NCBI GenBank assembly: GCA_027082825.1
Contig: JALWTO010000055.1
Span: forward strand, 1-36,612
Direction of reading: 5' to 3'
Source of the DNA: Acidilobaceae archaeon
GTDB lineage: Archaea; Thermoproteota; Thermoprotei_A; Sulfolobales; Acidilobaceae
Length of the DNA: 36,612 bases
Shown here piece after piece: positions 1-36,612 of this stretch; the first letter of the stretch is position 1; every line of letters starts with the position of its first letter. The notes below the pieces were generated by a model. The model searched no databases and had not been told where the DNA came from. It saw nothing but the letters and a program-made list of their open reading frames with translations. The translations under genes were made by a program, and so were the position numbers.

Positions 1-175
1 TTTTATCCTCTAAAAGCTTTGTTTCTTTAAGTTCTTCTATTACCTTAGAAACTGTTGTCCCGGTGCCTATTCCTACTATTCTAGAACTGGATATAAGGTC
101 TTTATACTCATTTATGAGACCTCTAGCGGCTTCTCGCTTAAAATCACAGCTTTCATTCTTCAATAACTTAATCAC
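1..175 (-). CDS. rpiA: Ribose-5-phosphate isomerase A, N-terminal part (cut by window edge)
   Basis: This frame is open from the window edge to a GTG at 175 (a TTG at 178 is an alternative start) and encodes about 58 residues. The stretch KREAARGLINEY followed by IVGIGTGTTVSKVIEEL is the N-terminal signature of RpiA: an AA-rich helix, then the GxGTGxTV phosphate-binding loop. RpiA interconverts ribose 5-phosphate and ribulose 5-phosphate in the cytosol. No Shine-Dalgarno site is visible. A TATA-like TTTAAATAAATAA (minus strand, about 191-204) lies some 25 bases upstream, which fits a leaderless transcript whose promoter overlaps the end of porB. The catalytic C-terminal part is outside the window, so the call rests on the N-terminal motif. 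Confidence 0.8.
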   Translation of the reverse strand, partial: MIKLLKNESCDFKREAARGLINEYKDLISSSRIVGIGTGTTVSKVIEELKETKLLEDK

Positions 176-191
176 CAAGAAAAAGAGAGGA

Positions 192-1130
192 TTATTTATT
201 TAAAAGTTCTCGCGCAGTTTTTGCTGGGTTAGTAGACCTTTCTAAAAGGTCTATCCACCACCATGTTCTCTCGATGTATTCCTCGATCTTCTTTATCTCC
301 TCAGGTTTATTCAGCAAATGCTTAAACCTTCCCTGTATTTTTAGATACTCTATTACGGGAACTCTCTTTGAAGGATCTTTATACTTCTTGCTGAAGGGAC
401 TTAGTTTGAATGAACCTCTTTCGTATTCAAAGAGAGGCCACATTCCAGTCTGAACAGCTAGCTGGGCAACCTTTACGGTCAAACTTGAATCAAATCTCCA
501 TCCTACAGGATCTGGTGCGTGAAGATGTATATACTTAAAACCTTTGATCTTTGCCGCCTTTCTTAGCTTTTCTATGAAATCGTGAGGATATCCTACAGAG
601 GCTGTTGCCACATATGGAACATCATGAGCAATTAGGATAAACGGCATGTTCTTTTTATGTTCCTTCTTCCCAGTCCAGGTAGTTGTAGTCCAGGCGCCAT
701 ATGGTGTTAGCCCGCTTCTCTGTATTCCTGTATTCATATAAGCTTCGTTATCAACGCATATGTAAATTATATCCTCATTTCTCTCCGCTGCGCCGCTGAG
801 AGCTTGGAAACCTATGTCAGCTGTTCCTCCATCGCCTGCCCATACCACCACTATATAGTCCTTGCCTTGAACCTCAAACGCTGCCTTCATGCCAGAGGCA
901 GCTGCTCCAGCTGCAGCGAAGGCTATGTTGAGTATGGGGAAGTTTATTCCTGATTTAGGTCCTATACCTTGGATAACACTGCTACACCCCGCTGGAATAA
1001 CAAGAACAGCCTTATCTCCTAAGGCCATCTTCAAGTATCTTAATCCCATACTTTCAGGGCATCCGGGACAAGAAGCGTTCCCGGGCATTCCATATCTTCT
1101 ATTTGGAAGCTTATGTATGATCACCACCAT
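192..1130 (-). CDS. porB: Pyruvate:ferredoxin oxidoreductase, beta subunit
   Basis: The protein has 312 residues, the usual length of archaeal PorB. It carries the thiamine-diphosphate motif [13 protein letters not shown] ending in [10 protein letters not shown] (about residues 99-134) and an N-terminal CPGCPES cluster-type cysteine pair near residue 21. PorB binds TPP and, with PorA, converts pyruvate plus CoA to acetyl-CoA and CO2, passing electrons to ferredoxin. The ATG at 1130 overlaps the end of porA by 10 bases, so translation is probably coupled. It is the last gene of the G-D-A-B operon. The substrate could be another 2-oxoacid; pyruvate is inferred from the four-subunit arrangement and subunit lengths. 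Confidence 0.93.
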
Positions 1131-2332
1131 CTAGGAGCCACCTCTTCAAGAGGTTTACCTCTATAAGGATCGGGAAGAAGCCAATACTCGGGTTCGAAAA
1201 CCCTTCCCTCCTCTTCAACCTTGTTAATAAATTCTTTCGTTACCTCAATTATATGCTCCTTCCTAACTTCAGTGCCTCCTAACCCAGCTATAACTCCCCT
1301 CAAGCTTGTCCGACCATTAACTGTTGTTGCCACATCGAGAAAGAGAGGACCTTTAGATCCGAAGGAAACCGCTCTGTCAAACACTATAATTCCTTTAACC
1401 TTAGATGCCAGTTCCGAAATTTCCTCCTCGGGCCAAGGTCTTATGAATCTTATCCTTGCAACTCCGACTCTATATCCTTCCTCTCTGAGATCTTCTATGG
1501 CCATCTTGGCCTCTCCCGACCAGCTACCAGCTATTATAATTATATAGTCTGCATCTTCGCACTTCTTACACTCCACTAAACCTCCATATTCTCTACCAAA
1601 CTTTTTCCCATAGCTTCTATCAACTTCTTTTATGACCTCCTTAGCCGCCTCCATAGCTTTTTGTATTGATAACCTCATCATCATATAGTCCTCATCAGGT
1701 ACTATGTTACCCATGACAAAGTTCGTTTCCGGCGAGATCACATAAGGCTGTCTTCTTGGAGGAAGCCACTCATCAACCTCCTTCTGATCGGGAACGTCTA
1801 CTGGTGCGACTGTATGTGAGAGTATGAACGCTTCTAAGCCTACCATCATGGGTAGATAAACCCTTGGATCTTCACTTATTCTAAATGCTTGTAGTGTCAG
1901 ATCAAAGGCCTCCTGATTTTCTTGAGCCATGCTTATTATCCAGCCAGAGTCCCTCTGGTCAAATATGTCCTGGTGATCAACATGTATGTTCCATGGAGGA
2001 CCTATAGCCCTAGAAACTACTGCCATCACTAATGGCATTCTAGCGCCAGCTACCCACCAAACCATTTCGTGCATATAAAGGAGTCCGTGGCTTGCTGTTG
2101 CTGTAAACGCTCTAGCGCCAGCTGAAGCTGCTCCATAAACGGTTGCTAATGCACTGTGCTCGCTTTCAACCCTTATCATCTTTGCATCCATCTCTCCGCG
2201 TTCTATCATTTCGGCAAGTTTTTCGACAATTGTGGTCTGAGGAGTAATTGGGTATGCAGAAACTACCTTAACTCTTGCAAGTTTAACTGCATATGCAACA
2301 GCGTAATTTCCTGTGAGAGTTAAAATTGTCAT
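1121..2332 (-). CDS. porA: Pyruvate:ferredoxin oxidoreductase, alpha subunit
   Basis: The protein has 403 residues. The N-terminal pyrimidine-binding domain (about 1-235) has the family signature [17 protein letters not shown] near residue 25 and the [22 protein letters not shown] segment near 55. A transketolase C-terminal-like domain (about 255-370) follows, with [15 protein letters not shown]. PorA contributes to the TPP active site and 2-oxoacid recognition. The ATG at 2332 overlaps the porD stop in an ATGA arrangement, and the stop overlaps the start of porB. Nothing is truncated; the length and gene order match archaeal POR. Confidence 0.94.
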
Positions 2333-2661
2333 TGTTTACCACCCCACTCCTCCGGAACCATCTTTATTGCATCTACTGGACATACAGCTGCACAAATTCC
2401 ACACCCTTTACAATACTCATAATCAACCTCAACACTGTTATCCTCTTTTCTTATTATTGCATCCTCTGGACAATACAGCCAGCAAAGAAGACATTTTACA
2501 CATTTTTCTTGAATTATTACAGGTCTTTCTGTTCTCCACGTTCCAGTTTTACCTGAAGCTGCTGGAGCTGGTTTAGATAAGGGAGCCCAGAAAAAGGTCT
2601 TAGGGGGCTCAATAACACATGTTTGTGAAGAAGTTATCTTGTTTTCTCCCAACATGATCAC
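2329..2661 (-). CDS. porD: Pyruvate:ferredoxin oxidoreductase, delta (ferredoxin) subunit
   Basis: This 110-residue protein has two ferredoxin-type CxxCxxCxxxCP motifs in its second half: CVKCLLCWLYCPEDAI and CKGCGICAAVCPVDAI. They are expected to bind two [4Fe-4S] clusters that carry electrons from the TPP site to soluble ferredoxin. The N-terminal 50 residues (with WAPLSKPAPAASGKTGTWR) match the PorD lead segment that packs on the other subunits. The gene overlaps both porG upstream and porA downstream by four bases (ATGA), a tight translational-coupling layout. Confidence 0.94.
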   Translation of the reverse strand: MIMLGENKITSSQTCVIEPPKTFFWAPLSKPAPAASGKTGTWRTERPVIIQEKCVKCLLCWLYCPEDAIIRKEDNSVEVDYEYCKGCGICAAVCPVDAIKMVPEEWGGKQ

Positions 2662-3209
2662 CTCTCACAAGGTTTTACTTCATTGTAAGCTCTCCTCATA
2701 GCCTCAATGTTTGTTTTTGCAAGAGCCTCTCCAAGCTGTTCCTCTATGGCCTTTTCTAACGACTCTACTTTAACTAAGGTAGAGACCTTAATTAAGGCGC
2801 CGAGAATCGCTGTATTTACCACAGGCCATCCTCCAATGACTAATCCTAAGTCTTTGGCTATCTTTGTTGCATTGACACAATATACTCTTTCATATTTTAT
2901 ATTACTCTTTCCAGGCGAATTCAACACTATTAAACCCCCCGGTTTAATTCCTTGCGTCACATCAACAAGTTGAGGAATGGCCGGATCTAAAACAACCACT
3001 ATATCAGGATTTCTGACCTGACTGTGAACCTCCAACGGTCTGTCACTTATTCTTGCAAATGCCATAACAGGTGCCCCTCTTCTCTCAGCGCCGAAATAGG
3101 GAAAAGCTTGAGCATATTTACCTTCAATTACTGCTGCCCTAGCTAATATATTAGCGGCAGTAACAGCTCCTTGGCCTCCTCTACCATGAAATCTAAGCTC
3201 AACTAACAA
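2658..3209 (-). CDS. porG: Pyruvate:ferredoxin oxidoreductase, gamma subunit
   Basis: The protein has 183 residues. It opens with VELRFHGRGGQGAVTAANIL, the hallmark of the POR gamma/2-oxoacid oxidoreductase catalytic-domain family, and continues with FPYFGAERRGAPVMAFARIS. PorG forms the CoA-facing part of the complex. It is the first gene of the porGDAB operon. The start is a TTG at 3209 with only a weak ribosome site. Upstream lies an AT-rich stretch (TTTTTATTAAAAGG on the minus strand, about 3240-3255) that could serve as the TATA element. The start codon is the least certain part of the call. Confidence 0.92.
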   Translation of the reverse strand: MLVELRFHGRGGQGAVTAANILARAAVIEGKYAQAFPYFGAERRGAPVMAFARISDRPLEVHSQVRNPDIVVVLDPAIPQLVDVTQGIKPGGLIVLNSPGKSNIKYERVYCVNATKIAKDLGLVIGGWPVVNTAILGALIKVSTLVKVESLEKAIEEQLGEALAKTNIEAMRRAYNEVKPCER

Positions 3210-3552
3210 TCTTTCAATCGCCCAAGATTTATGAAGAAAAATCCTTTTAATAAAAATTCATATTAATATCGATAATTATTTATATGTAAACAATTGTAGT
3301 ATGATGGTGTTCTCCATAGGAAACAGAGGGGTCAAATCTAATTGTTCTTGTTTGCACAATTTCTCTGTCCCTGGGAGGGACCCCTCTATTTCCGATAAAG
3401 TTACAGATACATTTACTAACTTTTTAGTAGAGCGTTTGATAAATTATTCATTATATATTATACAAACCTTATCATTAAAATATCAGAAAATTTAGAATTT
3501 AAGGAAAAATGTCATTAAAACATTCCATAGGAAACAAGGGGGTGGAGCCTTC
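3210..3552. other. Intergenic gap between tiaS and porG
   Basis: This gap of 343 bases holds no credible gene. It contains an AT-rich probable porG promoter close to 3240, a 15-base imperfect inverted repeat (3319-3333 against 3379-3393), a short hairpin GTCCC/GGGAC (3367-3371 with 3377-3381) and most of the dispersed repeat family described separately. The open frame at 3301-3495 on the plus strand has no ribosome site or recognisable protein features and is treated as chance. Confidence 0.6.
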
Positions 3553-3583
3553 TTAGTGTTCTCCACAGGAAATTGAGGGGTCG
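3307..3583. repeat. Family of four short dispersed repeats at the 3' side of tiaS
   Basis: Three direct copies share the core TCCAYAGGAAAY followed by a G-rich end. Copy 1 is about 3308-3333 (TTCTCCATAGGAAACAG then AGGGGTC). Copy 3 is about 3522-3544. Copy 4 is about 3557-3582 and forms the last codons of tiaS. Copy 2 (3379-3393, GACCCCTCTATTTCC) is inverted and pairs with copy 1 at 14 of 15 positions. Copies 1 and 4 agree at about 24 of 27 positions. On the minus strand copy 1 would read DPSVSYGEH and copy 4 reads DPSISCGEH, the tail of TiaS. Spacing is irregular, so this is not a CRISPR array. Confidence 0.7.
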
Positions 3584-4926
3584 ATAACCGGGGGGTTAAA
3601 ACCTAGTGAAACTATCTGGTTATTGTTAATTTTTATTGGTAATTTGATCAATCTAGGAGTATAAAGGAACGTTGGCATTAACAGATGACGCCATTGGCCT
3701 TCCTCTGCGGTGATCGTCACAGGTTTTAGAGTCCTAGGAATGTCCATAACTATTTTATGTTTTGGAAGTTTAAACCCACACCTAGGACACCTTAACATTT
3801 TACCATCACTTTCCATCCGAGCTCCACACCTAGGACACCTTGGATTTTTGATTAAAGAAGTTCTTGAAACAAACATTATATGGAGTTTGTCAGCCGCGAA
3901 GACGGGTTCCTTGGAAGACGAAAAAGGTCTAAAGGAACCTACAACTTCTATTTCATCTCCGCTCCTCAGATGCATGGCAGTTTCCTTAAGAGGTCCTGTT
4001 TCCCTGAAGAACAACACATTAACCTTTCGGCCTCTCTTATCCATAAGTCTTACTAATACATGGGACCCTTGTAGTATAAGAGGATCAGAAATAACTGTTC
4101 CCTTAATAGAACCGCTTTTATAAGGTCTGAAGCTAAATGTGGGTATATTGTATTGATCGGTATGTTGATTCGTTCTATATAGTAACCAAAAGTGGGGTTC
4201 TTCACAAAGCACTTCTTTATAGCATTTTAAGTATCCGGGGCAAGTCCCTCTAAACCCAGCCAGGATGGGATCCGGACCTTGGGGGGCAGCACTAACTTTC
4301 CTTTTAAGGATATCATAATTGTTAAAGACGCATGGAGGAAGCTTGGCTTCAACCCTCCAGAAGGCATCAAAATATAAACATCTTTTTGTACCCCATAACT
4401 CGGGCTTTCTATACGCTATTAATTCAAATGTATAGGGGTCTCCCGGGGCTAAGGCAGCTAGGGCAGCCGTAGCTCCTATAACCCCCCGGTTACCCCATTT
4501 TTTAGCTTTCACCTTATCAAGAACTTTTTCAATTAGATCTTTAGTTACCACATCATGAACGGCCCTTCTATAAACTATCCTGAGGTGAGGATCTTCCCAA
4601 GCTTTACCCACGACCATAACGATACCAGGTCCTTTCTGAGTTTCTTTTCTTTCATAGCAATATTGAGTGACTAAGGACTTGGCAATTTCGAATATGTCTT
4701 CTGAATCATCATAAGAATTGACTACCAATCTGACAAGAGTAGCAGCATTTCCCCTTGTCTTCCAAGGAATGGCAGGATTTAACCTAACAAGCCCTGGATA
4801 GTCAGCAAGTTCTATCCTCTTTCTTTTCATTAACTCAATTAAAAAAAGACCTGTAAGATGAGTAGTACAACCACCCATAGGATAGTCTATATCATCAAAA
4901 GAAATTGATATTATTGTTTTTTTCAT
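3553..4926 (-). CDS. tiaS: tRNA(Ile2) 2-agmatinylcytidine synthetase
   Basis: TiaS uses ATP and agmatine to convert C34 of tRNA-Ile(CAU) to agmatidine, which lets archaea read AUA as isoleucine. The N-terminus has SFDDIDYPMGGCTTHLTG, the TiaS catalytic DDxDxPxGGCTT-type motif. The middle has an OB-fold-like region (about 285-350). A zinc ribbon CPRCGARM...CPRCGF follows near 370-390. The ATG at 4926 gives 457 residues and places the motif as in the family; a TTG at 4938 overlaps the upstream stop (TTGA) and would add four residues. The last nine residues lie inside a short repeat, so the C-terminal tail may have been acquired or altered. It is probably co-transcribed with the Lrp-like gene. 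Confidence 0.92.
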   Translation of the reverse strand: MKKTIISISFDDIDYPMGGCTTHLTGLFLIELMKRKRIELADYPGLVRLNPAIPWKTRGNAATLVRLVVNSYDDSEDIFEIAKSLVTQYCYERKETQKGPGIVMVVGKAWEDPHLRIVYRRAVHDVVTKDLIEKVLDKVKAKKWGNRGVIGATAALAALAPGDPYTFELIAYRKPELWGTKRCLYFDAFWRVEAKLPPCVFNNYDILKRKVSAAPQGPDPILAGFRGTCPGYLKCYKEVLCEEPHFWLLYRTNQHTDQYNIPTFSFRPYKSGSIKGTVISDPLILQGSHVLVRLMDKRGRKVNVLFFRETGPLKETAMHLRSGDEIEVVGSFRPFSSSKEPVFAADKLHIMFVSRTSLIKNPRCPRCGARMESDGKMLRCPRCGFKLPKHKIVMDIPRTLKPVTITAEEGQWRHLLMPTFLYTPRLIKLPIKINNNQIVSLGFNPPVIDPSISCGEH

Positions 4927-4934
4927 ATAAAATG

Positions 4935-5180
4935 TCAACCTTTACTCTTCTTAACTACAACTATTGCTGTGAGCGTCGATTTAACACCATCTATTTTTCT
5001 TATTCTATTTGTTATGAGATCTCTTAATTCATCCATAGAACCAGCCTCTATGACAGCAACGATATCGTGAATTCCATAAACCATATAGGCTTCCTTCACA
5101 TTATCTATATTTAACACCTTTTCAAACACTTCACTTTCCTTTCCTATGTCAACATTCATCATTACAATAGCCTCGGGCAA
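4935..5180 (-). CDS. Stand-alone Lrp/AsnC ligand-binding (RAM) domain protein
   Basis: The protein has 81 residues and consists only of the ferredoxin-like RAM domain: AIVMMNVDIGKESEVFEKVLNI, then VKEAYMVYGIHDIVAVIEAG and an RKIDGVKSTLTAIVV strand. There is no DNA-binding helix-turn-helix. Family members of this type form oligomeric rings and sense amino acids, or modulate full-length Lrp proteins. The TTG start at 5180 is supported by a strong ribosome site, TAGGAGGTG, about eight bases upstream. The stop overlaps or just precedes tiaS, so the two form an operon. The ligand and partner are unknown. Confidence 0.85.
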   Translation of the reverse strand: MPEAIVMMNVDIGKESEVFEKVLNIDNVKEAYMVYGIHDIVAVIEAGSMDELRDLITNRIRKIDGVKSTLTAIVVVKKSKG

Positions 5181-5345
5181 GAATACACACCTCCTAAACG
5201 GTCTCCATTTATTATATATTGCGACCTAGTTCTTAATTTTAAATGTTTCTAGAGGTATTTGAGAGTTCTAATTTATAGAAATGCATACTTTAATGATATC
5301 ATACCTATATTAGAGGTAGTTATATTTTAGATCTTGGGAGCAGAA

Positions 5346-6620
5346 ATGAAGATTAAGCTTCTATATGTGGTTTTAGATGGTGCTGCTGATGGATTAAAAG
5401 CGCCAAAAAGAACTCTTGAAGAGGCTCATAAGCCAGCTATAGATTCTCTAGCAAAAAATTCTCTTTGTGGAGCTCTTTACACTATAGGGAAGGGCATAGC
5501 TCCTGAGAGCGATATGGCGGTTATGAGTTTGTTAGGTTATGATCCCTTCAAGTATTATACTGGTAGAGGAGTCATAGAGGCAATAGGCTCGGGCATGGAT
5601 TTTAAGAACGGATGGGTAGCTTTTAGAGCAAACTTTGCCACAATAGATGTAAGGACAAGAAGACTTATTGATAGAAGGGTTAAGAGAAGCCTTACAAGTG
5701 AGGAGGCCAAAGAGTTAGCTAAAGCAATAGATAACATGAAATTGAGCAATGGGGGTTTAGCAAGATTCAAGGCAACTATTGGTCATAGAGGAGTTCTAAT
5801 TTTAAAACATGAGAAGAAACTTTCAGCTAACGTTAGTAATAGTGACCCGGCTTATGAGAGAAGAGGATATCTCTCGGTTGCAAAGAAGGACTTCGAACCC
5901 TATCTTCAGGAGGTAAAACCCCTGGATAGCTCTGAAGAAGCCCTAATGACTGCGAAAATGGCGAATGAATTCATTAAAAAAGCTATAGAAATTTTAGATA
6001 AACATCCAATAAACGAGAAAAGGAGAAAACGAGGACTTCTGCCAGCAAATGCTGTTCTTATAAGAGATGCTTCGGATAAAATACCTCCTGTTAAACCATT
6101 AAAGCAAATTTACAATATCTCGATGGCAAGCATAGTTGAGATGCCCGTGGAGAGAGGTTTGGCTAGAATATTCGGTTTAGACGATATAAGAGTTAATGTG
6201 GAGGGAGTGAGCAGAGAGGAGCTCCTAACAAAGGAAGCCGATCTAGCTCTAAAAGCCTTAGAAAATCACGATGCCATATATGTACACTTAAAAGGTCCTG
6301 ATGAGCCAGGTCATGATGGAGATCTCGAAGGAAAGATCAAGGCTGTAGAAGAAATCGATAAATACTTCTTCAAGAGAGTCCTAAATAAAGTAGATATGGA
6401 AAACGTGCTTTTCTTAGTGACATCGGATCATGCAACACCTTGGTACTTAAGAAGTCATAGTGACGACCCGGTTCCATTAATGTTATCACATCCTAAACTC
6501 ACAGAGACTCATAGCTCTTTCTCCGAGAAGGAATGTTACAAAGGGTCTCTTGGGATAATAGAAGGTGCGTACAAGCTTTTACCAAAAGTTTTAGAACTTA
6601 TAAATAATATCGATAAGTAG
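5346..6620 (+). CDS. apgM: 2,3-bisphosphoglycerate-independent phosphoglycerate mutase, archaeal type
   Basis: This enzyme interconverts 3- and 2-phosphoglycerate in glycolysis and gluconeogenesis. The protein is of the alkaline-phosphatase superfamily. Near the N-terminus it has YVVLDGAADG (metal site) and APESDMAVMSLLGYDPF with the phosphorylated Ser. Near the C-terminus it has HLKGPDEPGHDGD and VTSDHATPW, which supply metal-binding Asp and His residues. The ATG at 5346 follows GGGAG with five bases spacing and gives 424 residues; a TTG at 5334 is in frame but lacks a ribosome site. It is divergent from the Lrp-like gene across about 165 bases. Its 3' end contains a TATA-like CTTATAAATAAT that may serve a downstream small RNA. 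Confidence 0.93.
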   Translation: MKIKLLYVVLDGAADGLKAPKRTLEEAHKPAIDSLAKNSLCGALYTIGKGIAPESDMAVMSLLGYDPFKYYTGRGVIEAIGSGMDFKNGWVAFRANFATIDVRTRRLIDRRVKRSLTSEEAKELAKAIDNMKLSNGGLARFKATIGHRGVLILKHEKKLSANVSNSDPAYERRGYLSVAKKDFEPYLQEVKPLDSSEEALMTAKMANEFIKKAIEILDKHPINEKRRKRGLLPANAVLIRDASDKIPPVKPLKQIYNISMASIVEMPVERGLARIFGLDDIRVNVEGVSREELLTKEADLALKALENHDAIYVHLKGPDEPGHDGDLEGKIKAVEEIDKYFFKRVLNKVDMENVLFLVTSDHATPWYLRSHSDDPVPLMLSHPKLTETHSSFSEKECYKGSLGIIEGAYKLLPKVLELINNIDK

Positions 6621-6674
6621 AGGATGAGGAGGCGGATCGGCGGAGATTGAATGATCGGGCTAAGCGCTACCGAG
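6621..6674 (+). ncRNA. Possible C/D-box-like small RNA (GC-rich island)
   Basis: The segment between apgM and the channel gene is close to 60 % GC in an AT-rich setting. It has an arrangement reminiscent of an archaeal C/D sRNA: AGGATGA (6621-6627, box C with one mismatch), CGGA (6641-6644, weak D'), GAATGA (6649-6654, weak C') and CCGA (6670-6673, variant D). A TATA-like CTTATAAATAAT at 6597-6608 would set a start close to 6622. All boxes are imperfect, so this is only a candidate. It might instead be part of a long leader of the channel gene. Confidence 0.22.
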
Positions 6675-6739
6675 GTATTACTTACCTTTTGCCTGGAATA
6701 TCATAGTTAAGAGGATAGATATTTCTAGGGACTGGAGAA

Positions 6740-7609
6740 GTGGGAAAAAAGATAGTTACGCCAGGGTTCGCGCTACTGGCAACAGCTCTGTTAACGATGG
6801 TTGGAGGTTTCTTAACATTCCTGAGTTGGAGAGAGGGAATCGATGATAATATCATTGTAATAGCATTTGATATAATAACATCATTTACCATTCTTTTCAC
6901 GATCCTGAACTTAGAATCAAACGTTCCACCTTGTGGAATTATCTCCTTAATTCCCGTAACTTTACTTTTAAGGCATGTAGGTCTGTTTAATAAACCTTCT
7001 TATGAGGTTCTAGGAGTCCCTATAGTTCTTCTTATTGTTGTTATGGCTAGGTCAATATATGGAATAAAGCTCCTTGTAAGAGCTTGGAGATTGGGCAAGG
7101 GATTAGTTTTAGGTGTTGATACCACCTTAATACAGTTGGCTATAGTTTCGTTGTTGGCTATATTTTCTAGCGCCTCAATAGTCTATATAGCTGAAGTCCG
7201 AGATCCCGCCTCACCTATAAAGACTTTTGGTGACGCACTCTGGTGGGCAATATCAACTGCAACTACGGTTGGATATGGAGACGTAGTTCCAGTAACAGAA
7301 CTCGGAAGGCTCACTGCCTCGATATTAATGGTTATAGGAATAGGATCTTTGGGAATATTTATTTCAGATATGGCTGTTAGGGTTGCAAAGATCTTGATGG
7401 CCGAGGACCTAGAAAATGTGCCTGTCTTAGAAAGAGAGAAAAGAAAGATAATAAAAAGTATAAGTGAGATTGAAAACCTTACGGACGAGGAGCTGGAAAT
7501 GCTTATAAGAAAGATAAAAGTATTGCATCTCCTCTCTAGAACGACTGATGAAGATAAGTTCTTAGAAATACTTGTAGAGCCTGTTAAGGAGAATCAACAC
7601 AACAATTGA
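6740..7609 (+). CDS. Potassium channel-like membrane protein
   Basis: The protein has 289 residues. The K+ selectivity filter TTVGYGD is at residues 175-181 within a pore loop (FGDALWWAISTATTVGYGD), flanked by two hydrophobic helices (about 130-151 and 191-213). Four further hydrophobic segments precede them (about 10-29, 38-58, 66-83, 91-107), giving a six-segment layout like voltage-gated channels. The putative fourth segment has only scattered Arg/Lys (ARSIYGIKLLVRAWR), so voltage sensing is doubtful. There is no RCK/TrkA domain; the cytoplasmic tail (215-289) is charged and helical, probably a coiled coil. The start is a GTG at 6740 with a GGAG very close to it, so an internal start is possible. 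Confidence 0.82.
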   Translation: MGKKIVTPGFALLATALLTMVGGFLTFLSWREGIDDNIIVIAFDIITSFTILFTILNLESNVPPCGIISLIPVTLLLRHVGLFNKPSYEVLGVPIVLLIVVMARSIYGIKLLVRAWRLGKGLVLGVDTTLIQLAIVSLLAIFSSASIVYIAEVRDPASPIKTFGDALWWAISTATTVGYGDVVPVTELGRLTASILMVIGIGSLGIFISDMAVRVAKILMAEDLENVPVLEREKRKIIKSISEIENLTDEELEMLIRKIKVLHLLSRTTDEDKFLEILVEPVKENQHNN

Positions 7610-7631
7610 CTAGATTTCTGTTCATCTCAAT

Positions 7632-8777
7632 TCACACGTTTACACCAGCTATATTGAGTATGAAGTCTGCATAGGTAAGTGCCATGGCTGGAGCTAGTTG
7701 AACCACGTAATAACTGTAGAGAGTTTTGTCTCCTATCTCATAGAGAAGAAGGTACATAGCCAATATTGAGTAAAAACCTAGAGATCCTACGGTCTTTATC
7801 TTCCTCCATGCCATACCGATAACTATGTTTGCCGCACCTAACACTAAAGCTCCTAAATAGAGGACCGGAGTGACAACACCTCCTATTATAACGTTATAGC
7901 TGAAGTAAAAGGGGTTTGCATTGAAGAACCATTGAAAAGGAGTAGACGTGGGAGGACCTGGCGGTCTCGAGGTAGTTTCCCATTCTATAGCTCCAACTAC
8001 ACTATTTTCCCACCACCATCTGAAACCAAAGTGAAGAATTATGGGTACATTCAGTATAACGACGGTTGAAATGGGTATCAAAATGCTTGCCAAAAACAGA
8101 AGCAACCTTTCCTTTCTGTTATTAACGAAATATCCTATGTATGCCCAAAAAGCTGGGAGTAAGAAAAAGCCGCTATACTTTACAGATCCTGCAAGTCCAG
8201 CAAAAACTAGAGCTGGTATTACTCTACCCCTTGCGAGAAGAACTAAAGCCAGGACCTCAAAAAAAGTTTGATGTATGTCCAACATAGCAACAGCAGATTC
8301 GAATCTGACCGATCTATCAGCAGCAATGGCTAGCGCAGCAACCAATCCAGCAAAGATTAGGAGAAGTCTCTTCCTTATAGATCCTTTCAAACTGATGTAT
8401 CCAAGCACAAATATTATGGGCATAAGTCCAGCTTCTATAGCTCCTGGAAGTCTCCAGCAGGAAGGTTTGTCTCCACAGAGAATCATTGATAGAGCTATTA
8501 TATATTTACCCAGAGGCGGATGTTCAGGATTCATGTAGTTGGGATTCGTTTTTCCACTATAAGGCCAAGGATTTGTCAGATGATATCCAAAGACCTCGGT
8601 TAGAAGTCTTCTTGCAACGTCAACATAGTATATCTCATCGCTAACATATCCATCATCCAGAGCTTTAGCTAAAGCCCTGGAGTTCCTAAAAATGGAGAGC
8701 CCTAAAAATATTGCTATTAAGACGGCTAGGATGAGAGATATAACGAACATTGCTTCAGCGTAGCTCAGCCTCCTCAT
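7632..8777 (-). CDS. GT39/PMT-like membrane glycosyltransferase
   Basis: The protein has 381 residues and many hydrophobic segments, starting with a signal-anchor helix at about 8-27. After it come VSDEIYYVDVARRLL, with the acidic pair expected in the first extracytoplasmic loop, and NPEHPPLGKYIIAL, where HPPLGK is characteristic of dolichyl-phosphate-mannose:protein mannosyltransferase-type (GT-C fold) enzymes. Such proteins move a sugar from a polyprenyl phosphate carrier to protein or lipid on the outside of the membrane. It is shorter than typical PMT proteins and lacks a C-terminal soluble domain. It is convergent with the channel gene. The acceptor and sugar are unknown. Confidence 0.8.
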   Translation of the reverse strand: MRRLSYAEAMFVISLILAVLIAIFLGLSIFRNSRALAKALDDGYVSDEIYYVDVARRLLTEVFGYHLTNPWPYSGKTNPNYMNPEHPPLGKYIIALSMILCGDKPSCWRLPGAIEAGLMPIIFVLGYISLKGSIRKRLLLIFAGLVAALAIAADRSVRFESAVAMLDIHQTFFEVLALVLLARGRVIPALVFAGLAGSVKYSGFFLLPAFWAYIGYFVNNRKERLLLFLASILIPISTVVILNVPIILHFGFRWWWENSVVGAIEWETTSRPPGPPTSTPFQWFFNANPFYFSYNVIIGGVVTPVLYLGALVLGAANIVIGMAWRKIKTVGSLGFYSILAMYLLLYEIGDKTLYSYYVVQLAPAMALTYADFILNIAGVNV

Positions 8778-8931
8778 CTCTTCGGCCTCATTATCCTCTC
8801 ATCACGAATAGCTTCTATTTTTCTAGAATTGATTACGATCTCTTAAAATTTTAGTTAGCGAGTGGAAAACAGAAATAAAAATAAAAACCTCAGAAGTGAT
8901 CCTGAAAGGCTGTAAAAGGAGGAAAACACGT

Positions 8932-9237
8932 TTGGCTAAGAGAGGATATAAGTCTAGAAGAAAAGATGTTTATCGTTCTAATTTTTCTCGGACACGCGTA
9001 TATCCATCATTTAAGGAATACCTAAAGAAAGAAGAAAGGAAAGATGTAAAAGAGGGAGACGTAGTAAAAGTTAGAATAGTGGGGCTTGATGAAAGCGGTA
9101 AGGGAATTGCTTATTACAAAGGCACTAAAGTGCTCGTAGAGGACGTTATGCCAGGTATGGAAGTTCTTTGTAAGATAGTTAAGGTTATTGATGGAAAGGC
9201 CTTTGCTAAAGCATTAAGGAGTGGAAATATCTATTAG
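8932..9237 (+). CDS. Small TRAM-domain protein, probable RNA-binding protein
   Basis: The 101-residue protein has a basic N-terminal tail (AKRGYKSRRKDVYR) followed by a TRAM domain (about 42-98): VKEGDVVKVRIVGLDESGKG, then TKVLVEDVMPGMEVLCKIVKV. Small archaeal TRAM proteins bind RNA and are proposed to act as RNA chaperones, in cold adaptation for example. The frame is open from a GTG at 8896, but AAAGGAGG at 8915-8922 lies nine bases before the TTG at 8932, so the shorter start is chosen. It stands alone between a divergent glycosyltransferase gene and a non-coding stretch. Confidence 0.85.
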   Translation: MAKRGYKSRRKDVYRSNFSRTRVYPSFKEYLKKEERKDVKEGDVVKVRIVGLDESGKGIAYYKGTKVLVEDVMPGMEVLCKIVKVIDGKAFAKALRSGNIY

Positions 9238-9544
9238 GATCACCCTTAGGAATTTTTACACATGATTAATGAGGTCTTTCGAAGCAAAGTTTAGGCATAG
9301 TTTTATGTCGTTAAGTTTGATTCGATAGGCTATACTTTTAACCCTCATAGCCTTCAAGAGAGATTGCAAATGGACAGAAATCCATAGGAACGAATGTCTA
9401 AGGATGGACACTAGGGATTCATTATTTATCATCAAGTGAGAGTTGACCAAGGATCAGTAAAAGAAATGACTGTTTTATGGACCTCTAAGTTAGGAATTAA
9501 AGTGTTGTTAATTAGACATTATGTTAAAGGGAGGTGAAAACTTT
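9238..9544. other. Non-coding stretch with no recognised gene
   Basis: These 307 bases hold no convincing gene. The minus-strand open frame at 9256-9450 has no ribosome site and no family features. The only functional signal seen is AAAGGGAGGTGA at 9526-9537, the ribosome site of the next gene. Confidence 0.55.
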
Positions 9545-10123
9545 ATGGAAGAGTCTTGTAGATCTACAAAGGACCCTTTGCGCCACATAATAAATAAGGT
9601 GCTGTCTGAAGTTACGGATAAAATACCAACCCCCCTACTTGATGATCTAAGAAAAGCTTTCAGTAAAGCAGAAGACAAGTATAAGTTTTCAATTTACGGA
9701 GGAAGTCCAGAAAATCTAGTAAAATATATGGAAAGTGAAGATTTTGCGGATCTTTTATCGACAGCCATAAATCTTAACATAGAATGGGTCATGAAGGAGA
9801 TATTAGAAGCACTAGCGGATGAATATAGGCTTTCCTGTCCCAAGATCTCGAAAAAGGCACTAGAGGTTATAGAAGCTCTTGAAAAGAAGAAGGTGCCTAA
9901 AAGGAAGGAAGAACTTGATATAGATAATATATATAGAAAGCTAAAAATAATGGGATATAACCCAGAGAGAACCTCCGAAAATTCTATAAAGTTTGAAGAG
10001 CTCTCTGTTTCAGTCACTTTAACAGCGAAGGAGGATATGATTGAGTATGTCATTTGTAAAAAAGGTAAGGCACACACCTTAGAAGGCTTTCTAACTAAAC
10101 TCTCAAAGATAATGGAAATATAG
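9545..10123 (+). CDS. Unrecognised soluble protein, 192 residues
   Basis: I do not recognise this protein. It is charged and mostly helical, with no membrane segment or cysteine cluster. The first part (about 10-125) looks all-helical. A Lys/Glu-rich linker (EKKKVPKRKEELDID) follows, then a small alpha/beta C-terminal part (about 128-192) with the pattern NIYRKLKIMGYNPE...SVSVTLTAKEDMIEYVIC, which could be a domain for binding or dimerisation. The ATG at 9545 is chosen because GGGAGGTGA lies seven bases upstream; an ATG at 9521 precedes that site. Its 3' end faces the reductase gene across about 33 bases. Confidence 0.75.
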   Translation: MEESCRSTKDPLRHIINKVLSEVTDKIPTPLLDDLRKAFSKAEDKYKFSIYGGSPENLVKYMESEDFADLLSTAINLNIEWVMKEILEALADEYRLSCPKISKKALEVIEALEKKKVPKRKEELDIDNIYRKLKIMGYNPERTSENSIKFEELSVSVTLTAKEDMIEYVICKKGKAHTLEGFLTKLSKIMEI

Positions 10124-10156
10124 GCAACGATTTTACACTAGCTCAAAATGAAACTC

Positions 10157-11236
10157 TTAAGTCTTCAATATATAAAGGTCTAGAAGGTTTTTAGGTCCTA
10201 GAATTTTAATGACATCCCGACTTAATATATTTCTGGCAAGCGAGAAAGGACCTTTTATTCTGCCGCTAAGATACTCTTTCCAGAAACTATATGGAAGTGC
10301 CTTAAAAAGATTTGTTAGCGTTTTTGAATTTCTTAATGATATATAGAACATTTTTCTTGAAAGCATCACCTCTTTCTTTAGTTCCCTGAGGGCCCGGTCG
10401 TACTTTTTGCTAATACATGAGTAATTCTCATTACAAGAGGCTATAGTATCGGAGAGCTTTTGAGCGCTTACAAATGCATGTCTTATTCCCTCGCCAGAGG
10501 TGGAATTTATTAAGCCAGCAGCTTCGCCTATCTTGATCACGTAGCCATCATCAATGTAGCTGTACAGATCTATGTCTCTATTGATCGCTATGGGAGCTGC
10601 TCTGGCATCAATTATATCAATGTTCATATCCTTAACAACTTTCTTTAAGTAATTGATTACATTATTCTCGGTTACTTTTAATCTAATAAAGCCTCCACCA
10701 GCATTTACAAAGTTTTTTCCATGAGGAAAAACCCAGTAAAGTCCTCCCTCTTCAGGTCTAAAATCTATTAGTGCTAGATTTTCTTTCCAGGGAACTTTCG
10801 CTATGACTCTAAATGCTATTATAAAGTCTTTATTAGCGTAAGGCCCTCTGGAGTCTATGACAATGTTAAATTTCTTAATCAATCTCTCAGGCCTTGCTGA
10901 CACCCGTAAATACTTGGCCCCTTCGTCTTTAGACATGCTTCTTAACATGTTTACTAAGCTTATCTTATCTATTATTGTCCATAAAGGTTTCTCGAACTCT
11001 AAATATTTAACAGGCATACCATTCACTAAAATTTTAAATGTATCTATGCAGTTCGTATCCAAGTTTAATTTTTTCGATATGATTGATGGCAACGAACTTT
11101 TTGGAACGGACTCCCCACAAGCCTTTTCATATCGTCTTTGTGGGTCAAATATAGTAATCTGAAATCCTTTCTCAGAAAGTCTCCATGCTAGATATGAGCC
11201 TGCAACTCCAGCTCCCACGATAGCTATTTTTGGCAT
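10157..11236 (-). CDS. Geranylgeranyl reductase family FAD-dependent oxidoreductase
   Basis: The protein has 359 residues. It opens with the dinucleotide-binding loop KIAIVGAGVAGSYLAWRL and has ACGESVPKS near residue 40, the CG-E motif of the geranylgeranyl reductase family. IGEAAGLINSTSGEGIRHAF in the second half is the conserved FAD-contact motif. Archaeal members saturate the isoprenoid chains of archaeol lipids or quinones. Several paralogues usually occur per genome, so the exact substrate cannot be told. The start is an ATG with AGGGAG just upstream. The C-terminal 80 residues are basic and helical, as in the family. No linked lipid gene is seen. Confidence 0.87.
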   Translation of the reverse strand: MPKIAIVGAGVAGSYLAWRLSEKGFQITIFDPQRRYEKACGESVPKSSLPSIISKKLNLDTNCIDTFKILVNGMPVKYLEFEKPLWTIIDKISLVNMLRSMSKDEGAKYLRVSARPERLIKKFNIVIDSRGPYANKDFIIAFRVIAKVPWKENLALIDFRPEEGGLYWVFPHGKNFVNAGGGFIRLKVTENNVINYLKKVVKDMNIDIIDARAAPIAINRDIDLYSYIDDGYVIKIGEAAGLINSTSGEGIRHAFVSAQKLSDTIASCNENYSCISKKYDRALRELKKEVMLSRKMFYISLRNSKTLTNLFKALPYSFWKEYLSGRIKGPFSLARNILSRDVIKILGPKNLLDLYILKT

Positions 11237-11432
11237 TTCTCCCTACCCAACACATATTCACATGAAATTAACTAAAACTTAATAAAAGGTGTAGAAATTA
11301 ATTAAGGACCATTGTGTGACGGCTATTAAGGTAATAACATACATTTATCTAAGCGTCATTACTTTCCTCTCTTAAAAAGATTCAGAATATGTTTTATGTT
11401 CTTATTACAACGATATTAAAGCTTGCTCGTTT

Positions 11433-11448
11433 CCTCAGTTCTGAGGAG
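11433..11448 (+). promoter_or_regulatory. Inverted repeat covering a ribosome binding site
   Basis: CCTCAGTTCTGAGG (11433-11446) is a perfect 6+6 inverted repeat with a two-base centre. Its right arm runs into GAGGAG (11443-11448), the ribosome site of the gene that starts with TTG at 11457. Folding of the mRNA would hide the ribosome site; the same sequence could be a protein operator on DNA. The position decides the start codon. Any regulation is inference. Confidence 0.45.
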
Positions 11449-11456
11449 ACGAAGCA

Positions 11457-11873
11457 TTGGCCAAATTGAAGCTTTTTATAGAAGCTACGAAAAGTAGGAG
11501 AGGACGTCACATATCAAGAGCTTTAGCTGTTCATGTCAGGAATAATGGTGAAATGAAGCTAGTTCAGAACATAGATGAAGAAGGTAAAGGAACGTATTCT
11601 AAAGGGAAAGCTGGCTACACATATATAGACTTAAAAGAAGGAGAGTTTGTTGTGTGGATGAAATTCATTAGAAATTTCATGAACAGAGTTAAAGGTGAAA
11701 TAGTTGTTTATAATCATAAGGGTGAAGAGGTTTTAAAATTAGTCTATAGAAAGTTGAAAATAAGGAGATCCAAAGGAGATCCAAAATATTGGAGTATTGT
11801 GGAAAATGTCCTAAAGATGCTTGGTTTGGATAAGAGGATAAGAAGGATAAACTTAAACACAGGTGTTGATTAA
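11457..11873 (+). CDS. Unrecognised basic protein coupled to helicase
   Basis: I cannot assign this 138-residue protein to a family. It is rich in Lys and Arg, begins AKLKLFIEATKSRRGRHISRAL, and looks beta-rich in the middle (AGYTYIDLKEGEFVVWMKFI; KGEIVVYNHKGEEVLKLVYRKL) with a helical, basic end. It has no cysteines or membrane segment, and a nucleic-acid-binding role is plausible from charge alone. The TTG start is placed by GAGGAG eight bases upstream. The stop lies two bases before the ATG of the MrfA/Hrq1-type helicase, so the two are almost certainly co-translated and may act together in DNA repair or recombination (inference). Confidence 0.82.
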   Translation: MAKLKLFIEATKSRRGRHISRALAVHVRNNGEMKLVQNIDEEGKGTYSKGKAGYTYIDLKEGEFVVWMKFIRNFMNRVKGEIVVYNHKGEEVLKLVYRKLKIRRSKGDPKYWSIVENVLKMLGLDKRIRRINLNTGVD

Positions 11874-11875
11874 GT

Positions 11876-14134
11876 ATGAGCACTCTCCTTGGCGAATTAA
11901 ATAATTTATTAAAAAGGTATGGTTCAAGAATTATATACTATAGGGAAGAAGATTTAGGAGAACCTCCTCCAGGCGCTAACTTAGAAGAGTTAGACTTAGA
12001 TAAGAGGCTTATAGACGTTCTTAAGTCAAAGGGTATAACCTATCTTTATAAATTTCAAGAAGAGGTACTTAAATGTGTCCAGTCTAATAAAAATGTTGTA
12101 ATAGTTTCTGGCACAGGTACAGGGAAGACAGAGGCGTTTATGATTCCAATTCTTGACAAACTCCTTAGGCTTAGAGAATCTGGGAGTAAACCTTACGTAT
12201 TGTTATTATATCCTACTAAGGCCTTAGCCAGAGACCAGGCCATTAGGATAAAGGCCTTAGCTGAGGGAGGATTAGGTTTCAGAGTGGAGGTTCTAGACGG
12301 AGATACACCTAAAAAGAAAAGGTCGGAGATATATTCCAATCCGCCTCACATCTTAATAACAAACCCCGACATGCTTCACGTAGGTATGGCCTTTTCTAGT
12401 AGCTTCAGGAAGCTTGTCTCTAAAGCAAGAATGGTTGTCCTCGACGAGATGCATGTATATAAAGGTGTCTTTGGAAGTCATGTGAGCTGGATAATGAGAA
12501 GGCTGAAAAAGCTTTCATTAAATAAGCCACTCTTTATAGGAGCAGGTGCAACTATAGGAAACCCAAAAGAACTCGGAGAAATATTATTTGGAGAAAAGGT
12601 TGAAGTTGTTCAGGGGCCTAAAAGGAAAGGTAAAGCTCTACACGTTTTGATAGATCAGGGCAGGGTCAGTAGGTGGTCTCTAGCAGCATATTTAACCTCT
12701 TATTTCGTTAAAAAGAACAAGAAAGTTCTAGTTTTTGTTGATTCCCAACAAATGGCAGAGCTCATTGCTAGGATGACTACAAAGAGTTATGGTATTAGGA
12801 TAGGTGTCCATAGAGCAGGACTCCTTCCAGAAGAAAGAAGAAGTGTTGAAGAGGCTTTTTGGAGAGGAGATCTCCTAGCAGTTGCAGCAACCCCCACTTT
12901 AGAGTTAGGAATAGATATAGGAGATCTAGACGTGGTCATAATGCCCCATTTACCTAGAAGCTATGCAAGCTACATTCAAAGGGCTGGCAGAGTGGGGAGA
13001 AGGAAGAATAGAGTTGGTTATGTAATAACAATACTCGGCGATGATCCTATTGAGGCTTATTTTGCGTCGAGACCAGAAGAATTCTTCAATCAAGAGATAG
13101 ACCCTAGTTATGTAGAACCTTTTAATAGAGAGGTTGCCAAGGTTCACATTTTAGCTATGATCCTGGAACACGGATTCTTAAAGACAGAGGACCTGCCGAA
13201 GGAGGTCATTAATGTAGTTGATGAATTAAAAGCAATAGGTCTTATAAAGAAGTCTAAAGGAATAGTCCTTCCTGATTGGAGGAGGGCCGAAAATTTCCTT
13301 AAAGCTCGTTCGGGTTTAAGGTCAAGCGGTCCTCAAGTGAAGATATTTAGTGAGGGGAAGTTAATAGGTTATAGGGAGATGCCTTTAGCCCTTTATGATT
13401 TATACCCTGGAGCAATCTATTATCATGCTGGAAAGTCTTACATCTCAACAAAGCTTGATGTGGAAGCTTATAAAGCGGAAGTGAGATCTGTAGGAGCAGA
13501 GCTCAACATGTACACAAAACCCCTCTATACCGTTGATCTAGTTTCAGTTATCCCGATTGAAAAAAGAAAGGTTGGAGTCCTTAATTTAGTCTACGGTGAT
13601 ATAAAGGTATTAGTTGTAGTAGAGGGTTATGTAATAAAGGAAGAGTCAAGTGGCACAACTATAAGTGAAATTAGATATGAAACTCCATTAAAGTGGAGCT
13701 ATTGGACCAAAGGTGTTATGACTAGGTATCCTGATGCAGGAATAAGTAGTCTCACTAAGCTCATAAGTGGGTATCATGCCTTGGAGCACGTATTGATATC
13801 AGCTTCTAAACCAATTGTTGGTGCCTCTGACACCGATCTTGGAGGAATAAGCTATCCAACAGGCCATATAATTATATATGACTCTGCACCTGGAGGTCAC
13901 GGTGCTTCAAGGCTTATATTTGAAAGGTTTGAGAAGATAGAAGATATGGCTCTCAAAATTTTAGGGGGATGCACTTGTGAGGATGGATGTCCTCGCTGTG
14001 TTTATTCACCCTACTGTGGTAGTGGAAACAAATTCCTAAGCAGACGTAGCGCACTTAAAATATTAAGTTACACTCTTCAATTGAGAGAGGGCGTTATTCC
14101 TGAAAAGGAAATCGAAGGTAAACCTCTTGCCTGA
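11876..14134 (+). CDS. SF2 DEAD/DEAH helicase with C-terminal DUF1998 (MrfA/Hrq1-like)
   Basis: The protein has 752 residues. The RecA-like domain 1 has Walker A SGTGTGKT at 79-86 and motif II DEMH at 190-193. Domain 2 has ATPTLELGIDIGDLD and the motif VI segment QRAGRVGRR. The C-terminal region ends in a cysteine cluster (C699, C701, C705, C708, C714: CTCEDGCPRC then YC), as in the DUF1998 zinc-binding domain of Bacillus MrfA and eukaryotic Hrq1 relatives. Those proteins are 3'-5' DNA helicases in mitomycin or cross-link repair. It is the second gene of a two-gene operon. The length is as expected and no key motif is missing. Repair is inferred from the family. Confidence 0.9.
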   Translation: MSTLLGELNNLLKRYGSRIIYYREEDLGEPPPGANLEELDLDKRLIDVLKSKGITYLYKFQEEVLKCVQSNKNVVIVSGTGTGKTEAFMIPILDKLLRLRESGSKPYVLLLYPTKALARDQAIRIKALAEGGLGFRVEVLDGDTPKKKRSEIYSNPPHILITNPDMLHVGMAFSSSFRKLVSKARMVVLDEMHVYKGVFGSHVSWIMRRLKKLSLNKPLFIGAGATIGNPKELGEILFGEKVEVVQGPKRKGKALHVLIDQGRVSRWSLAAYLTSYFVKKNKKVLVFVDSQQMAELIARMTTKSYGIRIGVHRAGLLPEERRSVEEAFWRGDLLAVAATPTLELGIDIGDLDVVIMPHLPRSYASYIQRAGRVGRRKNRVGYVITILGDDPIEAYFASRPEEFFNQEIDPSYVEPFNREVAKVHILAMILEHGFLKTEDLPKEVINVVDELKAIGLIKKSKGIVLPDWRRAENFLKARSGLRSSGPQVKIFSEGKLIGYREMPLALYDLYPGAIYYHAGKSYISTKLDVEAYKAEVRSVGAELNMYTKPLYTVDLVSVIPIEKRKVGVLNLVYGDIKVLVVVEGYVIKEESSGTTISEIRYETPLKWSYWTKGVMTRYPDAGISSLTKLISGYHALEHVLISASKPIVGASDTDLGGISYPTGHIIIYDSAPGGHGASRLIFERFEKIEDMALKILGGCTCEDGCPRCVYSPYCGSGNKFLSRRSALKILSYTLQLREGVIPEKEIEGKPLA

Positions 14135-14208
14135 AATATACTCAGATTTGGAAAAATAACATTAACCTTTTAGATCTCTGAAAGAAGCAAAGTTAGCAGG
14201 TGAGAAGG

Positions 14209-15363
14209 GTGAGCATTGCGGAACTTTTCGAAAAAGTAGAGCCACAGACATCTGGCCAGGAAAGAGTTAAGAAAGCCCTAGCTTCGGATAAAGATCTTAT
14301 AGGAATATTTGGACCTACAGGTACAGGAAAGAGTTTATTAGCGATCTCATATGCTCTGTCCTCCGTCGCAAAAGGAAAATACGCAAGAGCCATAATATCA
14401 AGGCCTGTAGTAGATGTCGTCACGGGAAAGGAGTTCACTTTGATGAGTAACCCAGAGATATATAGAACCATAGCTGGCGAATATCTAAAGGATATCCTAA
14501 GCGAGTTTGCAGATTTTGCTGAAGTAGAAAAGTTAATGAATTCGGGCAGGCTAGTTTTGGCCGATCCTCACTTTTTGAGAGGAAGAACCTTCGATAAATC
14601 CATAATAATAGTTGATGACTCACAGAGCGTAACACCAGAGGCAATAATTGAGATTATTACAAGGCTTGGACGTGAAAGCAAGTTAGTTATTGCTGGAGAC
14701 CCTGTATTTCAAAGAACCTCAGATCTCACCGACAACGGGGCTATTTTGGCAAGGGACATTCTGATAGGCGAAGAGTCGGCAGAGGTCGTAGATCTGGGCA
14801 TAAAGGATATTGTAAGGCCGGGTGCTAAGAGAGGCGTTAAGCTTCTTTTGGAGCTTCAGATGAGGAAGAGAAAGCTTAACGATACTGAGAGGGCAGTGCT
14901 AGAATCTATAAAGGTTCATGCTCCCGATGCTGATGTAATAACAGTTGTTGATCTTCAGGAAGCAAAAAGAAAGTGGAACATAACTAGCGAACACACTCCT
15001 GACGTTTTGATAGTTGTAAAGGAAGGCCATTTGGGCAGACTGATCGGAACTGGCGGAGAAAGAATACAAGGAGTGGAGGAGGACACTGGAGTGAAGGTTA
15101 GGGCTATACAGCATACCTTAGATTTTAAGGAATATATCAGAGCAATTCATCCAGTATCTTGGGTACATAAACATGTAAGAGACGTCGACTTTGTAGGACC
15201 TCAATTGAGAGTGGAGATTTTAAGTGAAGCTATAGGACCTATGTTAGGCCAGAGAGGAGCTCATATAAAGTTCCTAGATGAGGTGTTTAAGAAATTATTG
15301 GGTGTGGGCGTTTATGCAGTTGAGATCAAAGAGTCAGAGCACAGGAGAAGGAGAAGAAGGTAA
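14209..15363 (+). CDS. PhoH-type ATPase fused to KH RNA-binding domains
   Basis: Residue numbers count from the GTG at 14200. The ATPase domain (about 1-210) has Walker A GPTGTGKS at 38-45, Walker B IIIVDDSQ at 135-142 (DD rather than the usual DE) and VIAGDPVFQRT at 163-173, matching PhoH proteins. Two KH-like segments follow: LGRLIGTGGERIQGVEEDTG at about 278-297 and MLGQRGAHIKFLDEV at 348-362. The tail is a run of Arg. PhoH-like proteins are RNA-linked ATPases or helicases of poorly known role. The GTG at 14209 has AGGTGAG upstream and is preferred over the GTG at 14200. The stop lies seven bases before the probable ROK kinase start. Confidence 0.85.
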   Translation: MSIAELFEKVEPQTSGQERVKKALASDKDLIGIFGPTGTGKSLLAISYALSSVAKGKYARAIISRPVVDVVTGKEFTLMSNPEIYRTIAGEYLKDILSEFADFAEVEKLMNSGRLVLADPHFLRGRTFDKSIIIVDDSQSVTPEAIIEIITRLGRESKLVIAGDPVFQRTSDLTDNGAILARDILIGEESAEVVDLGIKDIVRPGAKRGVKLLLELQMRKRKLNDTERAVLESIKVHAPDADVITVVDLQEAKRKWNITSEHTPDVLIVVKEGHLGRLIGTGGERIQGVEEDTGVKVRAIQHTLDFKEYIRAIHPVSWVHKHVRDVDFVGPQLRVEILSEAIGPMLGQRGAHIKFLDEVFKKLLGVGVYAVEIKESEHRRRRRR

Positions 15364-15370
15364 AAAGGTT

Positions 15371-16336
15371 GTGGTGGCATTAGACTTAGGCGCTTCAAAA
15401 CTTCGAATAGGAATTTTTAAAGAAAGGAAGCTTTTGGACTTAAGTGTTGTAAATACCCCTCAGGGCTTGGACGAAAAGAGGTTCATCTTTGCCATAATTA
15501 AGGAAATAAAGCGGCTACTCAAAAAACATAATTTAGATGATATTCTTGGAATAGGAATAGCAACTATAGGACCTCTAGATCTAAAGGCGGGAAAAGTAAC
15601 AAACACTCCGAATATTGTACCTCATACATTTGAGTTAAGAGATCCTCTAGGAGACACATTCAAAACGAAGATAGTTATGGCTAACGATTGTGTTGCAGCT
15701 GTTTGGGGAGAGTATGTTCTAGGAGGTTGGGAATCCTATCATGATCAAGTTTATGTAACTTTAAGCACAGGTGTTGGCGTTGGTGTTATAGTAGAGGGTA
15801 ACTTACTTCTAGGTAGAAGAGGTAACTCTCATGAGTTAGGACATGCAGTAATAAACTTTGAAAGCGAGCTAAGATGTGGATGTGGTAAAATAGGACATTG
15901 GGAGGCCTTTGTGGGAGGGAAGAACTTTAATAACATGACTAAAGTGCTTGCAGAAAGTTGGAGAGGTCCTAGGTCTACTGCATATAAAGAAGCTATTTTA
16001 GGTAAGCTAGACGCTCCTAAAGTCTTCAAATACGCAAGGTTAAGAGATCCTTTCGCTGAATATGTAGTAGACTTTGTGAGTAAGGCTTCTGCAGCAGGCC
16101 TCTCGACAGTTATAGCAGCCTATGATCCCGAGGTCATACATTTAGGGGGTTCCATCTACTTAAATAACGAGGACCTTCTGCTTCCTAGAATTAGAAGTTA
16201 TCTATTTAAATATTCAGTTTTTGAACCCCCTATCATAAAAAGGACCACATTCGAATCGTTAACACCCCTCTACGGGGCGGCCTCACTAGTCTACAGAACC
16301 CCTAAAAACTTAGAGAAATATGTTTATGTACCTTAA
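15371..16336 (+). CDS. ROK-family sugar kinase
   Basis: The protein starts VVALDLGASKLRIGIF, the ROK phosphate-1 loop (DxGxxK). It continues with ANDCVAAVWGEYVLGG (sugar and catalytic Asp region) and STGVGVGVIVEGNLL. The zinc-site region HELGHAVINF...CGCGKIGHWEAF has His in place of the last Cys of the usual CxCGxxGC. ROK kinases phosphorylate glucose or related sugars with ATP. The frame is open from 15278 inside the PhoH gene, but a GTG at 15371 gives the canonical N-terminus and follows AGAAGG; an ATG at 15314 is an alternative. It is probably transcribed with PhoH. Glucose or N-acetylhexosamine is likely but not shown. Confidence 0.87.
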   Translation: MVALDLGASKLRIGIFKERKLLDLSVVNTPQGLDEKRFIFAIIKEIKRLLKKHNLDDILGIGIATIGPLDLKAGKVTNTPNIVPHTFELRDPLGDTFKTKIVMANDCVAAVWGEYVLGGWESYHDQVYVTLSTGVGVGVIVEGNLLLGRRGNSHELGHAVINFESELRCGCGKIGHWEAFVGGKNFNNMTKVLAESWRGPRSTAYKEAILGKLDAPKVFKYARLRDPFAEYVVDFVSKASAAGLSTVIAAYDPEVIHLGGSIYLNNEDLLLPRIRSYLFKYSVFEPPIIKRTTFESLTPLYGAASLVYRTPKNLEKYVYVP

Positions 16337-16391
16337 CTTTCTTTAAAAATATTATCCTAGTAAAGGTCGTATAGATACTGGTGCTAAACTT

Positions 16392-17339
16392 TTGAAATAC
16401 AAGGTTAAGGCAGCAGTGTTACCAGACTTTAGATCGAGATTCATGATAAAGGAGGTGGAGCTTGAAGCTCCAGACGATTGGGTACTAGTTGATGTAAAAT
16501 ACGTGGGAATATGCGGTAGAGACGTCGTTGTGTGGAAAGGAGGCTTTAAAAATTTAAAGCCTCCTTTAATACTTGGACACGAAGTTTTTGGCTATTACAA
16601 GGGAACTCCTGTAGCTGTTTTCCCTGGAGTGAAGAGTAAGGAGTGCGAAAGAACCGATCTTTGTGAGGCTTTTTCTGTGTTGGGGGAGCAAGTGCCTGGG
16701 GGATACGCTAACAGGGTAGCCGTTCCTGAGTGGAACATAATTGCTCTAAAGGATCATGATTTAGTAAAATATGCTGCATCTGCCTGTGGCGTGGCAACTT
16801 TCGTTCATGTTGCAAAAATTTTGGGGATAAAAGAGGGCGACAGGGTGTTAGTTACTGGAGCGAGCGGAGGTGTAGGAATACACGGAATCCAACATTTGAA
16901 GTTATTGGGAGCGGAGGTTTATGCTTTTACGAGAGATAAATCTAAAGCTAAAATAATTGAAAAATTAGGTGTAAATGTTGTTACAGACTTTGATTTTTAC
17001 AGAAGTGTAGGAAGAATGGATCATGTAATAGAGCTAGTTGGTGCTAGGACACTAAATGAGAGTATGAGATCCTTAAGGTTTAAGGGATCTATAGCATTAG
17101 TTGGTAATGTTACTGGTGAACCTATATTTATAGAGAGACCCGCACTTTTTATAATGAGAGAATTAAAGATGACAGGATCAGCTGCATACAGTAAAGAGGA
17201 ATATATAGAAGCGTTAAATGAAATCGAGAAAGGCTACATAAGACCTTTTTATAAGCTCTATAACTTTTATGACATTAATGATGCATATGAAGATGTTTTA
17301 AGTTCAATGATCATTGGTAGGGCGATACTTAGTATTTAA
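16392..17339 (+). CDS. Medium-chain (zinc-type) alcohol/polyol dehydrogenase family protein
   Basis: The 315-residue protein has an N-terminal GroES-like domain with YVGICGRDVVVWKGG and LILGHEVFG, which carry the catalytic zinc Cys and His, and a Rossmann domain with DRVLVTGASGGVGIHGIQHL near residue 150. The four-cysteine structural zinc lobe is missing, which explains the shorter length. Such enzymes oxidise alcohols, polyols or aldoses with NAD(P). The start is a TTG with a weak ribosome site about 55 bases after the ROK kinase. A sugar-related role is suggested by that neighbour only. Zinc dependence is likely because both catalytic ligands are visible. Confidence 0.83.
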   Translation: MKYKVKAAVLPDFRSRFMIKEVELEAPDDWVLVDVKYVGICGRDVVVWKGGFKNLKPPLILGHEVFGYYKGTPVAVFPGVKSKECERTDLCEAFSVLGEQVPGGYANRVAVPEWNIIALKDHDLVKYAASACGVATFVHVAKILGIKEGDRVLVTGASGGVGIHGIQHLKLLGAEVYAFTRDKSKAKIIEKLGVNVVTDFDFYRSVGRMDHVIELVGARTLNESMRSLRFKGSIALVGNVTGEPIFIERPALFIMRELKMTGSAAYSKEEYIEALNEIEKGYIRPFYKLYNFYDINDAYEDVLSSMIIGRAILSI

Positions 17340-17345
17340 TCTAGG

Positions 17346-18554
17346 TCATCCTTCATTATTTTCCCTTCTGATACTTTTTTGTATACATAAAGCTAGTTCC
17401 GAATGGGGAGCCGATGTTCTTATTCCCATGGGATCGAAGTGTGTGCGAGATGCTCTAAAACCTTTGCCATTTAGACATTCTAAAAGCTCAGAAAGTTTGG
17501 GTAGTCGATCGGCAACTTTGGAAGCAATAGCTGGTACATATTGGTATACGTTCTTTTGCAAAGAAGCTTCTTCAATTAGAAGTTTTAAAAATTTTCTTAT
17601 TCTTTTTGACGTGTTTAAATACGAAAATTTGTTTTGGAAAAGCCTAATCATGTATTCGATGAATTCTATATCAACAAAATCACCTATCCAGAGAGGGCCA
17701 AGAAAAACTCCTTTGTCTCCTGTTGTGTCACACGAACTTGGTTCGGGTGCTAGAAAAGCTTTACCTGACCATCTACAGTAGACCATGTATCCTAAGTTTT
17801 CGTCGAGAAGTTTGGCAGCTTTTGATGCATTCCTTTCAACTAAAACATAAATCCTTATGTAATGGTCGGCGTAATAGGAAAGCAAAGGTTTAATAACCTT
17901 ATCATGCGCAGCAGCTATCCTTGCTAAATAACCTAGGAGGACTCTAACAGCAACCTCTTTTTTCTGAGGAACATCTGCAAGTTTAACCCAATATCTTTTC
18001 AGTGCTTTCCACTTCTTACTTCCTCCAAGGACAGCTAGATCAGTTGCAGTGACTGCGAGCAGACCCTTATGGCCTAGTAATGATAACGCTGCATCTGCAA
18101 AAGGTGCAGGACTTCCATAGGGATCTAAGTCTATAATAGATATAGGAGTAGGTCGTTCCCTGTGCAGGTAATGCATGAGGCTTGAAGCGTCCTTGTTAAA
18201 TATTTTGACCTTTCTTTCCACTCTATTCAGTTGGACATTTCTATTCATTAGTATCAAAGAAAGAGTATTCAAGTCATTTATTATAACCTCATCAACGTTC
18301 TCTAACTCCAGAGCATACCGAATACCTCTTATTCCAGTAGCTGAAAGGGGCTCTAAAATCTTAACTGGTCTGTGGGGGGCATAAAGATCTATATATGCTT
18401 GGATAGCGATAATTGATAAGTCTCTATTAAATTCCATTAAAGGATTATAGAATACTTTCAGTCTTGCAGGCTCAAACTTTCCATTGATGATGGCCTCTTC
18501 GGGATCAGTGATTAATATTAGCGCTTTACCCTCCTCCACTACAGCCTGCCTCAA
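17346..18554 (-). CDS. trm1: tRNA (guanine(26)-N2)-dimethyltransferase
   Basis: The protein has 402 residues. Features of Trm1 are NPLMEFNRDLSI near residue 35, the S-adenosylmethionine loop ILEPLSATGIRGIRYALE near 64-81, the catalytic motif DLDPYGSPAPFADAAL near 140, and TATDLAVLGG. The C-terminal domain typical of archaeal Trm1 follows (YYADHYIRIYVLVER). The enzyme methylates G26 of tRNA twice, which shapes the D-arm/anticodon-arm hinge. Its start overlaps THEP1 by 29 bases, the last step of an overlapping three-gene run. It is convergent with the dehydrogenase, leaving only a few bases between stops. Confidence 0.92.
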   Translation of the reverse strand: MRQAVVEEGKALILITDPEEAIINGKFEPARLKVFYNPLMEFNRDLSIIAIQAYIDLYAPHRPVKILEPLSATGIRGIRYALELENVDEVIINDLNTLSLILMNRNVQLNRVERKVKIFNKDASSLMHYLHRERPTPISIIDLDPYGSPAPFADAALSLLGHKGLLAVTATDLAVLGGSKKWKALKRYWVKLADVPQKKEVAVRVLLGYLARIAAAHDKVIKPLLSYYADHYIRIYVLVERNASKAAKLLDENLGYMVYCRWSGKAFLAPEPSSCDTTGDKGVFLGPLWIGDFVDIEFIEYMIRLFQNKFSYLNTSKRIRKFLKLLIEEASLQKNVYQYVPAIASKVADRLPKLSELLECLNGKGFRASRTHFDPMGIRTSAPHSELALCIQKSIRRENNEG

Positions 18555-19095
18555 CCGAAAGCCACCTTGCGTACTCCGAAGTTCTCGTTAGGATTTCTCT
18601 TCTATTATCAAACGTAACTTCAATTATTTTCAGATTACTAATTATTGAATATATTTCAGGATCTCTTCGTTGCAGTTCACGATGGAAGACTAAAAGCTTT
18701 ACCTTATTTACTTTCAATGCGTTTATTATAGCGTTACGCATCTCAGGAACTTTAAGTTCCATAGGACCTATCTCGTCGATTCCTATAATGTCCGAAAATT
18801 TAATAGCGCTAATGATGGCATTAACACCTATTCTCTTCACATCGTCAACTATTATTCCGTATCTTCCAACTTTATATGGAGATTGATAACTAGCCTTTGC
18901 CAGCCATCCCCGGGCATCTGTACTTAAGTCTACTATCAGGAAACCAACTCTTTTTCCAGAAATTCTAACTTCAGGAGCAGAAATACCCCCTACTTTACAT
19001 CCTAACTCTCTCAATTGATTAACTATCGTATTGAAGATGGTGCTTTTACCTACCCCTGGTCTCCCTGTTATCGCTAGCCCTATATGTCTCATCAA
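18526..19095 (-). CDS. THEP1-type nucleoside-triphosphatase
   Basis: The protein has 189 residues. Walker A is GRPGVGKST at 11-19. VGGISAPEVRISGKRVGFLIVDL and RYGIIVDDVKRIG follow. The Walker B region is IIGIDEIGPMEL, where DEIGPME is the THEP1 signature. Family members hydrolyse NTPs, and similarity to adenylate-kinase-like folds leaves the cellular role open. It overlaps the upstream HTH gene by 50 bases and the downstream trm1 by 29 bases, so all three are on one transcript. The conserved EIGPMEL motif makes the call firm. Confidence 0.9.
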   Translation of the reverse strand: MMRHIGLAITGRPGVGKSTIFNTIVNQLRELGCKVGGISAPEVRISGKRVGFLIVDLSTDARGWLAKASYQSPYKVGRYGIIVDDVKRIGVNAIISAIKFSDIIGIDEIGPMELKVPEMRNAIINALKVNKVKLLVFHRELQRRDPEIYSIISNLKIIEVTFDNRREILTRTSEYARWLSVEAGCSGGG

Positions 19096-20035
19096 GCTCC
19101 CTTTTTAGTAGATGGATCTCCTCTGTTTTAAAAACTCTGATATTATCTTCAGCTTCAAGCTCACTTTTGAGATTCTTATCTACAATAGCTATGGGTTCAG
19201 CCTTGGTCATTCTACTTAATCTAACTAAATTATCAGCTTTCCTTATTATCCTTTCAACACTTTCTCTTTTATGCTTTATTAGAAACATAAGTCTCTGATT
19301 ACCACTAGCAACCAGATCGGTAGCTGTCCTTTTCATATGGGCTATCTTATAGTTAAGGTTATTGAGGATCGATGCAATTTTAAGTTCTAGTTCGCTATCG
19401 AAATCCAGCTTGGGCTTTATGTCATTTTCATAAATTTTTCCGAAAGGATCTATAGGTTCTATTACATCATCTCCTAAAACCTCTACTAGCTTCTCTGCCT
19501 TATCTATCGTCGGGTCTGCTTCACCATGTTCGTACTCATAGACAAGTTTTCTCGAAACGTTAAGAATTAATGCTAGGTCCCCTAAACTATACCCTTTTTC
19601 GTTTCTGCGGTCCCTGAACACTTCCTTATTTATCTTAACTTTAAAGGAATCTTTGTGCTGATAAACATAGATTCCTGTGTCTTTGCCTCCTTTAAGAACT
19701 TTTTCTAGATCTTCGGGGGTTATCACTGGTATTTTTCTCTTCTCATAAATAACTCCGCTCATGAGCTTTTCTTTACCCTTCTTTTCTGCTATTATACTTG
19801 CTGGAACGTTGAAAATTCCTGCAAGGGATTTCAGTTCATTGATATCAACTTGAGAAATTTTTTCCAAATCAGAAATTACCTTAAAGAGCACAGATCTCCC
19901 GTCCTCAAGCTGAGCAATCATGTTTATACTTTGTCTTTCCAGCTTTTCAGGATAGTCTAGAACCTCTACTACTTTAGCGTTTCTATAGAGAATAGCCAAT
20001 ATTCTGTAATATAGTCTTCTAGTGTCTCTCTCCAT
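19046..20035 (-). CDS. Archaeal HTH transcriptional regulator with nuclease-like flanking regions (COG1395-like)
   Basis: Residue numbers are from a TTG at 20047; the ATG at 20035 is preferred because GGGGAG lies five bases upstream, giving 329 residues. A Cro/CI-type HTH sits at about 141-195 (RRNEKGYSLGDLALILNVS then KLVYEYEHGEADPT). The first 120 residues resemble a PD-(D/E)XK-like fold (GRSVLFKVISD; VPASIIAEKK) found in this archaeal regulator group, and the C-terminal part (LVASGNQRLMFLIKH) is of similar type. It is the first gene of the run with THEP1 and trm1. A minus-strand TATA-like CTTATAAAAA lies about 45 bases upstream. Its target genes are unknown. Confidence 0.8.
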   Translation of the reverse strand: MERDTRRLYYRILAILYRNAKVVEVLDYPEKLERQSINMIAQLEDGRSVLFKVISDLEKISQVDINELKSLAGIFNVPASIIAEKKGKEKLMSGVIYEKRKIPVITPEDLEKVLKGGKDTGIYVYQHKDSFKVKINKEVFRDRRNEKGYSLGDLALILNVSRKLVYEYEHGEADPTIDKAEKLVEVLGDDVIEPIDPFGKIYENDIKPKLDFDSELELKIASILNNLNYKIAHMKRTATDLVASGNQRLMFLIKHKRESVERIIRKADNLVRLSRMTKAEPIAIVDKNLKSELEAEDNIRVFKTEEIHLLKRELDETYRASDNRETRGR

Positions 20036-20076
20036 AGTTCTCCCCAAGACCTCATTAATAAATCGTTCTTATCTTA

Positions 20077-20159
20077 GTTTTTATAAGGTTAATCTAAGAG
20101 ACTTTTGTAAATTCTAGTAGTTTTCCGATAGAGAACTCTTATTTTAAGACTTATAAACT
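20077..20159. promoter_or_regulatory. Divergent promoter region, two TATA-like boxes
   Basis: CTTATAAAAAC on the minus strand (20078-20088) is placed about 45 bases before the HTH gene start. ACTTATAAACTTT on the plus strand (20149-20161) is about 90 bases before the phosphatase start. Both match archaeal TATA boxes. The two genes are divergent across about 210 bases, so the HTH protein could control either gene; that link is inference. Confidence 0.5.
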
Positions 20160-20245
20160 TTCTTCTATTTCGCTATAATCATTTCATAATTCATGAAAGA
20201 AATTGTAACATAGTAGCTCGAGTGAAGTAAACCTGGGGATTGTCT

Positions 20246-21166
20246 ATGGAATTAATGAACAGGCTTCCCTCATATGAAGATTACAAAACAGTGCTTGAGG
20301 AGGGGTTAGAACTTGTTAAAGAAGAAAGGGAGAAGGAAAGCTTAGGTAGAAAGGGAGGCGTTCATTTACTAGAAAATACTTCATTTAAATACGTTGTTAT
20401 AATAGGGGATATTCATGGAGACTTTAGAAGTTTATCAAAGATCTTCGAGGATAGTATTATCAAACTAATAAATAAAAAAGAGAATTATCTTTTTATTGCA
20501 TTAGGAGACTACATAGATCGAGGACCCGCTAAAGAGCAAGTGTTGACACTTTTTAATCTTCTCAGATTAAAAATTGAGGAGCCTCAGAAGGTCATATTAT
20601 TACGTGGGAATCACGAACCACCTGAAGGTCTAGAACCTTATCCTCATGACTATCCTTATGCTCTGACAAACATCTATGGCTACGAAAAAGGAAAAGAACT
20701 TTACGATCTTAGTAGAAGACTTTTCGATGAATTACCTTACGCTGTTATAATTAGAGGCATAGCTCTTCTTCTACACGGAGGACCTCCTACTAGGAATCTA
20801 GAGAGTCCCGAGGAGCTCTACTTAGGATATAATGAGTGGCCTCCAAGCATACATTTACTTGAAGAAATTCTCTGGAACGACCCTAGAGATAATATAGAGC
20901 TATGGGCTCCAAGTCCTAGAGGAGCAGGCAGACTTTGGGGATTGAAGGTTACAGAAAAAGTCGTCAATAAGCTTAAAGTAAAGTATATAATTAGAGGCCA
21001 CGAACCTGCACCTTATGGATATAAGGTTAATCATGAAGGAAAGGTTGTAACACTTTTCAGCAGATTGGGCGAGCCTTACTTTAATATCAAGGCATCTTAT
21101 ATCTTCTGTGACAATATTGAGAAGCTGAAAAAGGATCCTTTAGAATGTATTAGAAGCTTCAGCTAA
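20246..21166 (+). CDS. PPP-family serine/threonine protein phosphatase (metallophosphoesterase)
   Basis: The protein has 306 residues and the three metal motifs of PP1/PP2A-type phosphatases in order: GDIHGDF (about 54-60), GDYIDRGPAKE (about 90-100) and RGNHEPPEGLEP (about 124-135). RGHEPAPYG and HGG in the C-terminal half supply the remaining His ligands. Such enzymes remove phosphate from Ser/Thr of proteins using two metal ions. The ATG at 20246 follows GGGGA; a TTG at 20240 is in frame. Its last 27 bases overlap antisense with the convergent HTH gene. The N-terminal 45 residues are a charged helical extension. Confidence 0.88.
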   Translation: MELMNRLPSYEDYKTVLEEGLELVKEEREKESLGRKGGVHLLENTSFKYVVIIGDIHGDFRSLSKIFEDSIIKLINKKENYLFIALGDYIDRGPAKEQVLTLFNLLRLKIEEPQKVILLRGNHEPPEGLEPYPHDYPYALTNIYGYEKGKELYDLSRRLFDELPYAVIIRGIALLLHGGPPTRNLESPEELYLGYNEWPPSIHLLEEILWNDPRDNIELWAPSPRGAGRLWGLKVTEKVVNKLKVKYIIRGHEPAPYGYKVNHEGKVVTLFSRLGEPYFNIKASYIFCDNIEKLKKDPLECIRSFS

Positions 21167-21556
21167 CTCCTCTTTTCTGCTTGCCCTATTTACAAGGCTT
21201 CCTATGTTCTTACTTCTCCTGGGACAACCAAGTTCGTTAAGACAACAACAAATCTCGCAAACAGCATCTCTGTATACATTGATAGCTTCTTCTTTAAGTC
21301 CTCTATTCTCCAAAATAGCTCGGGCCACCTTCTTAACAATACCATACAGCCTTTTGTCATTGAGTATTTTATTTAGATAAATATTTCCTCTCTTGCCCTC
21401 TAAATAATTAGTTACCGCCGCAGGAGTCATACCTAGAAATTTAGCAGCCTCATATCTTGAAAGACCTAACTCCTTAACTAAGGCTATAACTATAGCGGCT
21501 CTTATAGAGGGTATTATGTTTATGGCTATTTCACAGGGCATAGCTATTGTAGGCAT
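21140..21556 (-). CDS. HTH regulator with C-terminal cysteine cluster
   Basis: This is an archaeal HTH protein (COG2522-like). MPCEIAINIIPSIRAAIVIAL leads into a helix-turn-helix (LSRYEAAKFLGMTPAAVTNYLEGKRG). The C-terminal part has CEICCCLNELGC, where four or five closely spaced Cys could bind a metal or Fe-S cluster. The start is either the ATG at 21556 or an ATG at 21541, which begins with the family's usual MPCEI and has AGGTGAT upstream. A minus-strand TATA box (TATAAATA, 21611-21618) lies between two perfect 9-base inverted arms, suggesting autoregulation. Its 3' end overlaps the phosphatase. The sensing role is inference. Confidence 0.82.
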   Translation of the reverse strand: MPTIAMPCEIAINIIPSIRAAIVIALVKELGLSRYEAAKFLGMTPAAVTNYLEGKRGNIYLNKILNDKRLYGIVKKVARAILENRGLKEEAINVYRDAVCEICCCLNELGCPRRSKNIGSLVNRASRKEELAEASNTF

Positions 21557-21588
21557 CACCTGTTACCCCACTTATTACCTATATCCCA

Positions 21589-21633
21589 AATTACATAAGT
21601 TAAGACAAAGTATTTATACGAAAGTATGTAATT
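21589..21633. promoter_or_regulatory. Inverted repeat around the HTH gene promoter
   Basis: AATTACATA (21589-21597) and TATGTAATT (21625-21633) are perfect inverted copies 27 bases apart. Between them lies the minus-strand TATA box TATAAATA (21611-21618) for the Cys-rich HTH gene. One arm would sit close to the transcription start and the other just upstream of the TATA/BRE area, as expected for an operator. The binding protein may be the HTH protein itself. Confidence 0.5.
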
Positions 21634-21821
21634 CACTTCAGCTCTTTATTTTTAAAGAAAATACGACAATCATTTTTATAAGTAGAATTCATTAAAATTT
21701 TAAAGAACTTCTGCTAAGTTTTTAAAGAGCAGTTTTCAAAAGGTGTTCTGGAGCAACTATTTTAATTAGAAGAGGTTTTAATGTTGCTCGTTCAAAGAAA
21801 AGTCAGAGAGGTGAGACAAGA

Positions 21822-22565
21822 ATGTCGGTAAGAAAGTATTATCACTTGGACTTAGGGCCAGATTTCCTAGAGGAGCTAAAGGAGACCCTTTCAGATATGG
21901 TAAAGCCTGTGGATTTAGAAGTTTTTGTTGGGCCTAACTGTGAAAGTTGTGAAGATACAATAACCCTAATGAAAACTATAGCTGATTCCTCACCTGAAGT
22001 CAAAGGAAGAAAGCTGATATCCTTGTCAATATATAGTAAGGAAAGAGAGGAAGATCTTAGAATATTCAAGGAAAAGGAGGTTGAAAGAATACCTACAGTG
22101 GGAGTTTTGGATGCAAGGATAATTAGATACACGGGCATTCCAGCAGAGGAAGAGATAAGGGGGCTTATAGAGACTATAATGAGGATTAGCGAAGGAGATT
22201 CTGGATTAGAGGAGGAAACTGGCAGAATTCTGGCTAGTCTTAAAGGAAAAGTTCATATAGAGACCGTGGTAACACCACAATGTCCCTATTGTCCCTATGC
22301 AGTACTTTTAGCTAACATGATGGCTTATGAGGCTTGGAAAAGAAACAATCCTGTTATAATATCAGATACTGTGGAGGCCTATGAAAACCCTGACATAGCA
22401 GATAAATATAACGTGATGAGCGTTCCTGCAATTGCGTTAAATGGCAGACTAGTCTTTGTGGGCGTTCCTTATGAAGAGGATTTCATCAATTACATAAAGG
22501 AGGCTGCAGAGGGCAGGGTAGCTGAGTTAAAGCTAAAGGAGTTTGGAGATAAGACCTCTATTTAG
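21822..22565 (+). CDS. pdo: Protein disulfide oxidoreductase, two-glutaredoxin-fold type
   Basis: The protein has 247 residues and two thioredoxin-like units. Unit 1 has CESC at 40-43 and the cis-proline segment RIPTVG near 89. Unit 2 has CPYC at 154-157 (VTPQCPYCPYA) and SVPAIALNG near 204. This pair is the hallmark of PDO proteins of hyperthermophiles, which form and isomerise disulfides of intracellular proteins. The ATG follows GAGGTGAG with about seven bases spacing. The upstream 265 bases contain AT-rich promoter-like boxes (TTTTTATAAGTAG at about 21673). The stop overlaps the stop of the convergent gene by a few bases. The N-terminal CESC is atypical but keeps both Cys. Confidence 0.92.
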   Translation: MSVRKYYHLDLGPDFLEELKETLSDMVKPVDLEVFVGPNCESCEDTITLMKTIADSSPEVKGRKLISLSIYSKEREEDLRIFKEKEVERIPTVGVLDARIIRYTGIPAEEEIRGLIETIMRISEGDSGLEEETGRILASLKGKVHIETVVTPQCPYCPYAVLLANMMAYEAWKRNNPVIISDTVEAYENPDIADKYNVMSVPAIALNGRLVFVGVPYEEDFINYIKEAAEGRVAELKLKEFGDKTSI

Positions 22566-23785
22566 TCTTTAAACCTTTCTTGCAAAAATTCCCTTGATTT
22601 TATCCTAACTTCTACACATCCCATCCAATGAGGCGGTAGAGGAATTTTTATCAAATCTCTTTCTACGAAGATTTCATGGTTACCTAGAGGATCGCACATC
22701 TCGGCGGACGTAATTCGATGTTTAAATCTAGTTTCGAAGAGCGTTCTTGTAGGAGTTGGATTCCAAACAAATATTTTTAGAGCATCTTCATTCAGCTCAC
22801 CCAAAATAGCTATAACTTCGCCTCTAGGACTTCCCACATATACTCGATCTTGAACCTCTAGAGGGCTTATGACAGTTTCAAGAAGAGCTCGTAGCGAAGA
22901 AATATACGTACCCGACCCCAATACTATTGGGTTTTTGGTTTCGAGGAGAACCTTTCCAGGCTCCATATATATCTTGAAACCCTTTGAAGAGGATAAATAG
23001 AAAGCTCCTTTAGGGCATGAAATAATTAGCAGGAATATGCGCCTAAATTCGATGAGATTGTCATCATTAATTCTCGCAGTTATCCATCCCCCTGGATGAA
23101 GGAGATGTATATAATAATCATAACAGTTCAGTTTCAGTTCTTTTTCGACGGCTCTGTTTAAATAAATGATGTTTTCATTAAGGTTAACTAAGAGATCAAA
23201 GTTTTCTGATGTGGCGAAAAGGTTCCTATGTACAAATAATCTACCTTTGTAATAAATTCTCAGAGGACCTATGTTCATACTCAAATTGTTCTTGGTGGAA
23301 AGCTTTGTACTGTTCGTCTCTGTGGGGCCCAGAGAGCTCCAAGGTTTTAAATTTGGTATGCCAATATATTGGTTATTAAATTTAAGTAGTCCTGGAAGAG
23401 GTTTTTCACAGGCTCTAGGAACCCTAGGAGACCAGTTTAAGGGCCAAAAGAAGAATTTTCCTGAATTTCTACCGGCATCCTTCTTAGAGGATGAGATTTT
23501 TATGTGAGGTTTCCTTAGCAGGGGTGTATAATCAAACAGAGGTTCCTTAGGTAGGACGGCGTATATTTTTCCGTCATTAACAACAACCTCTGTTAAGAGA
23601 TGTTCATCCGTTAATATCACAGGTCTTAGGTAGGCATTTTTAATCTTCCTATAGCCAAGCATGTTAAGTATTATTGAAACTCCTAAAAGTCTTCCTAGGA
23701 CATCACTTTTAACTACTTCTTCTTCATTTTCAGGTTTTAGCCATAAAAAAGGAGAGAACTTTTCGTAGCATTCTTTAGGGTTCAC
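22562..23785 (-). CDS. Unrecognised protein, 407 residues, possible carbohydrate-active beta-sandwich
   Basis: I do not recognise this protein as a whole. It has no signal peptide, membrane segment or Walker motif. The C-terminal part is beta-rich, with FVWNPTPTRTLFETRFKHRI...CDPLGNHEIFVERD...IPLPPHWMGCVEVRI, a pattern that recalls the C-terminal beta-sandwich of GH38-type mannosidases (NPT...v...D..G), but no catalytic domain is seen. The N-terminal 80 residues (ECYEKFSPFLWLKPENEEEV) look like a separate small domain. The GTG at 23785 follows GGAAGGTGA with six bases spacing; another GTG at 23794 overlaps that site. A small hairpin (23795-23807) covers the ribosome site. Confidence 0.75.
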   Translation of the reverse strand: MNPKECYEKFSPFLWLKPENEEEVVKSDVLGRLLGVSIILNMLGYRKIKNAYLRPVILTDEHLLTEVVVNDGKIYAVLPKEPLFDYTPLLRKPHIKISSSKKDAGRNSGKFFFWPLNWSPRVPRACEKPLPGLLKFNNQYIGIPNLKPWSSLGPTETNSTKLSTKNNLSMNIGPLRIYYKGRLFVHRNLFATSENFDLLVNLNENIIYLNRAVEKELKLNCYDYYIHLLHPGGWITARINDDNLIEFRRIFLLIISCPKGAFYLSSSKGFKIYMEPGKVLLETKNPIVLGSGTYISSLRALLETVISPLEVQDRVYVGSPRGEVIAILGELNEDALKIFVWNPTPTRTLFETRFKHRITSAEMCDPLGNHEIFVERDLIKIPLPPHWMGCVEVRIKSREFLQERFKD

Positions 23786-24232
23786 AGTTTTCACCTTCCG
23801 ATGGAAGATATATCTAACCTAAAAATTCTAGGGTAAGGCAGAGGATCGGACCGCGATAATTACCTCATCATTCTGGCTGGGGGCAAGTATCCTCCTCTCC
23901 CCTGCCTCCTCTACTTTAATAATTCCATACCTTTTATTTTTTGAAAAGAGAATCTTCCTCAAACACGATATCTTCGAACTACAAAATTAGGTTTATATTC
24001 CTCGTCCTTGAAGTTTTATAGGAGCGATGAGGAGTTACTCCCGAGTTGAGGCTTTTTGATGATAGAAACTTACCGTTCCCCGCCTACGGCTTTTTAAAGG
24101 TCTCCGTAGGTCGGCTCATCACGGTTTCCCCTGGCTCCCTCCCCGCCCACCTAGGAGCGGGTATCGGAAACCAGGGGTCACCAGTTAGACATATAAAGTG
24201 CTAGAGCTTATAAGTTTATAGGGTATATCCCT
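23786..24232. other. Intergenic stretch up to the TnpB-like gene
   Basis: Positions 23795-23807 form the hairpin CTTCC-GAT-GGAAG over the ribosome site of the 407-residue gene. Positions 23835-23915 are GC-richer (GGACCGCG; GGGGGCAAG; CTCCCCTGCCTCC) with no clear structure. From 24021 the structured 5' block of the TnpB-like element begins. TATA-like CTTATAAGTTTATA (24208-24220) lies just before the TnpB start and would give a leaderless mRNA. No gene is seen here. Confidence 0.5.
24021..24178 (+). ncRNA. Structured GC-rich block, possible RNA of the TnpB-like element
   Basis: Several perfect pairings can be drawn. GATGAG (24026-24031) pairs with CTCATC (24115-24120), enclosing a domain. GGAG/CTCC (24031-24034 with 24038-24041) forms a small hairpin, and CCTACGG/CCGTAGG (24083-24089 with 24104-24110) a larger one. 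GGTTTCC/GGAAACC (24123-24129 with 24166-24172) overlaps the alternative CCCCTGG/CCAGGGG (24128-24134 with 24171-24177). GCTCC/GGAGC and CCCGC/GCGGG lie within that last domain. The density of stems in an AT-rich genome favours a functional RNA or a DNA end structure. A left-end recognition structure is the main alternative. Confidence 0.5.
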
Positions 24233-25357
24233 ATGAATCAAGTTGAGTACATCACGTTAAGACTACCATTTCATGCTACTGGAGATGAGGCTAGGCTTAT
24301 CTACTGGACTACATGGCTATGTAAGATATGTGCTCATAGATTATTGAATAAGGTTATAATAAATCCATTACTTGCTAATTTATCACAGTACGATTTCATT
24401 AAGATGGGGAGAAAGTTATGCTACGACACCATCCCCAACCGTAGGTACATAGATGGAGTCTCAACACTAATACATGCATCTCTACAAAGTGCTAAAGCAT
24501 TAAGAGTAAATGTTACTAAGCTAGAGCTGAAGCCTTGGCTACTATTCCAGTCAGAGGCAGAGCCTTGGGCTAAAGGAAACCTAAATATACAGTTTAGGGA
24601 CTACGATATAGTCAAGATACTTGTTTTCGACAAGGATAAAACAAGTAGAAAAATTACAATAAAACCTGTCATACCTAAAGGCTACACTAAGCTAATTCAT
24701 ACACTAATAGATAGGGCTCTTAGGAAGGAAATCGGCTACCCCGCTAGGGTATATATAAGGGATTACGGTGATGAATTGGAACATCTTTACGGGGAGATAC
24801 AGGTTATGGTGAAGTATAGCTTCTACCTAGAGGTTATGAAGAGGTATGATGAGCCTAAAGGGGATAATATTGCTGGCGTGGACGTTAATGTTGATAGGCT
24901 TAACCTCGTTGTCATTAATAGGAGTGGAGATATAATCTGGAAGTACACAGCTAGATTCCCACAGGTAACGGCTAGAGGTTACCCTAGGAGAAAGGCTTGG
25001 AGTGTTATAGGGGAAGTCATACATAAAGTACTTGAGAACGCTTATTCCCACGGGACATCAGTTATAGCAGTAGAGAATCCAGACATTATTGGCTACCTTA
25101 GGTACTACTGGATAAGGAATGGTAATAGAAAGGCGGGGAACTATAACTACAAAGTGTCGATCTTCAGGAACAGCATTATAGAAAAGATAATATGGAAAGC
25201 ACCACTCTATGGATTAAGAGCAATACCCGTTAATCCAAAGGGAACCACACATTCAGAAGAGCATGAATACATCATGAAACGCTACGGCTTAGATAAGCAC
25301 ATAGCATCAGCATACCTCATAGCCCTAAAGGCAAGAAGAAGCCTACGAAGACCTTAA
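24233..25357 (+). CDS. tnpB: TnpB-like RuvC nuclease lacking a zinc ribbon
   Basis: The protein has 374 residues. The three RuvC motifs are visible: GVDVNVDRLNLVVINRSG with D217, TSVIAVENPDIIG with E281, and GLDKHIASAYLIAL with D354. TnpB proteins are RNA-guided DNA endonucleases encoded in IS200/IS605-type elements. The CxxC...CxxC zinc ribbon normally found between motifs II and III is absent; that segment reads VNPKGTTHSEEHEYIMKRYG with no Cys. The N-terminal 200 residues would be the WED/REC-type region. The ATG at 24233 lies some 25 bases after a TATA-like box, so the mRNA is probably leaderless. It is likely still an active nuclease, but DNA-cleavage ability is inferred from the triad only. 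Confidence 0.82.
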   Translation: MNQVEYITLRLPFHATGDEARLIYWTTWLCKICAHRLLNKVIINPLLANLSQYDFIKMGRKLCYDTIPNRRYIDGVSTLIHASLQSAKALRVNVTKLELKPWLLFQSEAEPWAKGNLNIQFRDYDIVKILVFDKDKTSRKITIKPVIPKGYTKLIHTLIDRALRKEIGYPARVYIRDYGDELEHLYGEIQVMVKYSFYLEVMKRYDEPKGDNIAGVDVNVDRLNLVVINRSGDIIWKYTARFPQVTARGYPRRKAWSVIGEVIHKVLENAYSHGTSVIAVENPDIIGYLRYYWIRNGNRKAGNYNYKVSIFRNSIIEKIIWKAPLYGLRAIPVNPKGTTHSEEHEYIMKRYGLDKHIASAYLIALKARRSLRRP

Positions 25358-25359
25358 AG

Positions 25360-25393
25360 GACCTACAGGTCAGAAACTGTAGCAAACCCGACC
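25360..25393 (+). ncRNA. Competing hairpins after tnpB, possible guide-RNA scaffold end
   Basis: Two mutually exclusive hairpins lie directly after the tnpB stop: GACCT-AC-AGGTC (25360-25371) and CTACAG with CTGTAG (25363-25368 with 25377-25382). A further loop-to-downstream pairing GTC/GAC (25369-25371 with 25390-25392) could make a pseudoknot. In known TnpB systems the guide RNA (reRNA/omega RNA) is made from this end, with its guide taken from flanking DNA. Direct proof is lacking. Confidence 0.4.
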
Positions 25394-25400
25394 GAGCTTT

Positions 25401-25652
25401 TCAAACCTTTCTATTAAGTTTAATTAATAGATTCTCCTTACCACTGCTTGACACAGAAATTATTCCTAGAACTTCAAGTTTCATAAGGGTCTTAACTAAC
25501 TCCCTTCTTGAAAGCTTTATATTATAATTAATTTCAATGTAATTTTTTAAATCTTCGTCAATAACAGGTTTCTCCCCTTTTGAGAGCTTCCTCAAAGCCT
25601 CATAAGCTAAGTTCGTAAGCGGTGATTGATACCAGACGGGATCACTGCTCAT
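25401..25652 (-). CDS. Small winged-helix-like protein downstream of cdc48
   Basis: The 83-residue protein looks like a single winged helix: a first helix LTNLAYEALRKLSKGE, then DEDLKNYIEINYNIKLS, a recognition-type helix RRELVKTLMKLEVLG and a wing IISVSSSGKENLLIKL. Whether it binds DNA or protein cannot be told. The ATG at 25652 is chosen because GGGTGAT lies about six bases upstream; a TTG at 25667 is in frame. It begins about 20 bases after the cdc48 stop, so it is on the same transcript and could be an adaptor or regulator of CDC48 (inference). Its stop is close to the end of the TnpB-like element. Confidence 0.75.
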   Translation of the reverse strand: MSSDPVWYQSPLTNLAYEALRKLSKGEKPVIDEDLKNYIEINYNIKLSRRELVKTLMKLEVLGIISVSSSGKENLLIKLNRKV

Positions 25653-25673
25653 TATGCGATCACCCAAGAAAAG

Positions 25674-27884
25674 CTACATATGTAACGCTGGCGCAGTCGG
25701 TCTTAACTCTCTCTTCATCTGCCTAGCTTCCTCCATCCACCTCCTGTAATATTCTAGCATATGTCTGGTAACACTAGGTCTTACATTCTTCATTGCTTCT
25801 TCAAAGTGTCTTCTTGCAACAACACGCGAATTGACGTTCTCACGAAGAGCGATCATTGCAGCCTCTCTGACTAGTGCGGCCAGATCAGCACCGGTATAAC
25901 CCTCTGTCATTTCGGCGATCTCCTCCAGATCCACATCATCAGCCAAAGGTGTGTGTCTTGTATGAATTCTCAATATTGCAAGCCTTGCATTCTTGTCAGG
26001 AGGAGGCACATAGATCAGTTTCTCTAACCTTCCGGGCCTTAGAAGTGCAGGGTCTAGTATGTCAGGCCTGTTAGTGGCAGCGATAACAACGACGTTTTGA
26101 AGCTCGCTTATTCCATCGATTTCAGTTAATAGCTGGCTAACTATCCTCTCCCCCACCCTAGAGCCTACCTCAGTCCCCCTGATCGAGGCTATAGCATCTA
26201 TCTCATCAAAGAACACAACAGCGGGTGCATAAAGCCTAGCCTTTTTGAATATCTCTCTTATAGCCTTCTCGCTCTCCCCGACCCACTTGCTCAGTATCTC
26301 AGGCCCCCTGACAGCTATGAAGTTCGCCCCGCTCTCCGTGGCCACGGCCTTCGCAAGCAACGTCTTCCCGGTTCCAGGGGGGCCGAAGAGCAGAATTCCC
26401 TTAGGAGGCTCAATGCCCAACCTCTTAAATGCCTCTGGATACTTTAGCGGCCACTCGACGGCCTCCCTCAGCTGCTGCTTAACATCTTCAAGACCACCTA
26501 TGTCATCCCAATGGACCTCAGGTACCTCAACTGCTATCTCTCTAAGGCCACTAGGGCTTATCTCCTTAAAAGCTGCTAGAAAGTCCTCCATTTTAACTAC
26601 CATTTTCTCTAGTACTTCTATAGGTATGTTTTCCTGCTCTATGTCTATTTCAGGTAAGTACCTTCTCAGAGCATGCATCGCAGCCTCTCTGACTAGTGCA
26701 GCCAGATCAGCACCGGTATAACCCTTTGTCATTTCAGCAAGCTTTTCTAGATCCACATCATCAGCCAAAGGCATATGTCTGGTATGAATTTGAAGTATTT
26801 CAAGTCTTCCCTGTTTATCAGGTAGGGGTACTTCTATCTCCCTATCAAACCTTCCAGGCCTCCTTAGCGCAGGGTCTAAGGCATTAGGCCTGTTAGTGGC
26901 AGCAATGACAACGACCTGCCCTCTACTTTGAAGTCCATCCATAAGCGCAAGGAGTTGCGCAACGACTCTTCTCTCAACTTCTCCTATGACTTCATCTCTC
27001 TTCGGGGCTATAGCATCTATCTCATCAATGAATATTATGCTTGGGGCGTTGTCCTCGGCCTCCTTGAATATCTCCCTGAGCCTCTGCTCGCTCTCGCCAT
27101 AGAACTTGCTCATAATTTCAGGACCGTTTATGGCTATGAAATAGGCATCACTTTCATAAGCTACGGCCTTAGCAAGCAAGGTCTTTCCAGTCCCCGGAGG
27201 TCCATAGAGGAGAATGCCTTTGGGAGGTTCAATGCCCAATCTCTTAAACAGCTCTGGATGGCGAAGAGGTAACTCAACAAGTTCCCTTATTTTATAGATG
27301 ACAGATTTAAGACCGCCTATATCTTCATATGTAACTTTTGGCACATTTAAGGAGGTTACAGGCTTTTCCATAACCTCTACTATGGTTTTCTCATCTACAA
27401 TTACTGGAACACCTCTAGGTTTAGTATCAATAACCACAAGCTGCACTGCCTGTCCTATAACAGGAACTACTACGAAGTCCCCTTCAATGAGCGGTGTTCC
27501 TAGAAGTTTCTTTTTTACATATTTTTTAAAGGCTTCATCAACACTCATCGAGTGCATGGTAGGAGCAAGCCTTACTTTCACTGCTGGTTTAACCTGAGCC
27601 TTTCTGACAATAACTTTATCTCCTATGTTAACCTCGGCGTTCTTTCTCAGAATCCCATCCATTCTTATAACGTCTAATCCCTGATCTTCTGGAAGCGCAG
27701 GCCATGCTATAGCTACAGTTTTCTTTTTACCTTCGATTTCAACTACATCACCGGGTTCTACTCCTATCATTTTCATTAGGTTCAGGTCTATCCTTACTCT
27801 TCGCTTACCAGAATCTCTAGGCCTTGCTTCTGCAACTCTCAAAACTATCTCTTTTTTAGGTTCTTTACTACTGATTGAACTCAT
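25674..27884 (-). CDS. cdc48: CDC48/VCP (VAT)-type AAA ATPase
   Basis: The 736-residue protein has an N-domain (1 to about 185; [17 protein letters not shown]), AAA D1 (Walker A GPPGTGKT 228-235; Walker B IIFIDEID 283-290) and AAA D2 (GPPGTGKT 501-508; VVFFDEID 556-563). It unfolds proteins with ATP, feeding the proteasome or remodelling complexes. The C-terminus ends APALHM and lacks the HbYX proteasome-docking motif. The ATG at 27884 has GGGGTGA upstream and the usual family N-terminus; the frame is open to an ATG at 27983, which would add 33 atypical residues. A block in D2 near 26281-26400 is about 60 % GC and differs from its surroundings. It lies between the HD gene and the winged-helix gene. 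Confidence 0.93.
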
Positions 27885-27982
27885 GTTGCAAAGTTCACCC
27901 CAGAGAATATTGGGGGTAGAACCCTTATATTCATCATCATTAATCACCATTTTAATATAATGTTGAAATTCAATGCAGTTCA

Positions 27983-29572
27983 TTATTGTGATGCCAGTCT
28001 CTTAAGTTCAAGAATTATTGTATTTATCACATGTTCCTCAATGAGTGTTCTCAGTTCATCTGCTTTGTGTAATAACTTTCTGTGCACATTTTCATCATCA
28101 CTGTACACGTATATGTAAAGTAAGGGTGTTCGACCAGAATCCAGCAGATTTTTGAAATATAAACTTGGATATCCACCAGGAAGCATTTCCTCTTCACTGC
28201 TTTCTATTATTTGTCTCATAAGCACTTCAACGCCTATGTTATCGGAACTCAAAGCAAGTTCTGAGTGTATCTTTCTCTCTATGCTGTCTTGAGAGTATGA
28301 GTAGAAGTTCATAAATGCCTTGATTAAAAGATCGTTTGAGAGCGGCGATTTTGGGTCAGCAAAACGTGCTTTAGCTAATACCTTAGAGACTAGTACGTCA
28401 GGTCTTTTAATGAGAGATATTGGTATCAGATCTCTTTCAAGCAATAGCGGTTTAGACCATCTTCCAAGCAACCCTTCATTTCTGGAGGCTAGTAATAATA
28501 GCGTTTCAAATTCTGAATCTGTAAGCAGGATTCTCTCTTCAGAAATGCATGAAGCTAAGTGTCTAAGATCATAGAGATTTTCTGGATATGTGAGACATTT
28601 TCCAAATATATGGGAGGCCAATTCTGACCATTTTTCAAAGAGATGTGGAAGAAGCTTAGTTAGAGCTAAAGTCAAAGCTATATTTTTATGATGAAAATAG
28701 ACCGATCTGTACATCTTAAAGCGAGCATCGTAAGCATCCTCAACAGCAGGTATTCCTTTGGGATCTAAGGAGATCACTGCACCCCCTTCACTCATCTCGA
28801 CATGAAGATTTTCTATCAGTCTTTCGACATCTATATAACCAAACAGCACACCAGTGGCATGGGCATCTCTAAGCAAATAATCCAACCTATCAGCATCTAT
28901 GATTTTATGTGATATTATTTGTGATATTATTTGGATAGCTTCTTCATTAAGTCCCAACTCGTTCAGCGTATCTGAAGGAACCCTTTCGTTAAACAAAGAA
29001 CCTTTAGCAACTCTTAGTAAATCACTCGAAATGCCTCCCTCAAGCTCATCTACATTCTTGATTAGCTCTTCCATGAAAAATTTAGTAGTTATTTCATGGA
29101 GTCTTCTATTTGTAAAATATTCTATATCTGTATTAGATAACTTGAGGTTAAAATCATCAGGGGATTCATATGCACGCTCCAAAGGCTCTTCAAGGTTATG
29201 ACTATAGGGCAGGTGGCCCAAGTCATGTAAAAGTCCTGCAAGTCTTGCACTTTCAATGAAGAACCTTTCACCTTTTTTGCCTCTTTTAGAAAGGATTATA
29301 TCAATACCTTTCTGAAGAAGTCTTTCAGCTATTCTACCAGCTAGGTGCATCACGCCCAGGCTGTGTTCGAATCTGCTATGTTTTGCAGAGGGAAATATTA
29401 AATATGCAAATCCCAATTGTTTTATTTTATGAAGCCTATTAAGAAAAGGTGTCTGCAGGAGAAAATATTCTAAATTGTTAACATTTATGAACTTGTGTAT
29501 AGGATCTAGAATTACAGCCCTATAACTTAAGGGATTCCTTAATGCTTTGGCAACCTTATTTCTTTTAACCAA
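27983..29572 (-). CDS. HD-domain phosphohydrolase (SAMHD1/dGTPase-like, COG1078)
   Basis: The protein has 529 residues. The HD metal site is spread over [14 protein letters not shown] (about 65-78), [15 protein letters not shown] (about 113-127) and [16 protein letters not shown] (about 222-237), in the order H...HD...D expected for dNTP triphosphohydrolase-type enzymes. Such enzymes hydrolyse (d)NTPs. The start is a TTG at 29572 that overlaps the end of the isomerase gene by eight bases. A perfect 12-base tandem duplication (28909-28932) encodes IISQ-IISH just before the third metal motif. The stop touches the cdc48 leader. The substrate is unknown. Confidence 0.88.
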
Positions 29573-30590
29573 GTCCTAGGCGCCCCAGAAAGTTTTCTTT
29601 CATTTTGTTTACTACGTGAAGTTTATAAAACTCAATATTTTTGGTTTTTGTAGGGTCAATACCCTTCATTTTGGCAAGATTAATGCTTGTGTAACCAGCT
29701 ATGATACTTGACACGAGAAGTATGCTAAGTTCATTTACATTAGAGAACCTTCTTAGATCTAATTGATATACCCCACCGGAAGGAACTTTATTGTATATAT
29801 CATGGATCATCTCCTCTATCAAATAACAAATCCCCTCTTTATTATATTTAAGTATTAGAAATCGGTAAGGAAGTGGGGGAGGATTTTCCCACCCAACTAT
29901 TGAGTTATGTGCAGCCTCGGGATATATTTCAATAATTGATGGAGTTTTAGAGTTTTCAGCTAGCTCCTGTCCCCATCTAATCGCAATAGAGGAAAGTTTT
30001 CCACAGCTCGAAATCACAGGTAAACCTTTAATTAAGAACTCGGCTATGTGTTCTCCTTTCTTGATAAATTCTTTAGTATCGCTTAAGATCGAGGATGTTT
30101 TTGAAATTTCACTTCTATATTCTTCTCCTATAAGAAAGCCTAAAAGAGAGCCCAGCATCTCCGGCAAGGCAGCTCGCGGGAGAAGTCCTGGCGTAACAGA
30201 TATTACTCTCTCTAAACCTACTATTTTGGCTAATGAACTCTTCTCGTTAGTAATTGCATAAACCTTTGCTCCAACTTCTATTGACTTCTGAGCACACTCT
30301 AGAGTTTCCAAGGTCTCTCCGGAATAGCTAACAGCTACAACTAGTGTTTTTTCCGTTATACTGAGAGGGGCAAAGAAAGATTTTACTGTCTTTATGGGGA
30401 TCTGTTTATTAAAGACAGCTAAAAAGAAATCTCCTACTATGCCTGAACCTCCCATACCACAAATTACAATATTTTTGAAACTGTCAACGTCTTCTCTTAG
30501 TTCATGAGCTAAACCTTTTTCATAACCGTCAACTAACATCTTATGCCAATTTCCATAGATAGAAGTAATTTTCTTATAACTATCTTCCAA
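29565..30590 (-). CDS. Bifunctional phosphoglucose/phosphomannose isomerase
   Basis: The protein has 341 residues and a single SIS-type sugar isomerase fold. CGMGGSGIVGDFF is at about 44-56 and VAVSYSGETLETLECA at about 91-106. The later segment WGQELAENSKTPSIIEIYPEAAHNSIVGWE carries the catalytic Glu and His of the archaeal bifunctional family. It interconverts fructose 6-phosphate with glucose 6-phosphate or mannose 6-phosphate, linking glycolysis to glycan precursors. Its stop overlaps the HD gene start, so they are coupled. The ATG at 30590 has only a weak ribosome site. Confidence 0.92.
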   Translation of the reverse strand: MEDSYKKITSIYGNWHKMLVDGYEKGLAHELREDVDSFKNIVICGMGGSGIVGDFFLAVFNKQIPIKTVKSFFAPLSITEKTLVVAVSYSGETLETLECAQKSIEVGAKVYAITNEKSSLAKIVGLERVISVTPGLLPRAALPEMLGSLLGFLIGEEYRSEISKTSSILSDTKEFIKKGEHIAEFLIKGLPVISSCGKLSSIAIRWGQELAENSKTPSIIEIYPEAAHNSIVGWENPPPLPYRFLILKYNKEGICYLIEEMIHDIYNKVPSGGVYQLDLRRFSNVNELSILLVSSIIAGYTSINLAKMKGIDPTKTKNIEFYKLHVVNKMKENFLGRLGLG

Positions 30591-30614
30591 AGCTGATCGC
30601 CATAAAACTAATAC

Positions 30615-30938
30615 TTAGCAGGAAATTTTTATGACTTCTCCTAATCTCTCAATTATTGTATTGACAGGAAGTTCTTTTATTTCAATAACTTTGTAACATG
30701 AATACGCACCACGTTTAATGGAAATCTTTCTTGTTTTGAGCACCTTACTAAAATATTTTATAAGGCTTTCATTAGCTTTATGATGTTTAGGATGGGCCTC
30801 TGTATAGAATATTAAGTCCCCTTCTTTGAGACAAAGACCTGTCCATCTGGCTCTAGGTTTTACATAAATTTTTATGTACACGGAATCTTTACCCAGTATT
30901 ATGTTTCTTTCTAGATCTTTTTGAAATCCTTCTTTCAT
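30615..30938 (-). CDS. UPF0235 (DUF167/YggU) family protein
   Basis: The 107-residue protein has the DUF167 pattern: VYIKIYVKPRARWTGLCL, then HPKHHKANESLIKYFSKVL (AN motif) and KRGAYSCYKVIEIKELP. The family is small, alpha/beta, conserved in all domains and of unknown function. The ATG at 30938 is preferred because GGTGAT lies six bases upstream. The frame is open to a TTG next to the stop of the phosphoesterase gene, which would add 19 residues without support. Shared transcription with the phosphoesterase gene is likely. Confidence 0.8.
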   Translation of the reverse strand: MKEGFQKDLERNIILGKDSVYIKIYVKPRARWTGLCLKEGDLIFYTEAHPKHHKANESLIKYFSKVLKTRKISIKRGAYSCYKVIEIKELPVNTIIERLGEVIKISC

Positions 30939-30995
30939 AAAATAATCACCATTTTTTAATTGTTGATTTATTATCATTAGGTGAACATCTGCCAA

Positions 30996-31589
30996 CTAAA
31001 GCTTTTTGAGTTCGACTTTTATTTCGTTGTTTATCTCTATAATTGCATAATATCCTTTTTGTAAAGGCCCCGGGTTCACAACAATAGTTTTTCCTAGAAG
31101 TTCTTTGCCTCTTGCCTCATGAATATGGCCACAGAGGTGTAACTTGGGGTCATATTTTTCAATAAACTCCCTAAGCTCATTCAATCCAGCTCTGATTCCT
31201 AGAAAGGTTTTATCCACAACACCTTTAGGTGGATGATGACTAACAAGAACATCAAGATTATATAGTTCATTTTTATATTTGCTTTCAAGTTCGTTAATAG
31301 ATGTTATCGGATCCAAACCGCTCACGCCAGCTATTTTTATTCCATTCTTTTTAATTAAAATACCTTCAATAAGAACGCCCCATTCTTTTAATTTTCTTGC
31401 TAAGGAGATATCGTCCATGTTACCAGTAACGGCCACTATCTTTTCTTTAACATCCTTCAAGAGTTCTAACAAATCATAACATTGCAAATCGCCGGAGAGA
31501 ACTAGAATATCGAACTTTTCCTTATTTAAAACATTTTCTAGCTTTGCTTCTGAACAATGTATATCTGATATATGTAAAAGTCTCAACAT
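30996..31589 (-). CDS. YfcE/MJ0936-type metallophosphoesterase
   Basis: The protein has 197 residues. The metal ligands are in ISDIHCSE (D9, H11), LSGDLQ, TGNMDD (the GNxD form typical of the small YfcE/MJ0936 group), SHHPPKG and CGHIHEARG. These proteins hydrolyse phosphodiesters or phosphomonoesters with two metal ions; the natural substrate is unknown. A start at ATG 31589 with GAGGTG upstream is well supported. It is followed directly by the UPF0235 gene, with the two forming a pair on one transcript. Confidence 0.87.
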   Translation of the reverse strand: MLRLLHISDIHCSEAKLENVLNKEKFDILVLSGDLQCYDLLELLKDVKEKIVAVTGNMDDISLARKLKEWGVLIEGILIKKNGIKIAGVSGLDPITSINELESKYKNELYNLDVLVSHHPPKGVVDKTFLGIRAGLNELREFIEKYDPKLHLCGHIHEARGKELLGKTIVVNPGPLQKGYYAIIEINNEIKVELKKL

Positions 31590-31637
31590 TGTAATTCACC
31601 TCTAGGATCTCCAATCTACAAGCCTTATCAGTGCATG

Positions 31638-32972
31638 TCATATAACCTTAACTTTATAAGTGTAATAAAGAACTCCATAAAGCCCTTCTCTATGAAAAGT
31701 AACCTCTTTGACTTGTAAACCTTCTTGATAGACATTGATCAATTCTTCTATCGGAATGGGTTCCGGTCTTGTACGAATAGTAGTTCTTTCTCCGACTTTT
31801 TTGTCTATAATAACAAAGTTCTTGGTCAACTTATGGTAATTCAATATACCATATATAACACCTAGTGCTTCAAGAAGGGCAAAGAGGGGCATCAAAAAGA
31901 TAATAACGAACAGCTTTCCATAGTCTTTTCTTTCTATTATGTGATAGACGCTGTATGAAATTAATCCTAAGACAAATCCTAAAATACCTGAAATTATGCC
32001 TAAAAGCTCTATTAAACCATGGATCCTAACTCTATAAACAATTTTTATAATAATTAGAAAGGGCATTGTTGGTAAGGCCAATGCTAAGAGAAGCTCTTGG
32101 AGGTAGGCCAGTGACATAGGGAATGGATACTCACCTCTTATAAAATCTCTAAACCTTCCTGCAAACCATCTTCCTCTTTGCTTGGCAAAGTCCCTCACTG
32201 TGGCTGGAGAAAGTATTGAAACTCTTGTGGATACCTGTCCTGTAGGTATTTTTCTTTTTACAATTTTTGAAGCAAACCAACTGTCCTCGGAGACACTATC
32301 AGTTTCAAAACCTATATCTTTCAAGACCCAACCTTTAGCTATGAGTAGCTCACCATGAAGACCATAAATAGGTTTCCTTATCTTTTGTAAAGCAAATCTA
32401 TGCTTAGTTATGTCTGAATAATACCTAACTGCATCGGCCATCCACGTTATAAGCCTACCTCCCCTTCTCGGAACGAGTATTCCGTTATAGACTGGTATAT
32501 CGCTTCTAAGTTCACATAAAAAATTTTTGTCAACAGGATAGCTGTCATCGTCTAAAAAGACGTACCACTTCTTATCCTTTACATGGTTTTCAACAAAATA
32601 ATTTAAGGCCCTTGCTTTAAACTTTCCTTTATTATATTTCTCAGGGACAACTACTAGCTTAAAATTAAACTTTTCTTTGATCATTTTAAGTTTTGTTATA
32701 CCATAAGATCCTTCATCAACAACGATCCACAGGTTCGATTCTGGAAATTTCGATCTCACGTTATTTATTACATGGATTAAAGTATCGATAACGTTCTCTG
32801 AGGCCTTGCTAACAATTACAAATTCTACGTCTTTTTCATTAATGCAGTTGTTCTCCTTTTCTCCTCTAGCTTTGTTTCCAAGAGCAAATATGATAATATT
32901 GATAAAGGTTAAAAGGGAGTACACTGCAATGCTGCTAACGACTGTAAGTCCAGCCACTTCAGCAAAATTCAA
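31638..32972 (-). CDS. Family 2 membrane glycosyltransferase
   Basis: The protein has 444 residues. There is an N-terminal membrane helix (about 8-30) and a GT-A domain with VFLDDDSYPVDKNFL (DxD motif) and TDSVSEDSWFASKI (acidic catalytic pair). KQRGRWFAGRFRD is the Q/RxxRW motif of processive and related GT2 enzymes. Three or four membrane helices follow (about 280-375) before a soluble tail. It probably makes a polysaccharide or glycolipid at the cytoplasmic membrane using a nucleotide sugar. The ATG at 32972 has GGAGGTAG upstream. It resembles egghead-like GT2 proteins, but the product is unknown. Confidence 0.88.
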   Translation of the reverse strand: MNFAEVAGLTVVSSIAVYSLLTFINIIIFALGNKARGEKENNCINEKDVEFVIVSKASENVIDTLIHVINNVRSKFPESNLWIVVDEGSYGITKLKMIKEKFNFKLVVVPEKYNKGKFKARALNYFVENHVKDKKWYVFLDDDSYPVDKNFLCELRSDIPVYNGILVPRRGGRLITWMADAVRYYSDITKHRFALQKIRKPIYGLHGELLIAKGWVLKDIGFETDSVSEDSWFASKIVKRKIPTGQVSTRVSILSPATVRDFAKQRGRWFAGRFRDFIRGEYPFPMSLAYLQELLLALALPTMPFLIIIKIVYRVRIHGLIELLGIISGILGFVLGLISYSVYHIIERKDYGKLFVIIFLMPLFALLEALGVIYGILNYHKLTKNFVIIDKKVGERTTIRTRPEPIPIEELINVYQEGLQVKEVTFHREGLYGVLYYTYKVKVI

Positions 32973-33417
32973 AACATCTACCTCCTTTAGTTTTAATACG
33001 ACCTTAAATGTCCTATTCTCATTTATTATGTGATTACATTAAACAATATAATCATAAATATTCAGCTCTATTTCAAACCCCTTGGCTTCTTCCTTCTAAT
33101 ATTTTAAGAACAAAAATATATAAATTTAATGATAAAAGGTTAGAAATAAAAATCAAGGTTTTATGTTGATCAAATTCGAAATTATTAAAGATTTCACAGA
33201 CCCCGACATTCATTAGTTCAAATTAACTATTTCAAAAACTTATATTAAAATATTACAGGTCGGCGCTCGGAGCCATCCTCTACAATCACCAATCTTCTAA
33301 CAGCTCATCCCCTCCTCATAGCACCAAGGCCTCTCATATTAAAATGAAAGATTTAACTCTTAATTTGAGATGTAATTAAGACCTGGAAATTACAATTAAA
33401 AGTGTCGGTGCGCTAAG
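32973..33417. other. Long intergenic stretch between divergent genes
   Basis: These 445 bases hold no gene. Most are very AT-rich (about 33040-33250), including AATATATAAATTTAATG at 33115-33131, a possible promoter element. A sharp GC-rich island occurs at 33256-33336, listed separately as a possible small RNA. The final part upstream of 33418 has an AT-rich stretch that could serve as the promoter of the plus-strand operon. Confidence 0.5.
33260..33316 (-). ncRNA. Possible small RNA in a GC-rich island
   Basis: About 55 % GC stands out from neighbours of less than 30 %. On the minus strand the segment has GGATGA (33310-33305, box C-like), GTGATTG (33288-33282, C'-like) and CCGA (33270-33267, D-like), the last two 11 bases apart. 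A TATA-like TTTTAATATG (33346-33337) would set a start close to 33315. No good D' box is seen. It resembles the candidate at 6621 in its GGATGA and CCGA boxes, but support is weak. Confidence 0.18.
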
Positions 33418-34221
33418 ATGAAGGTACTCTTTTATAGAGCCTTTCTCGATACAACCAAAGGAGGTTATTATTCGCCCTTGCACGAAGACTTAAAATGCGC
33501 ATCTCTAATACCTCCAGCAGAATTGCCTCTAACACCTAAACGCCTTTCCATAATACCTTCTTGGCTTAACCCCTACAAGGTTATAGACTCGTGCACAGGA
33601 AATCCTATAGTAAAATTTATGCCTTGGGATAAAAAGTGGGTCCTTCATAACGATCCTAGATTGGACTTAGGATTTCTCACAGATAGACCTATAGCTAGAG
33701 GTGGAAGAATACCGTGGGGCATTGTTAATGAGGGTATAGTGATTTTCGTCTCAGGACTAATAACCTATCCAAAGGGATTCTGGGAAATTCCAAGAAGATT
33801 TGTGGAAATAAAGAGATTCTTTAGAGAGTCCATGGAGAACTGCAGAGCTTCTCTATATGCAGTTGGAGGCCTTGTTATTAAGGATTTCATTGATATCTTA
33901 GAGGTGGGTTGGAAAAAGGCCATAGAAAAATATCCTTGCCTTGAGCAATCACCCAATTATTGGTATCTGGATCCTGAAGTGATAGTTTTAATAGGGGAAC
34001 CCTTCAAATTGAGGCCTCCCGTAAAGCTTTATACGTTCTGCAATTGGAAGATCGGCGATGCATTAATTGACCTCTTGGGTCCCAAACTTGCTGAGAAGAC
34101 GGCTAGAAATCTCTTAAAGAAAACAAATCCTCTCTCCATAAGTGATCCTATAGAAATATTAGAGAAGTATGCTAAAGTTGAATTCCTGAGAGGGAAAACT
34201 CTTCCATGTTTTTCATTATAG
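33418..34221 (+). CDS. Nmad3-like protein (nucleotide modification associated), tentative
   Basis: The protein has 267 residues. I am not certain of the family. The N-terminus MKVLFYRAFLDTTKGGYYSP, a HNDPRLDLGFLTDRP segment, NEGIVIFVSGLITYP and YAVGGLVIKDFIDI follow the general plan of nucleotide-modification-associated domain 3 proteins (N-terminal strand, H-DP, D/E-hydrophobic run with F-G-L, then Y-G-V), which occur in archaea and viruses near DNA-modification genes. No modification enzyme is seen here. There is no membrane segment. It is the first gene of a plus-strand run with an enoyl-CoA hydratase and a creatininase. The ATG start has a weak GGTG ribosome site. Confidence 0.72.
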   Translation: MKVLFYRAFLDTTKGGYYSPLHEDLKCASLIPPAELPLTPKRLSIIPSWLNPYKVIDSCTGNPIVKFMPWDKKWVLHNDPRLDLGFLTDRPIARGGRIPWGIVNEGIVIFVSGLITYPKGFWEIPRRFVEIKRFFRESMENCRASLYAVGGLVIKDFIDILEVGWKKAIEKYPCLEQSPNYWYLDPEVIVLIGEPFKLRPPVKLYTFCNWKIGDALIDLLGPKLAEKTARNLLKKTNPLSISDPIEILEKYAKVEFLRGKTLPCFSL

Positions 34222-34278
34222 ACGTTATTATTAAATTTAAAAACGAATTTTTAATTTTTGACTATAGGTGTTCTACTC

Positions 34279-35049
34279 TTGAGAAAAAACAAAGAAGGTC
34301 CCATCATCCAAGGCATTTTGAAGAATGATGCGTACTGGATTTTTATAAATAGGCCCGATAAACTAAATGCCTTAAATTTAGAATCATGGAAGGAACTAGG
34401 TTCTGAAATTAAAAAAGGTTGTGAAAGCGATGCCGTAGCTCTGGTAATTACGGGAAGAGGAAGAGCGTTTAGCTCGGGAGACGATATAAAGGACCTGTAT
34501 TCCCTTAAAAGCTATGAAGAGGCGCATAATTTCTTTAAAACTATATGGAATGTTTTAAAAAGTATAATTGAATGCGAGAAGCCTGTAATTGCAGCGGTCA
34601 ATGGGTTAGCTCTCGGAGGAGGGTCTGAAATATTAATAGTGTCTGACATAGTAGTGGCTGCCAGAACTGCATGGATAAGCTTTCCTGAGGTAAGTTTAGG
34701 TCTTTTGCCTCCCTTCTTCATGAGCATAGGTCCCTATGTTATCGGGATAAAGAGAACAAAGTTTCTCTCGTTAACAGGTCAGAGGCTCAGTGCAGAAGAA
34801 GCCAGACAGTATGGAATAGTGGACTTAGTGGTTGAAGATGCTAGACTTTCAAGAGAGGTTGAAGCACTCATAGAAGATCTTAAGAGTTATCCTCAAAAAG
34901 CCATACGATCCATTAAAAAGCTCTGCTCCGTTCATCTTAAGAAATTGGAAGAGAATGTTGATATGTTTATCGATGAGCTTTCTAAGCTAACACAGGAAGC
35001 TGAATCAAAGAAAAAGATGGAGTACTTCTTGCTGAGGAGGAGGAAATAA
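34279..35049 (+). CDS. Enoyl-CoA hydratase/isomerase (crotonase) family protein
   Basis: The protein has 256 residues from a TTG at 34279 with AGGTG upstream; a TTG at 34258 would add seven residues. Crotonase features are FINRPDKLNALNLESW, the oxyanion-hole segment GRGRAFSSGDDIKDL, and PVIAAVNGLALGGGSEILIVSD with FPEVSLGLLPPFFM. Of the two hydratase Glu positions, one is kept (the PEV segment) and the GGGSE segment also supplies Glu. The enzyme probably hydrates or isomerises an acyl-CoA. Its stop overlaps the ATG of the next gene (TAATG), showing coupling. Confidence 0.88.
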   Translation: MRKNKEGPIIQGILKNDAYWIFINRPDKLNALNLESWKELGSEIKKGCESDAVALVITGRGRAFSSGDDIKDLYSLKSYEEAHNFFKTIWNVLKSIIECEKPVIAAVNGLALGGGSEILIVSDIVVAARTAWISFPEVSLGLLPPFFMSIGPYVIGIKRTKFLSLTGQRLSAEEARQYGIVDLVVEDARLSREVEALIEDLKSYPQKAIRSIKKLCSVHLKKLEENVDMFIDELSKLTQEAESKKKMEYFLLRRRK

Positions 35050-35762
35050 TGCCTAAGGATCTAAGACTTATTACATCCTTTGAGAAAATAGATGAGGCTA
35101 TTCTAATCGTTCCTGTAGGAAGTATTGAACAGCATTGTAATATGCCTGTAGGAACAGACTGTATTATAGCGGAAAAACTTTCCTGGCTTGTATGTAAAAA
35201 GTATGAAGAGGAATCTAAAAAAGAAAAATGTATTATAGCACCCGCACTCTGCTACGCCTTCTCACCTGAATGGTCTTTATCACCCGGAACAGTAACTCTC
35301 TCTATTGATACTTTTTCGAAGTTCATAAAGGAGATAATTAAAAGCTTCAGTAATTGGGGTTTTAGGAAGATACTTTTTCTAAACGCACATGGAGGAAATT
35401 CTTCAATTCTCAGTTCAATACTAGCTGAGACGGTAAACAGTTTAGAGAATTACATAAAGATAGGATTGTTAGATTATTGGAAATGTCTTGATTTAGATAT
35501 AGGACATGCGAGTAGTGTAGAATATCTAATTCTTAAACTTCTTAATGAAAACAACATTTATGCTAACAACGTAGGTTGTCCTAGTGCAAAAATCTCTTCA
35601 TATAGGGGATTGAAAGTTTTTACAAAAGGATCCATGTTTCCCGAAGAAATCAGCTCTAAGCAAGAGGAAAAGGTGAATTTATCAAAAATTATTGATTGCT
35701 TGGTGGGGGCCATAGTTTACTTTAATGATAAAACATCGAACTCACACCATTACATAGGTTAA
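35049..35762 (+). CDS. Creatininase-family amidohydrolase (possible ArfB/FAPy deformylase)
   Basis: The protein has 237 residues. Family motifs are VPVGSIEQHCNMPVGTDC (Glu, His and Asp metal ligands), PALCYAFSPEWSLSPGTVTL, NAHGGNSSIL and IGHASSVEYL, which matches the HAG/HAS-x-x-E-T/Y segment. Members hydrolyse amide or formyl bonds. In archaea one branch (ArfB) deformylates a pyrimidine intermediate in riboflavin and deazaflavin synthesis. The segment after DIGHAS differs from the most common DxHAGE form, so the branch is not certain. It starts inside the hydratase stop (TAATG). Confidence 0.85.
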   Translation: MPKDLRLITSFEKIDEAILIVPVGSIEQHCNMPVGTDCIIAEKLSWLVCKKYEEESKKEKCIIAPALCYAFSPEWSLSPGTVTLSIDTFSKFIKEIIKSFSNWGFRKILFLNAHGGNSSILSSILAETVNSLENYIKIGLLDYWKCLDLDIGHASSVEYLILKLLNENNIYANNVGCPSAKISSYRGLKVFTKGSMFPEEISSKQEEKVNLSKIIDCLVGAIVYFNDKTSNSHHYIG

Positions 35763-35830
35763 ATTCAAAGACGACCACATACTACAACGTTTTAAAAAGA
35801 TAAAGTTAGCATATATTTATGAGGTGCTAA

Positions 35831-36612
35831 ATGGTGACTGGATTTACTGGGGGTGACCTGATCAGCTTACTCTTTTGGATCCTGTTCTTCTATCTACTCT
35901 TTCACCCACAAGCCCAAATAAAATCGCTACAGGCAGCTAGACTGAAGCTCATCAGAAAGATAGAAGAGAAGTATGGGTGGAGAGTAATAACTATGATCCA
36001 TAGACAAGAAAGAATAGGATTCTTAGGATTTCCAGTATATAGATATATAGATATCGAAGATTCTGAGGCAGTAATAAGAGCTATAAGGACCACTCCACCA
36101 AACCAACCAATAGCCTTAATTCTTCATACACCAGGAGGTTTAGTTTTAGCAGCCTCTCAAATAGCCATGGCCCTTAAGAGGCACAAAGGGAAAAAGATCG
36201 TAATAGTTCCACACTATGCTATGAGCGGGGGAACCCTCATAGCATTAGCAGCGGATGAAATAATTATGGATCCAGATGCCGTCTTAGGACCTTTAGATCC
36301 CCAACTTCAGACTCCACGTGGCGTCTTTCCAGCTCCCAGCCTGATAAAGGTTGCCAAAGAGAAGGGCGAAAAGGCTTCAGATGATACAATCATATTAGCT
36401 GATGTCGCTGAGAAAGCTTTGAAGGAAGTACAAGCATTAATAATTAAACTTTTAGAAGATAAAATGGACTTAGAAAAAGCGACTGAGGTGGCGAAGAAAC
36501 TCACAGAGGGCTATTATACTCATGACTACCCGATTACCGTAGAGGAAGCTAAAGAACTAGGATTACCCGTCTCAACGAATGTGCCTATGGAAGTATATGA
36601 GCTGATGGAACT
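35831..36612 (+). CDS. SDH/SppA-type membrane serine protease (ClpP-like fold), cut by window end
   Basis: The frame is open from ATG 35831 (GAGGTG four bases upstream) to the window end, giving 260 residues so far. An N-terminal membrane helix (LISLLFWILFFYLLF) is followed by a soluble helix (KSLQAARLKLIRKIEEKYG). The protease domain has ALILHTPGGLVLAASQIAMAL and the nucleophile segment PHYAMSGGTLIALAADEIIM, where MSGG supplies the catalytic Ser, then DAVLGPLDPQL. These proteins belong to the SDH proteinase (DUF114) group related to SppA; a Lys is expected as the general base. The C-terminus is missing. TATA-like TTTTAAAAAG at about 35791 would be its promoter. Confidence 0.9.
   Translation, partial: MVTGFTGGDLISLLFWILFFYLLFHPQAQIKSLQAARLKLIRKIEEKYGWRVITMIHRQERIGFLGFPVYRYIDIEDSEAVIRAIRTTPPNQPIALILHTPGGLVLAASQIAMALKRHKGKKIVIVPHYAMSGGTLIALAADEIIMDPDAVLGPLDPQLQTPRGVFPAPSLIKVAKEKGEKASDDTIILADVAEKALKEVQALIIKLLEDKMDLEKATEVAKKLTEGYYTHDYPITVEEAKELGLPVSTNVPMEVYELME

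Follow-up and report, generated by a model that had tools for sequence, protein, structure and literature searches.

The window, that is, the whole stretch of 36,612 nucleotides of Acidilobaceae DNA that was analysed, contains a tnpB-like gene preceded by a compact, G+C-rich structured block. To the left, a 410-aa neighbour gene on the minus strand (22562-23794) gave no Pfam match at E values up to 1. The features to which we refer below are as follows.

24021-24071, no strand: host flank, outside the feature; the repeat common to relatives starts at 24072.
24053-24072, minus strand: presumed guide of 20 nt in host DNA, reading out of the element over its edge; placed from the boundary and from known IS607 reRNAs (PMC10711439), with its length assumed.
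24073-24184, minus strand: putative guide-RNA (omegaRNA/reRNA) scaffold, with a predicted 5' end near 24184 and a structured 3' end at the element edge, 24073; drawn from the conserved covarying fold, the minus-strand preference and Sso133 in relatives, the exact RNA ends being predictions.
24072-24125, minus strand: 3' domain, in which P1 (24072-24076 with 24121-24125) closes hairpin P2 (24080-24089 with 24104-24114) at a kink-turn-like junction; from pair counts, base identities and the junction motif.
24128-24177, minus strand: 5' domain, comprising P3 (24128-24134 with 24171-24177, inner part 24137-24139 with 24166-24168) and P4 (24142-24146 with 24157-24161); from pair counts, base identities and Sso133 matches in relatives.
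24207-24214, no strand: CTTATAAG, a palindromic TATA-like box between RNA and gene, candidate two-way promoter.
24221-24231, no strand: palindrome GGGTATATCCC just before the start codon, candidate operator, with palindromes of the same shape in relatives.
24233-25357, plus strand: tnpB-like gene, 374 aa, with RuvC residues D217/E281/D354 and no zinc-finger cysteines.
25304-25386, plus strand: right end of the element, overlapping the gene end and retained in short copies.
25387-25389, minus strand: CCC (GGG on the minus strand), target DNA, presumed target-adjacent motif and crossover dinucleotide; from the empty sites and flank counts of relatives.

A preliminary description of this DNA had placed a highly structured block at 24021-24178 and named two alternative pairings within it. 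Both pairings are present in the window, GGTTTCC (24123-24129) with GGAAACC (24166-24172) and CCCCTGG (24128-24134) with CCAGGGG (24171-24177), and the block is indeed the structured end of a TnpB-like element, in a location unusual for TnpB. The limits had to be redrawn. When 23960-24232 was searched against 60 relatives, similarity started abruptly at 24072 and frequently stopped at 24183, so that the first 51 bases (24021-24071), a third of the block as originally drawn, are host flank. Nor did strong structure on the plus strand bear out for 24021-24178, which folds no better than its shuffles (z -0.85, with 37 of 200 equally good) because it straddles the element boundary. The wider segment 24000-24225 gave z values of -1.82 (plus) and -2.69 (minus), and the corrected limits 24072-24187 gave -4.2 and -4.8, respectively; the G+C content of this last segment is 0.61, against about 0.38-0.43 in the surrounding DNA. 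The structured block is 24072-24184, and it begins exactly at the left edge of a mobile element. In many matching loci the left block is closely followed by a piece matching approximately 25304-25389. Such paired pieces, together with the sharp start at 24072, indicate a mobile element that spans about 24073-25386 and has short MITE-like derivatives. The complete genome G013, for example, carries nine near-identical short copies (L150-L158) and two full copies (L104 and L105); one of the short copies, L156, adjoins the apparent 3' half of a tRNA gene.

The conservation of the fold was followed with two covariance models, R1 (10 copies) and R2 (34 matches). R1 located the block beside most of the full-length relatives subsequently tested. 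R2, which was trained on many of the same blocks that it then finds, matched next to the tnpB-like gene in 39 of the 39 fetched loci with the closest genes, every E value being below 2e-11; these loci (the window, L076, L077, L079 and L081-L115) had been selected for the similarity of their proteins. Across the order, R2 finds a match in 80 of 211 genomes; in a sample of 398 genomes from the whole phylum it does so in 46, of which 26 lie outside the order, and a single genome has up to 15 copies. Among 45 aligned matches, 89.4% of cells pair, compared with 68.9% after shuffling, and both sides have changed in 252 cells against 74.1 in shuffles, with such changes in 27 of 30 pairs; the size of this covariation effect is inflated, since the alignment was fitted to the structure. 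The signal is lost when partners in the same alignment are shifted by 1 to 3 columns, and compensatory changes in P1 can be seen by eye (CCGT/ACGG, GCGT/ACGC, CCGC/GCGG). Overall, the block next to the tnpB-like gene keeps its fold through a great deal of compensatory change. The check for covarying stems upstream of homologous genes, which the preliminary description had proposed, thus came out positive, and the conserved fold agrees with its suggestion that the block may be an RNA. At one locus (L079:2703-2983) two RNA blocks lie head to head in opposite orientation, and the promoter region of the first contains the second; this is a nested or recombined copy. In many subfamilies the P2 loop is long and AT-rich with short repeats, as judged by eye (full-length L088, L092, L098, L113 and others), and these repeats are perhaps recombinase binding sites inside the RNA gene.

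The strand of the conserved molecule can be approached through imperfect pairs. An A opposite a C on the plus strand is a G.U pair on the minus strand, so that an excess of A.C over G.T points to the minus strand. In 38 full-element blocks we counted 81 A.C and 34 G.T cells, one weak column pair contributing 19 of the 81. When only pairs that are at least 80% Watson-Crick were taken, the ratios in two copy sets were 55:30 and 62:38, to which we attach no p-value, as the copies are related. The minus strand has the more stable fold in 36 of the 38 blocks and the lower shuffle-corrected z in 32 (mean -5.03 vs. -3.41); these 38-row counts omit seven of the 45 rows, namely L116, L117, the second copies in L077 and L079 and three other matches, one of which lies on the minus strand of the window, and the pair-change count above used all 45. 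As judged from these sequence comparisons, the molecule under selection is most likely a minus-strand RNA that starts near 24184, between block and gene, and whose structured part ends at the left edge. The preliminary description had spoken of a large 5' structure; as the RNA lies on the opposite strand, it is not one of the tnpB transcript.

The element ends were delimited as follows. The base directly left of CCGTT varies (A or G) among the near-identical short copies of G013 and is therefore target DNA; since 24072 is this base in the window, the outermost pair of P1 may not count. Joined-flank searches recovered two empty sites in a related genome, G021, both from one genome pair and one subfamily. 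At both, the insert is exactly CCGTTC...TTTCTG, placed without target duplication between a purine and a pre-existing C run (CCCCC and CCCC), so CCCC, or GGGG on the RNA strand, was there beforehand. The empty site of the window's own copy was searched for and not found. Flanks were compared in the 53 of 123 copies whose right end lay at a plausible distance (any pattern match was present in 63, some clearly by chance). On the right, CC is forced by the pattern and only later positions are informative: C follows in 46 and then C or T in 44. On the left, a purine occupies -1 in 52 of the 53, with hardly any other preference. Such flanks imply that an empty site, read on the minus strand, consists of RGGG and, after it, the stretch that would form the 3' guide of the minus-strand RNA. 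As far as the flanks can tell, motif and guide RNA occupy opposite ends, which is the TnpB layout; reading the guide from the right end is disfavoured, because this would call for a left-flank motif, which is absent. A canonical 3' guide RNA of the tnpB-like gene was likewise rejected, the right end being without structure: in the 17 full-length elements whose right end was recognised, the gene 3' end has a mean z of -0.18 vs. -5.80 for the left block. Since the gene 3' end shows no structure, the block is probably the guide RNA of the element itself, and probably not the second RNA or riboregulator that had been suggested. Depending on the subfamily, the right ends carry GAAACAG or GTTTCTG beside the CC junction, as if the heptamer had been inverted between lineages.

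IS607 elements characteristically insert without duplication and have a GG/CC dinucleotide, the overlap dinucleotide of IS607 being reported as GG (PMC4058570), and on these grounds we assign the element to the IS607 type. The genome of the window also harbours a canonical IS607 element, L227, with tnpA followed by tnpB. Its left end begins GGCTGTTTC, which is the reverse complement of the common right end of the inverted-type elements (as we call those arranged as in the window), GAAACAGCC; the canonical element of G021 begins GGGGCAGAAAC, a reverse match to the G013 right end GTTTCTGCCCC, and the ends of L227 and L234 alike are reverse complements of inverted-type right ends. AAACG stands at the expected element end in all seven canonical elements examined. 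R2 matches three of the seven weakly (L227, L226 and L234, with E values of 5e-4, 7e-4 and 0.12), always in sense and located where tnpB ends, at its 3' side, and gave no match in the other four. In the IS607 systems described so far, according to the accounts we cite, the reRNA is some 150 nt long, extends over the edge of the transposon (PMC10711439) and lies downstream of the gene (PMC11061315). A pseudoknot has also been reported in it (PMC10711439); no counterpart was identified in the block fold. Since the ends and the RNA are IS607-like, the gene is the part that has been turned round. Judging by sequence, the element is thus of the IS607 type, and its tnpB, which lacks the zinc finger, points the opposite way from what would function as the guide RNA. 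No serine recombinase is encoded between 24072 and 25389, and one is present in 19 of 26 carrier genomes, that of the window included. In G013, with its 11 copies, neither a Y1 transposase nor a serine recombinase was detected, and the mobilising enzyme there may have been lost or be of another kind.

The protein of the window has no Pfam match, and a PDB sequence search with it returned none; a PDB search with the family profile gave a single weak, unrelated match (E 0.5). Within the family, NCBIfam guided_TnpB matches 12 of 39 members (best 1.6e-8) and Cas12f2 matches 13 of 39. D217 and E281 are invariant and D354 nearly invariant among 39 sequences. The predicted structure (mean pLDDT 89.5) aligns with Cas12f 9i8y (Z 21.0, rmsd 3.9, 313 residues) and with ISDra2 TnpB 8exa (Z 17.8, rmsd 3.4, 288 residues), and the model accordingly shows the overall TnpB/Cas12f fold with the RuvC catalytic D, E and D. 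A C-terminal zinc finger with two CxxC motifs is common, though not universal, among TnpB nucleases. None of 40 inverted-type proteins has two C-terminal CxxC motifs, and the zinc finger is lacking, as CxxC, also in five of the seven canonical IS607 TnpBs examined. Relatives of the gene occur in 68 of 214 genomes of the order. In a tree with long branches, the 40 inverted-type and seven canonical proteins fall on opposite sides of one branch with support 100/100, which is expected if the inverted arrangement arose once and persisted. In a deeper branch that includes Sulfolobaceae-like genomes (L117, L118, L119 and L120), the RNA block and the tnpB-like gene are separated by a small ORF; by eye, its product has the look of an AbrB-type DNA-binding protein.

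The space between block and gene offers two further leads. Counting from a reference point set at the inner end of the block, 25 of 35 usable elements have a TATA-like octamer at a distance of 31-36 nt, and the palindrome seen in the window might serve as a promoter in both directions, which we regard as suggestive only. The palindromes preceding the start codon vary in letters and keep their shape across subfamilies (GGGTATATCCC, GGGGATTCCCC, GGCTATAGCC). Within the RNA, the junction of P1 and P2 deserves a comment. A kink-turn consists of a C-stem and a three-nucleotide bulge followed by GA opposite GA, and is bound by archaeal L7Ae. On the minus strand, the junction shows the C-stem, three free bases and GA in 102 of 123 copies, and the opposite side is GA in 86, AA in 35 and something else in two. 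By its sequence the junction would fit a kink-turn of the L7Ae-bound type, and we take this as a lead. A C/D-box sRNA was also considered for the minus-strand GUGAUGA; the kink-turn part alone was retained.

At curated thresholds no Rfam family matches the window, its block included, and the sub-threshold matches are weak and unrelated; Sso133 (RF02814, Sulfolobus sRNA133) does not match the window block either. It does match the minus strand of the L105 block in G013, with 37.3 bits against a cut-off of 44 (E 6e-4 in a wide search and 4.7e-6 for the block alone), and all 11 copies of that genome on the same strand, with 36-39 bits against the same cut-off. The Sulfolobaceae-like genomes searched gave 30 matches above the cut-off. 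For 14 of these there is a tnpB-like gene, among the genes listed, within 2.5 kb on the expected side, and in all 14 the Sso133 match is antisense to it and upstream of it. The other 16 are without a tnpB-like gene among those listed, as would be expected of short copies. Sso133 is said to have been found as a cDNA from S. solfataricus, by either Tang et al. in 2005 or Zago et al. in 2005, the RNA set of the latter being reportedly L7Ae-associated. If so, the minus strand is transcribed in Sulfolobus. On the reading proposed below, Sso133 is likely the guide RNA of such elements.

The boundaries of the block, its conserved fold, its strand, the geometry of the empty sites and the canonical-IS607-like ends can all be read from the sequences, and from them we propose the following scenario. 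Very probably, 24073-24184 on the minus strand encodes the guide RNA of an IS607-type element in which tnpB is inverted relative to that RNA. The RNA would be read from a promoter between itself and the tnpB-like gene, in the direction leading away from that gene, fold into two hairpin domains, with its structured part ending at the left edge, and continue into host DNA, which would serve as a 3' guide. The TnpB-like protein would bind this RNA and cut guide-matching sites that carry GGG or GGGG on their 5' side, such sites being the places that the element has left. The motif would then stand at the opposite element end, as is usual for TnpB, with RNA and mRNA as separate divergent transcripts, and short copies that keep only both ends would act as independent guide-RNA genes.

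An alternative is that the minus-strand RNA exists but, instead of serving as a guide, regulates the element or host genes, as an antisense RNA or in trans. There is a precedent of sorts: the RNA-257 family of S. solfataricus, homologous to the distal part of the tnpB-type gene of ISC1904, is reported as an antisense regulator (PMC3674436), and a divergent orientation from tnpB would suit such a role. The RNA as placed, however, does not overlap the mRNA; it ends at the element edge with a conserved motif on the far side, and a related RNA occupies the canonical guide-RNA position. We consider regulation an unlikely explanation, and RNA-257, coming from an IS607-type (ISC1904) tnpB-like gene, may itself be the canonical sense counterpart, that is, a TnpB guide RNA.

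Two other explanations fare far worse than a guide RNA. One holds that the block is a DNA end only, recognised by a transposase, with its hairpins formed in single-stranded or cruciform DNA. It would account for the position at an element end and for the retention of the block in short copies, as for any transposase site, and for the resemblance, by eye, of some P2 loop repeats to recombinase sites. It does not explain the strand asymmetry or the membership of Sso133 in an RNA family. Y1 transposases, which need end hairpins, are found in only two of the 26 carrier genomes and, to our knowledge, the ends used by serine recombinases need no multi-helix fold of 110 nt. A plain DNA hairpin end was rejected on the strand tests and the scarcity of Y1, and we hold this explanation to be highly improbable. 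The same very low probability goes to a sense 5' RNA of the tnpB transcript, either HEARO-like with a 5' guide or a leader riboregulator, which would lie, like the RNA of IscB, upstream of an ORF at the element edge, and which was rejected on the strand tests (the plus strand folds worse in 36 of the 38 blocks) and on the position of the TATA-like box that separates block from gene: in 18 of the 35 elements its distance to the start codon is 21-26 nt, so that the tnpB mRNA probably starts after the block.

In the TnpB systems described in the sources available to us, guide and nuclease are tied together, the guide RNA being derived from the tnpB transcript at its 3' end, and among titles and abstracts of the open-licence literature we found none that reports a TnpB guide RNA running antisense to its own tnpB or diverging from it. 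It is tempting to suppose, and we do so tentatively, that the inverted-type elements represent a long-lived TnpB branch whose guide RNA has been freed from its own mRNA, one nuclease gene serving many scattered short-copy guide-RNA genes, each addressing its own insertion site, and that a kink-turn in the RNA could recruit L7Ae. If true, such a branch would form a natural intermediate between self-guiding TnpB and CRISPR-Cas12, and it would account for Sso133 of Sulfolobus. An old clade with separate, divergent guide and nuclease transcripts would open the question of how guides became independent, as they are in CRISPR, to direct tests, and this in archaea that can be cultured. It would also add a compact, zinc-finger-less, heat-adapted nuclease family and suggest that short mobile copies act as a dispersed guide set.

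Finally, we would like to compare the inverted-type elements with known systems. With IS607 elements that carry tnpA and tnpB (ISXfa1, PMC10711439, and ISFba1, PMC11061315, as described there; L227, L234 and L226) they share the end sequences, the GG/CC junction, the absence of duplication, an AACG-type scaffold 3' end, the motif at the other end and, as we propose, a guide RNA running over one edge. Unlike these, they have no tnpA, they encode a different, zinc-finger-less TnpB clade, and their tnpB is inverted relative to the RNA, which would therefore be a separate antisense transcript. The TnpB of IS200/IS605 elements (ISDra2; PMC10278001) resembles theirs in predicted fold, in catalytic residues and in having motif and guide at opposite ends. 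In those elements, by the same account, the tnpB mRNA yields the RNA from its 3' end and Y1 provides mobility (PMC10278001), whereas the inverted-type RNA is antisense, at the left end, and 24 of the 26 carriers have no Y1. Cas12f provides the nearest solved folds and a guide RNA transcribed apart from the nuclease mRNA, as proposed here, but inverted-type guides would derive from insertion flanks. Sso133 lies on the same strand and in the same place beside tnpB-like genes, and covers the 5' domain only (73 nt); the Rfam record consulted assigns it no function. The HEARO RNA of IscB is a structured RNA upstream of an ORF at the element edge, in sense and with a 5' guide; the inverted-type RNA has the same location, but it is antisense and its proposed guide is at the 3' end.
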